NCBI RefSeq assembly: GCF_001890765.1
Contig: NZ_KV878783.1
Location: 1,944,695 to 2,008,694 of the forward strand
Length of the DNA stretch: 64,000 nucleotides
Direction of reading: 5' to 3'
From: Spirulina major PCC 6313
GTDB lineage: Bacteria; Cyanobacteriota; Cyanobacteriia; Cyanobacteriales; Spirulinaceae
The notes under the pieces were generated by a model. That model ran no database searches. It saw only the letters and a list, made by a program, of their open reading frames with translations, and was not told where the DNA came from. This document shows positions 1-64,000 of this stretch, in pieces (the stretch's first letter is position 1; each line of letters begins with the position of its first letter). A program made the position numbers and the translations under genes.

Positions 1-129
1 CAAGGTTTAGAGGAGGAAGGCTAACCGGTTGGCAACATCGCTAGTGCTTAGTCAAAGAGATAGTGCCGAGTGAGAAGAGTAAGATGAAGTCAGTTTCTCA
101 ACCAAGGCTGACATGGTCAAAAATACGTT

Positions 130-545
130 GTGCGCTTAAGCGACGAAGAACGACAAAACCTCCAGGAAATTGTCACCACGGGGAAACGAGCTGCGGCTCT
201 GATCAATCATGCCCGAATTCTCCTCAAAGCCGATTGCCAGCAATCCCCCGGTTGGCGAGATCAGGATATAAAAGAAGCCCTTGATATTAGCCTTAGAACC
301 ATTGAGCGAGTGCGGAAACGATTTGTCGAAGAGGGGCTAGAGGCAGCCTTAAGCCCTCGTCCCCATCCCCGTCGCCCCCGAAAGTTGGATGGCACAACGG
401 AGGCACACTTAGTGGCGTTGTGCTGTAGTGAACCGCCCGCAGGTCAGGGGCGATGGACGTTACGTTTATTAGCACAGCAGATGGTGGAGTTGGACTATGT
501 CGATGACATCAGCCATGAAAGCGTGCGGCAACTGCTAAAAAAAAC
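130..545 (+). pseudogene. IS630 transposase, N-terminal (helix-turn-helix) part
   Basis: This is the DNA-binding half of an IS630 transposase. The helix-turn-helix includes ALDISLRTIERVRKRF, and the proline/arginine linker PRPHPRRPRKLDG is typical of cyanobacterial members. The frame opens with GTG. An ATG at 113 followed by a run of five A residues would join the same frame if the run had six A, so the native start may have been lost to a one-base deletion. The frame ends in a run of eight A (537-544) where an IS1-family element has inserted; the last codons before the stop at 582 belong to that insert. The C-terminal half resumes after the insert in the -1 frame, which suggests OrfA/OrfB frameshifting in the intact element. 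Confidence 0.8.
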
Positions 546-609
546 GGTAGTGCGTCAAAATGATGTGGGTTTGGTAAAGTAGAGGAATCGTTACCACTGC
601 ACTAAAACT

Positions 610-1661
610 ATGGAATGTCGGCTCTGCGGTCATCCCAAAACCCACAAACACGGCAAAATGCCCAATGGTCATCAACGCTACTTCTGCCCTCACTGCCAGC
701 AAACCTTTGCCGAGAGTTTTGACACCCTCTACTACTATCGCCATGTTACTCCGGAGCAGATTGAGCAAGTACTTCAAGCCCACAGTGAAGGCACTAGCTT
801 GCGAGGAGTCAGCCGCATCAGCGGATTAGCCTATAACACCGTGGTCAGTATTATTCGTGCCGCCAGTGCTAAAGCTTTGCTGGTTCATAACGACCAAGTG
901 CAGGGCGTGGAAACGGAGGACGTGAGTGCTGATGAGATGTGGTCATTCGTGAAAAAAAACAAACAATGCTTGCCCGAAGAAGTTGAAGTAGGCGATTGCT
1001 GGATTGCGATGAGTTTGGCAGATTCGAGCGGGTTAATCTTGACAGCACGAGTGGGGAAACACACCGATGAACTGATTGAAGAACTGGTGGTGAGCACGGA
1101 GGGAAAGACCCATTGCCAGCAATGGAATAGTGACAACTGGGGAGGATATGAGCGGGTACTGCCGCTGGAAATTGAGCACTACATTGGCAAAGACCAAACG
1201 CAACGGTTGGAGCGTACCAATGGAATTATCAGGCAGCAGACGGGTAGGTGGCATCGACGACAGAACCTGGTTGACTGACAAAAGATTGTGCCCAAACCTC
1301 AAAAACCCTCACTATGCCTGGATTTCAGCGTTTTATAATCGGAGCCCCCTTATCGTGAACCATCTTGGCACTGGATTGGAATTGGCAGAAGCCTTGCCAG
1401 TACTCAGTTATGGCTCTCTACAGAGGTGATCGCTGAGATGCCTATGGGACAAGAGTTTTCAAAGTTTTGTCAGTCAATCAGCGACAGAACAAGTTTGGCA
1501 AACTGTGGCAGCAGACAAAGGTGACGGTGCGTTTAGTGGTGAGTTATTTCAACTGGATCTGGCAGCACAGTCGCTACAAGAGCACGGCGGCACAACGAGC
1601 AGGATTGACTGACCATCGCTGGAGTTGGCAGGATATCCTCTCCTTCCCCACAATAATCTAA
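610..1661 (+). pseudogene. IS1-family transposase, disrupted by a 215-bp insert
   Basis: The protein starts with a zinc-ribbon-like region (CRLCGHPKTHKHG, then CPHC), followed by a helix-turn-helix (GVSRISGLAYNTVVSII) and the DDE core. Visible acidic residues are in ADEMWSFVKK, NSDNWGGYE and LERTNGIIR. The frame is broken after GRWHRRQN at 1266 by an insert plus 9-bp duplication (224 bp, not a multiple of three). The C-terminus (KFGKLWQQTKVTVRLVVSY) resumes at 1491. With the insert removed the frame would be continuous at about 275 residues, a usual length for single-ORF cyanobacterial IS1 relatives. The present product stops at 222 residues with a foreign LVD tail and is probably inactive. 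Confidence 0.85.
1267..1481. mobile_element. 215-bp inverted-repeat element (MITE or IS remnant) inside the IS1 transposase gene
   Basis: The left terminus is CTGGTTGACTGACAAAA. The right terminus, reverse complemented, is CTGATTGACTGACAAAA, so 16 of 17 bases match. The element is bracketed by a perfect 9-bp duplication CGACAGAAC (1258-1266 and 1482-1490). No credible reading frame lies inside. CTG ends with a 9-bp duplication occur in the IS4 superfamily, so this is probably a non-autonomous derivative of such an element; the parent family is inference. Confidence 0.85.
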
Positions 1662-1670
1662 TGCACTACC

Positions 1671-2374
1671 AAAAAAACGAACTCCAACCCTGGCGACAAA
1701 GCTGTTGGGTAATTCCACCGAGCCAAAGCGCAGAGTTTGTCTGGCATATGGAGGCAGTCTTGACGGTCTATCAGACGGATTACACCCCAAACATGCCTGT
1801 GATTTGCATTGATGAAGCGAGCAAACAGTTAGTCAAAGAAACCCGCCTACCCATTCCGGCTCAACCGGGGCAGCCCGAACGGGTGGATTATGAATATGAG
1901 CGCAACGGGACAGCTAACCTGTTTATGGTCTGTGAACCGATGATTGGGTGGCGGCGCGTGACGGTCACAGAGCGTCGCACCGCAGTAGATTATGCCCACT
2001 TGCTCAAAACGTTAGTGGATATCGATTACGCCCAAGCCCAAAAAATCATTGTCATTCAGGATAATCTCAATACTCATTCCCCGGCCTCACTCTACAAAGC
2101 CTTTGAACCGGCAGAAGCACAACGCATCTTGAGTCGATTGGAATTCTGCCATACCCCCAAACATGGCAGTTGGCTGAATATGGCCGAGATTGAACTGAGT
2201 GTTTTGAGTCGTCAGTGCTTAAGTCGCCGGATTCCTGATCAGGAGACACTCAAGCGTGAAGTGGATGCCTGGCAAGACGAGCGCAATCATCAGGAAACAT
2301 GGATTGATTGGCGATTTACAACGGCTGATGCCAGGCTAAAATTACAACATCTCTATCCGTCAATTGATTGTTGA
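1671..2374 (+). pseudogene. IS630 transposase, C-terminal DDE part
   Basis: This is the catalytic half of an IS630 transposase. DDE-superfamily landmarks are VICIDEASKQL (first Asp), IVIQDNLNTHSP (second Asp) and HTPKHGSWLNMAEIELSVL (third acidic residue). The last codons run to the right inverted repeat and the TGA stop lies inside it. The natural reading would come from a -1 shift on the A-run, giving LLKKNELQPWRQ across the junction with the upstream half. The IS1 insertion separates the halves by over 1.1 kb, so no full protein is made. The TTG at 2364 and the GTG at 2388 of the following gene lie over and just beyond the end of this frame. Confidence 0.8.
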
Positions 2375-2387
2375 CTGGACACTAGTT

Positions 2388-4640
2388 GTGATCAAGAAAG
2401 CAGCCGCCATTGGGTCAAAGCTCCGAGCCTATCTCTGGCCGTGGCGTGGCATTATTGTCGCAGCCCCTAGCGTTACGGCTGTGGTGCTTTGCTTACGATG
2501 GGCGGGATTATTGCAGTTTTTAGAATTGGCTTGGTTTGATCAATTTGTGCGCTGGCAGCCGGTGCTGCCACCGGATCAACGGGTGGTGATTGTGGGCATT
2601 TCTCAAACGGATCTCGATACCCTCGCCCAACCCTTTCCCACCGATACCACCCTCGCCCGCTTAATTCGCCAAATCCGCGCCCATGATCCCGCTGCGATCG
2701 GTTTGGATATTGTGCGATCGCTCCCCCTCGAACCCGGCTATGACGAACTGGTGCAGGTGTATCGCAGCACCCCCAACCTGATCGGGATTCGTAAGGCGGT
2801 GCGGGATGGGGAAGATGCCCCGATCGCGCCGCCGCCGGTGTTGGCTGAGTTGGGGCAAGTGGCGGCTAGTGATGTGCCGGTGGATGCGGATGGGACGGCT
2901 CGCCGGGGTTTGCTGTACTTGACAGCCCACGATGGCACGATTGTGGATGGGTTGGGGATGAAACTGGCGAGTTTGTACCTCAAACGCCGGGGAATCACGG
3001 AAGGGGAAACCCCAGCCCCGCAGTATTACATCAAGTTTCAAGAGACGGTGCTCCCGGCTTTAGGACCCTACAGTGGCGGCTATACTCACCTCGATCATAG
3101 GGGCTATCAGGTGTTGATTCGCTATCATCCCCACAAGCGCGATCGCCTGCCGTTTCCGCTGGTGTCGATGGTGGATGTGCTAGAGGGACGGATTGAGCCG
3201 GAGGCATTTCGCGATCGCATCGTCCTGATTGGCTACACTGCCCACAGCCATCGCGACCTCACCCAAACCCCCTACAGTAGAACCCTCCTCGAAAAAATCG
3301 ACAGTGTGCCGGGGGTGCTGGTGCATGCCCATCTTGCCAGTCAGATTGTTGCGGCGGCCTTGGGGGAACGCGCTCCCCTGCGGAGTTGGCCCGAATGGCT
3401 GGAATTTCTCTGGTTGGCGGCTTGGACGACCCTGGCGACGGTGATCAGTTGGCAAGGACGCTATCCCCAGACGGAGAAGCGCCTTTCGTGGCGATCGATC
3501 GGGTTGCTGTTGGGGGCGATCGCTGCCTTAGCCCTTGGGAGCTATGGCGCGTTTTTGGCGGGGTGGTGGTTGCCCCTTGTGCCGCCACTGTTGGGCATTG
3601 CCGGGGCCGCCTTGGGGATTATGGGGTATCTCGCCTATCGCACCGCTAGTCTGCGCTCGATTTTTAGCCGCTATGTCAGTGATGAAATTGTCGCGACGCT
3701 GCTTGAAACCCCGGCCGGTTTGAATTTGGGTGGCCAGCGTCAAGAGGTGTCGATCTTAATGTCGGATCTGCGGGGGTTTTCTAATATTTCTGAACGGTTT
3801 TCCCCGGAACAGGTGGTGGCTCTCCTCAACATTTACCTTGAGGAGATGACCGATGTGATTAACCAGTACGGTGGCACGATTAATGAATTCATCGGGGATG
3901 CGATTTTAGTCCTGTTTGGCGCACCAACATCACGACCCAATGATGCGGAGCGGGCGGTGGCCTGTGCGATCGCGATGCAGTTGGCCATGCCCCGCGTTAA
4001 TCAACGCCTCCAAGCCGCCGAGCTACCCACGATCCAAATGGGAATTGGGATTAATACCGGGTCGGTGGTGGTGGGGAATATTGGCTCGGCAAAATATGCC
4101 AAATGGACTGTGGTGGGCAGCCAGATTAACCTTGCATCGCGGATTGAGTCCTATACCGTTGGGGATCAGGTGCTCATTTCTTGGTCAACCCTCACCGCTG
4201 TCATTCCTCCTTTAACCGTGTGCCAACAGCGGGAAGTGCACCCCAAGGGCTTTGATACCGCCGTCACGCTCTATGACGTGACGGGCATCGGTGCGCCCTA
4301 TGATTTAGCCCTGCCTCAGAAACGGGAGCCGTTGGTGTTGTTGCGATCGCCGATTCCGGTGCAATGCACCATGATTCAAGACAAAGATATTAGTGACCAT
4401 CAATTCAGGGCGGAAATTGTCCGCATCAGCACCAACGCCGCCCAACTCCAAACGGAATTTGTCCCGGAGTTACTCTGCTCGCTCCAGTTGGCCTTCGCGT
4501 CACCCCTCACGCCCCTCTATGCAAAAGTCACGGTTCTCGACGCTCCCACCCAAACCATCCAAGTGCAATTCACCGTTGTGCCCCCCCGTGTGGAAAAATT
4601 TATCCAAGCGGCGATTCATCATAGCCAGTCGAGGGCGTGA
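2388..4640 (+). CDS. CHASE2-domain class III nucleotide (adenylate/guanylate) cyclase
   Basis: About 750 residues. An N-terminal membrane helix precedes a CHASE2 extracytoplasmic sensor (roughly 45-340). A cluster of hydrophobic helices follows (about 350-425), then a class III cyclase domain (about 455-635) with metal-binding Asp in MSDLRGFSN and FIGDAILVLFGAP and the core motif WTVVGSQINLASRIES. It should make a cyclic nucleotide in response to an external signal. The residue before FIGD is Glu, as in guanylate cyclases, while the partner position is Thr, so the substrate is not settled. The start is uncertain because an IS630 lies just upstream. GTG 2388 is the first start outside the element; TTG 2364 lies within it. 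Before insertion the gene may have started at TTG 29, behind AGGAGG at 11-16. About 120 residues after the cyclase domain are unassigned. Confidence 0.85.
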   Translation: MIKKAAAIGSKLRAYLWPWRGIIVAAPSVTAVVLCLRWAGLLQFLELAWFDQFVRWQPVLPPDQRVVIVGISQTDLDTLAQPFPTDTTLARLIRQIRAHDPAAIGLDIVRSLPLEPGYDELVQVYRSTPNLIGIRKAVRDGEDAPIAPPPVLAELGQVAASDVPVDADGTARRGLLYLTAHDGTIVDGLGMKLASLYLKRRGITEGETPAPQYYIKFQETVLPALGPYSGGYTHLDHRGYQVLIRYHPHKRDRLPFPLVSMVDVLEGRIEPEAFRDRIVLIGYTAHSHRDLTQTPYSRTLLEKIDSVPGVLVHAHLASQIVAAALGERAPLRSWPEWLEFLWLAAWTTLATVISWQGRYPQTEKRLSWRSIGLLLGAIAALALGSYGAFLAGWWLPLVPPLLGIAGAALGIMGYLAYRTASLRSIFSRYVSDEIVATLLETPAGLNLGGQRQEVSILMSDLRGFSNISERFSPEQVVALLNIYLEEMTDVINQYGGTINEFIGDAILVLFGAPTSRPNDAERAVACAIAMQLAMPRVNQRLQAAELPTIQMGIGINTGSVVVGNIGSAKYAKWTVVGSQINLASRIESYTVGDQVLISWSTLTAVIPPLTVCQQREVHPKGFDTAVTLYDVTGIGAPYDLALPQKREPLVLLRSPIPVQCTMIQDKDISDHQFRAEIVRISTNAAQLQTEFVPELLCSLQLAFASPLTPLYAKVTVLDAPTQTIQVQFTVVPPRVEKFIQAAIHHSQSRA

Positions 4641-4673
4641 GGCGATCGCCCCCTTCCTTTCGCAATCAAGACC

Positions 4674-5195
4674 TTGAATCTACCCACTTGGATCACTGTT
4701 TCTCGCCTCGCTGGTGTGCCGTTTCTGCTCTACTGGCTCTATATTCCCACGGCCTCCCATCGCTGGTGGGCGGTGGGGGTGTTTCTCCTCGCCGCTGGTA
4801 CAGATTGGCTCGATGGCTATCTCGCCCGTCGCCTCAACCAAGTGACAGATTTGGGGAAATTTCTTGATCCCCTGGTGGATAAGCTCTTGGTGTTGGCTCC
4901 CCTGTTGAGTTTGGTGGCAATGGGGTTGATTCCAGCCTGGGGAGTGTTTTTGATTTTGGGGCGAGAATTAGCGATCGCCGGTTGGCGCGTCAATCAAACC
5001 CAAATTTCCGGGGCGAATCTTTGGGGCAAGGCGAAAACCGTGGTGCAGATTATCGCGATCGCCCTGCTGATCGCCCCCTTACCCGCCCCCTGGCCCATCA
5101 TTGCCCAACTCATTTTTTGGATCGCCGTTCTCCTCACCCTGATCTCTGGCGCGATCTATCTCTGGCCGCGTCCTAGCACCGACCCTTCCCCCTAA
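4674..5195 (+). CDS. pgsA: CDP-diacylglycerol-glycerol-3-phosphate 3-phosphatidyltransferase
   Basis: PgsA transfers glycerol 3-phosphate to CDP-diacylglycerol to form phosphatidylglycerol phosphate, the committed step to phosphatidylglycerol, the only phospholipid of thylakoid membranes. The 173-residue protein carries the CDP-alcohol phosphotransferase signature DG-x2-AR-x8-G-x3-D-x3-D, read as DGYLARRLNQVTDLGKFLD at about residues 45-65. It has several membrane helices. Translation starts at TTG (NLPTWITVSRL follows, the usual family start). It lies 33 bases after the cyclase gene on the same strand and may be cotranscribed with it. Confidence 0.92.
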   Translation: MNLPTWITVSRLAGVPFLLYWLYIPTASHRWWAVGVFLLAAGTDWLDGYLARRLNQVTDLGKFLDPLVDKLLVLAPLLSLVAMGLIPAWGVFLILGRELAIAGWRVNQTQISGANLWGKAKTVVQIIAIALLIAPLPAPWPIIAQLIFWIAVLLTLISGAIYLWPRPSTDPSP

Positions 5196-5276
5196 GCTCG
5201 ATGCGCTCCTCAATCAATCCTCAGGGATTGCGATCGCTCTTGTTCACCCTTCGACAGTAACCCCTCATCACGTTCA

Positions 5277-5921
5277 CTAAACGAGGCGAACTTGGGTTTG
5301 AGGATGGGTGAGGTGGCTCACGTCGCTGCCGTCGTGAATTAACTGCCATGGGGAATCCTGTCGCTCCAACTGCACTAAACAACAAAGAGAGGCGTGAATC
5401 TTGGGGCGATCGCTCAATAACCCCCAGGACGCACCCACCACCGATGCACCATGGCCCACCAGGAGCAGATTTTCCGTCGGGAACCGTGCCACGATGCGCC
5501 GCGCCGCTTCGCCTGCCCGTTCGATGAGTTGGTCTTGGGTTTCGGGAAAGGTAGGGAGGAGACAGGGGGGATAGGTGGGGTCAATTTCGGAGAATTGGGC
5601 GGTTAACTCGTCCATGGTGCGGGTTTCGGGCATGGCGGTCATCCATTCCGAATTGAGCCATTCGCTTAGGCCGGGTTCGATGTAGAGGGGTAAGTTAATC
5701 ACCTGGGCGATTTCGTGGGCGGTTTGGATGGCGCGGAAGAAGGGTGAAACGAGAATGCGATCGATGGGTTCTGATCGCAGTCGTTGGGCGAGTTCTTGGG
5801 CTTGGACGATGCCATCGCCGGAAAGGTGTGGGTCGTAGCGGCGTTCAGCGGTGAGAAACCAGTCCGGATTGACGAAATCAATCCGATTTCCGTGACGGGC
5901 AATCCAAACAGTTTGGGGCAT
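5277..5921 (-). CDS. Histidine phosphatase family protein (phosphoglycerate-mutase-like)
   Basis: A 214-residue member of the histidine phosphatase superfamily. The N-terminal WIARHGNRIDF supplies the catalytic RHG histidine. LVSPFFRAIQTAHEIA carries the conserved arginine and LLVGHGASVVG the second catalytic histidine. The catalytic core is complete. The insertion between the halves (WLNSEWMTAMPETRTMDE) resembles the UBASH3/TFIIIC-type phosphatase-like branch rather than true glycolytic phosphoglycerate mutase. The substrate cannot be told from sequence. It is convergent with pgsA. Confidence 0.85.
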   Translation of the reverse strand: MPQTVWIARHGNRIDFVNPDWFLTAERRYDPHLSGDGIVQAQELAQRLRSEPIDRILVSPFFRAIQTAHEIAQVINLPLYIEPGLSEWLNSEWMTAMPETRTMDELTAQFSEIDPTYPPCLLPTFPETQDQLIERAGEAARRIVARFPTENLLLVGHGASVVGASWGLLSDRPKIHASLCCLVQLERQDSPWQLIHDGSDVSHLTHPQTQVRLV

Positions 5922-6000
5922 GGGTTGAGGGTGCGATCGCGTTTTCGTCCTTACTGTATCGAACTTTTCCCATGGATGCCCTGGAGTGCGAGCGTCCCGC

Positions 6001-6048
6001 TCGCTACTTTAACCCTAGATTAGCTCGCTACTTTAACCCTAGATTAGC
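6001..6048. repeat. Two perfect tandem copies of a 24-bp unit
   Basis: The unit TCGCTACTTTAACCCTAGATTAGC (6001-6024) is repeated exactly at 6025-6048, and a third copy begins with TCGCT. The array lies between two minus-strand genes, just downstream of the dnaJ stop. The unit contains CTTTAACCCTAGATTAG, rich in stop-like triplets. No function is evident. Confidence 0.9.
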
Positions 6049-6075
6049 TCGCTGTCGTGCTGTGATGATCCTGCC

Positions 6076-7110
6076 TCACGATGCGACGAAATCATGGCGG
6101 GGCTTGAAGGTTTCAATCTCGCGGATCTGGGCGTAGAGGGCTTCCTCTTCCGGGGAGACGTTGGGGGGAATCAGGATTTGGATTTCGACGATTTGATCGC
6201 CCCGTTTGTCGCTGTCTTCGAGGGGGAAACCTTTATTGGCCAGGCGCAATTTTTGACCCGATCGCACCCCCTTTGGCACATTCATTTTCACCAACCCATC
6301 GAGGGTCGGTACTTCCACCAATCCCCCTAAAATTGCCTCACTGGGCGTTACGGGTACGGTACAGAGCACATCGCGATCGCGCAGGGAAAAGCGATCGTGG
6401 GGATCGACGGTGATTTTGAGATATAAATTGCCGCCGTTGATGCCCTGGTTGCGGAGGCGGATTTTTTGGCCGTCAATCATTCCGGCGGGCATATCCACCT
6501 CCAGCGATCGCCCATCATCGAGGCGAATCCGTTCCCGCCCCCCGGTAAACGCCTTTTCTAAGGGAATGGAGAGATTTGCCTCCACATCGCGGGGACGTTG
6601 GCGGGGTTCGGGGCGGGGTTCCGGACGAGGTTCCGGGCGGCGGGTTTGGGTACGAGGTGCGCTGGTGGGGGGGCGTTCCGGGCGGGGTTGCCCGGCGGGG
6701 CGTTCGGTTTTGGTGCGTCGCTGGCGGTAGGCTTCGGGGGTATTTGCATCCATGCGAGCGCTGCTGGTGTTGCGCTCTTGGGTGAGGAGGTCTTCAACAA
6801 AGCGGTTAAAATCCGTGTAGGCGTTGGGGTCTTGGCCATTACTTGCGCCCCGGCTGGGTTTGCGCTTCGTGCCGGTTTGGACAAAACGGGTGAACTGGTC
6901 GTATTGCGATCGCCGTCCCCCATCGGACAGCACCTCGTAGGCTTCGTTAATGTCCTTAAACTTATCCTCGGCGACCTTATCCCCTGGATTCATATCCGGG
7001 TGATAACGCCGCGCCAACCGCCGAAATGCCCGCTTAATGTCCTCCGGTGTCGCCTGGGTTTCAATTTCCAGAATCTCGTAGTAGTTGCGAAAGTTCTGCA
7101 TTTTTGTCAT
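6076..7110 (-). CDS. dnaJ: DnaJ-type co-chaperone (CbpA-like, no zinc finger)
   Basis: A 344-residue J-domain protein. The J domain (about 8-75) contains the HPD motif in RRYHPDMNPGD, which stimulates DnaK ATPase. A low-complexity linker follows, rich in Pro, Arg and Glu (about 85-180, with repeats of RPEPRPEP). The C-terminal substrate-binding domains (about 180-335) include the motif LSIPLEKAFTGGRERIRL. There is no CxxCxGxG zinc finger, so this is a type II, CbpA-like protein. It lies 33 bases downstream of dnaK on the same strand, so the two are probably cotranscribed. The Arg/Pro linker is unusually long. Confidence 0.93.
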   Translation of the reverse strand: MTKMQNFRNYYEILEIETQATPEDIKRAFRRLARRYHPDMNPGDKVAEDKFKDINEAYEVLSDGGRRSQYDQFTRFVQTGTKRKPSRGASNGQDPNAYTDFNRFVEDLLTQERNTSSARMDANTPEAYRQRRTKTERPAGQPRPERPPTSAPRTQTRRPEPRPEPRPEPRQRPRDVEANLSIPLEKAFTGGRERIRLDDGRSLEVDMPAGMIDGQKIRLRNQGINGGNLYLKITVDPHDRFSLRDRDVLCTVPVTPSEAILGGLVEVPTLDGLVKMNVPKGVRSGQKLRLANKGFPLEDSDKRGDQIVEIQILIPPNVSPEEEALYAQIREIETFKPRHDFVAS

Positions 7111-7143
7111 TCAATTCCTCTCTCCGCGTGGTGTGCCCCCGAC

Positions 7144-9366
7144 TTAGAACCAGTCATCATCATCATCCCAATCATCGTAGCTGGGCCGAGACCGAGCGCG
7201 ATCGCTCGGTGGGCGGCTATTGCTGGGGCGGTTCCAGTCGCGCCCGTCGGTGCTGCGTCGATCCGGCGGGCGACGGGAGCCACGGGGATCATCGTAGGGT
7301 GGTGGGGCCGAACGCGGCGGCGGTGGAGCGGGGGCATCGTAGGGCGATCGCGCTCCCCGACGCGGCGGCGGCGCACCGTAGGGATCATCAAAATCGTAGG
7401 GATTCGTATCGTAGGGATTATTCGGCGCACCGTAGGGCGGCGCGTAGGGAGCCGGGCGATAGGGATCGCGATAGGGATCGCGGGCTTTCTTATCGCCGGA
7501 AAACGTGCGCTTCACCGAGCCAAAAAAACCATCATCCTCTTCATCTTCGTACTGCATCCGCACTTCCCGATTCAACTCATAGAGCGCGTCTTGAAGATCG
7601 GCATAGGTGCGATCGATCGCCCGTTCATCATCCTTCGCTAACGCCGCTTCAAGATCCTGAATCAAGGCATCAATCTGACGGCGATAATAACTCGCGAACT
7701 GCGTGCCGAAATCGAGGACAATTTCCCGCAAACGGCGTTGAGATTGATCCACCAAGGCCTTAGCCCGGTTGCGTTTTTCCACCCGTTCGCGGCGTTCCCG
7801 GTCTTGCTGGGCAAACTGTTCGGCCTCTTGCAACATCCGATCCACTTCCCCTTGATTCAGGGTAGAGGCTTCCTGCACCACAATACTTTGCTCGCGGCCC
7901 GTGGTTTTATCCATGGCCGTCACCTGCAAAATTCCGTTGGCATCAATATCAAACGCCACCTGAATTTGCGGCACACCACGCGGCGCGGGAGGAATCCCCG
8001 CCAGCTTAAACCGACCGAGGGATTTATTATCCTGGGACATTTCCCGCTCCCCTTGGAGGATGTGGACTTCTACCACGGTTTGATTGTTTTCCCCCGTGGA
8101 GAAAATTTCCGATCGCCGCACCGGAATCGTTGTATTGCGCGGGATTAACTTTTTCATCGCGCCACTAATGCTTTCCAAACCCAAGGACAGGGGTGTGACA
8201 TCAAGCAGCAGCACATCTTTCACCACGCCGGAGAGAATCCCCGCCTGCACCGCTGCCCCCACGGCTACCACTTCATCGGGGTTGACGTTTTGGTTGGGTT
8301 CGCGATCGATCAACATCCGCACCAGGTCTTGCACCATCGGCATCCGCGTCGAACCGCCCACTAAAACGATTTCGTCAATTTGGCGCGGACTCAGGCCCGC
8401 ATCTTTAATCGCCCGTTTAATCGGTCGCCGAATCCGGCTGAGGAGATCGCCGCAGAGTTCTTCAAAGTCGGCGCGATTCAGAGTCGTTTCGATATGTTTC
8501 GGGCCGTCATCGGTGGCGGTGATGAAGGGGAGGTTAATTTCGGTGCTGGCCACGCCGGAGAGTTCGATTTTGGCTTTTTCAGCGGCTTCGGTGAGGCGTT
8601 GGAAGGCTTGGCGATCGCTCTTGCGCAGATCAATCCCCTCCTGCTCTAAAAACCGTTCAGCCAACCAATCCACAATCCGCCGATCAAAATCATTCCCCCC
8701 CAGTTGCGTATCGCCACTGGTGGCCCGCACCTCAAACACCCCATCCCCCACTTCAAGGATCGACACATCAAAGGTGCCGCCCCCCAAGTCAAACACCATA
8801 ATCGTCTGATTATCCTGACGATCTAACCCATAGGCCAACGATGCCGCCGTGGGTTCATTAATAATCCGCAGCACATCGAGGCCGGCAATTTTGCCCGCGT
8901 CGCGGGTGGCTTGGCGTTGGGAATCGTTAAAGTAAGCCGGTACAGTGATCACCGCTCCGGTCACGGGTTCACCTAAATACCGCTCGGCATCTTCGACGAG
9001 TTTGCGCAAAATCTTCGCCGACAATTCTTCCGCCGCAAAATCCTGCCGCAGCCGGGGGCAGGGAATCCGCACATTGCCATTCTCATCGCGGCGCACGGTG
9101 TAGGCGACGCGGCGGGATTCGGTGGTGAGTTCGCCGTAGGTGCGCCCGATGAAACGTTTGAGGGCATAGAATGTGTTTTTCGGATTGAGAACCGCTTGCC
9201 GCCGGGCCATCTGCCCGACCACAAGTTCCCCGTCCTTATTAAATCCGACAACAGACGGGGTGGTACGCATCCCTTCCGCGTTGGCAATAACCAGCGGTTT
9301 ACCGCCTTCCATCACTGCAACGACGGAGTTTGTGGTTCCCAAATCGATGCCGACTACTCTTCCCAT
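7144..9366 (-). CDS. dnaK: Hsp70 chaperone DnaK, long-tailed DnaK3-like form
   Basis: A 740-residue Hsp70. The nucleotide-binding domain shows [34 protein letters not shown] and [14 protein letters not shown]. The substrate-binding domain includes [14 protein letters not shown]. After a helical lid, a C-terminal tail of about 125 residues is rich in Asp, Pro, Arg and Tyr and ends [10 protein letters not shown]. The usual DnaK is about 635 residues. In Synechocystis the long DnaK3 is paired with a DnaJ, as here, and has been linked to thylakoid membranes. The DnaK3 assignment is by length and context; the Hsp70 call is secure. The start MGRVVGID is canonical. Confidence 0.95.
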
Positions 9367-9562
9367 GCGTTGTTTCTGAACAAATGTTAAGCCATTATGG
9401 TCTATTGTATCTTGCTACAGCTTGGGTGCTGCGTCTAGAGAGTAGGGCTGATTTGTCTGGATCAAGTCTCTCCCATGGGGCCACGGGTGGCGCAAGATTG
9501 GGATATGACAGAGGGAGTGTAAGCGATCGCTGCACTCTTGATCTCTTCTCCACCCTGAAACC

Positions 9563-9898
9563 ATGACCAGAAAACTACATCTTGCGATTTCCACAACCAA
9601 GATTGAAGCAACCATCGAAGACTATTCCCAACGACTCGGCCAACGTCCCTGCGCTGCGATTCCGGGTGAATATGCCCTGTGGCGCACAGAGACACTGAAT
9701 CTTTCTGTGCGTCAAGATGCCTCCTGTGCGCCGGGTTCGTTGCGTCATTTAGGCTGGGAAGACTCAACGGTTGACGAGTTTTCCAGTGATGTGGATGTGA
9801 ATGGCATCGTTTGGGAACGATTCAGCGCCGCACAGCAGGCTGACGAAATTCATGCCCTTTGGCCAGAGGCAACCAACCCTTTCAACGCAAACATTTAA
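9563..9898 (+). CDS. Small hypothetical protein, possible VOC/glyoxalase fold
   Basis: A 111-residue soluble protein. The opening KLHLAISTTKIEATIEDYSQ and the following LGQRPCAAIPGEYALWRTE resemble one half of a vicinal-oxygen-chelate (glyoxalase/dioxygenase) module: beta strand, helix with a conserved Tyr, then strands carrying metal-site positions. A His in the first strand (KLHLAIS) fits a metal ligand. No closer assignment is possible. It is divergent from dnaK, with a 196-base gap that must hold both promoters. Confidence 0.5.
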   Translation: MTRKLHLAISTTKIEATIEDYSQRLGQRPCAAIPGEYALWRTETLNLSVRQDASCAPGSLRHLGWEDSTVDEFSSDVDVNGIVWERFSAAQQADEIHALWPEATNPFNANI

Positions 9899-10232
9899 AC
9901 AACTGAGCAGATGCATACTCCTGTAACGTCCTAGCCGTAGAAAGATGGCGGTGCCTGGGGTCAATGATGAGAGGAGGGCGCTTCTTCATTCCAGCAATTC
10001 TCATTTTAAAAATAATTCTTGCTGAAGCGCCTATTTTTAGGCCCTTTTAGCGATTGAAACCCGCATTCTGTCGTTCAGACTATCGGGATGGAAAGCCTCA
10101 GAAAGCCATGATTTCAGGACAAATGTTCTCAAATGAGAATTGCTGTTGCTGCGGTCTACCCCTTTCCGAATTCCCACAAAACCTCGTACAATCGTAAAGC
10201 ACAACTTTTTAGACAAAAGTAATCCAGCTCCC
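9899..10232. other. Leader region upstream of rpsP with a long stem-loop
   Basis: This 334-base stretch has no credible gene. It holds an 8-bp perfect stem GGCGCTTC (9977-9984) / GAAGCGCC (10024-10031). A second inner pairing AGCAA / TTGCT (9993-9997, 10019-10023) is separated by a short AT-rich loop. Just after it comes CCTATTTTTAGG followed by CCCTTTTAG. The element could be a terminator of the upstream gene or part of the rpsP leader; sequence alone does not decide. Confidence 0.4.
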
Positions 10233-10484
10233 ATGATCAAAATTCGCCTCAAACGGTACGGTAAAAAGCGTGAAGTCAGCTATCGGATCGTGGCTATGGA
10301 CAGCCGCACCCGTCGTGATGGTCGTCCCCTCGAAGAATTAGGCTTCTACAATCCTCGCACCGACGAAACCCGCCTTGATGTTCCGGCCATTGTCACCCGC
10401 CTCAAGCAAGGAGCACAACCGACGGAAACCGTGCGGGATTTGTTGACCAAAGCTCAAGTGTTTGAACAACTCAAAAATGCCTAA
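10233..10484 (+). CDS. rpsP: 30S ribosomal protein S16
   Basis: An 83-residue protein matching bS16 throughout: [20 protein letters not shown] at the start, [19 protein letters not shown] in the middle and a short acidic C-terminus. S16 binds 16S rRNA during 30S assembly. The ATG chosen gives the exact family N-terminus; an upstream in-frame extension has no homology. The stop overlaps the start of the next gene as TAATG, so translation is probably coupled. Confidence 0.97.
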
Positions 10485-10882
10485 TGTCTGAGTCGATCAA
10501 TCTCGAACGCTCGTATCCCGACTATGGTGAGTTGGTGCGGTTTTTGATTGAACCCTTGCTCGATACCCCCGATGCGCTGCGGATTAATTGTGAATATGTT
10601 CGTGGGAATTTGGGTGTTTTGGTGCGCGTTGCCTTTGAAGAGGCGGATCATGGGCGGGTATTCGGACGCGGGGGACGCAACATCGAAGCCATCCGTACCG
10701 TCCTAGCGGCCACTGCTCAAAATGCGGGACAAACGGCTCGTCTCGAAGTTTTCGGGAAGCCACCGGAACCCGTCAGCCAGACGGATTCGCGTCCGGCGGG
10801 GCGATCGCGCCAACGCAGTAGCAACCGCTCAACGCCCAAGCCGTCCCTGCCACGTCCGTCTCGCCCTCGCCGTAATGGATAA
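10484..10882 (+). CDS. khpA: KH-domain RNA-binding protein KhpA
   Basis: A 132-residue protein whose first 80 residues form a single KH domain with the GxxG loop in VFGRGGRNIEAIRTVL. The C-terminus is a basic Ser/Pro/Arg tail (SRPAGRSRQRSS onward) with no predicted fold. KhpA proteins are small global RNA binders. The position directly after rpsP, with overlapping stop and start, is the conserved context of this family in many bacteria. Confidence 0.92.
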   Translation: MSESINLERSYPDYGELVRFLIEPLLDTPDALRINCEYVRGNLGVLVRVAFEEADHGRVFGRGGRNIEAIRTVLAATAQNAGQTARLEVFGKPPEPVSQTDSRPAGRSRQRSSNRSTPKPSLPRPSRPRRNG

Positions 10883-10891
10883 GTTGATCCC

Positions 10892-11845
10892 GTGATCACG
10901 GAAACGATCGAGTTCCCTAACCCTGAGACGGCGATCGCCTTCGCGGGCATTGGTGAAGCCCATTTAAAATTGCTCTCGCGCCAGACGGGTGTAACCGCTG
11001 TGTTGCGGGGGCAAGCCTTGATGATGACGGGACAACCGAAAGCCGTGGAACGGTGTCGGCAGGTGGTGCGATCGCTGCAACCCCTCTGGGACGAAGGGCA
11101 AACCATCGGCGAGCCGGATATTTTAACCGCTTTTCATGCCGTCGATACCCAGCGCAGCGATGACTACCGCGACCTGCAAAAAAACATCCTCGCCGTCACC
11201 CGTCGCGGCGAATCGATCCGCGCCAAAACCTTCCGCCAACGCCAATACATCAACGCCATCCAATCCCACAGCGTCACCTTTTGCATCGGCCCTGCCGGAA
11301 CCGGAAAAACCTTCCTGGCGGCAGTGCTGGCGGTGAAAGCCTTACTCAATGATGATTGTGAGCGGATCTTGCTCACCCGTCCCGCCGTGGAAGCCGGGGA
11401 AAAACTGGGCTTTTTACCGGGGGACTTGCAGCAAAAAGTTGATCCGTTTTTGCGCCCTCTCTACGATGCCCTCTACGAATTTATCGACCCGGAAAAAATC
11501 CCCGACTTGATGGAGCGGGGCAAAATCGAAGTGGCTCCCCTGGCCTATATGCGGGGACGCACCTTAAAAAATGCCTTTGTGATTGTGGATGAAGCCCAAA
11601 ACACCACGCCAGCCCAGTTAAAAATGGTGTTGACGCGCTTAGGCTACGGGTCGCGAATGGTGGTCACGGGCGATATTACCCAAACCGATTTAGCCAATCA
11701 GCAGGATTCGGGTTTGGTGGTGGCGCAACGGATTTTAAAAGCGGTGGAGGGGATCGCATTTTGCCAACTTTCGGCGGCGGATGTGGTGCGCCATCCTTTG
11801 GTGCAGCGGATTGTGGCAGCCTACGAACAGTACGAAAAACGGTGA
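10892..11845 (+). CDS. phoH: PhoH family ATPase
   Basis: A 317-residue PhoH/YbeZ-like protein. An N-terminal RNA-binding-like region (about 1-70) precedes the ATPase core with Walker A GPAGTGKTFLAAVLA and Walker B AFVIVDEAQNTTPAQLKM, and the family motif MRGRTLKNAF. PhoH-like proteins are linked to RNA metabolism and ribosome maturation, and partner with YbeY in many bacteria. It starts at GTG, 9 bases after khpA, completing an rpsP-khpA-phoH operon whose members all act on RNA. Confidence 0.93.
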   Translation: MITETIEFPNPETAIAFAGIGEAHLKLLSRQTGVTAVLRGQALMMTGQPKAVERCRQVVRSLQPLWDEGQTIGEPDILTAFHAVDTQRSDDYRDLQKNILAVTRRGESIRAKTFRQRQYINAIQSHSVTFCIGPAGTGKTFLAAVLAVKALLNDDCERILLTRPAVEAGEKLGFLPGDLQQKVDPFLRPLYDALYEFIDPEKIPDLMERGKIEVAPLAYMRGRTLKNAFVIVDEAQNTTPAQLKMVLTRLGYGSRMVVTGDITQTDLANQQDSGLVVAQRILKAVEGIAFCQLSAADVVRHPLVQRIVAAYEQYEKR

Positions 11846-11908
11846 TATCGCAGTGGTCACGTCAGTTAGGACATCTAAGATTTGTTAATCACAAGAGACT
11901 GCTGAGGG

Positions 11909-11982
11909 CTGAGCGGAGTCGTTCGCGTAGCGTCTCCGCAGGAGATAGCCCGGCCGGCCGCTTACCCTTCGACTCCGCTCAG
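11909..11982. repeat. Dispersed inverted-repeat element after phoH
   Basis: A perfect 13-bp inverted repeat CTGAGCGGAGTCG (11909-11921) / CGACTCCGCTCAG (11970-11982) encloses a second palindromic stretch containing GTAGCGTCTCCGCAGGAGAT and CGGCCGGCCG. Units like this (CGACTCCGCTCAGGGT) are common intergenic repeats in cyanobacterial genomes. The position between two convergent genes suggests it may also act as a transcription stop. Confidence 0.7.
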
Positions 11983-12057
11983 GGTGCGCTGGTTGAATGT
12001 CCTAACTGTTCCGACTACTGCCATAAAACATCGATTGCGCTATTGGATCGCCATGCC

Positions 12058-12585
12058 TCACGATCGCTGATCCAGTTGGGTTTGGGCAAAGTCGCGCACT
12101 TGGGGGTCGTTGTCGTTGGCGGCGCGATCGCTGACAAACTCCCAGGTTTGGGGCAGGTCGTGATAATGCTCGATCATTGCTTTTAAGGCAGAGAAGCGGG
12201 GATTCACCTCATCGGGATGTTGGCGACGAAAGCGATCGGCAAAGGCGCATTTGGAAAGAATTTCATAGACGTTAAAATCCGTCGTCCAATTTTGGGCAAG
12301 TTCTTGCACCGCCAGCGATCGCACCATAGGATTCTGGGCATATTGGCTATAGGTTTTAAACCAGTTCAACACGCCGAGATCCTGCGTCCCGTAATGGGCT
12401 AATGCCCGAATCGCAATCGAGAGGACACCGGGATCGGCTTCTTGCTGAATGAACGTTTGGAGGGTTTCGAGCAAGTCTGAGCGGGTGCTGAGGTGGGGGA
12501 GGTGGGCTTGGAGGGTGAGGGCGCGATCGCGGGGGTCAGCGATCGCGCCAATTTCCGTTACAGTCAGGGGGGATAAATCAGGCAT
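12058..12585 (-). CDS. HEAT-repeat-like hypothetical protein
   Basis: A protein of about 175 residues built of helical repeats (DPRDRALTLQAHLPHL, PGVLSIAIRALAHYG, NPMVRSLAVQELAQN, DPQVRDFAQTQLDQ). Each resembles a HEAT repeat, so it is probably an alpha-solenoid adaptor. No catalytic motif is seen. The ATG giving MPDLSPLTV was chosen; a TTG ten codons upstream is possible. Solenoid proteins of this size in cyanobacteria include phycobilin lyase relatives, but no lyase-specific residue is visible, so function stays unassigned. Confidence 0.7.
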   Translation of the reverse strand: MPDLSPLTVTEIGAIADPRDRALTLQAHLPHLSTRSDLLETLQTFIQQEADPGVLSIAIRALAHYGTQDLGVLNWFKTYSQYAQNPMVRSLAVQELAQNWTTDFNVYEILSKCAFADRFRRQHPDEVNPRFSALKAMIEHYHDLPQTWEFVSDRAANDNDPQVRDFAQTQLDQRS

Positions 12586-12681
12586 AGGACAGCAATGTTC
12601 AGGATGCACACCCAATTTTAGCGGCGAATCCTGCCAAACCTGACCAATATTCTGATCATGCGTCCCGAAACGGACTCGATC

Positions 12682-13149
12682 CTAAGCATTGAGGGCCTGA
12701 AGATGGGCCACGATCGCCCGCAAACCGAGGCGATAGCTCATCGCCCCAAAGCCGCTAATCTGCCCAAGCACCACCGGCGCGAGATAGGAATGGTGGCGAA
12801 AGGGTTCGCGCTGGTAAATATTACTGAGATGGACTTCCACCGTGGGAATCTGCACCCCGGCGATCGCATCACGGATCGCAACACTCGTATGCGTATAAGC
12901 TCCGGCATTAATAATCACGCCATCGATATCCCCCCAAGCATCATGAATCCGATCCACCAAGACCCCTTCATGATTGGATTGCAGGCAATCCACCGTTGCC
13001 CCCAACTCCGCCGCATCCGTGGCTAGGGCGGCGTTAATTTCGTCGAGGGTGACTGTACCATAAACTCCTGGCTCACGACGGCCCAATAGATTGAGATTGG
13101 GACCGTGCAAAACCAGGAGTTTAAACGGAGTATTCGGGTGGTGTGCCAT
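12682..13149 (-). CDS. aroQ: 3-dehydroquinate dehydratase, type II
   Basis: AroQ converts 3-dehydroquinate to 3-dehydroshikimate in the shikimate pathway. The protein of about 155 residues has all type II motifs: [18 protein letters not shown] (with the catalytic Arg and Tyr of the flexible loop), [24 protein letters not shown] and [18 protein letters not shown] with the catalytic His. ATG 13149 was preferred to one 11 codons upstream because it gives family length and has GAGG about 8 bases before it. It stands alone. Confidence 0.95.
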
Positions 13150-13197
13150 GACTATTGCCTCAAAGAGGAACTCAGTTTGCACTGAGCACTCGAAGGA

Positions 13198-13338
13198 CTA
13201 GCGTACATGGCGGCGTGGATTGTCCACAGGAATCGGAATGAGCTCAGGTTCGGGTTCCGGTTCCGGGCCAAAGAGAGCATCCACAATCCGGCGTGCCCAA
13301 TCTTTGAGTTGTTCCAATACCTTGTCTAGATAGTCCAT
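13198..13338 (-). CDS. Small amphipathic hypothetical protein with Pro-Glu linker
   Basis: A 46-residue protein from ATG 13338, which has AGGAG about 11 bases upstream. It consists of an amphipathic helix (YLDKVLEQLKDWARRIVDALF), a GPEPEPEPELIPIPV hinge and a basic tail (NPRRHVR). A longer frame reaches back another 28 codons to 13422 but lacks a better start. No function is known to me. Its own ribosome-binding site and non-random composition support it being real. Confidence 0.6.
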   Translation of the reverse strand: MDYLDKVLEQLKDWARRIVDALFGPEPEPEPELIPIPVDNPRRHVR

Positions 13339-13487
13339 TGAACAAAGTGCTCCTGCAAGACCTAACTTAATTTTAACGGTAGTTTTCGGGCTTGATCGCG
13401 AGTTTTCTAAATTTGCTTTCAATTATTCCTTACATTGTAACGATTTTTAAAGTTTTTTGATCATCTTCTTAATAAAAAATGCAGGTT

Positions 13488-15035
13488 TTAGGGCAAAAAT
13501 GCGCCGCCTCTGCGATCGTCCCCGGCCCCGGCAAACTCGCCACTGGGGAGGCGTTCCACCCCATGCACCCCCCCAAAAAACATATTTTGGGCTTGCCAAT
13601 GCAGTTGATGATCGGTGTAGCGATCGCTCAACTCCAGCCCTTCGCCTAAGCCCGGTTCGAGGTTCAATGTGCCGCTTTCCCAATGCAAACGCGGGCGAGC
13701 AATGGCGGTCCTGAGATCATCCCCAAAGTCCACCAAATTCGTCACGATCTGCGTGAGTACCGTGCGAATCCGGTTCGACCCCCCGGAACCAAAAACCTGG
13801 GTGGGCTGACCATCGGTGAGGATCATCGTTGGGGCCATCATCGAAGACATGCGGCGATCGCTTGCCCAAGCATGGAACCCCTGGGGGTTGAGATCCGCTT
13901 CGCCGAGCATATTGTTGACCATAATCCCCGTCCCCGGAATCATGTAGCCGGAGCCTTCGCCGTTGGAGGTAGTGGCGCTGGCAGCGTTGCCCCATTCATC
14001 CATGACGCTGATGTGGGTGGTGCTGCCCCAGCGGTTTAACCCGGCGGCGAGGGCGGCTTGATAGGGGGCGAAGTGATCCGCGCCCAGGAACTCAGCGGCG
14101 ATGGTGGGGTCATGGATGCGATCGTCGTAGCCATCGGTGCGGGCTTGGTTGGTGAGTTGCATGGCGCGAATCAGGGCGCGGAGATGGGTTTCGCTGCCCC
14201 AGGGCAGGGTGTCTAAGCCTGCGGTGGCCAGGAGTTGGAGGGTAAAGGCCATTAACGCGCCGCCGGAACTGGGGGGCGGGTTGGTGAGAAGGGTTTGACC
14301 GCGATAGTTAATGCGTAAGGGTTGCCGTTTGATCACTTGGTAATGGGCGAGGTCGGCATGGGTGAGATAACCGCCGTGGGTTTGACAGTCGGCCACCAGT
14401 TGATCGGCGATCGCCCCCCGATAAAACAGATCAATCCCCTCACTCACGATCGCTGCTAAGGTGTGGGCAAACTCTCGATGCACAAGCTGTTCACCGTAGC
14501 GCACGAGGCGACCCGTAGGCGCATAGATGCGGCGGGATTCGGCCCGTTCGAGTAAAATCGGCGCGAGGACGGTATTGATGCAAAATTCTTGAAAATCACT
14601 GAGGGGTACACCATCACGGGCGTAGGCGATCGCCGGTTCAGCCACCACCCCAAAGGGCAACCGCCCCAACTCCTGTTGCACCGTCCACACCCCCGCTAAA
14701 TTTCCCGGTGTGGCCATCGCCCCTAGGCCCACATGAAACGACTGCACCGCATCGCCAAAATTCACATCAACGGGGTAAAAATCCAAGTCCGCCACGGGTC
14801 GTTTTTCGCGGGGGGTTTGGGTGAAAAAGTCGTAGAGGATGGGGGGGCGATCGCCACAATGAGCCAACAAAAACCCGCCCCCCGCCGCTGAAGTGAGGGT
14901 GGGTTCTGTGACAAAGGAGGCGAGCATGGCCGCTGCGATCGCATCAAATGCATTCCCCCCCGCCTCAAACACCGTCATCGCCGCCGCTGCGGTCTGTGGA
15001 TGTCCGGCTGCTACTCCGCCCCGTGTTTTTCCCAT
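13488..15035 (-). CDS. ggt: Gamma-glutamyltransferase
   Basis: A 515-residue member of the Ntn-hydrolase gamma-glutamyltransferase family. It starts GVAAGHPQTAAAAMTVFEAG with the family motif AGGNAFDAIAAAM. The autocleavage and catalytic Thr lies in GSTTHISVMDEWGNAASAT, and the oxyanion region near GSGYMIPGTGIMVNN. The enzyme breaks gamma-glutamyl bonds of glutathione and related peptides. No clear signal peptide is seen, so it may be cytoplasmic, unlike the secreted E. coli enzyme. The C-terminus is short, ending soon after LHWQAQNMFFGGVHG. Confidence 0.9.
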   Translation of the reverse strand: MGKTRGGVAAGHPQTAAAAMTVFEAGGNAFDAIAAAMLASFVTEPTLTSAAGGGFLLAHCGDRPPILYDFFTQTPREKRPVADLDFYPVDVNFGDAVQSFHVGLGAMATPGNLAGVWTVQQELGRLPFGVVAEPAIAYARDGVPLSDFQEFCINTVLAPILLERAESRRIYAPTGRLVRYGEQLVHREFAHTLAAIVSEGIDLFYRGAIADQLVADCQTHGGYLTHADLAHYQVIKRQPLRINYRGQTLLTNPPPSSGGALMAFTLQLLATAGLDTLPWGSETHLRALIRAMQLTNQARTDGYDDRIHDPTIAAEFLGADHFAPYQAALAAGLNRWGSTTHISVMDEWGNAASATTSNGEGSGYMIPGTGIMVNNMLGEADLNPQGFHAWASDRRMSSMMAPTMILTDGQPTQVFGSGGSNRIRTVLTQIVTNLVDFGDDLRTAIARPRLHWESGTLNLEPGLGEGLELSDRYTDHQLHWQAQNMFFGGVHGVERLPSGEFAGAGDDRRGGAFLP

Positions 15036-15191
15036 ATCACTCTACAGATTGATCCTGTCAACGAAACCGCTTTTGATTGTGCCATAGGTCGCCTCCGCTA
15101 AAATACAGGCAGGATTGAGAAACCTCTCACCCCAACCCTCTCGCGCAGGCTTCTGCCTATACACCAATCGATCGCACAAGTGAACACCCTA

Positions 15192-15571
15192 GCTTGATCC
15201 CCCCTAACCCCCCTTAGTAAGGGGGGAAACTCGAAAAAAAGTCCCCTTAGTAAGGGGGGAAACTCAAAAAAAAGTCCCCCTTAGTAAGGGGGGAAACTCG
15301 AAAAAAAGTCCCCTTAGTAAGGGGGAAACTCGAAAAAAAGTCCCCTTAGTAAGGGGGGGAACTCAAAAAAAAGTCCCCTTAGTAAGGGGGAAACTCAAAA
15401 AAAAGTCCCCTTAGTAAGGGGGGAAACTCGAAAAAAAGTCCCCTTAGTAAGGGGGGGAACTCAAAAAAAAGTCCCCTTAGTAAGGGGGGAAACTCGAAAA
15501 AAAGTCCCCTTAGTAAGGGGGGAACTCAAAAAAAAGTCCCCCTTAGTAAGGGGGATTTAGGGGGATCAAGC
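15192..15571. repeat. Array of 11 palindromes CCCCTTAGTAAGGGG bounded by inverted repeats
   Basis: Eleven copies of the palindrome CCCCTTAGTAAGGGG (one-base centre) are spaced at about 32-33 bp by a linker of the form GGAAACTCGAAAAAAAGTC. G/A variation in the linker and one- or two-base changes in G-run length distinguish copies. The block is bounded by GCTTGATCCCCCCTAA on the left and TTAGGGGGATCAAGC on the right, an inverted pair known as ends of a common small cyanobacterial repeat. The core of that repeat has apparently been tandemly amplified here. The rest of the 15036-15671 gap shows nothing else. Confidence 0.9.
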
Positions 15572-15671
15572 CCAGGCTAAGTCAACAAGTGAAGATTATG
15601 TATCAGCAGAAGCTCCCACGGGAGAAGGGTTGGGTATGAGGGCATTCTGCCCCGTCGTATCATCTTTTCCT

Positions 15672-16991
15672 ATGTCTACCCCCGATCCCGAACTCCGCGA
15701 AAAAATTCGCCGTCAATTCGACCATTGCCCCTATCCCAGCACGCCTATCGATCACACCTACGCGAATAATCCGGATTTTCTGTATATTCATAACCTGATC
15801 ACGGCGTTTTATCGGCGCGATCGCACCGTGATCGACCCTTCCGGCATGGTGATTTTAGATGCGGGATGCGGTTCCGGCATCAAAGCCCTCGGCCTCGCCC
15901 AAGCCAATCCGAGCAGCCAGGTGATCGGTGTTGATCTGTCCCCGGAATCGGTGGAATTTGCCAAAAAGCGAATTCAGTATCATGGTATTGAAAACGTTGA
16001 ATTTCAAGTGTTAGATCTTGAAGATTTACCCAGTTTGGGCCTTGAATTTGACTACATCAATTGTGATGAAGTGCTGTATCTTCTCGATGATCCGGCGGCG
16101 GGTTTGGCTGCCATGAGTCGGGTGTTAAAACCGACGGGCATTCTACGGTTTAACCTCCACAGCTTATATGGCCGTGGCATGATGTTGCGTGCCCAGGAAG
16201 TATTTCGGATTATGGGCTTGATGGAAAGTAATCCAGAAGATACTGAGGTCGATATTGTGCGAGACACTTTTGATGCTTTGCACGATAACACAATGCTGAA
16301 GCAACTGACGAATTGGCCCAAGGCAGGCGAGTCGAAAGAGTCAATTTTGGCGAATTATTTGCTGATGGGTGATCGCGGTTTTTCCATTCCGCAGGTTTTT
16401 GACTTTCTTCGCCAAACAAACCTTGAATTTATCAGCATGGTGGAATGGCGAAATTGGAATCTTCTTGATCTTTTCAACACTCCCGATGATCTCCCTGTGT
16501 TTTGGCAACTCGCCCTTCCCGAAGCTAGCCTCGAAGACCAACTCACTCTGATTGAACTTTTGCACCCCAGCAACCGCCTCATTGATCTCTGGTGCTGTCA
16601 TCCTCAACCCCCCAGCACGATTCAACCTCTCGACACCTGGAGCCAATCCGATTGGCTTCGGTCTACGATCCATCTACACCCCCAACTCCAAATCCCCGCC
16701 GTCCGGACTGAGCTAGAGCGGTGTGTGGCCCAACTCCAGCCTTTTAATCTGGGGGCATTTTTACGCCATGTCGGCACGGCGGCGGTGATTGATGCTACGT
16801 TGGCCGCCGGTTTACTCATTCCCCTACTCCAGCAGCCCCAACCCTTTCAAGCCCTTACCGAACACTGGCAAACCCTCCATCCCCTCAACCCAATCACCCA
16901 AGCGCCCACAACACCAGACGAGGCGCGATCGACCCTGTACAGCGCGGCACAAGGTTTAGAGGCGGGGGGCTACCTCCTGATCACTCCTTGA
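15672..16991 (+). CDS. Class I SAM-dependent methyltransferase with C-terminal extension
   Basis: A 439-residue protein. The methyltransferase domain (about 45-210) has motif I VILDAGCGSGIKALGLA, the acidic residue of motif II in VIGVDLSPESVEFAKKR, and motif IV INCDEVLYLLDDPAAGL. About 230 residues follow with alternating helix and strand and no motif I can name. The substrate is unknown. ATG 15672 gives MSTPDPELREKIRRQFDHCP, a natural N-terminus; an upstream in-frame start lies in the repeat-flanked leader. It precedes a pilin and a glycosyltransferase on the same strand, so a role in surface-structure modification is possible but unproven. Confidence 0.8.
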   Translation: MSTPDPELREKIRRQFDHCPYPSTPIDHTYANNPDFLYIHNLITAFYRRDRTVIDPSGMVILDAGCGSGIKALGLAQANPSSQVIGVDLSPESVEFAKKRIQYHGIENVEFQVLDLEDLPSLGLEFDYINCDEVLYLLDDPAAGLAAMSRVLKPTGILRFNLHSLYGRGMMLRAQEVFRIMGLMESNPEDTEVDIVRDTFDALHDNTMLKQLTNWPKAGESKESILANYLLMGDRGFSIPQVFDFLRQTNLEFISMVEWRNWNLLDLFNTPDDLPVFWQLALPEASLEDQLTLIELLHPSNRLIDLWCCHPQPPSTIQPLDTWSQSDWLRSTIHLHPQLQIPAVRTELERCVAQLQPFNLGAFLRHVGTAAVIDATLAAGLLIPLLQQPQPFQALTEHWQTLHPLNPITQAPTTPDEARSTLYSAAQGLEAGGYLLITP

Positions 16992-17092
16992 AATGCAACA
17001 ATCTAAAAAAATTTAGCGTCGATGATGGGTCGCGGGTTTAAACTGGGTATCTTACACACATGAAGCTAGCCAGCGTTGAGGCAAAACGTCCT

Positions 17093-17695
17093 ATGAAACC
17101 AGAATTTCAGGCCAAATTTTTACAATATCTCAATAGCACCCGCAAGGAAGATGAGGGTTTCACCCTGATCGAACTGCTCGTTGTGATCATCATCATCGGT
17201 ATTCTTGCTGCGATCGCGCTGCCCTCCCTCCTGGGTCAAGCCAACAAAGCCAAACAATCAGAAGCCCGCAATAACGTCGGCGCTATGATGCGGGGTCAAC
17301 AGGCTGCGTTTCTTGAAAACCAAGGATTCACAAGCAGTGTTGAAGCCCTTGGTTTAGGTATTCAAACCCAAACAGTTAACTATCAGTACAGGATGGTGAC
17401 TGGGGGTACTATTCAAGTTGCAGGTGCAACTATCGGTTCCCAGGCAGTTCGGGTCTATGCCACTCCAATTAAGCCTGCTTTGAAATCCTATGTTGGTATT
17501 GTAGCCACCCTCTATGCCGGTACAGGTAACCAATCAGGAGAGTCCACAACATCTGCAAAACTTTGCGAAACAATCAAAACAGGTTCACCTCCTGTGGCCA
17601 GCTTACCAGCACCTGGTGGTACTGGTCCTCAAGAGTTAGATTGTGCTAAGCTGCCTGATGTTGAGAGCGCTGGCTGGAAAGACTTAGGTAGCTAA
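17093..17695 (+). CDS. pilA: Type IV pilin (PilA-like major or minor pilin)
   Basis: A 200-residue prepilin. The leader is long and basic (MKPEFQAKFLQYL onward), cut by prepilin peptidase at DEG before FTLIELLVVIIIIGILA, with Glu at mature position 5. The hydrophobic alpha1 helix continues into LPSLLGQANKAKQSEARNN, typical of cyanobacterial PilA. The globular part ends with two cysteines (KLCETIK, LDCAKLP) that could form the D-region disulphide. ATG 17093 matches the family start; an ATG 33 bases upstream is less likely. A perfect palindromic terminator follows the gene. Confidence 0.9.
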   Translation: MKPEFQAKFLQYLNSTRKEDEGFTLIELLVVIIIIGILAAIALPSLLGQANKAKQSEARNNVGAMMRGQQAAFLENQGFTSSVEALGLGIQTQTVNYQYRMVTGGTIQVAGATIGSQAVRVYATPIKPALKSYVGIVATLYAGTGNQSGESTTSAKLCETIKTGSPPVASLPAPGGTGPQELDCAKLPDVESAGWKDLGS

Positions 17696-17734
17696 GTTAA
17701 CGCTGAACTGTTAGCTGCTAACGTTTAAATATTT

Positions 17735-17780
17735 TTTAAAAACAAAGATGAGTTGCTAGCAACTCATCTTTGTTTTTAAA
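17735..17780 (+). terminator. 46-bp perfect palindrome, rho-independent terminator of the pilin gene
   Basis: The arms TTTAAAAACAAAGATGAGTTGCT (17735-17757, 23 nt) and their exact complement (17758-17780) meet with no spacer. The RNA hairpin ends in a T-rich strand (TTTGTTTTTAAA). It lies 40 bases after the pilin stop and 30 before the next gene, and could stop or attenuate read-through into it. Because it is symmetric it works on both strands. Confidence 0.85.
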
Positions 17781-17809
17781 GGCTCTGGAAATAACCTTGT
17801 GAACCTATT

Positions 17810-20038
17810 ATGTCTCTTGATCATCCTCACAGCCTCTATCGCAGCGGTCAATACGCCGAAGCTGTTCAACAGTATGAAACCGCTATTCAAGAGAATGTGG
17901 ACTGTAAAGAGAATTACTGGTACTTAGGAATCGTACTGTTGTTGGGGGGACAACACGAAGAAGCTCAGGCAACATGGTTAATGGCAATGTTTGGAGGTGA
18001 GGATTATGAAATCGAGCAATGGCAACATGAATTACTAGATATTCTCAAGCATGAAGCCTTCTTTCAAGAAATCAATGTTGATGTTAACCATGGATTAATT
18101 ATTCGAGAGAAAATTCAAGAGCTGTTTCCAGATCTACTAGATAATAACCTCCAGGTTCTGCGCCTCCATCTACAGCGCAAGACTTACCAGAGAGAACAGC
18201 TAGAAGCGGCTAATTTAATCGAACTTATTCAACACCATGCTGAACCCTTCGATCATTTGCTATTCATGGTAGTGATCCAGGAACTATTGAACATTGATCC
18301 GACCCATGAACCACTCTTAGAGTTAATTCAACTCAGTATTCCTTTCTTTGAACAATCTTCGCATCAGCTTGACTATATCAATCTTCTGGGACAAGCAGCT
18401 AAAAATATTGGCTATATTCAATATCAGCCCGAAATTGCTGCCGCAATTTGTGAAGCGGCCCTACAACTTGATCCAACCAATACCGAACTAACAGCCTCAC
18501 GCGCCGAATTTTATCAAAATGGTGACCAATACTATAAAGGAATTGAAGCAGCCAAAAAACATCTCGCGCTAGTAACATCCTTAGCCGATCGCATTGATGC
18601 TATGAAGCTTGTATTGAAGTCGTTAGTGATCACGGGGGGACGCTGGGACGAAAGTACAGCGGTTTTTCAAGAGCAACAGACATTATTTGAGAAATTTGTT
18701 AGGATTCAGCCTCAAGATTTAAGCCTCGAACAAGTGTCCCGACTATTTAATAGCTATTTCTTTGCTCCCTATTTTCATGACCAACCAGAACAAACCCACC
18801 ATATTCAACAGCAAATCACCCAAATTTGCGCCGAAAATACCGCCCGCCACACTCCCCAACGCCAAGCCCGCTTCCGCCAAGGCCACCGCGATCGCCTCTC
18901 CACTCGTCCGGCTGATCGCAAGCTGAGAATTGGCTATCTTTCCTTTTGTTTGCGACGGCATTCGGTAGGCTGGTTGGCACGGGCGTTATTTCAACATAGC
19001 GATCGCGAAAAATATGACACTTACGCCTATTTGGTCACGATGCCAGAGCACCAAGAATCCCTACAAGATTGGTATATTTCCCAAGTGAATGGTGCTTTCA
19101 AATCAACGAATGTGGCCAGTTTAGCCGATGCGATTTTTGAGGATGAAATTGATATTTTAATCGAACTGGATAGCATTACTGTAGACACAACTTGTAGTGT
19201 GGTGATCTTGAAGCCTGCGCCGATTCAGGTGACATGGTTGGGGTGGGATGCGTCGGGGATTCCGACGATTGATTATTTCATTGCCGATGATTATGTGTTG
19301 CCCGATGATGCCCAGGATTACTATCAGGAAAAAATTGTGCGGCTGCCCAATAGTTATATTGCCTGCGATGGGTTTGAGGTGGGCTTGCCGACCCTGCGCC
19401 GGGAAGATTTAGACATACCGACGGAGGCGATCACATTCTATAGCGTCCAAAAAGGCTATAAACGCCACCCCGACACGATGCGTTTTCAGTTGGAAATTAT
19501 TAAAAATGTTCCCGGTAGTTACTTTTTAATCAAAGGCTCCAACGATACGGAAGATATGGAAAAGGCATTTTTGGCCCTCGCGGATGTGGTGGGGGTGGAG
19601 CGCGATCGCCTCAAATTCCTCGGTGTGGACTTAGCCGAAGCCAACCACCGCGCCAATATGGCGATCGCCGATATCATCCTCGACACCTACCCCTACAACG
19701 GCGCAACCACCACCATGGAAACCCTCTGGATGGGCATCCCCCTCGTCACCCGCGTCGGCCAACAGTTCGCCGCCCGCAACAGCTACACCATGATGCTCAA
19801 CGCCGGAATCACCGAAGGCATCGCCCACAGCGCCGCCGACTATGTGGATTGGGGGGTGAAGTTGGGCACGGATGCCGAATTACGTCAGCAGGTGATGTTG
19901 AAATTACGGGCAGCGCGGCGATCGGCTCCTCTCTGGAACGGTCGGCAATTTGCCCGCAATATGGAAGCCGCCTACGACCAAATGTGGGCCGACTATGTAG
20001 CGGCTAATTTGCCAGAGTCCGATCGAGAAAGTGGTTGA
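17810..20038 (+). CDS. SPINDLY-type O-linked N-acetylglucosamine transferase family protein
   Basis: A 742-residue protein. The first half (about 1-340) is helical with TPR-like segments (HSLYRSGQYAEAVQQYETAI). The second half (about 350-735) is a GT41 O-GlcNAc-transferase-like domain with RKLRIGYLSFCLRRHSVGWL, QVTWLGWDASGIPTIDYFIAD, FYSVQKGYKRHPDTM and DTYPYNGATTTMETLWMG, the UDP-sugar-binding region. Bacterial relatives glycosylate proteins, often surface ones. The neighbouring pilin is a natural candidate substrate, by inference only. The first half is AT-rich without HIP1 sites while the second is GC-rich with many, hinting at a mosaic origin. Confidence 0.85.
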   Translation: MSLDHPHSLYRSGQYAEAVQQYETAIQENVDCKENYWYLGIVLLLGGQHEEAQATWLMAMFGGEDYEIEQWQHELLDILKHEAFFQEINVDVNHGLIIREKIQELFPDLLDNNLQVLRLHLQRKTYQREQLEAANLIELIQHHAEPFDHLLFMVVIQELLNIDPTHEPLLELIQLSIPFFEQSSHQLDYINLLGQAAKNIGYIQYQPEIAAAICEAALQLDPTNTELTASRAEFYQNGDQYYKGIEAAKKHLALVTSLADRIDAMKLVLKSLVITGGRWDESTAVFQEQQTLFEKFVRIQPQDLSLEQVSRLFNSYFFAPYFHDQPEQTHHIQQQITQICAENTARHTPQRQARFRQGHRDRLSTRPADRKLRIGYLSFCLRRHSVGWLARALFQHSDREKYDTYAYLVTMPEHQESLQDWYISQVNGAFKSTNVASLADAIFEDEIDILIELDSITVDTTCSVVILKPAPIQVTWLGWDASGIPTIDYFIADDYVLPDDAQDYYQEKIVRLPNSYIACDGFEVGLPTLRREDLDIPTEAITFYSVQKGYKRHPDTMRFQLEIIKNVPGSYFLIKGSNDTEDMEKAFLALADVVGVERDRLKFLGVDLAEANHRANMAIADIILDTYPYNGATTTMETLWMGIPLVTRVGQQFAARNSYTMMLNAGITEGIAHSAADYVDWGVKLGTDAELRQQVMLKLRAARRSAPLWNGRQFARNMEAAYDQMWADYVAANLPESDRESG

Positions 20039-20156
20039 GGATCGGCATCTTTTCGCGCTCTAATCCGTCATCATGAATATCAATCAGCCCTAGGGGTTTT
20101 CCTGTCTAGCTGACGCTGATGGCTATCTTTTTTTAAATTGGTTGAGGTTTTTTGTT

Positions 20157-20729
20157 ATGGCGTTCTCCTCCCTGCGGACTGTGGTGCAATCGGCGAGTCT
20201 TGCGATGGTTGTCACCCTGGCGACCTTCCTACCCAGCACGGCCGCCTATGCTGCTAAGGATATTGTTTTGACCTACGGCTTTCTGCGCCATTCGATCCCA
20301 GTGTCAGAGATTACCCGCTTTGCGGAAACGGGGAAACAATCCCCCTCCTTGGGATTATTGGTGAGCTTGAGCCAACAAGACCCCGCCCTGCTCCGGGAGG
20401 CTCTGAATCGGACTGTGCCGGTGAATTATCTTGTGCTGCAAGGCGCGTTGAACAGTTCCCACGGGGATAGTATCTTGGCGGAAGCGGGCCAGGTGGTTCA
20501 CCCGGATAGCCGCGAGGAAAGTGTGCCAGCGTTGCGGGCGGCGATCGCTACCTCAGCCCAAGATAATCGAGTGTCCCTGTTAGAATTTTTTGAAAATTAT
20601 CCCACCGACACGATGTATGTGGATGGCGAAAAATTGATGGAGGCGGTGCAGCGGGCGCGTCCGATGATTGAAGCGGCGGGCGACGGGATTGAAACCGTTG
20701 AAGATGTACTCGGAGCTTTGGGGTTCTAA
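20157..20729 (+). CDS. Secreted DUF1400-domain protein
   Basis: A 190-residue protein with an N-terminal signal peptide (VVQSASLAMVVTLATFLPSTAAYA, cleavage after AYA). The mature part begins AKDIVLTYGFLRHSIPVSEI, which matches the DUF1400 domain found N-terminal to alpha/beta hydrolases in cyanobacteria. No hydrolase domain follows here, so this is a stand-alone DUF1400 protein, probably periplasmic or lumenal. ATG 20157 has GAGG about 10 bases upstream. Confidence 0.75.
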   Translation: MAFSSLRTVVQSASLAMVVTLATFLPSTAAYAAKDIVLTYGFLRHSIPVSEITRFAETGKQSPSLGLLVSLSQQDPALLREALNRTVPVNYLVLQGALNSSHGDSILAEAGQVVHPDSREESVPALRAAIATSAQDNRVSLLEFFENYPTDTMYVDGEKLMEAVQRARPMIEAAGDGIETVEDVLGALGF

Positions 20730-20757
20730 CCCATGGGGAGCATCCCACTTTGGCACA

Positions 20758-20870
20758 TCTAGATTGTATAGTCCTCATCCCCCAACTCCTTCTCTCAAGA
20801 AGGGGGAAGGGGAGACGGATTCAGAAATTCCTCGCCCTGCTTGGGAGAGGAATTTAGGGTGAGGGGTTGC
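20758..20870. repeat. Degenerate dispersed repeat between DUF1400 and acyP genes
   Basis: The stretch CCTCATCCCCCAACTCCTTC, followed by AAGAAGGGGGAAGGGG and then GAGGAATTTAGGGTGAGGGG, has the CCCTCA...TGAGGG architecture of small dispersed cyanobacterial intergenic elements. TCCTC/GAGGA and CCCTCA/TGAGGG can pair imperfectly. No gene is seen in the 300-base gap, and no clear promoter can be named. Confidence 0.5.
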
Positions 20871-21032
20871 GTAACTGGGATGTTCCCAAGCAATGGGTGT
20901 GCAGGCTGATGCGATCGCAGTGGAACCGGCAATGACCCGAAGATTTTTTGAAAGCCGCCCATGATACCGTACCGTAGATCTGAGAATAGCCCTGTGGCTG
21001 TGAATCTATCCCTAAAATTGCCTCAAATGCTC

Positions 21033-21326
21033 ATGAATTATTCATCCCAACCCTCTGTTGTCCATGCCCATGTTTGGATTTCTGGCAAAGTGCAGGGGGT
21101 TGGCTATCGCTTCGCCACAGTGGCACGGGCACAGCAAGCAGGCATCCGGGGCTGGGTACGCAATCTTGACGATCGCCGGGTTGAAGCGATTTTTGAGGGG
21201 CCCAAGGTAAGGGTGGAAAAAATGGTGGATTGGTGTCATTCTGGGTCAGATGCTGCCATTGTTCAGCGGGTAGAAGTTGAATATCGGGCGGTGCAAGGGT
21301 TTAAGACGTTTGAGGTGCGCTATTGA
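21033..21326 (+). CDS. acyP: Acylphosphatase
   Basis: A 97-residue acylphosphatase, which hydrolyses acyl phosphates such as acetyl phosphate or 1,3-bisphosphoglycerate. The phosphate-binding loop GKVQGVGYRFATVARAQQ carries the catalytic Arg, and IRGWVRNLDDRRVEAIFEG the catalytic Asn. The ATG giving MNYSSQPSVVHAHVWISGKV was chosen, since upstream in-frame starts add unrelated residues. A cysteine in MVDWCHSG is not part of the active site. Confidence 0.92.
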   Translation: MNYSSQPSVVHAHVWISGKVQGVGYRFATVARAQQAGIRGWVRNLDDRRVEAIFEGPKVRVEKMVDWCHSGSDAAIVQRVEVEYRAVQGFKTFEVRY

Positions 21327-21394
21327 AGGTGGGATTTAGCCAGAGTTGAGCACTGCTGTGAGGAATTGACGGCAATTGTGTCAAAATGTAAAGC

Positions 21395-22306
21395 GTGTGG
21401 ATCACTTCTTCGACTCAACAAGCACTAACCCCCACTGCCCTCGCCCTCGGCAACTTCGACGGCGTTCACCGAGGGCATCAGACCGTGATGGCCCCCATCG
21501 CTCGCCCGCAATTAGGCGAAAGCCCCCTGGTGTCTACGGTGGTGACCTTCGACCCCCATCCCCGCGAGTTTTTTTCCGGCGATCGCCGCCCCCTCCTTAC
21601 CCCCTTAGCGGAAAAAGTCCAGCAGCTAGAAGCCTTTGGGATTGAGCAATTGGTGCTGTTGCCCTTTACGGCGGCATTGGCGCGGATGACTCCCCAGGCA
21701 TTTGTAGACGAGATTTTAATCGCCCAACTCCAGGCCCAACGGGTTAGCGTCGGGGCGGATTTTTGTTTTGGGCGCGATCGCAGCGGTACGGCAACGGCCT
21801 TGCAAGCGATCGCTGCCGCCTCTGGTTGTGAAGTGTTGATCACACCCCTCCATTGTCACGACACTGAACGGGTGAGTAGTTCCGGAATTCGTCAGGCCTT
21901 GGCGGCGGGGGATGTGGCGATCGCCGCTGCGGCCCTCGGTCGCCCCTACACCCTGAACGGCGTAGTCGTCCAAGGCCAACAACTGGGCCGCACCATCGGC
22001 TTCCCCACCGCCAACTTGCAGGTTCCCGACCATAAGCTGCTGCCGCGCCACGGTGTCTATCGGGTGCGGGTGTCCAGTGCGGCGGGTCTGAGGAACCTAA
22101 CCGGCGTGATGAATATCGGCTGTCGTCCCACGGTCTCCGGAACCAAGCCGACGATTGAAGTGCATTTACTCGATTGGTCGGGGAATCTCTACGGCGAAAC
22201 CCTCGCGATCGCGATCGAAAAATTCATCCGCCCTGAACAAAAGTTTCCCTCTCTCGATGCCCTCAAAGCGCAAATTGCAGCCGACTGCCAAGGGGCCCGG
22301 GTCTAA
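21395..22306 (+). CDS. ribF: Bifunctional riboflavin kinase / FMN adenylyltransferase
   Basis: A 303-residue RibF that makes FMN and then FAD from riboflavin. The N-terminal nucleotidyltransferase domain (about 15-170) has ALALGNFDGVHRGHQTVM and, later, the SSSGIR-like motif VSSSGIRQALAAGDV. The C-terminal flavokinase domain (about 180-300) has LNGVVVQGQQLGRTIGFPTA and GVMNIGCRPTV. The start is GTG. It lies close behind acyP. Confidence 0.94.
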   Translation: MWITSSTQQALTPTALALGNFDGVHRGHQTVMAPIARPQLGESPLVSTVVTFDPHPREFFSGDRRPLLTPLAEKVQQLEAFGIEQLVLLPFTAALARMTPQAFVDEILIAQLQAQRVSVGADFCFGRDRSGTATALQAIAAASGCEVLITPLHCHDTERVSSSGIRQALAAGDVAIAAAALGRPYTLNGVVVQGQQLGRTIGFPTANLQVPDHKLLPRHGVYRVRVSSAAGLRNLTGVMNIGCRPTVSGTKPTIEVHLLDWSGNLYGETLAIAIEKFIRPEQKFPSLDALKAQIAADCQGARV

Positions 22307-22398
22307 AAGCGGACAGAGACAAGCCTGAGCGGCCAGAAATTGGCGAAAACGTCCGTGTAGTTGTGCAAATCTTGCCCTGAACCCCTAAAATCCAAACC

Positions 22399-23328
22399 AT
22401 GATTAGTCCTCCCTCTTCCGCTATGAGCGATCGCATCACCCGTCTTACCGAATCCCTCGCCCGCGTCATTGTCGGCAAAGATCACGCCATTCGCCTCGTG
22501 CTCACTGCCCTGATCAGCGGCGGCCATGCCCTCCTTGAAGATGTGCCCGGTGTGGGGAAAACTCTGCTCGCAAAATCCTTAGCGCGATCGATTAACGGCA
22601 AATTCCAGCGCATCCAATGCACCCCCGACCTGCTCCCCTCCGATGTGACGGGAACCAATATTTGGAACCCCAGCAGCCGCGAATTTGAATTTCTAGCGGG
22701 CCCCGCCTTCGCCAACATCCTCCTCGCCGACGAGATCAACCGAGCCACCCCCCGCACCCAATCCGCCCTCTTAGAGGTGATGGAAGAGGCCCAAGTCACG
22801 ATCGACGGGGTGGCTCTCACCGTCCCCGCGCCCTTTTTCGTGATCGCCACCCAAAACCCCATCGAATACCAAGGCACATTCCCCCTCCCCGAAGCCCAGA
22901 TGGATCGCTTTACCCTCTCCCTGTCCTTGGGCTATCCCACGGAATCCGAAGAACTGGTGATGTTGCAGCGTCATCAAACCATGAGCATGACAACCCTCGA
23001 ACCCTGCATCACCACCGAAGAAGTGCTCGAACTCCAAGCCCAAGCGCGTCAAGTCGCCGTGACTCCGGCGCTGCAACAGTATATTCTGAGGTTAGTACGA
23101 GCCTCGCGATCGGATGCAGAGGTGGTTTTGGGGGTGAGTCCGCGTGGAACGGTGGCCCTCCAACGTGCGGCCCAGGCCTATGCCTTAATTGATCGGCGCG
23201 ACTATACGCTACCGGATGATGTCAAGGTGTTAGCGCCCTATGTATTAGCCCATCGGATGATTCCGGCGGGTGGAAAGCAGGCTAAGGTGATTATTGAACG
23301 ATTGTTAGATACTGTGCCGGTGGATTGA
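22399..23328 (+). CDS. MoxR-type AAA+ ATPase
   Basis: A 309-residue MoxR-family AAA+ protein. Walker A is LLEDVPGVGKTLLAKSLA, Walker B with sensor region ILLADEINRATPRTQSALLE, then VIATQNPIEYQGTFPLPEAQ, all hallmarks of MoxR. The C-terminal lid carries GVSPRGTVALQRAAQAYAL. MoxR ATPases act as chaperones for protein complexes, often together with DUF58 and von Willebrand-type proteins, but none lies here. The stop is one base from the next ATG, so it is cotranscribed with the cytochrome gene and may help assemble a redox protein. Confidence 0.92.
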   Translation: MISPPSSAMSDRITRLTESLARVIVGKDHAIRLVLTALISGGHALLEDVPGVGKTLLAKSLARSINGKFQRIQCTPDLLPSDVTGTNIWNPSSREFEFLAGPAFANILLADEINRATPRTQSALLEVMEEAQVTIDGVALTVPAPFFVIATQNPIEYQGTFPLPEAQMDRFTLSLSLGYPTESEELVMLQRHQTMSMTTLEPCITTEEVLELQAQARQVAVTPALQQYILRLVRASRSDAEVVLGVSPRGTVALQRAAQAYALIDRRDYTLPDDVKVLAPYVLAHRMIPAGGKQAKVIIERLLDTVPVD

Positions 23329-23329
23329 T

Positions 23330-23908
23330 ATGCAAAGAATTCAAGGGATACGGCAATGGTTGGCGGGGGTATTGGTGCTATTTATGGGGGCAGTGTTGGG
23401 GTTGGGGTTAGCGATCGCCCTCCATCCCCAACCCGTCCAAGCTGCGATCGATCCGACCAAATCCGTCGATCCCGTCCCGGCTGAACTGACCCTTAAACGA
23501 GATGTCTATGTAGCCCGCTGCGGCAGTTGCCATGTGGCTGTCCCACCCGCTTTATTGCCCCGTGAGCGATGGGTGGAACTCCTCGAAAACCCGATGCAGC
23601 ATTTTGGCGTGAACCTCCGCCGCAGCCAAGGCAATATCCCCCCGCTGTCTAATATTGACGTGCGCCTGATGTGGGACTACGTGCGCAACTTTTCCCGCCC
23701 CGCCGGGCGAGAAGAAACCCTCCCCTCGACCCTCTCCGCTTCACGATTTTTCCGCGCTCTCCATCCCAAAGTTGGCGACTATTGCCGCCAAAATGAAGCG
23801 TTAAGCTGTCCGCCGACGGTATCGGTGCAAACCTGCGTTCTTTGTCACACCAACGCCCGTGCCTACGACTACCAAACCCTCGCGCCAGTATGGGAGGATG
23901 CCCCTTAA
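23330..23908 (+). CDS. Secreted diheme cytochrome c
   Basis: A 192-residue exported protein. A signal sequence or anchor (VLVLFMGAVLGLGLAIALHP, then VQA) precedes two heme-binding motifs, CGSCH at residues 64-68 and CVLCH at 169-173. The domain between has conserved aromatic and proline residues (VPPALLPRERWVELLENPM, the Met possibly an axial ligand). It should be a periplasmic or lumenal diheme electron carrier; partners are unknown. It starts one base after the MoxR stop. An IsrB transposon lies 33 bases downstream. Confidence 0.88.
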   Translation: MQRIQGIRQWLAGVLVLFMGAVLGLGLAIALHPQPVQAAIDPTKSVDPVPAELTLKRDVYVARCGSCHVAVPPALLPRERWVELLENPMQHFGVNLRRSQGNIPPLSNIDVRLMWDYVRNFSRPAGREETLPSTLSASRFFRALHPKVGDYCRQNEALSCPPTVSVQTCVLCHTNARAYDYQTLAPVWEDAP

Positions 23909-23941
23909 TGTCCGATCAAACCCTCAACTGAATTTAGGGTG

Positions 23942-25388
23942 TTCATCAAAAACTCCTTGTGGAAACCCCCACCTCGCACCGCAGGTGGGGGAGGAAACAA
24001 GCGTCAGGCAGCGGGGTTAAATGCCCCACTGACTGACAATCTCTGCGGGCAACTGACCAAAATACCCGTGGCGCGATAGAGTAGCTCAACCTTGGCAGCA
24101 CTAAACTGCCCAATACGCTTCCCAGTGAACTCAGAAACAGAAACTTGCCGAGTTGTATCCCCACTCACATAGCCCACCGAGACGCGACCTGCCATCTCAG
24201 CCCGCACTAGATCGCCCTTCCGGAATCCATGGCGGGTTACTGTGCCCCCATATTTGCGGCGTAGACCCTTTTTACGGGGAACCATGAGGTGCAGTTGCCT
24301 GCGACTGATGGGTGGCCGTTTAATCACCACAAATGGGGCAGATGTGAGCTTAACCTCTCCAAACCAAAGATAACCGTGACTGCGTTTCCGGTGGAAGGGA
24401 CGATACTCGATGAAGTATCCACAGGCTAAAGCGATACCATCTACCGCATGGGTTTGGGGAATTTGTTCTGCTTTGTCCTGAGACTTCTTCAATCCCAGGG
24501 TAGAGCGAAGTTGAGCGGTGCCATTGCCATCCTGCTGCCATCCGTAGCGAGTGTAGACAGGGGCAATCTGCTCCATTTTCTCAATGGCGTAGGCTTGCCC
24601 CACCATGACCGGAGAGAAACCTTGCCCAGATTTTGCTCCCTTTCGACCTGAGGTTAAGTCCACGTCGGCGCGAACTTTCTCGTAGCCAATGGTGGCAATG
24701 GGGAATAGTTGGGACAACTCCTGAACAACTCGAAACTCTAGGTCTCGGTTGGCTCGGATACTGGGGGGCACTTTCTGCTGTTTACGGTTGTTAAATCGCT
24801 TTTGGCGATGATTTCGTAGCTGGAAGGGTAACTCTCGATTAATCCGCCGACTGCGGCGAGAACGCCGTAGCATTCTGCGATGATCCATCCGTTCACGCAC
24901 CTTGGGGTAGGGGAGTTCTAGGTGGGACTGGAATAATGTCGCTTGAGCGGATTGAACGGCAATCCCTGAATAGAGTTTGCCGGGATCGACCCCGACCACG
25001 ATGGGCTGGGTATTACGACCCGATGGCTCCGCTTTCAGGCGCACTGCCTTGATCCGTAGATTGGTTTTCACCCATTGGGCCTTGCCCTGCGCTACCCACT
25101 TTTGAGCGCGACTACTCTTAGTGGGCATGGCAGGAGTACCATCAGGGTTTTGGACTGGGATGCGTTGCATGGAAGATAATTCCAAAACTACAGGTCTCTT
25201 CAGCCAGTGAGTACGGTGTTTCTGGGCTGAACCCACTCCCTGAGATTCCAGGGCCTTACAAATAATCCGATTTAGAGAAGCAACCGGAAGTGTTGCCGTA
25301 CTAACCTTGGTGGCCTATTCGCAGCTACGACCGGGTTATCTCCGGTCACTCCCCCACCTCGGCGGATGCCAGGTGGGGGTCATTGAAG
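23942..25388 (-). mobile_element. IsrB-carrying IS605-like transposon, copy 1
   Basis: The boundaries come from comparing this 1447-bp block with its second copy at 62532-63977: both begin TTCATCAAAAACTCC and end GGTCATTGAAG on the plus strand, after which flanks diverge. Both termini form hairpins with the same 9-bp stem CCCCCACCT/AGGTGGGGG (23966-23974/23983-23991 and 25351-25359/25371-25379), as expected of IS200/IS605 subterminal palindromes. The only protein is an IsrB-like RuvC protein; no TnpA transposase is present, so mobility must come in trans. Confidence 0.88.
24004..25170 (-). CDS. isrB: IsrB: RNA-guided RuvC nickase, IscB relative without HNH
   Basis: A protein of 388 residues from ATG 25170. 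An N-terminal PLMP-like segment (GTPAMPTKSSRAQKWVAQGK, 11-30) precedes RuvC-I (VVGVDPGKLYSGIAV, Asp62), an arginine-rich bridge helix (RRMLRRSRRSRRINREL, about 98-114), RuvC-II (IATIGYEKVRADV, Glu164) and RuvC-III (THAVDGIALACG, His241 and Asp244). Between RuvC-II and RuvC-III there are only about 75 residues with no HNH motif, which separates IsrB from IscB. Family members use an omega-RNA encoded just upstream and nick DNA in the displaced strand (published for IsrB). All RuvC residues are present, so this copy may be active. In-frame codons before ATG 25170 overlap the omega-RNA and are not needed. Confidence 0.88.
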   Translation of the reverse strand: MQRIPVQNPDGTPAMPTKSSRAQKWVAQGKAQWVKTNLRIKAVRLKAEPSGRNTQPIVVGVDPGKLYSGIAVQSAQATLFQSHLELPYPKVRERMDHRRMLRRSRRSRRINRELPFQLRNHRQKRFNNRKQQKVPPSIRANRDLEFRVVQELSQLFPIATIGYEKVRADVDLTSGRKGAKSGQGFSPVMVGQAYAIEKMEQIAPVYTRYGWQQDGNGTAQLRSTLGLKKSQDKAEQIPQTHAVDGIALACGYFIEYRPFHRKRSHGYLWFGEVKLTSAPFVVIKRPPISRRQLHLMVPRKKGLRRKYGGTVTRHGFRKGDLVRAEMAGRVSVGYVSGDTTRQVSVSEFTGKRIGQFSAAKVELLYRATGILVSCPQRLSVSGAFNPAA

Positions 25389-25408
25389 CTCACAATCGTT
25401 TGGTGACA
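25171..25408 (-). ncRNA. Predicted omega-RNA (HEARO) with flank-derived guide, copy 1
   Basis: About 218 bases directly upstream of isrB within the element hold strong stems on the transcribed strand: CCCCCACCT/AGGTGGGGG at the 5' side, GACCGG/CCGGTC (25329-25334/25342-25347) and others towards the start codon. In IscB/IsrB systems the RNA starts outside the element, so the guide is the adjacent flank: on the minus strand TGTCACCAAACGATTGTGAG (complement of 25389-25408). The fold and context match HEARO RNA; exact ends are inferred. Confidence 0.72.
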
Positions 25409-25812
25409 TACTCCAGACAGCAATACAAGTATACGCTTCTGGCTTCTCCCACCTACTGCATCTGTAACGATCTCTAGTTCTAGAGCGTAGGATTCGAGCT
25501 TTTTAGAGTGAGGAAGATGCCCAGCCCCACTTTTTAATTCTCTCTCTCTGCATTAATTACGTTTTTTGCTTTTCCAGAAAACGTATTCCAGCGATGGGTG
25601 TCTACTCTGTGCATTGCCCGAAAGAAAGGCGTAGAAGGGAAATCAGCTCAGCTCAATATTTGCCACGCTCTTCAGTAGACATTCCACTGGAGAACTTGCC
25701 AATTTCACTTCGTTGCTTTGGCGGACTATCCTTCCCGACGTTGACCGCAAGCGGTACAACGCGGGGCTGTCGTCCATAGCTCAAAGGCTGATCAATTCTT
25801 GCAGAGAGGCTT

Positions 25813-25953
25813 CTAACCAAATTCTAATTCGGGTGGAAGATCGCGAACGGCTTCACCCATAACGGCAAGGTTATACAACACGGCCCGGATTGTCTTTCGA
25901 TCATCTTGAAAATCATCGAAGGTTCTTTCATTCGTGAACTCTCGGATTTCAGC
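25813..25953 (-). pseudogene. HepT/DUF86 (HEPN toxin) C-terminal remnant
   Basis: The minus strand encodes about 46 residues ending EAVRDLPPELEFG and a stop, including TFDDFQDDRKTIRAVLYNLA and VMGEAVRDLP. This matches the C-terminal half of HepT-type HEPN ribonuclease toxins. No start codon precedes it before an in-frame TAA, and no partner MntA nucleotidyltransferase is present, so it is a relic. The rest of the 25409-26060 gap shows no credible gene apart from a hairpin near leuA. Confidence 0.5.
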
Positions 25954-25964
25954 ACACCAAAGTC

Positions 25965-26015
25965 CTTAAGTGTGAGCCTCTGACTCACTCTTGCTATAGA
26001 GGCTCACAGCTTAAG
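25965..26015 (-). terminator. Hairpin downstream of leuA, probable terminator
   Basis: CTTAAG and TGTGAGCCTC (25965-25980) pair with GAGGCTCACA and CTTAAG (25999-26015), one base bulged, around an 18-base loop. It is 45 bases past the leuA stop on that strand. There is no long T-run after it, so termination strength is uncertain. Confidence 0.5.
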
Positions 26016-26060
26016 TGATGCATAAGCCCTCTCCCGTGGGAGAGGGTTAGGTGAGGGCAG

Positions 26061-27668
26061 TTAGGTTAACGCCGCTGCTTGGGGGTGGAGGGGGGTTTCG
26101 CTGCTGTTGAGGGCGGCGCTGAGGCGATTCAAGGCCCCAATGTAGGCGCGGGCCGAGGCGACGATAATATCGGTATTGGCGGCATGGCCGGAGAAGGTGC
26201 GGCCCTCGTGGCGGAGACGGATCGTGACTTCGCCCATCGCGTCGATGCCTTCGGTGACGGACTTGACGGAATATTCGATCAGGTCGTTGGGGATATTAAC
26301 GACGCGGTTAATCGCTTTGTAAACGGCATCGACGGGGCCAGTGCCGATCGCGGCATCGGTGAGTTCTTGGCCGCTGGGGGTGCGGAGGGTGACGGTGGCG
26401 GTGGGCCGGGCGCGATCGCCACAGGAGACCTGCACTAATTCGAGATGGAACAGTTCGGGAACCTGTTGGGTTTCGTCATTAACGATCGCTTCTAAATCGA
26501 GATCGCCGATTTCCTTTTTCTTGTCGGCCAGATCTTTAAACCGCAAAAATGCCTTATTCAATTCCGTTTCCGACAGGTCATAGCCCAAGGTTTGGAGGCG
26601 ATCGCGAAACGCATGGCGGCCCGAATGCTTACCCAAAACAATCAGATTTTTCGTTAAGCCGATGGATTCCGCATCCATGATTTCGTAGGTGAGGCGATGT
26701 TTCAGCACCCCATCTTGATGGATACCCGACTCATGGGCGAAAGCATTAGCCCCGACGATCGCCTTATTCGGCTGCACGAGCATCCCCGTCAAATTCGACA
26801 CCAGGCGCGAGGTTTTGTAAATCTGCGTCGTGTCGATATTGCACAGGGGTTCGGTGGATTCTGCGGGCCGTCCCAAAAAGGGATTGTAGAAGCCGCGCCG
26901 CACATAGAGCGCCATCACCAATTCTTCGAGGGCGGCATTGCCGGCCCGTTCGCCGATGCCGTTGATCGTGCATTCCAGTTGTCGCGCCCCGTTTTGCACC
27001 GCTGCGAGGAAGTTCGCCACCGCCAAACCGAGGTCATTATGGCCGTGGACGGAAATGATCGCCTGGTCAATGTTGGGGACATTTTCTTTAATGCCGCGAA
27101 TCAACGCGCCGAACTCTTCGGGGGTGGTGTAGCCAACGGTATCAGGAATATTAACCGTTGTTGCCCCGGCGGCGATCGCCGCTTCCAACACTTCATAGAG
27201 GAATTCCGGATCACTGCGCCCCGCATCTTCGGGGGAAAATTCAATATCGTTGATCAACGATTTCGCATAGCCCACCATCTCCGGCACGATCGCTAAAACA
27301 TCTTTGCGGCTCTTACGGAGTTTGTATTCTAAATGAATATCCGAGGTGGCGATAAAGGTGTGAATCCGACCGTTGGCGGCGGGTTTGACGGCTTCGGCGG
27401 CTTGGCGGATATCTTCTTTTGTGGCCCGCGCTAACCCGCAGATCGTCGGTCCGCCTTCGATGCCCACTTGATCGGCAATTTTCTGCACCGCTTCAAAGTC
27501 CCCCAGGCTCGCACGAGGAAAGCCCGCTTCAATGACATCTACACCCAGTCGCGCCAGCGATTTTGCGATCGTCAGCTTTTCGTCCACGTTCAGGGTTGCA
27601 CCGGGAGACTGTTCACCATCCCGGAGGGTTGTGTCAAAGATAATAATGCGGTCTTGCTCGTTTGCCAT
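26061..27668 (-). CDS. leuA: 2-isopropylmalate synthase
   Basis: A 535-residue LeuA that condenses acetyl-CoA with 2-ketoisovalerate, the first committed step of leucine synthesis. The TIM barrel shows [19 protein letters not shown] (metal-binding Asp), [19 protein letters not shown] (HxH metal motif) and [19 protein letters not shown]. The C-terminal third (about 390-520) is the LeuA regulatory domain that binds leucine ([16 protein letters not shown], then [10 protein letters not shown]). Length and domains are complete. No leader peptide is apparent in the 98-base gap upstream. Confidence 0.96.
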
Positions 27669-27766
27669 GGATAGTACTTCCTTACTAATTTAAGAGGTCA
27701 ATGGAAGGATAGCCCCAAACTTCTAGGGTAACGAAATTTACCCAAGAGCGGAACATTAACCGGCGT

Positions 27767-28546
27767 TTAATTACCGTGGGGAATGGTGTGGTGTTCGAGA
27801 ACGCGGTGAATGGCTTGGGCGCGGCGGCGTTGATCCTGGGCGACACAGTCCCAATCGCTGACGGGGCGATTTTCGCGCCGACAAATGCCGATTAAACCGC
27901 TGGCATCAATGCGATCGCGCCGTCGAAAGGCTTCCACCCGCGCCCAAACGATCGCCATTTCCCCGGTTTTCCCCTGAGCACGGGCGGCGGCATATTGAGC
28001 GGGAAACTGCACCGAAACCCAAGGACTCGCTTGATTGTAGAGATCCACAGCATTGATAAACACTTCGATGTGAACGCCCGGATCAAGGCCCGCGCTTTCA
28101 AGATCCGCCACGAGTTTCGGCAACCGTTGCTGAACCCGTTCTAAGCATTTTTGGTCGGCACGATTCGCATCGCCGCCGCCCCGCCCTTGGTCGGAGCACC
28201 AGCCTTGATTGCGGCGAAAATTGCCCGGATCGGTGTGGCCCCAATAGAGGGAGGTGCGATCGCCCGATACCGTTAAATTCCCTTCCGCATGGCCAATGGC
28301 CAACACCCCCACTGCATCCACCGAGGCAAACAGGTCTTCGGTCATCGGGGGCAGGGGTTTCGTGGTGGTGAGCAGTTGATGGAGAGAACCGGGCAAGGCC
28401 AGCAGCAGCGTCCGCACGGGGGGCGAGGCAATCACACAGAGCAGCATAATCACCGTCAGGGTTCCCATGGCAATGTGCCAATCCAGGGGGTCACGGGTGG
28501 CAGACCAACGGCGCAGAGACCGACGGGGGCGAGGGGGGCGTTTCAT
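27767..28546 (-). CDS. Membrane-anchored conserved hypothetical protein
   Basis: A 259-residue protein. A basic N-terminus precedes one hydrophobic helix (IAMGTLTVIMLLCVIASP), then a soluble domain outside the membrane beginning near DLFASVDAVGVLAIGHAEG. Other landmarks are SLYWGHTDPGNFRRNQGWCSD and three more Cys (CLERV, GICRRENRP, WDCVAQDQ), which could pair in disulphides. I do not recognise a family with known function. It is divergent from the uracil-DNA glycosylase gene. Confidence 0.7.
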   Translation of the reverse strand: MKRPPRPRRSLRRWSATRDPLDWHIAMGTLTVIMLLCVIASPPVRTLLLALPGSLHQLLTTTKPLPPMTEDLFASVDAVGVLAIGHAEGNLTVSGDRTSLYWGHTDPGNFRRNQGWCSDQGRGGGDANRADQKCLERVQQRLPKLVADLESAGLDPGVHIEVFINAVDLYNQASPWVSVQFPAQYAAARAQGKTGEMAIVWARVEAFRRRDRIDASGLIGICRRENRPVSDWDCVAQDQRRRAQAIHRVLEHHTIPHGN

Positions 28547-28693
28547 CCAGGCGGGGAAGCTGAATTAGGTCGGGGGGCTCACGCTTAAAATTAGCACAGC
28601 TTTACTAGTTTGGCGGTGGAGATGGGGGGCGATCGCAGGGTGGGGAAACGATTGCTATATGATGGCCAACAGCCGAGCTATCGCCGTGAGCCG

Positions 28694-29899
28694 ATGACCC
28701 AAGAAGAGCAACTGAGTTTATTCGGAGCCTCCGAACCTGTTCCCGCTGGTGAACCCACCCCAGCGGTTCCGTTTGAGTTAATCCCAACGCGGGCCGATCT
28801 CCCCATTCCCCCCGGAACCTATGATGATTTGACACAATTGGCGACCCATTGCCGGAGTTGCGATCGCTGCGGCCTCAGTGAACATCGCACCCATGTGGTG
28901 GTGAGTCGGGGCAACCCCAACGCCGATATTTTGATCGTCGGGGAAGGCCCGGGCCAACAGGAAGACGAAACCGGCCAGCCCTTCGTCGGTCGCTCCGGTC
29001 AATTGCTCGAAAAAATTCTCGCCTCGGTCAATCTCAACACGACCGAGGATGTCTACATTGCCAACGTGGTGAAATGCCTAACGGGGGACACCCTGATCGC
29101 TACGGAATTGGGCTATCGGCCCCTGGGTTGGATTGTGGAAACGCGCTGGGCGGGGCGGGTGCTGACGGTGGATGAGCAGCGGCAATTGGTGTGGCGGCCC
29201 GTGACCCATTGGTATACGTCACCCTTGGCGGGGCGATGGTTGTATCGGGTCAGTTTTGTGGATCAACTCCACGGTTATACTGCCACGGGGGATCATCCGG
29301 TGTTGACGCGGCGGGGTTGGGTTCCGGTGGATGAGTTGACGGCGGGCGATCGCGTCGCGACGGGAATCCCCCAACGCCGTCCCGTTGTGGCCGGGCGCAG
29401 CAGCGATCGCCCCGAAGCGGATTTTCACGACTATCTCGGCCAACCCACCACCTGGGCCCCGGTCAAAAAAGAACTCCTCACCCCCCAAGCCAGCGACACC
29501 CCGGTGTATTGCATTGATGTGGCGGAAACGGCCAACTTTGTCACCCTGGCGGGGGTGGTGCATAACTGCCGTCCCCCCGGCAATCGCACCCCTTTACCCG
29601 CCGAAGTGGAGGCCTGTCGCCCCTATCTCCTCGAACAAATTCGCCTCGTTGATCCGAAAATCATCCTGTTTGCCGGGGCTACAGCCATGAAGGCCCTGAC
29701 GGGAAAAAAAGAAGCGATCACCAAAATTCGCGGTCAATGGTTGAACTGGAACGGCTACGACTGCATGGCCCTGTTTCACCCGGCCTATTTACTGCGGAAC
29801 CCCTCGCGGGAGAAGGGCAAGCCGAAATGGTTGATGTGGCAGGATATCCAGGCGATTCGGGACAAATACGATGCTCTCCGGGCTGACAATCCGGGCTGA
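28694..29899 (+). CDS. Family-4 uracil-DNA glycosylase precursor with in-frame intein
   Basis: The host protein is a family 4 (UDGa) uracil-DNA glycosylase: ILIVGEGPGQQEDETGQPFVGRSGQLLEKIL carries the uracil-binding and catalytic region (shown here by its first part GEGPGQQEDE), and ALFHPAYLLRNPS the second active-site motif. Fe-S ligands are C53/C56 (C59 nearby), C128 and C144 of the 237-residue spliced form. A 164-residue intein interrupts the reading frame between K127 and C128 in the conserved VVKCRPPGNRTP motif. Before splicing the Fe-S ligand C128 is displaced from the domain, so splicing is probably needed for activity. ATG 28694 gives MTQEEQLSLFG, the natural start. The enzyme removes uracil from DNA. 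Confidence 0.92.
   Translation: MTQEEQLSLFGASEPVPAGEPTPAVPFELIPTRADLPIPPGTYDDLTQLATHCRSCDRCGLSEHRTHVVVSRGNPNADILIVGEGPGQQEDETGQPFVGRSGQLLEKILASVNLNTTEDVYIANVVKCLTGDTLIATELGYRPLGWIVETRWAGRVLTVDEQRQLVWRPVTHWYTSPLAGRWLYRVSFVDQLHGYTATGDHPVLTRRGWVPVDELTAGDRVATGIPQRRPVVAGRSSDRPEADFHDYLGQPTTWAPVKKELLTPQASDTPVYCIDVAETANFVTLAGVVHNCRPPGNRTPLPAEVEACRPYLLEQIRLVDPKIILFAGATAMKALTGKKEAITKIRGQWLNWNGYDCMALFHPAYLLRNPSREKGKPKWLMWQDIQAIRDKYDALRADNPG
29075..29566 (+). other. Mini-intein (164 residues) in uracil-DNA glycosylase
   Basis: All splicing motifs are visible. Block A starts with the nucleophile Cys1 (CLTGDTLIATELGYRPLGWI). Block B is GYTATGDHPVLTRRGWVPV with T71-x-x-H74. Block F is PVYCIDVAETANFVTLAG with Asp148. 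Block G is VVHN with penultimate His163 and Asn164, followed by extein Cys+1. The stretch between blocks B and F has only about 45 residues and no LAGLIDADG or HNH motif, so there is no homing endonuclease. Two HIP1 sites (GCGATCGC) lie inside it, so it has taken on host base composition. Confidence 0.92.
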
Positions 29900-30793
29900 T
29901 CATTCGCGATCGCTCTCCACATAAAACGTCACCTGCAACGCCCCATAGCGGCGGCGTAGTTCTGCTTCGAGTTCCCGCACCAGTTCATGGGTGAGGGGTT
30001 CGTAGTGGTGGTCAATGATCAGGTGCATTTGGAGATAGACAAACTGACCGACAATGCCCCGCGACCGAATCCGATCGCACCGTTTCACCCCATCCACATT
30101 GCGGGCGATCGCCGCCAGCACATCCGGCGCGATCGCCGTTTGTTCCACCAACAGGGGAAATTGCCAGGCGATCACCTGCCAGACCCGATCCAACGCCACT
30201 AACCACAAAATCAACGCCACGATTAAATCAATCAACGGCTCGCCAAACCACACCCCCCACAGCCCCGCCATCACGAAAAACGATAGCCCCGTTTCAATAA
30301 AAAGCTGCTTGGTATTAAAAGCGAGGATGGGGTGATGGAGTTGGCGGGCTTGGTAACCACAGAAACAGGCAAGACCGAGGGGAATGGCGCTGATCATGCC
30401 TAACAGTTGCACGAGGGGAATCCCGATCTGGAGGTCAAAGGGGAGGGGTTGACGTTGGGCGATCGCCATCAGTTGCGGCACAAACATCGACGCAAACAGC
30501 ACCGTCATCAACGTCAACAGGGCAATCAAGACAAACGTGGCCAAGGTTTCCCGCTGACCATGGCCGTAAATCATCCGCCCATCGGGATGATCCGCATTGA
30601 CAATCGAGAGCAGGCTAAAGAGGGTATTAAAACAAATAATCAAGGTATGGAAGGCTTGCACGATCAAACTCAGCGATCGCACCTCCCACCCCAGGGAGCC
30701 TTTCACCCACACCACCAACACCATCAACCAAAGAATGGCCCCCAAGAGCAACCGAATCTGCCAATCCGACTGAGTCCCCTTCTGCATCATCAT
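29900..30793 (-). CDS. Cation diffusion facilitator-like membrane protein
   Basis: About 297 residues with five or six membrane helices and a cytoplasmic C-terminal domain (about 220-297) like that of CDF metal exporters (YLQMHLIIDHHYEPLTHEL). NADHPDGRMIYGHGQRETLATF matches the loop after helix 2. The acidic and histidine zinc ligands usual in helices 2 and 5 are not evident (FNTLFSLL and FNTKQLFIE stand there), so it may be a divergent or non-canonical transporter. The start was placed at the first of three consecutive ATG codons, 23 bases after the tgt stop. Confidence 0.75.
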   Translation of the reverse strand: MMMQKGTQSDWQIRLLLGAILWLMVLVVWVKGSLGWEVRSLSLIVQAFHTLIICFNTLFSLLSIVNADHPDGRMIYGHGQRETLATFVLIALLTLMTVLFASMFVPQLMAIAQRQPLPFDLQIGIPLVQLLGMISAIPLGLACFCGYQARQLHHPILAFNTKQLFIETGLSFFVMAGLWGVWFGEPLIDLIVALILWLVALDRVWQVIAWQFPLLVEQTAIAPDVLAAIARNVDGVKRCDRIRSRGIVGQFVYLQMHLIIDHHYEPLTHELVRELEAELRRRYGALQVTFYVESDRE

Positions 30794-30815
30794 TTTATCG
30801 CCAGGGTTTCGCGTG

Positions 30816-31967
30816 CTAGTCTGCCTGCCCACAGTCCTTAGGATCGGGGTCGGTGAGCCAGGGGCCGAAGTCTTCGACAAAGCGATCGCTCAAAATCGAA
30901 GCGCGAATCTGTTGGGTAAAGCGCACCAACTCCGTCACGTTGTGGAGCGAGAGCAAAATATAGGCCAGCATTTCCTTCGCCTTCACCAAATGGTTGAGAT
31001 AGGCACGGCTGAAGGTGGTGCAACAATAGCAGGGACAGGTGGGATCAAGGGGAGTGAAGTCTTCCCGGAATTGGGCGTTTTTTAAATTCAGCCGCTCACC
31101 CTGCACCATCGCCGTCCCATGGCGACCGAAGCGAGTGGGAATCACGCAATCAAAGAGGTCAATCCCAGCGGCGATCGCTCGCACCATCTCCCGGTAGGTT
31201 CCCATTCCCATCAGGTAGCGGGGCTTATGGGCCGGCAAAATCGGGGTCGTCGCTTCCACCACGGGATACATCAATTCTGGCGGCTCCCCCACACTCACCC
31301 CGCCGATCGCATAGCCCGGCAGATCCAACGCCACCAACTGCTGCGCCGCCTCAATCCGTAAGTCTGGGTAGATCCCGCCTTGGACAATACCGAACAGGGC
31401 TTGATCCTGGGGACGCTCATGGGCTGCGATCGATCGCTCCAGCCATCGAAACGTCCGCTGCGTCGCCGCCTCCACTGCTTCACGGGTGGCAGGATAGGGC
31501 GGGCATTCATCAAAGGCCATAATCACATCCGCCCCCAAGGCGTTTTGAATTTGGATCGACTTTTCGGGGGTGAAGTGAATTTTGCGACCATCGCGGGGGG
31601 ATTGAAACGTGACCCCATCTTCCGTTAACTTGCGCAGCTTACTGAGGCTAAAGACTTGAAATCCGCCCGAATCCGTCAGAATCGGTTGCTGCCACCCCAT
31701 AAACTGATGTAGCCCACCGGCCGCCTGCACCAGGGCCTCGCCGGGTTGGAGATGGAGGTGGTAGGTGTTCGCCAAGATCATTTGGGCTTGGGTTGCTTCG
31801 ACCTGGGCGGGGGTCAACCCTTTGATCGTGCCCACGGTTCCCACGGGCATGAATCGCGGCGTTTCGACAATGCCGTGGGGGGTCTGAAACGTGGCGGCTC
31901 GGGCCTGGGTTTGGGAGCAGGTCGCATCAATGTGAAACTGAAAGGCGCTCGCAACTGGACTACTCAT
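30816..31967 (-). CDS. tgt: tRNA-guanine transglycosylase (queuine tRNA-ribosyltransferase)
   Basis: Tgt swaps guanine 34 in tRNAs with GUN anticodons for the queuosine precursor. The roughly 383-residue protein shows [34 protein letters not shown] (nucleophilic Asp region), and the zinc site [20 protein letters not shown] with a later His in SLHNV. All core motifs are intact. ATG 31967 is preferred to a GTG four codons upstream. It overlaps nothing essential and precedes the CDF-like gene on the same strand. Confidence 0.95.
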
Positions 31968-31997
31968 GCGCCTTGGCACAGGCGCGATCGCACCCCT

Positions 31998-32450
31998 CTA
32001 AAACGGACAATCATCATCATCAATCTGGACATCCCACTTCGCCGACAACACTTCACTGAGCATAGCCTCTAGGGCCGCTTCGTCCAAATTTTGGGCGGTT
32101 ACGTCTTCTTGCAGGGGATTGTTCAAGGGGACTAAACGGAGCAGACGATTGTCTTGGACTAAATCGTAATAGGTTTCGTAGTTGGGCGATTGATGCAGGT
32201 GTAAATAATCGAAACTTTGCACATTTAGATAGATGCCATGATTGGCGACTAACGTTGCTTGCTGAGGGTCTAGAAATACATCGAGCACGACTCCTTCTCC
32301 CTCACTTTGAACCTGATGATCGAGGGAGTGGATATAGCTCACTCGGTTTAAAGCCGCAAGTAAGCGACGCATATCGTCTTTATTCACCACAATGCCATTA
32401 TCGACAATGCAAGGAGCAGGAAGAGAGTGGGGGAGTTGATTATGACTCAT
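31998..32450 (-). CDS. Conserved hypothetical protein, acidic C-terminus
   Basis: A 150-residue soluble protein. Its middle (SEGEGVVLDVFLDPQQATLV, then NHGIYLNVQSFDYLHL) looks like a beta-rich fold. The C-terminus ends with an acidic stretch (QIDDDDCPF). It lies just upstream of tgt on the same strand, 30 bases away, and may share its transcript. I do not recognise a functional family. Confidence 0.7.
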   Translation of the reverse strand: MSHNQLPHSLPAPCIVDNGIVVNKDDMRRLLAALNRVSYIHSLDHQVQSEGEGVVLDVFLDPQQATLVANHGIYLNVQSFDYLHLHQSPNYETYYDLVQDNRLLRLVPLNNPLQEDVTAQNLDEAALEAMLSEVLSAKWDVQIDDDDCPF

Positions 32451-32762
32451 GAGAAAACGCCGTTGATGCGGACGGATGCGGTGGAGGAGATGCCAATCAA
32501 CAATGCCTTGGCAAGGAAACGGTAACGCTTTACCTTACACAAGCCGTTGACTTGGCAATCACAAACTTTCAATAAAAAGGTAAACGGGTTACTGACGGTT
32601 TAAACCCATAATGACAGGATACTCGGCATCCTGAGTTTAGGTTAAACTATCTACCCTTGGATTAATCTTAACCCAAGATTTTAATTTGTCTCCGTTTTTG
32701 TTGGCGATGCCCCTAAATGTAAACAATGACCAAAGATAGACCCGTAAATTTTCGGATTCAGG
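32451..32762. other. Gap between divergent genes, no clear feature
   Basis: This 312-base stretch separates a minus-strand gene and plus-strand cobS. It is AT-richer than its surroundings towards cobS and contains CTTGGATTAA and TTAACCCAAG, a weak inverted pair. No cobalamin riboswitch core is visible and no small gene is convincing. It must contain promoters for both directions. Confidence 0.4.
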
Positions 32763-33521
32763 ATGTTCAAAAAATTTTTCTGGTCGTTCAGTAGTGCTCT
32801 TGTTTTTTATACACGCCTCCCCTTGCCCCCCCATTGGCCCCTCCGGTTTGAGCGGATTGCTCGCTGGGCTCCGCTGATTGGAATCGTTTTGGGCTGGGGA
32901 TTAGGGGCGATTGATTGGGGGCTGATGCAGGGGGGATTGTCGTCGCTGTTGCGGGCGATCGCGCTCGCCCTCCTTTGGGTGTGGTGGACGGGGGGACTGC
33001 ACCTCGATGGGGCGATGGATACGGCGGATGGCTTGGCGGTGCTCGACCCGGAGCGGCGCTTGGCAGTGATGCGCGACAGTGCGGCGGGGGCCTTTGGGGT
33101 GATGGCGGCGATCGCCATTCTCGCCCTCAAGACGGCCGCTTTGGTTGAGTTTGCTAACCCTGGTTTTGCGATCGCAGCGGTGGCGGGCTGGGGGCGTTGG
33201 GGCCAAGGGGTGGCGATCGCGGCCTATCCCTATCTGCGCCCCACGGGGAAAGGTGCAATCCATAAAACTCACCAAAAATTGCCCCAAGATGTGCTCCTGG
33301 GCCTGGTGTGTCTCCTGAGTCTCGCGGCATTGCATATATCTCTGCACAGAGAAAAATACATCATCATTCTCCTCGGCCATGGCTTCCTCGCCGTGCTCAC
33401 CGTGGGCATTGGCTCCTGGTTGGCGCGGCAGTTTCAGGGCCATACCGGCGATACCTATGGCGCGGTGGTGGAATGGACTGAGGCCTTGGGGTTGGTGGGG
33501 TTAACGATGCTGTGGACGTGA
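32763..33521 (+). CDS. cobS: Adenosylcobinamide-GDP ribazoletransferase (cobalamin synthase)
   Basis: CobS joins adenosylcobinamide-GDP and alpha-ribazole in the last steps of cobalamin synthesis. The 252-residue integral membrane protein shows the active-site motif GGLHLDGAMDTADGLAV (Asp-rich, metal-binding) followed by RRLAVMRDSAAGAFGV, and FYTRLPLPPHWP at the N-terminus. Several membrane helices follow. A second cobalamin gene, cbiB, lies 11 kb away in this window. Confidence 0.94.
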   Translation: MFKKFFWSFSSALVFYTRLPLPPHWPLRFERIARWAPLIGIVLGWGLGAIDWGLMQGGLSSLLRAIALALLWVWWTGGLHLDGAMDTADGLAVLDPERRLAVMRDSAAGAFGVMAAIAILALKTAALVEFANPGFAIAAVAGWGRWGQGVAIAAYPYLRPTGKGAIHKTHQKLPQDVLLGLVCLLSLAALHISLHREKYIIILLGHGFLAVLTVGIGSWLARQFQGHTGDTYGAVVEWTEALGLVGLTMLWT

Positions 33522-33545
33522 GCCGTTGGGGATCTGGAATGGGGA

Positions 33546-34982
33546 TCAATCGCCGAGGAGGATGGTTCGGATGCGATCGCGCCAGGTTTTTTTCTGCTTG
33601 GGGTGCGATCGCTGTTCCTGAAAGGTAACTGTTGGGGGGGGTAAAATACCCTGTTGGATTAAATGATGTTGCTGCCAACGCAGCCCGATCAACGTGGCAA
33701 CATAGACCATATAGCCCGGCTCTTCCATCTGAGTAAAAATCAACCCAAACATTAACGGACAGAACAACAAAAATCGCGATAAATCATCAAAACAAAGGTA
33801 CTTCCACACCACCCACCAAATATACAAAAACGCGAATAACCCCAACCAACCCACATCCCCCCAAATCCCCGCCCAGCCAAAAAACGGGCTAAACATACTC
33901 GATTGATCCCCCAGCCAACTCTGCCCCGCCGCTACCCACGTTTCTTGACTCGCAGGATGGACTGTTGAGCCTAACGGTGATAACAGACTTTCATAGGCCG
34001 CTAGCATCCAGCCCCCCAAACGCCCCACACTATGCCCCGGCCCAATACCAAGCCAAGGATGCCACCAATCAGTGTGATAGCCGGAAACAATTCTAATCGC
34101 CGCTGTTTTTAACAGTGTTGCTTCACCGTTGGGGCCGTAAATTTCCGGTCGCATCCAGGTGTTGAAGGCTCGAAATGCTTCTAGATTTTGCATACACCAC
34201 CAAAATCCCGACCCTAGCAATGCCCCACCAATGACGAATTTAATGGCTTCGAGCAGATTATTGAATTTGGTGAGCAGTAAACAACCTCCTGCCATCCCCA
34301 AGGATAAAAGGACTTGTTTAGCATCGGCCATATTCATGTGCCAAAAGGTTAAGGCCATGACCAATACTCTGGCCCACAGGGGGATTTTTTGAGCATCGAC
34401 ACAGTAGTAAATCCCAAAGGTGAGGGCCACTGAAGCCCCCACCACATGACCCGCTCCTCCTCCAACAAACACGCCTTTAATGTTGTCTTCTAGTCCGGGT
34501 TTATGGTGGAGTTGAAAGACATAGTGCTGGGCATAGGCAAAGAGGGTATTAAGGGCGGCGCAGCCGACGAGAAAGGCACGGAGCGTGTAGAATTTTTCTG
34601 CGGTTAAGGGGATACAAATGAGGGTGAGAAGGAAGAGAAAATGCTCGCCAAAAAATAAAAAGTTCATCACTGCGTTGATGATGCCAGCATCGTTGAGCAG
34701 CGCACTACAAAAGTTAACCCAGAGAAAGAGCAGGATGGCGATGAGAAGATGATAGGTGATTTTAATCTGGGTGCGGTTTTTAACCCGTGCTTTGCGGAGG
34801 GCGAGGAAGCAAACGAGGGGAATGATGCCCAAGTGGGCGAGGTTGATCACGGAGGGGAATTTGATCAGGGTTAAGGCGCGAACGAGAAAGGCGGAGCTAA
34901 AAGATAGGGCAACGAGGGGGATTAGGGGGATGTAAACGCTGCCTTCTGGTTTGGAGAAGCGTGATTGTGGAATGTATCCCAT
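33546..34982 (-). CDS. O-antigen polymerase/ligase-like membrane protein
   Basis: About 478 residues with ten or more membrane helices and one large periplasmic loop (about 280-380: NTWMRPEIYGPNGEATLLKT, WHPWLGIGPGHSVGRLGG). The topology and the conserved GIGPGHS in the loop fit the Wzy/WaaL (O-antigen ligase) superfamily that polymerises or transfers lipid-linked glycans. ATG 34982 (MGYIPQSRFSKPEG) was preferred to an upstream start. With the glycosyltransferases and acyltransferase that follow on the same strand it forms an exopolysaccharide group. Confidence 0.78.
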   Translation of the reverse strand: MGYIPQSRFSKPEGSVYIPLIPLVALSFSSAFLVRALTLIKFPSVINLAHLGIIPLVCFLALRKARVKNRTQIKITYHLLIAILLFLWVNFCSALLNDAGIINAVMNFLFFGEHFLFLLTLICIPLTAEKFYTLRAFLVGCAALNTLFAYAQHYVFQLHHKPGLEDNIKGVFVGGGAGHVVGASVALTFGIYYCVDAQKIPLWARVLVMALTFWHMNMADAKQVLLSLGMAGGCLLLTKFNNLLEAIKFVIGGALLGSGFWWCMQNLEAFRAFNTWMRPEIYGPNGEATLLKTAAIRIVSGYHTDWWHPWLGIGPGHSVGRLGGWMLAAYESLLSPLGSTVHPASQETWVAAGQSWLGDQSSMFSPFFGWAGIWGDVGWLGLFAFLYIWWVVWKYLCFDDLSRFLLFCPLMFGLIFTQMEEPGYMVYVATLIGLRWQQHHLIQQGILPPPTVTFQEQRSHPKQKKTWRDRIRTILLGD

Positions 34983-35109
34983 GGGACGGCGGGTGATGAG
35001 GTCGTGGGATGAACAATGGAGGGGGTCAGGTGGGGCGGGTGATGCCCGCAAACGAGAGCGGTCGTGGAATTTGAGGTCGTGCGATCGCCCTCGATTCTCT
35101 GGCTACACC

Positions 35110-36288
35110 TTAACGAATGGCGGGGGCAGCGGCGAGGACTTGGTGGTAGATGTCCATGAGGCGGGCATAGTTTTGGGGGGCGGTGTATTTGGTTTCGTAT
35201 TCGTGGCGCACGGTGTGGCGCATGGCGGCGAGTTTGTCCGGCTGTTGGAGGACGGATTGAACGACGCGGGCGAGGTCTTGGGGATCACCGGGTTGAAAGT
35301 GGAAGCCGGTGTGATTGTGGGTGACGAGTTCCGCGATCGCGCCAATCTTAGCCGCAATCACGGGGGTTCCTTTGGCAAAGGCTTCAACGGCAACGCGCCC
35401 AAAGGTTTCGTACCACTGGGACGGAAAAACTAAAAACCGGGCTTCTCCCATCAGGTGATGGACTTCTGGCATGGCTTTACGCCCTAACCATTCCACGGCG
35501 GGGTTGGTGGCAGCGATCGCTTTCACCTGCTCCGCCAGCGGGCCATCCCCAACAATTTTCAACGGGATCGGAGTTTGCAACTGTTGCCAAGCCGTCAGCA
35601 ACGTATCCAGCCCCTTTTCCACCGAAAGCCGCCCCACAAAAAGGGCGTACCCCCCAGCACCACTGCCCACCCCCGGATCAGGATGGACAAAATTCGGCTT
35701 CGTGACAATTTTGTCCGGGGGAAATCCCCCTTCGATAAACTTTTGCCGAGCAAATTCGGTGAGGGTGATGTAGATGGAAACTTGTTTTGACCATGTTTTC
35801 AGGGCGCGATGGGCCACCAACATACTCGCGGTAACGGTGGTGGCAAGGCGACTTTCACGATAGCAGGCATGGATAATACCGGGATAGGGGATCGGTTTGT
35901 GGAGACAATCTTCACAGACACGACCTGCACGAAAAAAGAGGCCATTGGGGCAGAGCAGGCGGTAGTTTCGCAGGGTTTGAACGATGGGAATTTTTAACGA
36001 TTGAGCCGCGTAGTAAATGGAGGGGGAAATGATGGGAAAAAAGTTTTGAACGTGGATTAAGTCGGGGTGATGGGTGGTGATGTATTGTTGAATTTCGCGA
36101 TAACTTTGGCGCGACCAAATTGTTTTTTGCGAAATTTTGAAACCACTCAAGTTTTTGATCTCATCGTTGTGTTTTTTATAGACCCCGACGGTATGATTCA
36201 TTTCTCGCAGCATATTTTCTTCGGCTTCACTGGAAACATCTTCTCCTCCGCGTACTTGGTAGTAGTTGTGAACCGAAAGGATATGCAT
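35110..36288 (-). CDS. Glycosyltransferase family 4
   Basis: About 392 residues with a GT-B fold. The N-terminal domain begins MHILSVHNYYQVRGGEDVSS. The C-terminal donor-binding domain holds YALFVGRLSVEKGLDTLLTA, LKIVGDGPLAEQVKA and SQWYETFGRVAVEAFAKGTP with the EX7E glutamates (EtFGRvavE). GT4 enzymes usually retain the anomeric configuration and use nucleotide sugars. A cysteine cluster (CPNGLFF, CEDCLHK, HACYRES) in the acceptor half may bind zinc. ATG 36288 begins the family motif directly. Confidence 0.88.
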   Translation of the reverse strand: MHILSVHNYYQVRGGEDVSSEAEENMLREMNHTVGVYKKHNDEIKNLSGFKISQKTIWSRQSYREIQQYITTHHPDLIHVQNFFPIISPSIYYAAQSLKIPIVQTLRNYRLLCPNGLFFRAGRVCEDCLHKPIPYPGIIHACYRESRLATTVTASMLVAHRALKTWSKQVSIYITLTEFARQKFIEGGFPPDKIVTKPNFVHPDPGVGSGAGGYALFVGRLSVEKGLDTLLTAWQQLQTPIPLKIVGDGPLAEQVKAIAATNPAVEWLGRKAMPEVHHLMGEARFLVFPSQWYETFGRVAVEAFAKGTPVIAAKIGAIAELVTHNHTGFHFQPGDPQDLARVVQSVLQQPDKLAAMRHTVRHEYETKYTAPQNYARLMDIYHQVLAAAPAIR

Positions 36289-36324
36289 TGTAAATGACTC
36301 CACATTTTAACGATTAAATCGGGT

Positions 36325-37425
36325 TTATTGAACCACCGGTTTGCAGCCCCAGTGGGCCAGGCCAATGGCGAGCCAGTAGGACAGACTCAAGAGGATCAAC
36401 CACCCCCCAAAACGAATGAGGGAGACTTGCCACAGGTTGAGGCTGAGTTCTGCGAAGAGAGGGCGTGCTAGCACTGAAAAAAATTTATTCCCAATGCCAT
36501 TAATGCAGTAAATGCCGAGGCTATACCGGGAAAGTTGGCGGATGAGGGTGACGGCCCAGGGGGGGAGGGAATGGGGGGTGAGGTTGAGGCAACAGAGGAG
36601 GAGCAGCAGAGGACTGAGGCTGGCGGTGATCAGGGCGTATTCAAAGGGGTAGAGGTTGGCAAAGCCGGGTTGAGTGAGGAGGTAGAATTCTAGGCTGGCG
36701 GCGATCGCATACCCCAACAGCCCTGCAATTTTAATCTGTGGCGTGAGGCGACGGGACCAGGTGAGCAGTTGATCCCAATGGGTGTAGCAAAAATGGCCGA
36801 GGCCGAGGTAAAGCAGCCAGTAGAGGATCAGGGGGCGTTGAAGGGTGGTGAGGATGGTTAGGGCCTGGGCAGAGGCGGGATGGGTTTGTGTCCAGAGGAG
36901 ACCGTGAACCCCGATAAAGACTAACCCTTGCAGTAGGGCGAGGCTGGGGAGGGTGAGGGGATGCCGGAAGAGGGAACGCAGGAGGGGATAGAGGAGGGTG
37001 AGTTGCAGGAGGATGAGCAGGTAGTCGGAGCCGATGAAGATCGTGCCGGTGAGGGTTTCTTGGGCAATGTCGCGGCGGGTGTTGTCGGTGGCGATCGCTT
37101 CGAGGAGGATCGCGATCGCAAACCAAAACCCCACAGGCTTCAACAGCCGCCAGATCCGGAACTTAAGGTGCTCCAGGGGGGAACGGTGGGGCACGGAGTG
37201 CAGGCGATGTTCAAAGAGGATAAACGAGAGGGTGAGGAACATCGGCACACAAAAGCGGAGGGGCGCGATCAGAATCAATTCCGAGATGGCGACGGCTCCG
37301 TAGGCGTTGATCGGGGCAAAGAGGGCATGGTAGTAAACAACCGCGCTGATGCTGATCGCACGGAGCAGGTCAATGCTGAAGTGGCGATCGCCAGTTTGCC
37401 ATGCTTGGGGTACAGAAGAGGTCAT
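36325..37425 (-). CDS. Acyltransferase family 3 membrane protein
   Basis: A 366-residue protein with about ten membrane helices. The N-terminal FSIDLLRAISISAVVYYHAL has the Arg and His characteristic of the acyltransferase-3 family that O-acetylates or otherwise acylates cell-surface sugars. CVPMFLTLSFILFEHRL is the second conserved helix. It sits between two GT4 genes, so it probably decorates the exopolysaccharide or its lipid-linked unit. The acyl donor and acceptor are unknown. Confidence 0.85.
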   Translation of the reverse strand: MTSSVPQAWQTGDRHFSIDLLRAISISAVVYYHALFAPINAYGAVAISELILIAPLRFCVPMFLTLSFILFEHRLHSVPHRSPLEHLKFRIWRLLKPVGFWFAIAILLEAIATDNTRRDIAQETLTGTIFIGSDYLLILLQLTLLYPLLRSLFRHPLTLPSLALLQGLVFIGVHGLLWTQTHPASAQALTILTTLQRPLILYWLLYLGLGHFCYTHWDQLLTWSRRLTPQIKIAGLLGYAIAASLEFYLLTQPGFANLYPFEYALITASLSPLLLLLCCLNLTPHSLPPWAVTLIRQLSRYSLGIYCINGIGNKFFSVLARPLFAELSLNLWQVSLIRFGGWLILLSLSYWLAIGLAHWGCKPVVQ

Positions 37426-37450
37426 GGTGCAACGGCTACGAGATCATGAA

Positions 37451-38620
37451 TTACGATGGGGATAGGGTGCGATCGCCCAACGCATAGCGTGTCACACGAG
37501 CCAGAAACTCCCCCGCTGCCGCTGGGTCATACTGTGCCATATAGTCCTGCGCCTGTTGCCCGATCTGCTGCCGGGCCATCGGATTTTTGATCAATTGCTC
37601 CATCAACTGCGCCAACTGGGTCGGATTGCGCGGATCAAACCCATAGCCGGTCACACCATCTTCAATCAATTCCACCGCCCCCGCCTGCCGAGAACAGAGC
37701 ACCGGCTTACCCAACACCATCGCCTCCGACACCACCACCCCCCAGGTATCTTCGAGGGTGGGTAACACAAACACATCCGCCCGCCGGAAAAAGGCCCCCA
37801 CTTCGTCGTAGGTCACTTTCCCCACCCATTGCACCAACTCGCTTAATCCTTCGGCATCACAGCGGGCCATCAATGCCGCCCGTTGCGGCCCATCCCCCAC
37901 CACTAACAGCCGAAACCCGGTGATCTGTCTGGCTTTCAGTTGACCACAGGCATCGAGGAGAAAGTTTAAGCCTTTGCGGGGGTCAACGCTACCAACAAAG
38001 AGGAAAACGGGGCGGGTGAGGGTTGACCAATCCAGGGGGTGCTCGGTGGTGCTGGCGGCGAGGGCTTGGGCGTTGGGGACTTCGTAGGGTTGGTTGAAGA
38101 CTTTGGCGGGGTCGGCGTTGAGGGTGTCGAGGAGGTAGCGGCGGCCGGCTTGACTGTTGGTGATGCAGGCATCGGCGAGGCGCACCATTTGCCGCCGGAC
38201 GGTGAGGCGCACGGGGGAATGGAGATAGTCTACGCCGGGGGAACTGCCTTCGTAGGCAATGACTAAACGCCAACGGCCAAGGGGTTTAAAGAGAAGCGCG
38301 AGAATGGTCCAAATCCCGAAGGAGTTTGAGAAAATGACGTGGGGTTTGTAGGCGAAAAGGTAGTTAACGATGCTGGGGGAGAGGGCGGTGTAGTTGGAGC
38401 CGTAGCTTTCGGTGGATTTTTGCAGGGCGACAATTTTGCGATCGCCCACCACTTCCACGCTTAATTTATCCTCATAGCCATAGGCATATCCCCGCCACCA
38501 CGCCGTAAAAATCTTCAGTTGAGGAAACTGGCGGCTTAATTCGTAAAGGGACGGATGCCAGTAGAAAAAGGCAGAATTGAGCAGCCAGGCAACGCGGGTT
38601 AATTGGGGGTTCAGGGTCAT
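37451..38620 (-). CDS. Glycosyltransferase family 4
   Basis: About 389 residues, GT-B fold. The N-terminal domain opens MTLNPQLTRVAWLLNSAFFY. The donor half has RPVFLFVGSVDPRKGLNFLL, LLVVGDGPQRAALMARC, FVLPTLEDTWGVVVSEAMVLGKP (EX7E motif) and a C-terminal amphipathic helix. It most resembles GT4 enzymes of exopolysaccharide synthesis. The start is the ATG giving MTLNPQ. It is the most upstream gene of the minus-strand polysaccharide block. Confidence 0.87.
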   Translation of the reverse strand: MTLNPQLTRVAWLLNSAFFYWHPSLYELSRQFPQLKIFTAWWRGYAYGYEDKLSVEVVGDRKIVALQKSTESYGSNYTALSPSIVNYLFAYKPHVIFSNSFGIWTILALLFKPLGRWRLVIAYEGSSPGVDYLHSPVRLTVRRQMVRLADACITNSQAGRRYLLDTLNADPAKVFNQPYEVPNAQALAASTTEHPLDWSTLTRPVFLFVGSVDPRKGLNFLLDACGQLKARQITGFRLLVVGDGPQRAALMARCDAEGLSELVQWVGKVTYDEVGAFFRRADVFVLPTLEDTWGVVVSEAMVLGKPVLCSRQAGAVELIEDGVTGYGFDPRNPTQLAQLMEQLIKNPMARQQIGQQAQDYMAQYDPAAAGEFLARVTRYALGDRTLSPS

Positions 38621-38766
38621 GGTATTGGTGTCACAGCAATCACTGGCCAAAAAGGCGCGAAAACTCGGCTTGACCCCTAGGGGATGGGCCGATCGCGATT
38701 TTCCACTTCAGTATAATGTGCGTGGCTCGTGGGAGCACGTTTAGGCTTGGGGGGCAGATGGCGCGA

Positions 38767-39444
38767 TTACGCGATCGCCGTCTCCGGTGCCATCGTCGGT
38801 TGATCCTGCAACGCGGGCCGCAAACAAACATACAACAGCGGGCCAAACAGAGGAACCAACGCCACCGCCCAAAAGATCGCCCGATGCTCCAGACCCCGCC
38901 GCGCCATATCATCCCCTAGCAACGCCGTAATCAAGCCCGACAGCATCAGAAAATCCAAACTCATCACATGGATAAAGCGGGAAGTTTGCCATTGGGTGAC
39001 AAAATTTCCCCAATCCCCAGCGGTGATGCCCCAGGCGACGAGAGCCACTGATCCCGCCAGGAGACCCACCCCCAGCCAGCGCGAATCATGAAGCCGTAAC
39101 CACCAGCCCACCGGCCCCGCAAATCCCGGATTCGGCCGACGCAGCGCCAAATAGGGCAAAATCGCAAACGCTCCCGTCGCGAAGCTCACCACCGCAAACA
39201 GCGCCGCCGGTAGCCGTTGCCCCCGCCCATCGCTATACATAAACATCAAGTACAGGAACGGCCAAATCCCCATCAAGTTAAACAGCGCGAGGATCGCCGG
39301 GTTAATGCCGTCCCATGCACCGGTGCTCATGTTCACAATTAAATCCAAAGTCTCCGGCTGATCTGGGGGTGCGAGCACCGTCGCATAGCCCAAAAACGCC
39401 ACCCACAGCAAGCCAAATCCTAAGCGAAATCGCAGCATTAGCAC
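38767..39444 (-). CDS. Multi-pass membrane protein of unknown function
   Basis: A 225-residue protein with about six hydrophobic helices (for example LGFGLLWVAFLGYATVLA, ILALFNLMGIWPFLYLMFMY, FAVVSFATGAFAILPYLAL and AIFWAVALVPLFGPLLYVCL). Short loops carry polar residues but no catalytic motif. Similar proteins of this layout occur widely in cyanobacteria and plastids. Function is unknown. Starts at codon 1 or codon 3 are equally possible. Confidence 0.7.
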   Translation of the reverse strand: MLMLRFRLGFGLLWVAFLGYATVLAPPDQPETLDLIVNMSTGAWDGINPAILALFNLMGIWPFLYLMFMYSDGRGQRLPAALFAVVSFATGAFAILPYLALRRPNPGFAGPVGWWLRLHDSRWLGVGLLAGSVALVAWGITAGDWGNFVTQWQTSRFIHVMSLDFLMLSGLITALLGDDMARRGLEHRAIFWAVALVPLFGPLLYVCLRPALQDQPTMAPETAIA

Positions 39445-39573
39445 ATCATCCTTAATAAACAGCCATTTCCTTGATGTTGCTCAGCATGGGCTGAACTCTG
39501 GCCATTCATTGTAGAAAGGGACTCCTCAGCAAAGCAAGGTTAGAGCCTGAGGTGCGATCGCCCAGATGATGCC

Positions 39574-42186
39574 TTAAACCGCTGCGGACTGTTTAAAGAT
39601 GAGGCGATCGCCCTCGGCATCCACATGAATTGTGTCACCGAGATTATATTGACCCCGGAGGATTTCTTTAGCGATCGCTGTTTCTAAATACCGCTGCACC
39701 GCCCGCTTCAACGGTCGCGCCCCATAGACCGGGTCATAGCCCTTATCTGCCAGATAATCCAGTGCCGCTTCGGACAAATTGAGAGCTAATTTTTGCTCAC
39801 CCAACCGTTGATTGAGTCGCTCAATTTGCAGCGTCACAATTTTGCGTAGTTGGGACTTCATCAAGTTCCGGAAAATAATGATTTCATCAATCCGGTTGAG
39901 AAATTCCGGGCGAAAACTTGACCGCATCGCATCCATCACCCGACTGCGCATTGATTCATACTGATCATCGGATTCATCAAAGGCAAAATCCAGAATAAAT
40001 TGCGACCCAATATTACTCGTCATGATGATAATTGTATTGCGAAAATCCACCGTTCGCCCCTGGGAATCCGTCAGCCGCCCATCATCTAAGATCTGCAACA
40101 TCACATTAAACACATCCGCGTGGGCCTTCTCAATTTCATCAAACAGAATGACCGAATAGGGACGGCGGCGAATCGCTTCGGTTAGCTGTCCCCCCTGTTC
40201 ATAGCCCACATAGCCCGGAGGCGCACCCATCAACCGCGAAACACTATGTTTCTCCATATATTCCGACATATCAATCCGCACCATCGCATCGGTCGTATCA
40301 AATAAATTGTGAGCCAATGCTTTGGCTAATTCGGTTTTTCCCACCCCCGTAGGCCCGAGAAAAATGAAGCTGGCGATCGGTCGATGGGGATCAGCCAGGC
40401 CAGCCCGCGATCGCTGAATCGCACCCGCCACCGCCGTCACCGCTTCATCCTGGCCAATCACCTTTTCATGAAGTTCATCTTCAAGATGGAGGAGCTTTTC
40501 TTTCTCCGATTCCACCAATTTACTGATCGGAATTCCCGTCCATTTAGAAATAATTTCGGCAATGTCAGACTCTAAAACCTCTTCTCGTAACAAAGATTTC
40601 CCAGTGGTTTGAATTTCGGTTAAACGCTGCTCAATAGCCTGTGCATCTCGTTGTAAGCTAATCAGGGTTCCATGCCGTAATTCTGAGGCACGTCCGAGAT
40701 CATAATCACGTTCAGCTTGTTGAAGTTCAACATTAACTTGATCAATGCTTTCTTTGATCGTTTGTAACTTATCAATAACTTCTTTCTCCGAAGTCCATTG
40801 AGCATTCAGTCGGGATTGATCTTCTTTGAGATTGGCAAGTTCTTGATCAAGATTTTGGAGTCGTTCTTGAGAAAGTAGATCATCTTCGCGCCGTAGCGAG
40901 AGTTTTTCCATCTCCAGTTGCAGAATTTTTCGATCAACTTCATCCAATTCCTCAGGCTTCGAGGTAATTTCCATTTTGAGCTTTGCCGCCGCTTCATCGA
41001 CAAGATCAATGGCTTTATCTGGCAAGAAGCGATCGCTAATATAGCGGTTTGATAACGTTGCCGCTGCCACTAGGGCATTATCAGCAATTTTTACCCCATG
41101 ATGCACCTCATAACGCTCTTTTAAGCCCCGCAAAATCGAAATCGTATCCACTTCACTCGGCTCATTCACCATCACCTCTTGAAACCGCCGTTCAAGGGCC
41201 GCATCTTTCTCAATATATTGCCGATATTCATCCAGCGTCGTCGCCCCAATACAGCGCAATTCACCCCGCGCCAACATTGGTTTCAAAAGGTTTCCCGCAT
41301 CCATCGCCCCCTGGGTTGCACCCGCCCCCACCACCGTATGAATTTCATCAATAAACAGGACAATTTGACCGTTGGATTCGGTCACTTCTTTTAAAACTGC
41401 TTTTAAGCGTTCTTCAAATTCCCCCCGATATTTCGCCCCGGCAATTAATGCCCCCATATCTAGGGCCACGACCTGCCGATCTTTGAGGGAATCCGGTACA
41501 TCCCGGTTCACAATCCGCTGGGCGAGACCTTCGGCGATCGCGGTTTTTCCTACCCCTGGCTCACCAATTAACACCGGATTATTCTTCGTCCGCCGAGACA
41601 AAATTTGAATCGTGCGGCGAATTTCATCATCCCGACCAATCACCGGATCGAGCTTTCCCGCCCGTGCTAATTCCGTCAGTTCCCGACCATATTTTTCCAA
41701 CGATTCATACTTACCTTCAGGGTTTTGATCAGTCACAGTTTGATTGCCTCGAATACGTTTAATAATATCGGTCAGTTTTGCTTCATTCAGCCCAAACTCT
41801 TGGAGCAACTGCCGCCCAAAGCGATCATCTTTGGCATAGCCTAAAACTAAATGCTCGACGGAAATGTAGTCATCTCCAAGATTTTTACGATACTGTTCTG
41901 CGCGATCGAGTAATGTATCTAAACTCCGGCCAAGATAAACCGAATCACTGACTTGGTTCAGTTTGGGCTGATTCTTGATAAATGTCGAGGTGCGATCGTT
42001 GAGGTGTTGTAAACTCACCCCTGCTTTTGTAAATATGCTAATCGCGAGACTATTATCATCCAGCAAAGCCTTGAAAAGGTGCTCACTTTCCAATTGCTGC
42101 TGATAACTTTGCTTCACAATTTCCGGCGTTTTTACAATCGCAGCCCATGCTTTTTCGGTAAATTGATTAGGATTGGTGGGTTGCAT
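39574..42186 (-). CDS. clpB: ClpB disaggregase chaperone
   Basis: An 870-residue Hsp100 ATPase that works with DnaK to pull proteins out of aggregates. Order: Clp-N repeats (about 1-145, [15 protein letters not shown]), AAA-1 with Walker [16 protein letters not shown] and pore loop [12 protein letters not shown], a coiled-coil middle domain (about 400-525), AAA-2 with [15 protein letters not shown] and Walker [15 protein letters not shown], and a C-terminal domain ending FKQSAAV. All ATPase motifs are intact. No internal start for a short form is obvious. No heat-shock CIRCE element was seen upstream. Confidence 0.96.
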
Positions 42187-42370
42187 AGGATATTCATTTA
42201 ATGTAAGGCGAATATGCTTATTATTTTAAGGCGTTGGAGGCCTGCCCTGGTTTAGGGATTATCCCCCTTGAGTCGGTAGGGTTTTCCCGATGGGCGCGTT
42301 TCCCCGTAGATTTGGTTGGGGGCTTGCTCTACAGTAGGGTTAAGACCCCTTGGATTGAGGAGTAAGACCA

Positions 42371-42922
42371 ATGCGATCGCCCCTTCGGTTATGGACAGTG
42401 GCAGACTACCTGGAAGCTGAAGCCGCCAGCAACATCCGCCATGAGTATGTGAGTGGCTATGTATTCGCCATGGCCGGAGCAAGCGAAGCCCACAACCTGA
42501 TCGCGTGCAATTTTGTCGCCCAACTCCGGCCCCATTTGCGTGGCAGCACTTGTCGCGTTTTCGTATCTGATATGAAGGTAAAAATCCAGGATGATATTTT
42601 TTACTACCCAGATCTCCTCGTCACCTGCAACCCCCAGGATAATCAGCCCTATTTCAAAACTCAACCGACGTTAATCATTGAAGTTCTCTCAAAAACGACT
42701 GAGACGACGGATCGGCGTGAAAAGCTGATGCACTATCAAACCCTAGAGAGTTTACAGGAATATGTATTAGTATCCCAGAACTGTATTGAAGTGGAAGTCT
42801 ATCGTCGCCAAGCTTCGGGCTTTTGGACAGTGGAAGTGCTGAAGGCAGATCACAATTTACATTTAGTGTCTGTAGATTTGAAGCTGACAATGGCAGAGAT
42901 TTATGAGGATGTTCGGTGGTAG
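42371..42922 (+). CDS. Uma2-family (DUF820) PD-(D/E)XK nuclease-like protein
   Basis: A 183-residue DUF820 protein. The restriction-endonuclease-like core shows RHEYVSGYVFAMAGASEAHN (helix with Glu and His), then YYPDLLVTC (the PD acid) and TLIIEVLSKTTETTDRREKL (E-x-L/K). All expected acidic residues are present. The family is greatly expanded in cyanobacteria and its biological target is unknown. The gene is flanked by clpB and psbA on the opposite strand. Confidence 0.85.
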   Translation: MRSPLRLWTVADYLEAEAASNIRHEYVSGYVFAMAGASEAHNLIACNFVAQLRPHLRGSTCRVFVSDMKVKIQDDIFYYPDLLVTCNPQDNQPYFKTQPTLIIEVLSKTTETTDRREKLMHYQTLESLQEYVLVSQNCIEVEVYRRQASGFWTVEVLKADHNLHLVSVDLKLTMAEIYEDVRW

Positions 42923-42983
42923 TGCGGGGGGGAACCTAAGCCCACTCCTCTGCCAACCCCAATCGGTGACAATGTCCACTAAA

Positions 42984-43016
42984 ACAAAGCCCCCTCAATC
43001 ACGAGGGAGCTTTGTT
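42984..43016 (-). terminator. Rho-independent terminator of psbA
   Basis: ACAAAGCCCCCTC (left) and GAGGGAGCTTTGT (right) form a strong stem with a short loop (AATCAC). Read in the psbA direction the hairpin is followed by TTTGTTTTAG. It starts about 40 bases past the psbA stop. It could also close the Uma2 gene on the other strand. Confidence 0.85.
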
Positions 43017-43054
43017 CAGTTAGTTAGGACATTAGGTTATTAAACCCAGAAATC

Positions 43055-44137
43055 TTAACCGTTAATCGCAGGAGCGGTCAAAGCCACAGGCGCAGACTCA
43101 GCAGAAGCCAAATCTAAGGGGAAGTTGTGGGCATTGCGTTCGTGCATCACTTCAAAACCGAGGTTAGCGCGGTTCAGGATGTCCGCCCAGGTATTGATGA
43201 CGCGACCTTGAGAATCGAGCACCGATTGGTTGAAGTTGAACCCGTTCAGGTTGAATGCCATCGTGGACACACCCAAGGCGGTGAACCAAATCCCAATCAC
43301 GGGCCATGCACCTAAGAAGAAGTGCAGAGCGCGGGAGTTGTTGAAGGAAGCGTATTGGAAGATGAGACGACCGAAGTAGCCGTGGGCTGCAACGATGTTG
43401 TAGGTTTCTTCTTCTTGTCCGAATTTGTAGCCGTAGTTTTGGCTTTCGATTTCGGTGGTTTCCCGCACCAAGGAAGAGGTGACGAGGGAACCGTGCATGG
43501 CGGAGAACAAAGCACCACCGAAGACACCAGCCACACCGAGCATGTGGAAGGGGTGCATCAGGATGTTGTGTTCGGCTTGGAACACGAGCATGAAGTTAAA
43601 GGTTCCGGAGATACCCAAAGGCATACCGTCGGAGAAGGACCCTTGACCCATGGGGTAGATGAGGAACACTGCGGATGCGGCGGAGACGGGTGCAGAGTAT
43701 GCAACACAAATCCAAGGACGCATGCCGAGGCGGTAGCTCAATTCCCACTGACGACCCATGTAGCAGAAGATGCCGATCAGGAAGTGGAAAATGACGAGCT
43801 GGTAGGGACCACCGTTGTACAGCCACTCATCGAGGGAAGCAGCTTCCCAGATCGGGTAGAAGTGCAAGCCGATGGCGTTTGAGGAAGGCACAACAGCACC
43901 GGAGATGATGTTGTTGCCGTAGAGGAGAGAACCGGCCACGGGTTCACGGATGCCGTCAATGTCCACGGGGGGAGCAGCGATGAAAGCGATGATGAAGCAG
44001 GTGGTGGCGGTCAAGAGGGTGGGGATCATCAAGACACCAAACCAGCCCACGTAGAGGCGGTTGTTGGTGCTGGTGACCCATTGGCAAAAGCGTTCCCAGA
44101 TGGAGCCGCTTTGTTGTGCCTGAATGGTTGTGGTCAT
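43055..44137 (-). CDS. psbA: Photosystem II D1 protein
   Basis: The reading frame from [20 protein letters not shown] is exactly 360 residues, the standard D1 length. Key residues are present: Tyr161 ([10 protein letters not shown]), Asp170 (SFSDGMPLG), His190 ([12 protein letters not shown]) and the herbicide/QB loop. The C-terminal extension begins after Ala344 (LDLA then SAESAPV), the CtpA cleavage site. Residue 130 is Gln ([11 protein letters not shown]), the form usually linked with low-light D1; high-light copies have Glu. In-frame codons upstream of this ATG are leader, not protein. D1 binds the P680 chlorophylls and the Mn cluster. Only one psbA lies in the window, though most cyanobacteria have several. 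Confidence 0.98.
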
Positions 44138-44192
44138 GGTTAGATAATTGCGAGAAAGGTATGTATGGGGGAAGTTGTTTCCCTTGGGTACA

Positions 44193-44221
44193 ACAATAGC
44201 AAGAAAGTTAAGGAATGTAAA
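44193..44221 (-). promoter_or_regulatory. psbA promoter (sigma-70 type)
   Basis: Read on the minus strand, TTTACA (44221-44216) and TATTGT (44198-44193) are spaced by 17 bases, a good -35/-10 pair. They sit about 55 bases before the psbA start, leaving a short leader. TTTACA is the -35 found in psbA promoters of other cyanobacteria. The rest of the upstream gap (44222-44344) shows no other element. Confidence 0.7.
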
Positions 44222-44344
44222 GTGTTTGTAACAATTGGGGATGTCCGTACTCAGTTTGGGGGGCGATCGCACCCCTACCCAATCACCCTAACCCAAACCC
44301 CATCCTGCTTCACAGGAATCTGAAGCGAACCTTAAATCCGTTTG

Positions 44345-45322
44345 TTACAACCTGAGAATCAGAAAAGCCCCCACCCCCCCGATCCCTAGCTCCCAGAGAA
44401 AGAGCGATCGCATCCAGGCCAACGCCTGATCAATAACATCAGAGGTAATCGGGTGAATCGGGTCGCCGAGTAACGGTTTTGGACGGAGTTCGCCCCGATA
44501 GGTATTTAAGCCCCCCAACTGCACCCCCAAGGCTGCGGCATAGGCGCATTCGCTCCAACCGGAATTCGGGCTGGGGTCTTGGGGAGCATCACGACGGCAG
44601 AGGGTGAGGACGTGGCGGGGGTGGCGGGACAGGAGGGCGATCAGGAGGACGGTGAGGCGACAGGGGAGCCAGGTTAAGCGGTCTTCGAGTTGGGCACTGA
44701 ACCAGCCGAGATCATGGAAAGGGTCGCGACGATAGCCGATCATTGAGTCGAGGGTGCTGGCGGCTTTGTAGGCGATCGCCAAAGGCAGCGGCCCAATCCC
44801 CAACCAAAGACCCGCGATCGCATAAAAGAGCGGCGCGGTCACGCCGTCGGTGGTGTTTTCGGCAATGGTTTCTAAAACAGCGCGGCGCATTTCCCCGGCA
44901 TCCAGTTGATCGGTGTCGCGGCCCACGTAGCGGCTCAGTTGGTGGCGGGCTTGGTCGAGATCGCCGGATGCGAGGGGTTCGAGCACGTCCAACGCCGCCC
45001 AGCGTAAACCCCGTGCGGCGAAACAACTGGCGAGGAGAATTACCTGAGCGATCGCCCCGAACACCGGATGCAGTCGCGCCCCCCATTCTGGAATTGCCCA
45101 GCCCAACCCGCCACACCCACTGATTAATCCCAACCCCAACACCACGCCCCCCAATTGACGCGGCCAACCGGGTGCTAAACGGAGGATGAGGGACTGCGAT
45201 CGCCCAATCACCCAGCCCATCCCCTGCACCGGGTGAGGCCAAGCCCAGGGATCACCAATGGCATAGTCCAACCCCGCCGCCGCACAGAGGATCAGAAAAT
45301 CAGTCAAGAGGGGATCAACCAT
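44345..45322 (-). CDS. cbiB: Adenosylcobinamide-phosphate synthase
   Basis: CbiB (also called CobD in some genera) attaches aminopropanol phosphate to adenosylcobyric acid in cobalamin synthesis. The 325-residue membrane protein carries DYAIGDPWAWPHPVQGMGWV at the N-terminus, IAENTTDGVTAPLFYA in the middle, and YKAASTLDSMIGYRRDPFHD. Length and motifs are complete. The start is ATG 45322. It is not adjacent to cobS. Confidence 0.93.
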   Translation of the reverse strand: MVDPLLTDFLILCAAAGLDYAIGDPWAWPHPVQGMGWVIGRSQSLILRLAPGWPRQLGGVVLGLGLISGCGGLGWAIPEWGARLHPVFGAIAQVILLASCFAARGLRWAALDVLEPLASGDLDQARHQLSRYVGRDTDQLDAGEMRRAVLETIAENTTDGVTAPLFYAIAGLWLGIGPLPLAIAYKAASTLDSMIGYRRDPFHDLGWFSAQLEDRLTWLPCRLTVLLIALLSRHPRHVLTLCRRDAPQDPSPNSGWSECAYAAALGVQLGGLNTYRGELRPKPLLGDPIHPITSDVIDQALAWMRSLFLWELGIGGVGAFLILRL

Positions 45323-45395
45323 AGCGCACCGGATCGCGAAAAGAGCATCAACGTCTCCCTATTTAACCCTGTGGGGGCGTTGATGCCTGCGGTTT

Positions 45396-47591
45396 TCAGG
45401 TGCGGGGCCGTGCTAAGGGCGTTGGGACATCGGGCGGGAGAGGGGCGGCGGCCGGTGCAGTGGGCAAGAAGGTGCGATCGCGTCCGGGTGGAGTCGGTTC
45501 CGTGGCCACCACATCTTCACTGCCATTAATCACCCCGCCAAAAATCGGAATTTCCGCATCGAGCAACTGTTCCAACATCATCCCCAAGGGTTTTTTCTGG
45601 GTCACCCCAGGCCGCGTCGTGATCACCATGCCATCGGTGAGGGGTTGGAGCAGCAGCGCATCGTTGCAATGGTCGAGGGGGGGCGTGTCGAGAATCACCA
45701 AATCATACCGCACCCGCGCATCTTGGAGGAGGCGCAGTAGTTCGCTGGATTCGAGGAGCATCGCAGCATTGCGTTGGGGGCCCGCGCTGGGGATGACGTA
45801 GAGATTGGCCACATCCGGAGCGAGGACGGTACAGGACTGGGCTGCCCCATAGTAGCTGAGAGGTTCCGCCACGGCATCGAGATCCACCGCCAAGTTAAGG
45901 GAGGACACGCGGGAGCGCGATCGCAAATCTGCCTCAATTAACAACGTGCGCTGACCGGCGTGGGCCGATGCGATCGCCAAATTATACGATGTCAGACTTT
46001 TGCCCTCGTTTTCCTCCACACTGGTCATCAACACCACCTTGCCCTGCGGCCCTGCCACGCGGCGTAGCGTACTCCGAAACCGCTCATATTGATCCCCATA
46101 CACCGCATTCGATCCCTGGATCAGCGGCAGATCTTCCGGGTAGGGGGGAGCATTCAAGATCGGCAATTCCCCCAGCACCAGCACATCGCGATCGCCAAAC
46201 ACCGCCCGAATCTCACCTGCCGTATACAGATGCGGGTCAAGAATTCCCAACACCAAAATCACCCCCGCCCCGGCCAAGATCGCCACCACAACCCCCGCAC
46301 TCATGATAATCAGCGGGCCCGGCGGCGGTGAATAGGTACTCGGCACCAATTGCGCTAGGGGCGGCTGGGCGATCGTTAAACTGCCCACCGCTTCCGCCTC
46401 TGCCGATTGGGCATCCACTAACTTCGCTTGGAGAAAATCGTGAAAATTTTTCTTCAGGGTTAACTGTTGTTGGAGTCGCTCTTTATCCAATTGTTGATTG
46501 GGGAACCGTTCATAATCGCGGCGCAGTTGTTGTTCCGTCTGTTGAGCGAGGGTTAACTGTTTTGTCAAACCGTCTTTTTGGGTTTGCAGATTTACCAACT
46601 GATTGGCCAACTGTTGGCGCGTCACATCTAAACTGCTGTCGCGACGAATTTCACTGACTTGGGCCCGAAACACGCCATCCGTCCCCACCACTTCATCGGC
46701 CCGCTCTCGCAGCAGTTGGTCAAAGGTGGCCTTTTGTTTGAGTAAGTCCGCCATGATCGGATGTTCCGGGCGGAGTTCGCGCGATCGCAACGCCAACTGC
46801 GTTTCCACCTGCAAAATCTGCGCCCGCAAATTCGCAATAATCGGATCAGCACTCAACGCTGATGCCAACGCCGCCTGGGACGGGTTTAACCCCAATTGCC
46901 CCACAATGCTATCAATCTGCGCCGTCACCCCTTCGAGTTGAAACCGCAGATCCCGCTGTTGCTGCTGGCTAGTACTGATCGCCGTGAATAAGCTTCCATC
47001 CTGGGCCGCCACCAATGATGACCCCTGCCGACTCATAAATTGATAAAACTGCTGTTCTGCGGTTTGTAACTCCTCTTTCGCCCCTGCCAGCCGAATTTCT
47101 AGCGCCGCAATCTGGGCCCGCAAGCGAGACGTATTCACCGTTCGGCTTTGAGCAACCATCGCCTCTAGCAAGAGTTCCAAGGCCCGCACAGCCCGCTCTT
47201 CTCGATTATCAGTGAACTTGATTTGAATAATCGGCGGATCGTTCTCTTTCTTCGGGAGCTTGATCTCAACCTTTTTGACAAAGCGCTCAATGTTCTTGAT
47301 GTCCAATTCAGTGACCACATCAAACACCACCTGCTCCGTCAGCAAGGATTCTGGGCTACTGATGGAGGTGCGTCCCTGTTCAAACAACGTTCGGCCGGTT
47401 TCTGTGGCGGTGGGGGGCGGGTTGCTGTAGGTTAAGGTTGCCGCCGCCGCATATTCAGGATTGGGGGGTGGTTTGGGCGGTAACAGGGCCACCACCGTTG
47501 CCAAGCCCAAGACAAAGCCACTGGTTGCCACACCCAAGAGTTTATTCCGATCCAAACTGACTTGAAACCGTTTCACAAGAGGGGAGGTCAT
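45396..47591 (-). CDS. Wzc-like polysaccharide chain-length / tyrosine-kinase-type protein
   Basis: A 731-residue bitopic protein. A first membrane helix (LGVATSGFVLGLATVVALLP) precedes a Wzz-type periplasmic domain (to about 170), a long coiled coil rich in Gln (about 170-430), and a second helix (IIMSAGVVVAILAGAGVILVLG). The cytoplasmic P-loop domain (about 510-690) has a Walker A variant VEENEGKSLTSYNLA, A' LLIEADLRSR and Walker B LVILDTPPLDHCN. There is no C-terminal tyrosine cluster, so it may regulate chain length without autophosphorylation. It fits export of the exopolysaccharide encoded at 33-39 kb. The start is ATG 47591; an upstream in-frame start adds unrelated residues. Confidence 0.85.
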   Translation of the reverse strand: MTSPLVKRFQVSLDRNKLLGVATSGFVLGLATVVALLPPKPPPNPEYAAAATLTYSNPPPTATETGRTLFEQGRTSISSPESLLTEQVVFDVVTELDIKNIERFVKKVEIKLPKKENDPPIIQIKFTDNREERAVRALELLLEAMVAQSRTVNTSRLRAQIAALEIRLAGAKEELQTAEQQFYQFMSRQGSSLVAAQDGSLFTAISTSQQQQRDLRFQLEGVTAQIDSIVGQLGLNPSQAALASALSADPIIANLRAQILQVETQLALRSRELRPEHPIMADLLKQKATFDQLLRERADEVVGTDGVFRAQVSEIRRDSSLDVTRQQLANQLVNLQTQKDGLTKQLTLAQQTEQQLRRDYERFPNQQLDKERLQQQLTLKKNFHDFLQAKLVDAQSAEAEAVGSLTIAQPPLAQLVPSTYSPPPGPLIIMSAGVVVAILAGAGVILVLGILDPHLYTAGEIRAVFGDRDVLVLGELPILNAPPYPEDLPLIQGSNAVYGDQYERFRSTLRRVAGPQGKVVLMTSVEENEGKSLTSYNLAIASAHAGQRTLLIEADLRSRSRVSSLNLAVDLDAVAEPLSYYGAAQSCTVLAPDVANLYVIPSAGPQRNAAMLLESSELLRLLQDARVRYDLVILDTPPLDHCNDALLLQPLTDGMVITTRPGVTQKKPLGMMLEQLLDAEIPIFGGVINGSEDVVATEPTPPGRDRTFLPTAPAAAPLPPDVPTPLARPRT

Positions 47592-47792
47592 GGGTCTTTT
47601 GCACAGGACGAAGGAACCGCATCTTAATCCTAGCGGCCCCAAGGCAGAAATGCGATCCTGTTTCCGACGGATTGATCACCCGGAGGGGTAGGGGGGGCGG
47701 GTTGCTGGCAGGGTGAGGATGGCGGGGGATTTGGGGAAGCGGCGATCGCGCTAAAATCAGGCCGCATCCTGTGAGATTTTCAAGAACACACT

Positions 47793-48179
47793 ATGACCGA
47801 CACCATTTTATTAGCCGTCAATGGCACGCTGATGCGAGGTTTAGAACTTAATGGCAATCTCCTCGCAGTCAATGCCACCTTTGTCCGCGAAACGACAACG
47901 GAACCCTGTTACCGCCTTTGGACGATTGGCGATCGCCATCCTGCCATGCAGCGCGTTGCCCAAGGGGGCGTTGCGGTAGCCGTCGAACTGTGGGCCGTTC
48001 CTGCCGCTGGGATTGCACAGATTTTGCAGCAGGAACCCCCAGGATTATCTGTGGGAAAGGTGCGCCTCGTGGATGGTGAAGAGGTGTTAGGCGTAGTGGG
48101 AGAAGCGATCTGCTGTGAGCAGGGACGGGAGATTACGGAATACGGGGGATGGCGTGCCTATTGTGCCGCTCGCACCTAG
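47793..48179 (+). CDS. Protein similar to C-terminal domain of allophanate hydrolase
   Basis: A 128-residue stand-alone protein. LLAVNGTLMRGLELNGNLLA, CYRLWTIGDRHPAM and VAVELWAVPAAGIAQILQQE match the C-terminal domain of AtzF-type allophanate hydrolases, which has a gamma-glutamylcyclotransferase-like fold. Stand-alone copies occur in cyanobacteria and their reaction is not established to my knowledge. No urea or biuret amidase gene is nearby. Confidence 0.75.
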   Translation: MTDTILLAVNGTLMRGLELNGNLLAVNATFVRETTTEPCYRLWTIGDRHPAMQRVAQGGVAVAVELWAVPAAGIAQILQQEPPGLSVGKVRLVDGEEVLGVVGEAICCEQGREITEYGGWRAYCAART

Positions 48180-48216
48180 CACCGCCTGGGCGATCGCGGG
48201 GACAGTCTACCCCCAA

Positions 48217-48516
48217 TTAGCAATAGGCGCTGATGTCTTCATTGCATTCATCGGCTAAGTAACAGAGAGCGCGGAACCGGAGTTCCATCAATTCGGGGTA
48301 GAGGGGGTTGAGTTTGCACAAAGGCGGGATTTGTGCGACTTTGCGGCCTAAGATCCGGATTTCACGGGCGAAGGGGCATTGATTGGGGATTACGGTACAG
48401 AGGCGGCGGGCCATGGTTGCGTTGGCGATCGCCATACTCTGAAGCCAAGTGCGCACGGGTTGCAAGGGTGCAAAGCGAGGGTGGGATGATGGTAACGAGT
48501 GGGTTGAGTTCAACAT
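48217..48516 (-). CDS. Mo-nitro_C domain protein
   Basis: A 99-residue protein. AHRLC-like RRLCTVIPNQCPFAREIRIL, AQIPPLCKLNPLYPELMELR and FRALCYLADECNEDISAYC match the cyanobacterial domain annotated as Mo-dependent nitrogenase C-terminal (Mo-nitro_C). Six conserved Cys (in LC, QC, LC, LC, EC, YC) could bind metal. Despite its name there are no nif genes near, so a nitrogenase role should not be assumed. It converges with the allophanate-hydrolase-like gene. Confidence 0.8.
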   Translation of the reverse strand: MLNSTHSLPSSHPRFAPLQPVRTWLQSMAIANATMARRLCTVIPNQCPFAREIRILGRKVAQIPPLCKLNPLYPELMELRFRALCYLADECNEDISAYC

Positions 48517-48777
48517 AATTCAGCCTCTAACAAACGTGAATGAATTCCGTGCAGTGCATTGGTTTGCTGCGTTGTTCATACTATATCTATAATTTCAGAG
48601 AATATAAAGACCCATTAAATATAAATAAACTTTATCAAAGATAATCAAACCTAATTCCTGCACCAAGCTGCCAATTTTGCGATCAGGGCAATGAGCTAGA
48701 AGCTCGCACTACAGAGGATTCCCGGAAGGAGTGCGAGCCTCTGGCTCACCCACACCCGATCCGGTATGGGTGAGGTA

Positions 48778-51700
48778 TCACAGCATTAAGGGCGGGGACT
48801 GGTGGAGCAGGTGCTTCATCGCCACGGCATCAAAGGTTTCCGCAAAGAGGGGGCCATGGACAAAATCACAATTCAACTCCCGCAAAATTTCCACCTGTTG
48901 GGCGGTGGTGACATGGGAGGCGATCACATCAAGGTGAAACTGATGGGCCAAAATAATCAAAATGCGGAGGGTTTCGCGGGTTTCCCCTGGGTCGCCAAGC
49001 TCTTGAATTAAAACGGGGTCGAGCTTAAAGCTCTGGATGGGTGACTGTTGTAAACGATGCAAACTCGTATGACTCGTGCCAAATTCCGTAATGCAGAGGC
49101 GAATATTGCGATCGCGCAGGGCGGTTAACTGCTCATGCCATCCTGCTGTCTGATGCTCCCAAAACCCATCGGTCACGGCCAACCGAAGCTGACTCGGCTT
49201 CACCTGGGTTTGCGCACAAATGGTGTCGAGCTGCTTTAAAAACTCAGGATGACCATATTGCCGCGCCGAACAATGGATATGGACAAAAATATCGGTGGTT
49301 AATTCCCACTGTTGCAGATGCTCACAGACGGTGGAGATCATCCAGTGGGTCATCGCCAACCATTGGCCCGTTTCCTCCACCTGTTGCCAATGCTCAAGGG
49401 CCGGAATCAAACCCTGCTGCGGGTGATGCCAATAGAGCAAGGCATCTAGACCCTGAATCATCCCAGTTTTCAGGTTAATAATGGGCTGATAGTGCAGTTG
49501 GAAGAGTTGAGCTTCAATGGCTTGGCGGAGTTCCGTTTCCAACTTCATTTGACTCATGGCTTTGTCGTGCATCGTGGGCGTGAACAGTTCATACCGACCT
49601 TTGCCCCGTGCTTTGGCTTGGTAGAGGGCGGTATCCGCATCGCGCAGGAGTTCTTCTGCCGTTTGCCCTTCCCATTCCGTTTCCGACACGTTGAGATTAC
49701 CACTGAGCACAATCCCAATGCTGGCCCCGGTGAAGACTTGATAGCCGTTGAGATCAAACGGGGCGCGGAGGGCGGTTTCAATGCGCTCGGCGATGCGGGT
49801 GGCGGTGTTGATGTCTTCGATCGCATCGAGCAAAATCGTAAATTCATCGCCGCCGAGTCGGGCCACAATGTCATCGGTGCGTAAACAGTCTTCAATGCGG
49901 CGAGCAATGGCGATCAGGAGTTGATCCCCCACCAAATGCCCCAAGCTGTCGTTAACCACTTTGAAGCGATCGAGGTCTAAGAATAAGACCGCAAAATGAT
50001 ACAGTTCGCTATCAACATCGGCCGCAGAGGTTTGGCTACGGGCGATCGCTTCATTGAGGCGCAGTTGAAACAAAGCCCGGTTGGGCAATTGGGTGAGGGG
50101 GTCATAAAAGGCGCGGCGATGCAGTTCGGCTTCGACGGCTTTCTGGTTGGTAATGTCCATCACCATCCCTTCGTAGCGGAGAATATTCCCCCGTTCATCC
50201 CGCACGGCCCGCGCATTTTCTGAAATCCAAATCACCGTGCCATCTTTGCGGTAGACCTGGGATTCAAACCCAATCACGACCCCCTGTTTTTGCATCACAT
50301 CTTGAAATTCTTCCCGCTGCTGGGGGTCAACGTAAAGCTGATGGCCGATGTCGGTGAGGGAACTGATTAACTCCATTGGGGAAGGGTAGCCATAGATGCG
50401 GGCCAAGGCGGGGTTGGCGCTGAGGTAGATGCCATCGGGGGAGGTCTGGAAGATCCCTTCGAGGGCATTTTCAAAAATACTGCGATAGTTTTGTTCGGCT
50501 TCGGCGAGGGCCTGTTGGGCGAGTTTGGTGGTGGTGATGTCGCGGGCCACCCAGACGACGGTATGTTCACGGGTGGGGGATACGGTGGCGACAAACCAGA
50601 TGGAGCGATCGCCCATGTTCAAACAATATTCCAGATCGTGTAAGGTCTCACCGGTGGCGAGCACCTGATCGATGGTGCGGAGAAAGAGAGCGGCGAGGTC
50701 GGGGGGGAAAATATCGGTGATCGACTGTCCGAGTAAGACATCGGCGGGGCGGTAGAGCAAGGCGGTATTGGTGGGGGCTATTTTTAAATATGTTCCATCG
50801 GCGCTGAGCACGAGGATTAGATCGGTCATGGCCGCAAAGAGGGCTTCGAGTTCCCCTAGGTGGGTTTGGCGTTCGGCTTCGGCGGCTTTCCAAAGGGTGA
50901 TGTCCCGCGCCACCCAAATGACACGATCGCAGTCGAGGGGTGAAATGTTGGCGGCAAACCAGCGGTTTTGACCGGCGTGGCTGAGGGTGAGTTCGAGATC
51001 CACTTGGGGGGTTTGGTGGGTGAGGACGAAGGCGATCGCTGCTTGGTGCGCGGCGATTTGGGGGGCGTTGAGGAGGGTGGCAACGGGGGCGGTGGGGGGA
51101 GTGCCGAGGGGCGCAAAGAAGGGGGTTAAGGTGGGGGGAATCTGCGATCGCAAGCAGCGCCCCTGGCGATCAAACACACAGATCACATCACTCATCGCCG
51201 ACATCAAAACCCGCTGCTCGGTTTCCGAATTGCGTAACGCCCGTTCCATCTGGTGGCGATCGTTAATATCGGTGATTAGCCCCTCAATCATCCCCAACTC
51301 GCCCGCCTCATCATAGACCCCATGGCCCCGCTCCCACACCCAACGCTCTTCCCCCGTTTTGGTGATGATCCGATATTCCAGGTTGTAGCGTTTCCGTTGG
51401 GCTAAGGCCCGGCGAATCGCCTGGAGAATCCGCGTGCGATCGTCGGGGTGGATCAACTCATTAAACGAATGAAACCCACTGGCAATTAATTCAGCACTGG
51501 TGTAGCCCGTGATGCCGTAACAGCCTTCACTGAGGTAGAGCATCGGCCAATCTACCTGGGCCGAAGCACGAAAAAAGACTCCCGGCAAGGCATCAATGAG
51601 GCTCGTCAGTTGGCGTTGGCTTTCTTGGAGGGCAAGCTGGGAGTGGAGCGCGTCGTCAATGGCCTGTTTGCGGCGAATCATGCCACTGAGTTGAGTGGCG

Positions 51701-52983
51701 ATCGCATTAATCAGATCCAACAGGCGCGGGTCACGTAACCGCGCTTCCATCGTGAAAAACACCAGCACCGCCACCACCGTCCCCTCGGCAATAATCGGCA
51801 CACCAAACCCCGATCGCAACCCACAACGCAGGGCGAGTTGCGATCGCACAAACGTCGGATCAAGGGACACATCCGGAAACCACTGGGGCTTCTCCAACTG
51901 CCAGACCCGCCCCGGTAACCCCACCCCCCGCGCAAACCGAAAATCCCCACTGTAAATGCGAAACTCCTGGGCATGGCGCAACGACGCACTCCGATACCAA
52001 GCCGGATGCAACTCCAACACCTGCCCCGACGGCCCCGGACACCACACCTCCCCCAACGCCCACCCCGTCGTCTCACAGACCCGCGCCAACACCCCCTGCA
52101 ACGCCGTTTCTAAATCCGCCGCCTCGCCAATCATCTGGCTCAGTTCCTGCAACAGTTGGCGCTCCTCCTCCGCCCGCTTTTGGTCAGTGATCTCCGTGAT
52201 TAACCCCTCGATCGCCACATTGCCCTGAGGAGTCACAACCCCATACCCCTGGTCACACACCCATTTTTGCTCTCCCGTGCGCGTCACCATGCGATAGTCC
52301 ATCCGATAGGACACCTGCTGCTCTAACGCCGCCTCAAGCATCCGCTGCACTTGGACGCGATCCTCCGGATGGATCAAATCCCTCAACGTGATGCTGCGAT
52401 CGTGGGTAAAATCTCGCGTCCGATACCCCGTCAACCCCTCTCCCCCCTCACTCATAAACTCCAGCCGTTGCGTCGTGAGACAGAGGCGATAGATCAAACC
52501 CGGCAGATGGTTCGTAATCGCCACCAAACGCCGTTGATTAGCCTGTAACGCCTGCTCAATCGCCCGTGGATACGTCGTATCCAAAAACGTCCCCAACACC
52601 AGATCTTCGCCCTGGTGCTGCAACAACTGTAACGACACCACCGCACATAACGAGTCTCCATCCGGCCGCCGCAATTCCAGTTCATAATTGGAGAGGAAAT
52701 GACACTGCAACAACGCCTGCTGAATCACCTGCCAGGCACTGGGATTAAAATACATGTCCAAGTAAGTTTTAGTCTGGACAACCCCAAACACCTGATCAAA
52801 ATGGTCATTACGATACAGCACCTCTCGGTCTGCCAGTCGCGCCACCAGCATCGGCACGGGCATCCCCAACAACAGCTTAAAAGCCAGATCCTCGTTTTGG
52901 GTGACGGCAATCTGGGTCGATGAATGTCCCTCTGATGCAAATAATGTATTCAAAGCAGCCAGACCCTGACTAAAAGGTTGCAC
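48778..52983 (-). CDS. Multi-PAS/GAF sensor diguanylate cyclase with degenerate EAL domain
   Basis: A 1401-residue cytoplasmic sensor starting at GTG. Order: PAS-like (about 30-140), PAS (150-265), GAF (275-445), PAS (455-575), three further PAS modules (590-955), GGDEF (965-1130) and EAL (1140-1395). The GGDEF active site is intact (VARLGGDEFTILLD) with the inhibitory RxxD site five residues before it (RTDD). The EAL domain has lost key residues: EALLRW is DALLYW, the DDFG-type motif reads ITEFGTS, and VTDGFWE replaces the usual ITES. It is therefore likely to make c-di-GMP but not to hydrolyse it; the EAL part may bind ligand or be vestigial. No transmembrane helix is seen. Confidence 0.88.
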   Translation of the reverse strand: MQPFSQGLAALNTLFASEGHSSTQIAVTQNEDLAFKLLLGMPVPMLVARLADREVLYRNDHFDQVFGVVQTKTYLDMYFNPSAWQVIQQALLQCHFLSNYELELRRPDGDSLCAVVSLQLLQHQGEDLVLGTFLDTTYPRAIEQALQANQRRLVAITNHLPGLIYRLCLTTQRLEFMSEGGEGLTGYRTRDFTHDRSITLRDLIHPEDRVQVQRMLEAALEQQVSYRMDYRMVTRTGEQKWVCDQGYGVVTPQGNVAIEGLITEITDQKRAEEERQLLQELSQMIGEAADLETALQGVLARVCETTGWALGEVWCPGPSGQVLELHPAWYRSASLRHAQEFRIYSGDFRFARGVGLPGRVWQLEKPQWFPDVSLDPTFVRSQLALRCGLRSGFGVPIIAEGTVVAVLVFFTMEARLRDPRLLDLINAIATQLSGMIRRKQAIDDALHSQLALQESQRQLTSLIDALPGVFFRASAQVDWPMLYLSEGCYGITGYTSAELIASGFHSFNELIHPDDRTRILQAIRRALAQRKRYNLEYRIITKTGEERWVWERGHGVYDEAGELGMIEGLITDINDRHQMERALRNSETEQRVLMSAMSDVICVFDRQGRCLRSQIPPTLTPFFAPLGTPPTAPVATLLNAPQIAAHQAAIAFVLTHQTPQVDLELTLSHAGQNRWFAANISPLDCDRVIWVARDITLWKAAEAERQTHLGELEALFAAMTDLILVLSADGTYLKIAPTNTALLYRPADVLLGQSITDIFPPDLAALFLRTIDQVLATGETLHDLEYCLNMGDRSIWFVATVSPTREHTVVWVARDITTTKLAQQALAEAEQNYRSIFENALEGIFQTSPDGIYLSANPALARIYGYPSPMELISSLTDIGHQLYVDPQQREEFQDVMQKQGVVIGFESQVYRKDGTVIWISENARAVRDERGNILRYEGMVMDITNQKAVEAELHRRAFYDPLTQLPNRALFQLRLNEAIARSQTSAADVDSELYHFAVLFLDLDRFKVVNDSLGHLVGDQLLIAIARRIEDCLRTDDIVARLGGDEFTILLDAIEDINTATRIAERIETALRAPFDLNGYQVFTGASIGIVLSGNLNVSETEWEGQTAEELLRDADTALYQAKARGKGRYELFTPTMHDKAMSQMKLETELRQAIEAQLFQLHYQPIINLKTGMIQGLDALLYWHHPQQGLIPALEHWQQVEETGQWLAMTHWMISTVCEHLQQWELTTDIFVHIHCSARQYGHPEFLKQLDTICAQTQVKPSQLRLAVTDGFWEHQTAGWHEQLTALRDRNIRLCITEFGTSHTSLHRLQQSPIQSFKLDPVLIQELGDPGETRETLRILIILAHQFHLDVIASHVTTAQQVEILRELNCDFVHGPLFAETFDAVAMKHLLHQSPPLML

Positions 52984-53164
52984 AGTATTTCACGCCGTTC
53001 CGACTTAACCACCAGTGTAGTTCCAGAATGAATGATTTCAGCTTGAACAAGCAGAGAAGAGACAAACTGTAGAGTCACCATCAAGCTCCTGGCCTGATTG
53101 AACCGCAAAAAATTCTCCCTTGACTGTTAACCTTAATACAATTCTTCTTTCTGAACGTCAACCG

Positions 53165-54067
53165 ATGCGAATGCTGTGGCCCTTTAATTCATCTCGATGG
53201 ACTCCCTATCTTTTTTTATTTCCTGCCCTCTTTTTACTGACATTAACAGTCTTTTTTCCAGCCCTCCAAGCCTTTGCCCTCAGCTTTACCCGCTACGAAT
53301 ATGACATCACCCAAACCCCCGTATGGATCGGCTGGGAAAATTTTCAACGCTTGAGTCAAGATGCCGTTTTTTGGCAGACCCTAGGGAATACACTGATTTA
53401 TCTGGTGGGGGTTGTGCCTGTCCTCGTGTTTTTACCGTTAGGACTAGCCATCTTGGTCAATCAGAAACTCAAGGGAATTCACTGGTTTCGGATGGCCTTC
53501 TACGCGCCAGTGGTGATTTCCATGGTAGTGGCTGGGATTGCCTGGAATGCCCTGTACTCATCTAATGGACTGCTCAATCAACTGCTGCAAGGCCTGGGAT
53601 TTTCGAGCCAAATTCCTTGGTTAACGAGTCCAAATTGGTCAATCTGGAGTGTGATGGTGGTGACGGTTTGGAAAGGGTTGGGGTACTACATGGTGATCTA
53701 TTTAGCCGGCTTACAAGGGATTCCCAATGATCTCTACGAAGCGGCTGCCTTGGATGGTTCAACAGGATTACGTCAGCATTGGGATATTACTGTACCTTTG
53801 ATGCGGCCATACCTGGTTTTGGTGACGGTCATTTCTTCAATTTCGGCGATGAAAGTGTTTGAAGAAATCTACATCATGACCCAGGGAGGGCCGTTGAATA
53901 GCTCAAAAACGGTGGTGTATTACCTCTATGAACAGGCGTTTCAAAATTTGGAAATCAGCTATGCCTGTACGATTGGTTTAGTCTTGTTTTTGGTAATTTT
54001 TAGCCTATCTTTAGTGAATTTGAAAATTTCCCAGGGCCGCGAGTCTTGGCAGAATGTGCAGCGTTAG
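53165..54067 (+). CDS. Sugar ABC transporter permease (MalF/UgpA type)
   Basis: About 300 residues with six membrane helices (for example PYLFLFPALFLLTLTVFFPA and NTLIYLVGVVPVLVFLPLGLAI). The EAA loop is NDLYEAAALDGSTGLRQHWD, which contacts the ATPase subunit. It belongs to the CUT1 group for di- and oligosaccharides or glycerol phosphate. No substrate-binding protein, second permease or ATPase is adjacent in this window, so partners must be elsewhere. Start choice between TTG 53120 and ATG 53165 is uncertain; ATG is preferred. Confidence 0.85.
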   Translation: MRMLWPFNSSRWTPYLFLFPALFLLTLTVFFPALQAFALSFTRYEYDITQTPVWIGWENFQRLSQDAVFWQTLGNTLIYLVGVVPVLVFLPLGLAILVNQKLKGIHWFRMAFYAPVVISMVVAGIAWNALYSSNGLLNQLLQGLGFSSQIPWLTSPNWSIWSVMVVTVWKGLGYYMVIYLAGLQGIPNDLYEAAALDGSTGLRQHWDITVPLMRPYLVLVTVISSISAMKVFEEIYIMTQGGPLNSSKTVVYYLYEQAFQNLEISYACTIGLVLFLVIFSLSLVNLKISQGRESWQNVQR

Positions 54068-54140
54068 GGGGTGAAAGTCCCAGGGAGAATTGGGGGCTAG
54101 GACGTGTGGACATTTCATCTGAGCCAAATTGTGGATTGCC
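54068..54140. other. Start of a gene-poor segment (to 54829)
   Basis: The 760-base stretch from 54068 to 54829 has no intact gene. It contains an IS5-type transposase remnant, two 43-bp tandem repeats, and then about 400 bases (54424-54829) in which I see nothing beyond a likely ribosome-binding site GGGAGG before the next gene. Confidence 0.6.
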
Positions 54141-54310
54141 TCCAAGTAGGCAAACGTAATTTCTCAACAGTTTTTCATGACGAGTAAAGATTCGTCGGAA
54201 TCGCTTGATTTTCTTGATTTTATTGAAAAAGCAGTCCACTAAGTAGGTAAGCTCAATACAGGGATGGGCGCGGACGGTTGTGCTGTCTGAGTACAGGACA
54301 AACGTTGAAA
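54141..54310 (-). pseudogene. IS5-family transposase deletion remnant
   Basis: The minus strand reads YSDSTTVRAHPCIE, like the DST-x2-RAH motif of IS5 transposases, followed directly by LTYLVDCFFNKIKKIKRFRR and IFTRHEKLLRNY, which match the far C-terminus. The middle of the protein, including a second catalytic Asp region, is missing, so two distant parts are fused by an internal deletion. No inverted repeats could be defined. Confidence 0.65.
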
Positions 54311-54337
54311 TGTACGGCGGCATCTTGATTTTGATGG

Positions 54338-54423
54338 GGTGGGAGCATCCTGCTCCCTATTTTGTCTGAGTCCTAGCGGGGGTGGGAGCATCCTGCTCCC
54401 TATTTTGTCTGAGTCCTAGCGGG
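54338..54423. repeat. Two tandem copies of a 43-bp unit with internal palindrome
   Basis: The unit beginning GGTGGGAGCATCCTGCTCCC and ending GAGTCCTAGCGGG occupies 54338-54380 and again 54381-54423 without change. GGGAGCATCCTGCTCCC inside it is a hairpin with a three-base loop. Downstream GGGCAAGATGCCCGC looks like a further related hairpin. The array sits beside the IS5 remnant. Confidence 0.9.
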
Positions 54424-54829
54424 CAAGATGCCCGCACGACAGACTATGGATTTTTAGGGAGCGTGTTGAGTTTTGCCATTGTTCCATCCAACCTACGAAA
54501 TCATCAGGGTTTCAGCCAAAGCCTGATTTTTTGTCCTGTATTCAGGTGCTGTCTATGTTCAGAGTCTCCCAGTCGATTAGCTTAGCGATCGCATGACTTA
54601 CTTTTTGCCAGATTCCTTTGCGACTCCACCGATTGAGTGGCTACTCTGACAACCCATCGATTCATTCCTTAAAACGTCAACACGTCCTAGCCCTTTGTCC
54701 ATGTGCGTCTGGTGGTGCTCCGGTTCGGAAATTACGAGGGGCGCACCGAGGGAGAAAATTGATACCGTTAGGAAAAGGGCAGAAGATCCCCACGATCGCA
54801 CACTGCTCGTACTGATTTGGGAGGTTCCT

Positions 54830-55198
54830 ATGGTGCAATTTTTAGTCACGTGGTTAGTTTCAGCGGCAGCGGTGCTTTTAACCGTGTGGTTGATTCCCGG
54901 TTTGAGCATGGCGGGGTTGACCTCTGCGTTGATTGCGGCTCCGGTGTTTGGGATTGTGAATGCAGTGGTGAAGCCGATTTTGGTGTTGTTCACCCTGCCG
55001 CTGACGGTGCTGTCGTTGGGTTTGTTTTTGCTGGTGGTGAATGCGATCGCCTTTGGTTTAGTGGGTTATCTCACCCCCGGCTTTACCGTGGCGGGCTTTT
55101 TCCCGGCGCTCTTCGGGTCCCTGGCGCTCTCGTTTATTTCCAGTTTGTTGAATAGTCTGCTGCAATCCGACGACGAAACCGCCCTCACCTCACGCTAA
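54830..55198 (+). CDS. Phage-holin-4/YvlD family small membrane protein
   Basis: A 122-residue protein with four membrane helices (FLVTWLVSAAAVLLTVWLI, ALIAAPVFGIVNAVVKPIL, LTVLSLGLFLLVVNAIAFGL and FFPALFGSLALSFISSLLN). GIVNAVVKPIL is the family motif. The family is called phage holin 4_2 or YvlD; it is chromosomal, widespread and of unknown role, so lysis should not be inferred. ATG 54830 has GGGAGG five bases upstream. Its 3' end overlaps the convergent TonB-like gene by 9 bases. Confidence 0.85.
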   Translation: MVQFLVTWLVSAAAVLLTVWLIPGLSMAGLTSALIAAPVFGIVNAVVKPILVLFTLPLTVLSLGLFLLVVNAIAFGLVGYLTPGFTVAGFFPALFGSLALSFISSLLNSLLQSDDETALTSR

Positions 55199-56125
55199 GG
55201 GCCGCAGGGTTAACCGAATCGTGTAGTCAAAGGCTTTCGGCTGACCTTGATCCAACGTTGGATTGAATTGCCAGGTTTCAATAATTTTGGCCGCTACGGC
55301 TCCCGCCTGTGACGGTGTTAGCGATCCCGCTAGCACCGTTGTTTTGTCGGGCAAAACTTCGGCGCGTCCTGTGGCATCGATAATCACCACCACATCCAAA
55401 ATAAGCGGCTCGGTCAAGGTTAACCCCAACGGCGCGAGATATTGCGCGATCGCTAATTTTTTTTCCGCCGTACGCACCGTGGCAAGCTGATCCGGGACAT
55501 CCCGCTGCACCGTTTCCCCGTAGGCATTGGTAAAACTGGGTAGCGTCGGATTGGCTGCGATCGCCATAAATTCCGTCGCGTCAGCAGTCCCCCCATTGCC
55601 CGGACTCACTCCCTCATTAGTCCCCGGTGGCGGCGGTAACACGGGGGGCGAGGGTCGGGGGGATGGGGATGGATTCGGGGATGGGGATGGATTTGGGGAT
55701 GGGGATGGGGATGGGGATGGGGATGGGGATGGACTGGGTGAGGGACTGGGTGAGGGATTCGGGGATGGGGATGGACTGGGTGAGGGACTGGGTGAGGGAC
55801 TGGGTGAGGGATTTGGGGATGGGGATGGACTGGGTGAGGGACTGGGTGAGGGACTGGGTGAGGGATTTGGGGATGGATTGGGTGCAGTGGCGGGGGCTTG
55901 GGTTGCAGGTTCTACGGGAATGGGGGCCAGTTGGGGCGCAGCGGGAACGGGGCTATCGTAGAGGGTGACGGGTATCCAGTCCGGGGTAAGCAGACCCGTG
56001 GGCATGGCGATTTGGACGGCTGTGGACGGCAGAAACAACAGTAGCAACAGATGGCCACCCCCAGAGAGGACAATCAAAAACCACCAAAGGGCGGGGGGAT
56101 CATGGCGGGGACTGCGATCGCTCAT
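55190..56125 (-). CDS. TonB-like energy transducer with Pro-Ser tract
   Basis: About 311 residues. One N-terminal membrane helix (WWFLIVLSGGGHLLLLLFLP) precedes a long spacer of PSP and PNP repeats (about 80-165), then a C-terminal domain (about 215-310) with AEVLPDKTTVLAGSL and AAKIIETWQFNPTLDQGQPK, which resembles TonB C-terminal domains. TonB couples inner-membrane proton flow to outer-membrane receptors, and the Pro-rich spacer spans the periplasm. No ExbB/ExbD or receptor is next to it. Start ATG 56125 gives MSDRSPRHD. The spacer is encoded by a DNA minisatellite. Confidence 0.78.
   Translation of the reverse strand: MSDRSPRHDPPALWWFLIVLSGGGHLLLLLFLPSTAVQIAMPTGLLTPDWIPVTLYDSPVPAAPQLAPIPVEPATQAPATAPNPSPNPSPSPSPSPSPSPSPSPNPSPSPSPSPSPSPSPSPNPSPSPSPSPSPSPSPSPSPSPNPSPSPNPSPSPRPSPPVLPPPPGTNEGVSPGNGGTADATEFMAIAANPTLPSFTNAYGETVQRDVPDQLATVRTAEKKLAIAQYLAPLGLTLTEPLILDVVVIIDATGRAEVLPDKTTVLAGSLTPSQAGAVAAKIIETWQFNPTLDQGQPKAFDYTIRLTLRPLA
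55657..55882. repeat. Minisatellite encoding the Pro-Ser spacer
   Basis: On the plus strand short units GGGGATGGGGATGGA, GGGGATTTGG and GGGTGAGGGACT are tandemly repeated over about 225 bp. All units keep lengths in multiples of 6 bp, so the reading frame of the TonB-like gene is preserved as PSP/PNP repeats. Slippage here would change spacer length without a frameshift. Confidence 0.85.
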
Positions 56126-56304
56126 CCGTCGAAATTCTTCACGATGTGGACATCTTGCACTCCAGTGTAATCGTAGCGGATTAATCTCCGTCACCCTAGA
56201 GGCTGGTTTGCGCGACAGAATCAGCGATCGCACTTTTAAAATTGCTTCTTAACAATTAAGTTAGAAGTTCTGAGCGTGAATTAAATTTTCATCAAACCGT
56301 AATT

Positions 56305-56460
56305 TCATGCAGAGAATGGAACACTCATAAATCGCCGTTCACGGTCGGCTGCATAAGCAATACAGGCTTTTAAATCCTCTTGTGTCAAATCAGGAAAGTC
56401 ATCGAGAATTTCTGCTTCGGTCATCTCGGACGCTAGATACTCCAGCACTTCATAAACCGT
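56305..56460 (-). pseudogene. DUF433 antitoxin-like gene fragment
   Basis: The minus strand encodes TVYEVLEYLASEMTEAEILD followed by DFPDLTQEDLKACIAYAADR and a stop, which is the C-terminal two-thirds of a DUF433 (VapB-like antitoxin) protein. The N-terminus and start codon are replaced by an unrelated repeat that continues upstream. The remaining frame has no usable start, so it is likely dead. Confidence 0.65.
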
Positions 56461-56522
56461 ACGCAGGAGCAGGGATTATCTATTTCTTGATCAAATTTTC
56501 CCCTGCTAACGCACCCTACGAG
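56461..56522. repeat. Dispersed repeat, copy A, flanking the toxin-antitoxin genes
   Basis: The block begins ACGCAGGAGCAGGGATTATC, contains an AT-rich centre and ends CTAACGCACCCTACG, which resembles TAACGCACCCTAC ends of common small cyanobacterial inverted-repeat elements. A related block is at 57392-57454. It abuts the truncated DUF433 frame and lies just past the parE stop. Confidence 0.65.
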
Positions 56523-56535
56523 ATCAGCGATCGCC

Positions 56536-56835
56536 CTAACTAGACTCCGCAAACATGGATGGAAAATCCTGCCGTCCGCTGACAACTCTGAGAATTTCAA
56601 TCCCATTGTTGAGAATTCTGTAAAAAATAATGTATTTCTCAAAAGATAGCCCTCGCAACCCAGGACGGATAGATTCATAGCTCTTTCCACTGTTTGGGAA
56701 GGCAACAAGTTGTTGACATTTGCGGTTAAATGCCTGAAAGAATCGCTCCCCCGCTTCAATACTATTTTCTGTAAAGTAGTCAGCAATTGCGTTGAGGTCT
56801 TGACTGGCAAGGACATTGATAACGTAGCGGCTCAT
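56536..56835 (-). CDS. ParE/RelE-type toxin
   Basis: A 99-residue ParE-family toxin: MSRYVINVLASQDLNAIADY, GERFFQAFNRKCQQLVAFPN and GLRGLSFEKYIIFYRILNNG are the usual strand-helix-helix-strand pattern. ParE proteins poison gyrase, RelE proteins cleave mRNA at the ribosome; the sequence fits the ParE side better, with no RelE catalytic set visible. The gene lies 11 bases downstream of its antitoxin. Confidence 0.88.
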   Translation of the reverse strand: MSRYVINVLASQDLNAIADYFTENSIEAGERFFQAFNRKCQQLVAFPNSGKSYESIRPGLRGLSFEKYIIFYRILNNGIEILRVVSGRQDFPSMFAESS

Positions 56836-56846
56836 GGCTGCTGTGC

Positions 56847-57092
56847 TTACTGGAACCGTTCCAGAATGCCGTTAACAAACGTTTCGCCATCCACTGGAGC
56901 GGTATGCTCTGAGGTTTCAACCGCTGCATCAATTTTGGCTCGAATGTCTTCAACCCATTCAGCTTCGGCGCGATCGTATTCATCCAATAGCCGTAATGCA
57001 ATCTCCAATACTTCTTCGGCAGAGCGGTATTTACCTGTTTGCAGCTTGGTTTGAATAAAGCGTTCTTGGTCAGGTGTGAGATTAATGTTCAT
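56847..57092 (-). CDS. ParD-type antitoxin
   Basis: An 81-residue antitoxin. The N-terminal MNINLTPDQERFIQTKLQTG and KYRSAEEVLEIALRLLDEYD form the ribbon-helix-helix DNA-binding part, which would also autoregulate the operon; the acidic C-terminus (AEAEWVEDIRAKIDAAVE) should wrap the toxin. ATG 57092 was preferred to one two codons upstream. The gene overlaps the end of the preceding small gene by about 11 bases. Confidence 0.88.
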   Translation of the reverse strand: MNINLTPDQERFIQTKLQTGKYRSAEEVLEIALRLLDEYDRAEAEWVEDIRAKIDAAVETSEHTAPVDGETFVNGILERFQ

Positions 57093-57321
57093 CACCATCC
57101 CAGAGTTGAGAAAGGGGCAAGGTTTCGCCTGCCATTGCCTGCTGCCAGGATCTCTGCAAACTTTCCGTAGAGAAGCCCGTATTGTATTCTGTGGGTTGAG
57201 TCTGTGTGTTTTGGGAATGAGTTTGCTGAATGATTTCAGAGAGGGCTTGCAGCAACTCTAGCTGTTCTGCTAACGAGAGCGATTGGGCAATCTGAATGGC
57301 TTGTGTAAGTTGACCTGTCAT
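57082..57321 (-). CDS. Small protein leading the toxin-antitoxin operon
   Basis: A 79-residue protein: IQIAQSLSLAEQLELLQALS is a helix common in short cyanobacterial antitoxin-like proteins, and the C-terminus SWQQAMAGETLPLSQLWDGD is a recurrent tail. It overlaps parD on the same strand, so all three genes are probably one transcript. Its role is unknown; it may be a second antitoxin or a remnant of another module. Confidence 0.65.
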   Translation of the reverse strand: MTGQLTQAIQIAQSLSLAEQLELLQALSEIIQQTHSQNTQTQPTEYNTGFSTESLQRSWQQAMAGETLPLSQLWDGDEH

Positions 57322-57391
57322 CGTTTATCCCTTCGTTTCTAATTACCTCATTATTGACTTTCAGCTACTTGCGCAAGGGGTTTTGTGCGTT

Positions 57392-57454
57392 ACGCAGGAG
57401 CGATAATCATCTATTTTTTGATAAATTACTCCCCGTATTAACGCATCCGACAAG
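57392..57454. repeat. Dispersed repeat, copy B, flanking the toxin-antitoxin genes
   Basis: ACGCAGGAGCGATAATCATC, then TATTTTTTGATAAATTACTC and AACGCATCCGACAAG, is a diverged direct copy of the block at 56461-56522, in the same orientation. The two bracket the three toxin-antitoxin genes. Confidence 0.6.
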
Positions 57455-57498
57455 AAGTGCGATCAAACTCACTCATTATAACTTTGACTTTTGGGTTA

Positions 57499-58182
57499 TC
57501 AAACCTTGATTGGTCCGAACATTCCGGTATTAATAAGGGAGTTCCAAATTTTTTTTATGGCCTGCCCTGTCTCTTGGTTCACAAAGAGTGATGAACGAGC
57601 TCCATGAGGGCTACCCAGGAAATAGTACCGCATCGTTTCCCAGGTTTCTGCAACCTGGGACCACCGCCAGCATGGAAGCTCTTGCTCAAGAATTAGGGGC
57701 ATAGCAATGGACAGCGGTATCATTCCATCTATACCGAGAGGCTTATCCCAGTTGCACTTAACTAAAATCGGAGTTGTGTCTGGATGATATAACTTTGCAT
57801 TAATTCGCTCGGCGGTGATATATGCAATCGGGTGGGGAAGCAATGACTTCACCGAATCGATGACATCCTGACCGTTGCCGTATGGGCAAGTGATGAATCC
57901 CCTGGCGAAGTATCGAGTATGGTCGAGCCCTTTATAACCACAGCAGTCCTGGGGTGTAGTCACAGGATATTGACGTTCATGATTGCAGACCAGCGGATGC
58001 CATGTTGGGTAGGAATCAACCACAGGGCCAATTTCGTCAACTATCTCTGCTAGTGCCTCTTTGCTACGTGCCCTAGCGGATTGGTCTGCATACTGCGGTC
58101 CAGGGATGAAGTACGCTGCTACCTGCTCATAACCTCGTTGTGCTGCTTCGTCTGCTCGAAATACCATACGTTTAGCCCACAT
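57499..58182 (-). CDS. Hypothetical protein, unrecognised
   Basis: About 227 residues from ATG 58182 (MWAKRMVFRADEAAQRGYEQ); a longer frame begins 20 codons further up. A central segment has Cys and His spaced like a metal site (HPLVCNHERQYPV, PQDCCGYKGL, FITCPYGNGQD). No membrane helix or signal is seen. Its codon use is poorer in HIP1 sites than neighbouring genes, and it lies among mobile-gene remnants, so transfer is likely. No function can be assigned. Confidence 0.6.
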   Translation of the reverse strand: MWAKRMVFRADEAAQRGYEQVAAYFIPGPQYADQSARARSKEALAEIVDEIGPVVDSYPTWHPLVCNHERQYPVTTPQDCCGYKGLDHTRYFARGFITCPYGNGQDVIDSVKSLLPHPIAYITAERINAKLYHPDTTPILVKCNWDKPLGIDGMIPLSIAMPLILEQELPCWRWSQVAETWETMRYYFLGSPHGARSSLFVNQETGQAIKKIWNSLINTGMFGPIKV

Positions 58183-58306
58183 GAGTAAATAGATATTTGC
58201 ATAGAATGCAATACTTTTACATGATACTGCAATTTCATGCACAAATTACGGACTTTAATTGTAGGGTGGGCGATGCCCGTCGCCGCTCAATAACTACAAA
58301 GATGAG

Positions 58307-58871
58307 CTATGACCCCGAAAACTCCCGTAACAGCCAAGCGCCCACCTGTCCTTGATCCTGCTGCCGACTGCGCTCCAATGCTGTGGTCAGCACCGCCATC
58401 GGCAAGCCATTTAAAACCTTTGACACATCCAGCCGCTGGCTACCCTGGGGGGTGAGGGCATAGGCTAACATAGCGATCGCCTGGACATCCACAACCCAAT
58501 ATTCTTTGACACCCAGTACCTCATACAAAGCACGCTTATTGCCCTGATCATCCAACAACGAACTAGCCGCGATCGCAACCACCAAATCCGGCGCAGGATA
58601 GCGATTTAAATCCACAATCGTTGTGCCCCAAGGAATCATTATGATTATGGCCAACGAGTGACATTTCAATCCTCATGTGGTTGTGATGATAATAGCCTTT
58701 GGCTTTGGCCAGCGTTGGTTCAGCAACCATTTGAAGATAGTCTTCCCAGGATGCCGCGATCCACGTATTAGTCGGTAATGCGGATTCTGAAGATGTTTTG
58801 AGCGAACTCATTGCTTGTACCTCTGGATTGACCTGACTCTGCATTGTAAACACTCTCTCCTTCACGCCCAA
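58307..58871 (-). pseudogene. Uma2-family gene, broken by internal deletion/frameshift
   Basis: Two frames make one Uma2 gene. The first (about 58563-58871) has MSSLKTSSESALPTNTWIAA and GYYHHNHMRIEMSLVGHNHN. The second (58307-58640) has WGTTIVDLNRYPAPDLVVAI (PD acid) and GNKRALYEVLGVKEYWVVDV. The junction near 58640 has lost the segment that normally lies between these motifs and changes frame. A short repeat (CATAATCATAATGAT on the coding strand) sits at the break and could have mediated the deletion. Confidence 0.75.
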
Positions 58872-59140
58872 ACCCGCTTCAAAGTTAACGTAAACCCTGG
58901 CAAAACCTGCTCTCCAGACAAGGTTATCGGATTCTCTAATTCCTCAACGTCTTGACCCGGACGATAAATTTCAACCCGCTTATTGTTCGGGTCAATTAAC
59001 CAGCCAAATTGTGCCCCATTCGCTAAATACTCCTGCATCTTTGCCTGTAGATGTTTGAGACTGTCAGTTTCTGAGCGCAACTCAACCCCAAAATCTGGAC
59101 ATAGGGGTGCAAAAGCCTTTTGTTGTGTTGGGGTCAGCAC
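58862..59140 (-). pseudogene. Uma2-family C-terminal fragment
   Basis: A 92-codon frame with CPDFGVELRSETDSLKHLQA, NGAQFGWLIDPNNKRVEIYR and LPGFTLTLKRVWA, which is the C-terminal half of a Uma2 protein. The N-terminal half, including the first conserved helix, is missing. In-frame codons continue upstream to about 59180, where a hairpin begins. It overlaps the 5' end of the second broken Uma2 gene. Confidence 0.7.
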
Positions 59141-59166
59141 CTCCCAACGCTCTGGGTGTACCCTTA

Positions 59167-59199
59167 ACTTCTCCCCGGATTAAAATCACGGGGAGAAGT
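59167..59199. other. Strong hairpin at the edge of the Uma2 fragment
   Basis: ACTTCTCCCCG (59167-59177) and CGGGGAGAAGT (59189-59199) are perfect complements with an 11-base AT-rich loop. It marks where the Uma2 similarity stops. It could be a terminator or the scar of a small inverted-repeat element. Confidence 0.7.
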
Positions 59200-59293
59200 C
59201 AAGAATCGTGAACCCATCCAAGAACTCCGTCAACAAATCGCCCAAGGTCGCGTCACCGATGGCGAAGACCTGTTCGAGCGTTTATTTACCCAT
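59195..59293 (+). pseudogene. C-terminal fragment of an unrecognised gene
   Basis: A plus-strand frame with no start encodes EVKNREPIQELRQQIAQGRV and then [13 protein letters not shown] before a TAG. The charged, helical composition looks like the true end of a protein, cut off on its left by the hairpin and Uma2 fragment. Its stop overlaps the end of tatC. The family is not recognised. Confidence 0.4.
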
Positions 59294-60046
59294 TAGCCGT
59301 ACAACACCGATACCGCCAAAATAGAGACCCAGCACCGCGCCTGCAAGCAGGGATTGAGTTACAGGATCGGTCGAGGGGGTGAGAATGGCTCCTAGGATGA
59401 CGGCGACGAGGATTACGTAGCGCCAACTTTGGAGCATTTGCCCAGAGGAGACAATCCCAAGCTGGCCCAAGATAAGCTGCAACACCGGCACTTGAAACAC
59501 TAATCCGGTGCAGAACATCAACACGAGCACAAATTCAAAATAACTCTCAATCGACCAGGCTTGCTCCACCACATCCGCACCGTAGCTGATGAAAAAGCTC
59601 AGCGCGGCGGGGGTCAACACCCAATAGGAAAAGGCAAGACCCGCGAAGAAGAGGACACCGGAAGCCAGGACAGCGGGGCCAAGCAGCCGCCGCTCGCGCC
59701 GGGTGAGACCGGGGAGGACAAATTTAATGACTTGGTAAATGATGAAGGGGCTAGAGATAATCAGCCCGCTGTAGCCTGCGACCTTGAAGGAGACGAAGAA
59801 AAATTCACCGGGGGCAAGTTGCAGGAATTTCACATCCTGGGCGGGTTGTTCGAGCCATTCAACGAGGGGGCGAACGGCGAGGAAACAACCAACACAGGCG
59901 ATCGCTACGGCAATCAGCGAGACAAAGAGGCGTAGGCGTAGTTCTTCGAGGTGTTCAAAGATCGACATTTCAACGTCGTCGGGGACTTCGTTGACGGTGA
60001 GGTCAGGATCGGGGGGAAGTTTGGGTTTGGTGTCGGCGGTAGCCAT
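59282..60046 (-). CDS. tatC: Sec-independent translocase subunit TatC
   Basis: A 254-residue TatC with six membrane helices. [20 protein letters not shown] carries the conserved HLxELRxR that binds the twin-arginine signal; [20 protein letters not shown] and [16 protein letters not shown] are further signatures. TatC recognises and inserts folded substrates such as the Rieske protein encoded nearby. ATG 60046 (MATADTKPK) gives usual length; an upstream ATG would add 29 residues. It is followed on the same strand by no gene in frame. Confidence 0.94.
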
Positions 60047-60175
60047 GGGTGCAGCAGGGGTAGGACGTGCAACAGGAACGGGAAAAACGCGAAGATAATC
60101 CTGGGCTTCAGGGTGTGGGGGTAAGAGTCCCATGTATTGTATCGAAGCCTGGGCAGAATCTAAATGATTCGGAGC

Positions 60176-60493
60176 TTAGATCCCATCGAGGAGCCATTCC
60201 GAGGCGCGATCGCCCAAGTCCAGGGGAATACTCACGGCTTTACCGAGGCGGGGTCGTTCGCGGGTGGCATCGAGATAGGCTTTGACTTGGGCGATCGCAT
60301 CCCAGGCATTGAGATAATTCGCCACGGCATCCAAATGGGCGAAATATTCCGCCTCATCCATCGGGAAAGAGGCCTGCTCCCGATATTTCCACATCACTTG
60401 CACATACATTTTGCCCTTCGTTTGACGAACTTGCAGCGCGTAAGAACGCCCCCATTTGTCCAGTAACCATTGGTGAAGATCTTGTCCAGTCAT
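60176..60493 (-). CDS. DUF3067 protein
   Basis: A 105-residue protein: MTGQDLHQWLLDKWGRSYAL, KMYVQVMWKYREQASFPMDE and TRERPRLGKAVSIPLDLGDR match the DUF3067 family of cyanobacteria and plastids. Its usual neighbours are tatC and petC, as here; a link to cytochrome b6f assembly is suggested by that context. No enzyme motif is visible. Confidence 0.85.
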   Translation of the reverse strand: MTGQDLHQWLLDKWGRSYALQVRQTKGKMYVQVMWKYREQASFPMDEAEYFAHLDAVANYLNAWDAIAQVKAYLDATRERPRLGKAVSIPLDLGDRASEWLLDGI

Positions 60494-60712
60494 GTTGAGA
60501 AGCGATCAATCGCCAGTAAATGCAACTTTTCTGTAATAATTTAACGAGAGTCTTAGGACTTCCATGGCTGATCGAGCGTTGTTGCTACGCTGCAATGATT
60601 GATTAATCCATACCTGCACGCTGCTCGCGTTGTCGATGTCAACGAAGCCAGTCTGATTGTACGCATCAGACCCCTAACACTTAACAAAAGTATAAACTTG
60701 ATCCGTTGAGTT

Positions 60713-61249
60713 ATGACACAAATTTCAGCTTCTGATGCCCCCAGCATGGGCCGCCGTCAGTTCATGAACCTCCTGACATTCGGCACCATTACCGGCACAG
60801 CCTTAGGGGCCTTATATCCGGTCGTTAAATATTTTATTCCACCTTCTAGTGGTGGCGCAGGCAGTGGCGTAACCGCCAAAGATGCCCTCGGTAATGATGT
60901 TCTAGTCAGTGAGTTCGTCGCCAATCGCAAACCCGGCGATCGCGCCCTCAGTCAGGGACTCAAAGGTGACCCCACTTACTTAATCGTCAACGAAGAATCC
61001 GAAATCACCTCCTACGGCTTAAACGCCATCTGCACCCACTTAGGGTGTGTTGTGCCCTGGAATGGCAGTGCAAATAAATTCATCTGCCCCTGCCATGGTT
61101 CTCAATACAACGCCGAAGGCAAAGTGGTGCGTGGCCCTGCCCCCCTCTCCCTCGCTTTAGCCCACGCTGAAGTCAGTGACGACAAAGTCATTCTCACCCC
61201 TTGGACAGAAACCGATTTCCGCACCGGCGAAAAACCCTGGTGGACTTAG
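60713..61249 (+). CDS. petC: Rieske iron-sulfur protein of the cytochrome b6f complex
   Basis: A 178-residue Rieske protein. The N-terminal anchor has a twin arginine ([17 protein letters not shown]), consistent with Tat-dependent insertion. The 2Fe-2S ligands are Cys107 and His109 (CTHLGC) and Cys125 and His128 (CPCHGS); Cys112 and Cys127 make the disulphide. It passes electrons from plastoquinol to cytochrome f in the thylakoid lumen. petA follows 65 bases downstream. Confidence 0.97.
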
Positions 61250-61314
61250 GGAGCGACCCCCTTGACTTGCTAGATCAATCACCCTTTGCTTTAGGACTTT
61301 TTGTAACGTTACCG

Positions 61315-62277
61315 ATGAAACACTTGCTTAAGAATGTCATTCGCCGGGCTGCGAAGACCCTCGCCATAGTTGCCCTGGCTACGGTTGTCCTGTTAGGCTT
61401 TGCGGCTCAACCGGCTGCCGCCTATCCGTTTTGGGCCCAAGAAACGGCCCCAGAAACGCCCCGTGAGGCCACCGGACGGATCGTTTGTGCGAACTGTCAC
61501 CTTGCCTCTAAACCCACTGAGGTGGAAATGCCTCTCGCGGTTTCCCCGGACACGGTGTTTAAGGCCGTGGTCAAAATTCCCTACGATCTAGATGCTCAAC
61601 AGGTGTTGGGGGATGGTTCCAAAGGGGGCTTGAATGTGGGTGCGGTGGTGATGCTTCCCGAAGGCTTTAAGATTGCCCCGGCCGATCGCATCTCAGAAGA
61701 ATTGAAAGAAGAAGTGGGCGGGGTTTATTTCCAACCCTACCGCGATGATCAAGAAAATGTGGTAATTGTGGGCCCGCTGCCGGGTGAGCAATACCAAGAG
61801 ATTGTCTTCCCGGTACTCTCTCCTGACCCGGCCACAAATAAGGATGTTCACTTTGGCAAATTCGCCATGTATGTCGGGGCTAACCGGGGCCGCGGCCAAG
61901 TGTATCCCGCTGGTAATTTGACCAATAATAATGTGTTCAAAGCCAGTGCAGCGGGTACGGTGAGCGCGATCGCATCAGCGGATGACGGCAGTTCGACCGT
62001 GACCATTGATACGGCTGATGGCAGTGTTGATGTGGCTGTGCCGGCGGGCCCTGCGTTGATTGTGGCCACCGGTGACACCGTTGAATCGGGTCAAGCCCTG
62101 ACCAGCGACCCGAACGTAGGTGGCTTCGGCCAAGAGGAAGCGGAAATCGTTCTCCAAGACCCGACGCGCATTCAATGGTTACTGGTCTTCTTTGCTGCGA
62201 TCGCCCTCTCGCAACTCTTCCTCGTCCTGAAGAAGAAACAAATCGAACGAGTCCAAGCCGCTGAGATGAATTTCTAG
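61315..62277 (+). CDS. petA: Cytochrome f
   Basis: A 320-residue precursor. The signal peptide ends FAAQPAAA before YPFWAQE; the new N-terminal Tyr is the axial heme ligand. Heme c binds at CANCH (58-62). A small lumenal domain and a C-terminal anchor ([20 protein letters not shown]) follow. ATG 61315 gives the natural leader; an in-frame extension into petC is not needed. With petC it forms the usual cyanobacterial petCA operon. Confidence 0.97.
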
Positions 62278-62319
62278 ACCCTTGATCCTTAAGGTTTGAA
62301 TAATCCCTGGGCTTCAACC

Positions 62320-62354
62320 CAAGCGCACCATCGTGATTCACGATGGTGCGCTTG
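62320..62354 (+). terminator. Hairpin downstream of petA
   Basis: CAAGCGCACCATCG and CGATGGTGCGCTTG are exact 14-base complements and the TGA/TCA of the loop can extend the stem. It begins 43 bases past the petA stop. There is no T-run after it. Confidence 0.75.
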
Positions 62355-62430
62355 GTCTGTGAACCGTTAATCCCCAATCCATCGCCCCAATTAGTCTGTT
62401 TCCATCAACCCTTCAAAAAGGGGATAAAAA

Positions 62431-62460
62431 AGCACACTGTAGTTTTATCTACAGTGCGCT
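62431..62460 (+). terminator. Second hairpin after petA
   Basis: AGCACACTGTAG (62431-62442) and CTACAGTGCGCT (62449-62460) pair with one mismatch around a short TTTTAT loop, preceded by AAAAA and followed by TTC. It lies between the first hairpin and the second IsrB transposon and could back up termination. Confidence 0.6.
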
Positions 62461-62531
62461 TTCAACTCATGCATTAAACTGACGATCACAGGGGAATAGA
62501 CGCTGCCCCCGTGGTAATTGCCCCGTTTAGA

Positions 62532-63977
62532 TTCATCAAAAACTCCTTGTGGAAACCCCCACCTCGCACCGCAGGTGGGGGAGGAAACAAGCGTCAGGCA
62601 GCGGGGTTAAATGCCCCACTGACTGACAATCTCTGCGGGCAACTGACCAAAATACCCGTGGCGCGATAGAGTAGCTCAACCTTGGCAGCACTAAACTGCC
62701 CAATACGCTTCCAAGTGAACTCAGAAACAGAAACTTGCCGAGTTGTATCCCCACTCACATAGCCCACCGAGACGCGACCTGCCATCTCAGCCCGCACTAG
62801 ATCGCCCTTCCGGAATCCATGGCGGGTTACTGTGCCCCCATATTTGCGGCGTAGACCCTTCTGACGGGGAACCATGAGGTGCAGTTGCCTGCGACTGATG
62901 GGTGGCCGTTTAATCACCACAAATGGGGCAGATGTGAGCTTAACCTCTCCAAACCAAAGATAACCGTGACTGCGTTTCCGGTGGAAGGGACGATACTCGA
63001 TGAAGTATCCACAGGCTAAAGCGATACCATCTACCGCATGGGTTTGGGGAATTTGTTCTGCTTTGTCCTGAGACTTCTTCAATCCCAAAGCAGAGCGAAG
63101 TTGAGCGGTGCCATTGCCATCCTGCTGCCACCCGTAGCGAGTGTAGACGGGGGCAATCTGCTCCCATTTTCTCATGGCGTAGGCTTGCCCCACCATGACC
63201 GGAGAGAAACCTTTCCCAGATTTGCTCCCTTTCGACCTGAGGTTAAGTCCACGTCGGCGCGAACTTTCTCGTAGCCAATGGTGGCAATGGGGAATAGTTG
63301 GGACAACTCCTGAACAACTCGAAACTCTAGGTCTCGGTTGGCTCGGATACTGGGGGGCACTTTCTGCTGTTTACGGTTGTTAAATCGCTTTTGGCGATGA
63401 TTTCGTAGCTGGAAGGGTAACTCTCGATTAATCCGCCGACTGCGGCGAGAACGCCGTAGCATTCTGCGATGATCCATCCGTTCACGCACCCTGGGGTAGG
63501 GGAGTTCTAGGTGGGACTGGAATAATGTCGCTTGAGCGGATTGAACGGCAATCCCTGAATAGAGTTTGCCGGGATCGACCCCGACCACGATGGGCTGGGT
63601 ATTACGACCCGATGGCTCCGCTTTCAGGCGCACTGCCTTGATCCGTAGATTGGTTTTCACCCATTGGGCCTTGCCCTGCGCTACCCACTTTTGAGCGCGA
63701 CTACTCTTAGTGGGCATGGCAGGAGTACCATCAGGGTTTTGGACTGGGATGCGTTGCATGGAAGATAATTCCAAAACTATAGGTCTCTTCAGCCAGTGAG
63801 TACGGTGTTTCTGGGCTGAACCCACTCCCTGAGATTCCAGGGCCTTACAAATAATCCGATTTAGAGAAGCAACCGGAAGTGTTGCCGTACTAACCTTGGT
63901 GGCCTATTCGCAGCTACGACCGGGTTATCTCCGGTCACTCCCCCACCTCGGCGGATGCCAGGTGGGGGTCATTGAAG
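62532..63977 (-). mobile_element. IsrB-carrying IS605-like transposon, copy 2
   Basis: This 1446-bp block matches the copy at 23942-25388 with about 99% identity by eye, including both terminal hairpins. Flanks differ on both sides, which defines the boundaries and shows it is a separate insertion. Differences include single substitutions, a one-base loss in the protein gene near 63223 and a compensating insertion/deletion pair near 63167. Confidence 0.88.
62594..63759 (-). pseudogene. isrB: isrB, frameshifted copy
   Basis: The frame runs from ATG 63759 through PLMP, RuvC-I and bridge helix into RuvC-II (YEKVRADVDLTSGRKGA) and is then lost: copy 1 has four T in GATTTTGCTCCC where this copy has three (near 63223). 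The rest (GFSPV-equivalent onward, with THAVDGIALACG) is in another frame. A second pair of changes near 63167 alters AYAIEKMEQ to AYAMRKWEQ without further shift. Only the N-terminal 195 or so residues would be made, so no active nickase is expected from this copy. Confidence 0.85.
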
Positions 63978-63997
63978 GATGCAATAACGATTTCAAA
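63760..63997 (-). ncRNA. Predicted omega-RNA (HEARO), copy 2, different guide
   Basis: The scaffold region has the same stems as copy 1 and shows no damaging change. The flank differs, so the predicted guide is TTTGAAATCGTTATTGCATC (complement of 63978-63997). It could still be transcribed and load onto IsrB from copy 1. The ends are inferred. Confidence 0.65.
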
Positions 63998-64000
63998 ATA

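Follow-up and report, generated by a model that had tools for sequence, protein, structure and literature searches.

How did a small palindrome, found elsewhere in cyanobacteria as one or two hairpins, come to stand eleven times in tandem between two genes of Spirulina major PCC 6313? The locus lies in a window of 64,000 nucleotides, which is the whole stretch of DNA analysed (contig NZ_KV878783.1, forward-strand positions 1,944,695 to 2,008,694); coordinates without a contig name are counted from its first letter. The structure of the array, its relatives, the element that encloses it and the ways in which it may have grown are described below.

The hairpin array and its relatives

Parsing of the locus identified 11 palindromes of the form CCCC(C)TTAGTAAGGGG(G) and ten near-identical spacers at 15208..15554 on the + strand, with a distance of 32-34 bp between neighbouring centres. 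TRF on 15210-15554 gave a period of 33 bp (10.5 copies, 93% matches) and a period of 65 bp (5.2 copies, 95% matches); the 65-bp dimer scored slightly above the 33-bp monomer (619 vs 602), because the G-type and A-type spacers partly alternate. A preliminary description, made from the letters of the sequence, had proposed an eleven-fold amplification at a period of 32-33 bp, and both analyses bear this out. The spacers are 15-16 bp long and belong to three types, AAACTCGAAAAAAAGT (n = 5), AACTCAAAAAAAAGT (n = 3), and AAACTCAAAAAAAAGT (n = 2), with a mean identity of 0.936. All of the 11 hairpins contain the loop string TTAGTAA; mirror hairpins are absent from the window array. A CRISPR was considered and rejected, since it would need unlike spacers between constant repeats. 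The Rfam search returned 13 matches at E values up to 1, none reaching the gathering score, and a known RNA family was rejected on this basis. The three-hairpin pattern gave 14 forward and 5 reverse matches in the Spirulina major genome, whereas the reversed-pattern control gave no match in any of the 386 genomes searched; therefore, the array is not a product of chance. No published description of such an array was found by full-text sequence-string search and title/abstract word search of the openly licensed literature, which is weak evidence of absence.

On either side of the hairpin core stands one half of an outer inverted repeat, GCTTGATCCCCC (15192-15206) and GGGGGATCAAGC (15557-15571), mismatched at 2 of 15 positions. 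Extended to the array, the left part of this repeat is GCTTGATCCCCCCTAA (15192..15207, + strand) and its right part is ATTTAGGGGGATCAAGC (15555..15571, + strand). The single pair of outer inverted repeats reported earlier thus exists, but it is the innermost of three nested pairs. By-eye comparison showed that the last hairpin and the right outer repeat together are laid out as C5-loop-G5-loop-G5, like an intrastrand triplex motif (PMC4666352, excerpt). Folding predicts one hairpin per unit, as had been anticipated for RNA, and does so for single-stranded DNA as well. The A7-A8 tracts are present as described, but their supposed helical phasing is not: a period of ~33 bp corresponds to 3.1 turns at 10.5 bp per turn, so the A-tracts drift nearly 50 degrees per unit and run out of phase. 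DNA bending by A-tracts was rejected as a shared property of the arrays, both because the period is not made of whole turns and because A-tracts are absent from the spacers of three of the four sister arrays.

These sister arrays were identified in the same genome by a DNA search with the region and its follow-up. Among these results and the listed part of 110 forward and 110 reverse matches in the genome, there are at least four further intergenic arrays: L182 (11 hairpins), L183 (6), L184 (9), and L168 (15). The hairpins of the four sister arrays are free of overlapping open frames of at least 100 aa. Both of the GATCCCCC/GGGGGATC ends are found in all five arrays of the genome. Spacer identity averages 0.946 within arrays and 0.666 between them, taking the better of two orientations. 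The closest spacer pairs are L182/L168 (0.872) and window/L184 (0.769, in reverse complement), so the expansions in these two pairs may not be fully independent.

Near 1561200 and 4887300-4890400, there are arrays with longer units, in which the outer repeat has been partly copied along. At G000:C2:1561188-1561505 (L036, L179), a related hairpin element stands in five tandem copies of ~72 bp that take in a portion of the outer repeat; the loop is CCC in some copies and the reverse complement GGG in others, with unchanged flanks, which may be a case of in-place loop inversion. At G000:C2:4886600-4891300 (L169), four separate clusters of the array's hairpin family lie within 4.7 kb, some with units of ~81 and ~103 bp; this region is an apparent hotspot.

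Across the phylum, the three-hairpin narrow-spacing pattern matched nine of 386 genomes. By hand count, all nine are among the 105 genomes of the window's order, and none is among the remaining 281. The same pattern identified 56 stretches among 84,980 named genomes, 48 with cyanobacterial titles and 8 others. A looser parser, applied to these stretches and to the arrays of Spirulina major itself, gave 64 arrays: 5 own, 50 other cyanobacterial, and 9 other. ATCCCCC and GGGGGAT ends occur together in 5/5, 26/50, and 0/9 arrays of these groups, respectively; only one end is present in 0, 11, and 1 arrays, and neither end in 0, 13, and 8. The 50 other cyanobacterial arrays mostly have 3-5 units, with a maximum of 11. 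The array-finding pattern admits only three-base loops and spacings of ~25-33 bp, so the uniform period seen elsewhere is partly imposed. In genomes G095, G121, G357, and G368, the outer half-repeat forms part of the repeated unit. Tandem hairpin arrays outside the cyanobacteria were observed in an Armatimonadota MAG (L111, L116), in Bacterium BMS3Bbin05 (L155), and in a Nitrospinota MAG (L149), all without GATCCCCC-type ends on both sides. The non-cyanobacterial arrays may be convergent or unrelated to the element. The claim that a one-copy element is common in cyanobacteria agrees with these searches: one- and two-hairpin forms are common, and the two-hairpin pattern occurs in 19 of 39 relatives. 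The window array is therefore a local expansion, as the preliminary description had read it.

The enclosing MITE and its insertion site

The hairpin core sits in a 463-bp MITE at 15150-15612, the two arms of which end in CTTCTGCCTATACACC and TTATGTATCAGCAGAAG. Arm 1 spans 15150..15193 (+ strand), with the terminal inverted repeat CTTCTGCCTATACACC at 15150-15165; arm 2 spans 15572..15612 (+ strand), with the terminal inverted repeat TTATGTATCAGCAGAAG at 15596-15612. No open frame of 60 aa or more was found inside 15150-15612, and the 463 bp are filled by the arms and the array. The presumed target-site duplications, CTCGCGCAGG (15140..15149, + strand) on the left and CTCCCACGGG (15613..15622, + strand) on the right, are decayed and identical at 7/10 positions, as against 9-10/10 in younger copies. 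The MITE insertion site is the outermost palindromic repeat, with its left part CCTCTCACCCCAACCCTCTC at 15123..15142 and its right part GAGAAGGGTTGGGTATGAGGG at 15622..15642, both on the + strand. Alignment by eye showed that the flanks CCCTC..CCC/GGG..GAGGG likewise surround other MITE copies, and that the MITE has commonly inserted into a second palindromic repeat, CCCTCACCCC..CCCTCTCCC / GGGAGAGGG..GGGTGAGGG, in the window copy as elsewhere. Other genomic copies have an intact end, CTACTGCTTATACA(C/T)AA, and arms of equal length, while the ends of the window copy have diverged.

The copies differ mainly in the number of hairpins. The one-hairpin copy L167 measures 104 bp, the two-hairpin copies L020 and L021 163-164 bp, the three-hairpin copy L014 194 bp, L019 with two tandem cores 245 bp, and the 15-hairpin copy L168 573 bp. 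Thus, copies with both arms hold 1, 2, 3, 11 or 15 hairpins, a pattern of fixed ends and variable tandem modules. Among the sister arrays, L168 is flanked by MITE arms on both sides, L182 and L183 on one side each, and L184 on neither. The scores of the single arms of L182 and L183 were reached in 0 of 5000 shuffles. Twelve elements with the MITE end were tested for target-site duplications, including L163 and L164, which have the same ends and another core. Eight of the twelve, among them the insertion sequence of genome G392, have duplications of 9-10 bp that differ at one position at most; the duplications are weaker in the window (7/10) and in L019 and L164 (6/9), and none was seen in L167.

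A second MITE of ~165-175 bp with the same ends carries another core, which contains GTGAGCCAGAGGCTCAC; its copies lie at G000:C2:1693100-1693300, 1708070-1708240, 2216620-2216790, 3332940-3333120, and 4187710-4187880. The window also holds other repeats. Two perfect 43-bp copies containing GGGAGCATCCTGCTCCC are found at 54336-54423, not spanned by any open frame of 100 aa, and a string similar to GGGAGCATCCTGCTCCC occurs near the MITE of L166. G-rich tandem repeats of 6, 12, 42, and 54 bp at 55659-55884 overlap a 347-aa minus-strand frame with no Pfam match. A 24-bp unit in 2.3 perfect copies lies between two frames at 5999-6053.

The MITE end was searched for among relatives, and matches were found in 4 of 23 genomes (Spirulina major included). 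In G392, a 1188-bp element is delimited by two perfect ends in opposite orientation and bordered by a perfect 10-bp duplication. The element has broken open frames. When its pieces were searched separately, three matched NF033590, the IS4_3 transposase model, one above the cut-off (162.3 bits vs 160) and two below, and one piece matched DDE_Tnp_1. These sequence matches support the IS4 family as the probable source of the mobiliser. The window element is assigned, by its shared ends and duplications, to MITEs of this family without a transposase gene of their own. In the Spirulina major genome, seven IS4_3 matches exceed the cut-off, and none has a MITE end within 1.5 kb. The seven resident IS4 copies, which carry other ends, are thus improbable mobilisers, and the presence of the mobiliser in this genome today is not supported.

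The insert is absent from both congeners, which hold both flanking genes. One is a gamma-glutamyltranspeptidase gene on the minus strand (13488..15035; PF01019, E 1.6e-102); the other, divergent from it and downstream of the insert, is a methyltransferase gene on the + strand (15672..16991; Methyltransf_31, E 4.7e-27), whose start codon was set by comparison with the congeners. The congener matches end at query base 637 (window 15036) and restart at 1267 (window 15666). The two start codons are 102 and 105 bp apart in the congeners vs 636 bp in the window. A TAAAAT box at 15099..15104 (+ strand), aligned by eye with TAGAAT in both congeners, is a possible -10 element of the methyltransferase gene, and the insert lies between this box and the start codon at 15672. 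If the box is indeed a -10 element, the array would lie within the 5' leader of the methyltransferase gene. A sigma-70 scan found no sigma-70-type promoter at 15030-15700.

Growth of the array and rival explanations

We suggest, with a probability of about 0.7, that the palindromic two-hairpin core served as a ready-made tandem seed, and that the array is a minisatellite that lengthened where it stands, within a non-autonomous transposable element. An IS4-family transposase would have brought in a short copy, whose palindromic core contained a pair of near-identical mirror hairpins with one spacer between them. Such a pair amounts to a direct repeat, so one hairpin could realign on the next and a 'hairpin + spacer' unit be duplicated. 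The realignment might result from stalling of the replication fork at a folded hairpin, or from unequal exchange; the latter is an established mechanism, as is slippage at hairpins. From three units on at the least, blocks of several units may be duplicated as well, which would make each array homogeneous and unlike its sisters. Such expansion in place would recur repeatedly, locus by locus.

Growth in place is favoured by the finding that short forms with 1-3 hairpins and long forms with 11 and 15 hairpins share one MITE family. The position of the mirror hairpins also points this way: in 12 of the 13 arrays that hold one, it is terminal (6.25 expected at random, P 0.0005), as would follow if one half of the palindrome expands and the other half stays behind at the end of the array. 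Loop flipping by in-place inversion had been considered for these arrays, 13 of the 64, which contain a loop together with its reverse complement; it was rejected on the same terminal position, which is expected when the ancestral palindrome contained two mirror hairpins. In a few cases, e.g., L133, a mirror hairpin is internal. In L168, a five-unit block appears to have been duplicated, as six units repeat at lag five (P 0.0066 vs shuffled unit order); L184 gave a weaker signal (P 0.07). The exact-match test found no multi-unit block repeat in the window, L182 or L183. The window has neither a mirror hairpin nor a repeated block, so both signatures of growth come from the sister arrays. One of the five arrays is without any MITE arm, which argues against expansion within the MITE.

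The same comparisons bear on whether ready-made arrays transpose, with the long form as the mobile unit and the short copies as its deletions. The related spacers of two array pairs, and the degenerate third hairpins of some short copies (e.g., L014/L039), would fit this scheme. However, loops and spacers are homogeneous within arrays and different between them, as in L168, which has 15/15 TTCACAAA on the strand on which L182 has TTAAAAA units, and the best-preserved ends and duplications belong to copies with two and three hairpins; we thus regard the scheme as quite improbable. Still less probable is a REP/REPIN-like process, in which a RAYT-type Y1 (HUH) transposase copies and stacks single-stranded hairpins. 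RAYTs are longer than IS200 transposases, and the single Y1_Tnp match in the genome (110.6 bits), ~1.1 Mb from the array, is in an open frame of 141 residues, an ordinary IS200 size; longer, weaker Y1_Tnp matches occur in relatives, not in Spirulina major. The MITE arms and target duplications indicate an IS4 mobiliser, even though the two mirror hairpins recall a REPIN, and REPs and REPINs can occur in tandem clusters (PMC3116915, excerpt). An assembly artefact is scarcely credible: the 347-bp array lies inside a single 4.99-Mb contig of a two-contig, 5.05-Mb assembly, its units have scattered private differences, and the four further arrays differ in sequence.

The array might instead have been selected. 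A stack of minus-strand terminators would act as an insulator and keep antisense transcription that leaves the methyltransferase gene from reaching the gamma-glutamyltranspeptidase gene or its promoter, and the plus strand would form a structured leader. The + strand RNA of 15108-15671 folds to -260 kcal/mol vs -181 in 100 shuffles (z -10.7). On the minus strand, ten hairpins at 15243..15555 are each followed by T7-T8, as in intrinsic terminators, and the scan gave 14 rows vs 2.8 (sd 2.2) in shuffles. These T-tracts are the A7-A8 tracts of the + strand, and 10 of the 11 hairpins are covered. The insert is also placed between the conserved TA(A/G)AAT box and the start codon. On the other hand, two bases (AC) separate the stem from the T-tract, the promoter scan of 15030-15700 was negative for sigma-70 types, and only 13 of the 64 arrays have a mean of at least 5 T in the 8 bases after the hairpin (on either strand). 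Termination is hence not a trait that the arrays have in common; just two reach a mean of at least 6, with the window array highest. Selection for insulation therefore appears unlikely. Returning to growth in place, the array is probably a near-neutral by-product with possible side effects on transcription, which might include structured RNA before the methyltransferase gene and terminator-like units opposing minus-strand transcription. A further, speculative idea, which we hold to be rather unlikely, is that expansion is built in: every inserted copy would be a seed that lengthens stepwise into a tunable stack, here of ten one-way candidate terminators between divergent genes. If this is true, the copy number would set the strength of insulation, in a manner heritable yet quickly adjustable. 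To our knowledge, the cyanobacteria are a phylum without Rho factor.

Comparison with known systems and significance

Small dispersed repeats and the Nezha MITE are short palindromic mobile repeats of cyanobacteria. The ends of BOX, an element of Streptococcus pneumoniae, differ from those of the cyanobacterial element. BOX has the structure boxA-(boxB)n-boxC and is longer at some loci and in some strains than in others; the mechanisms proposed for it are slipped-strand mispairing, unequal crossover, and circular excision (PMC3049150, excerpt). Both are small elements whose two ends are fixed and whose terminal repeats resemble those of an insertion sequence, a resident one for BOX, with variable tandem hairpin modules in between. 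However, BOX belongs to another phylum, and boxB is one module family common to its loci, whereas the spacer and loop are locus-specific here (PMC3049150, excerpt). Variation from strain to strain was shown for BOX (same excerpt), while the Spirulina array is known from one strain.

BrickBuilt of Porphyromonas gingivalis is likewise intergenic, and its MITE, which has a leader and a tail, contains a minisatellite of 1 to 22.8 units; the unit is 23 bp without spacers, as against a palindrome plus spacer of 31-33 bp and an IS4-like mobiliser here (PMC4596501, excerpt). The word 'hairpin' is absent from the BrickBuilt paper (PMC4596501). REPINs and BIMEs are similar in having inverted hairpin pairs, at times in tandem clusters; those clusters are mobilised by RAYTs, and the REPIN is repeated with its flanks (PMC3116915, excerpt). 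In the present case, single hairpins amplify inside one pair of ends, and the genome has no Y1 match of RAYT size. The C-G-G layout of the last hairpin plus GGGGG resembles the GC-rich intrastrand triplex motifs, which occur in large numbers in Microcystis, Anabaena, and Nostoc and are linked to instability in E. coli (PMC4666352, excerpt). The motifs of that work, as excerpted, are single or paired, while an amplified hairpin array is found here. By analogy, the anatomy of the Spirulina element, with fixed ends, a variable hairpin stack, and a putatively IS-driven mobility, is that of BOX and BrickBuilt.

A single element family in a single genome presents states with 1, 2, 3, 11, and 15 hairpins, and from this series one can reconstruct how a bacterial minisatellite arises. 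Dispersed palindromes, MITEs, and minisatellites, which are usually treated apart, are joined in one system. If the number of units varies between isolates, the array would provide a new marker for typing in cyanobacteria, where it may also be a regulator whose effect depends on length.
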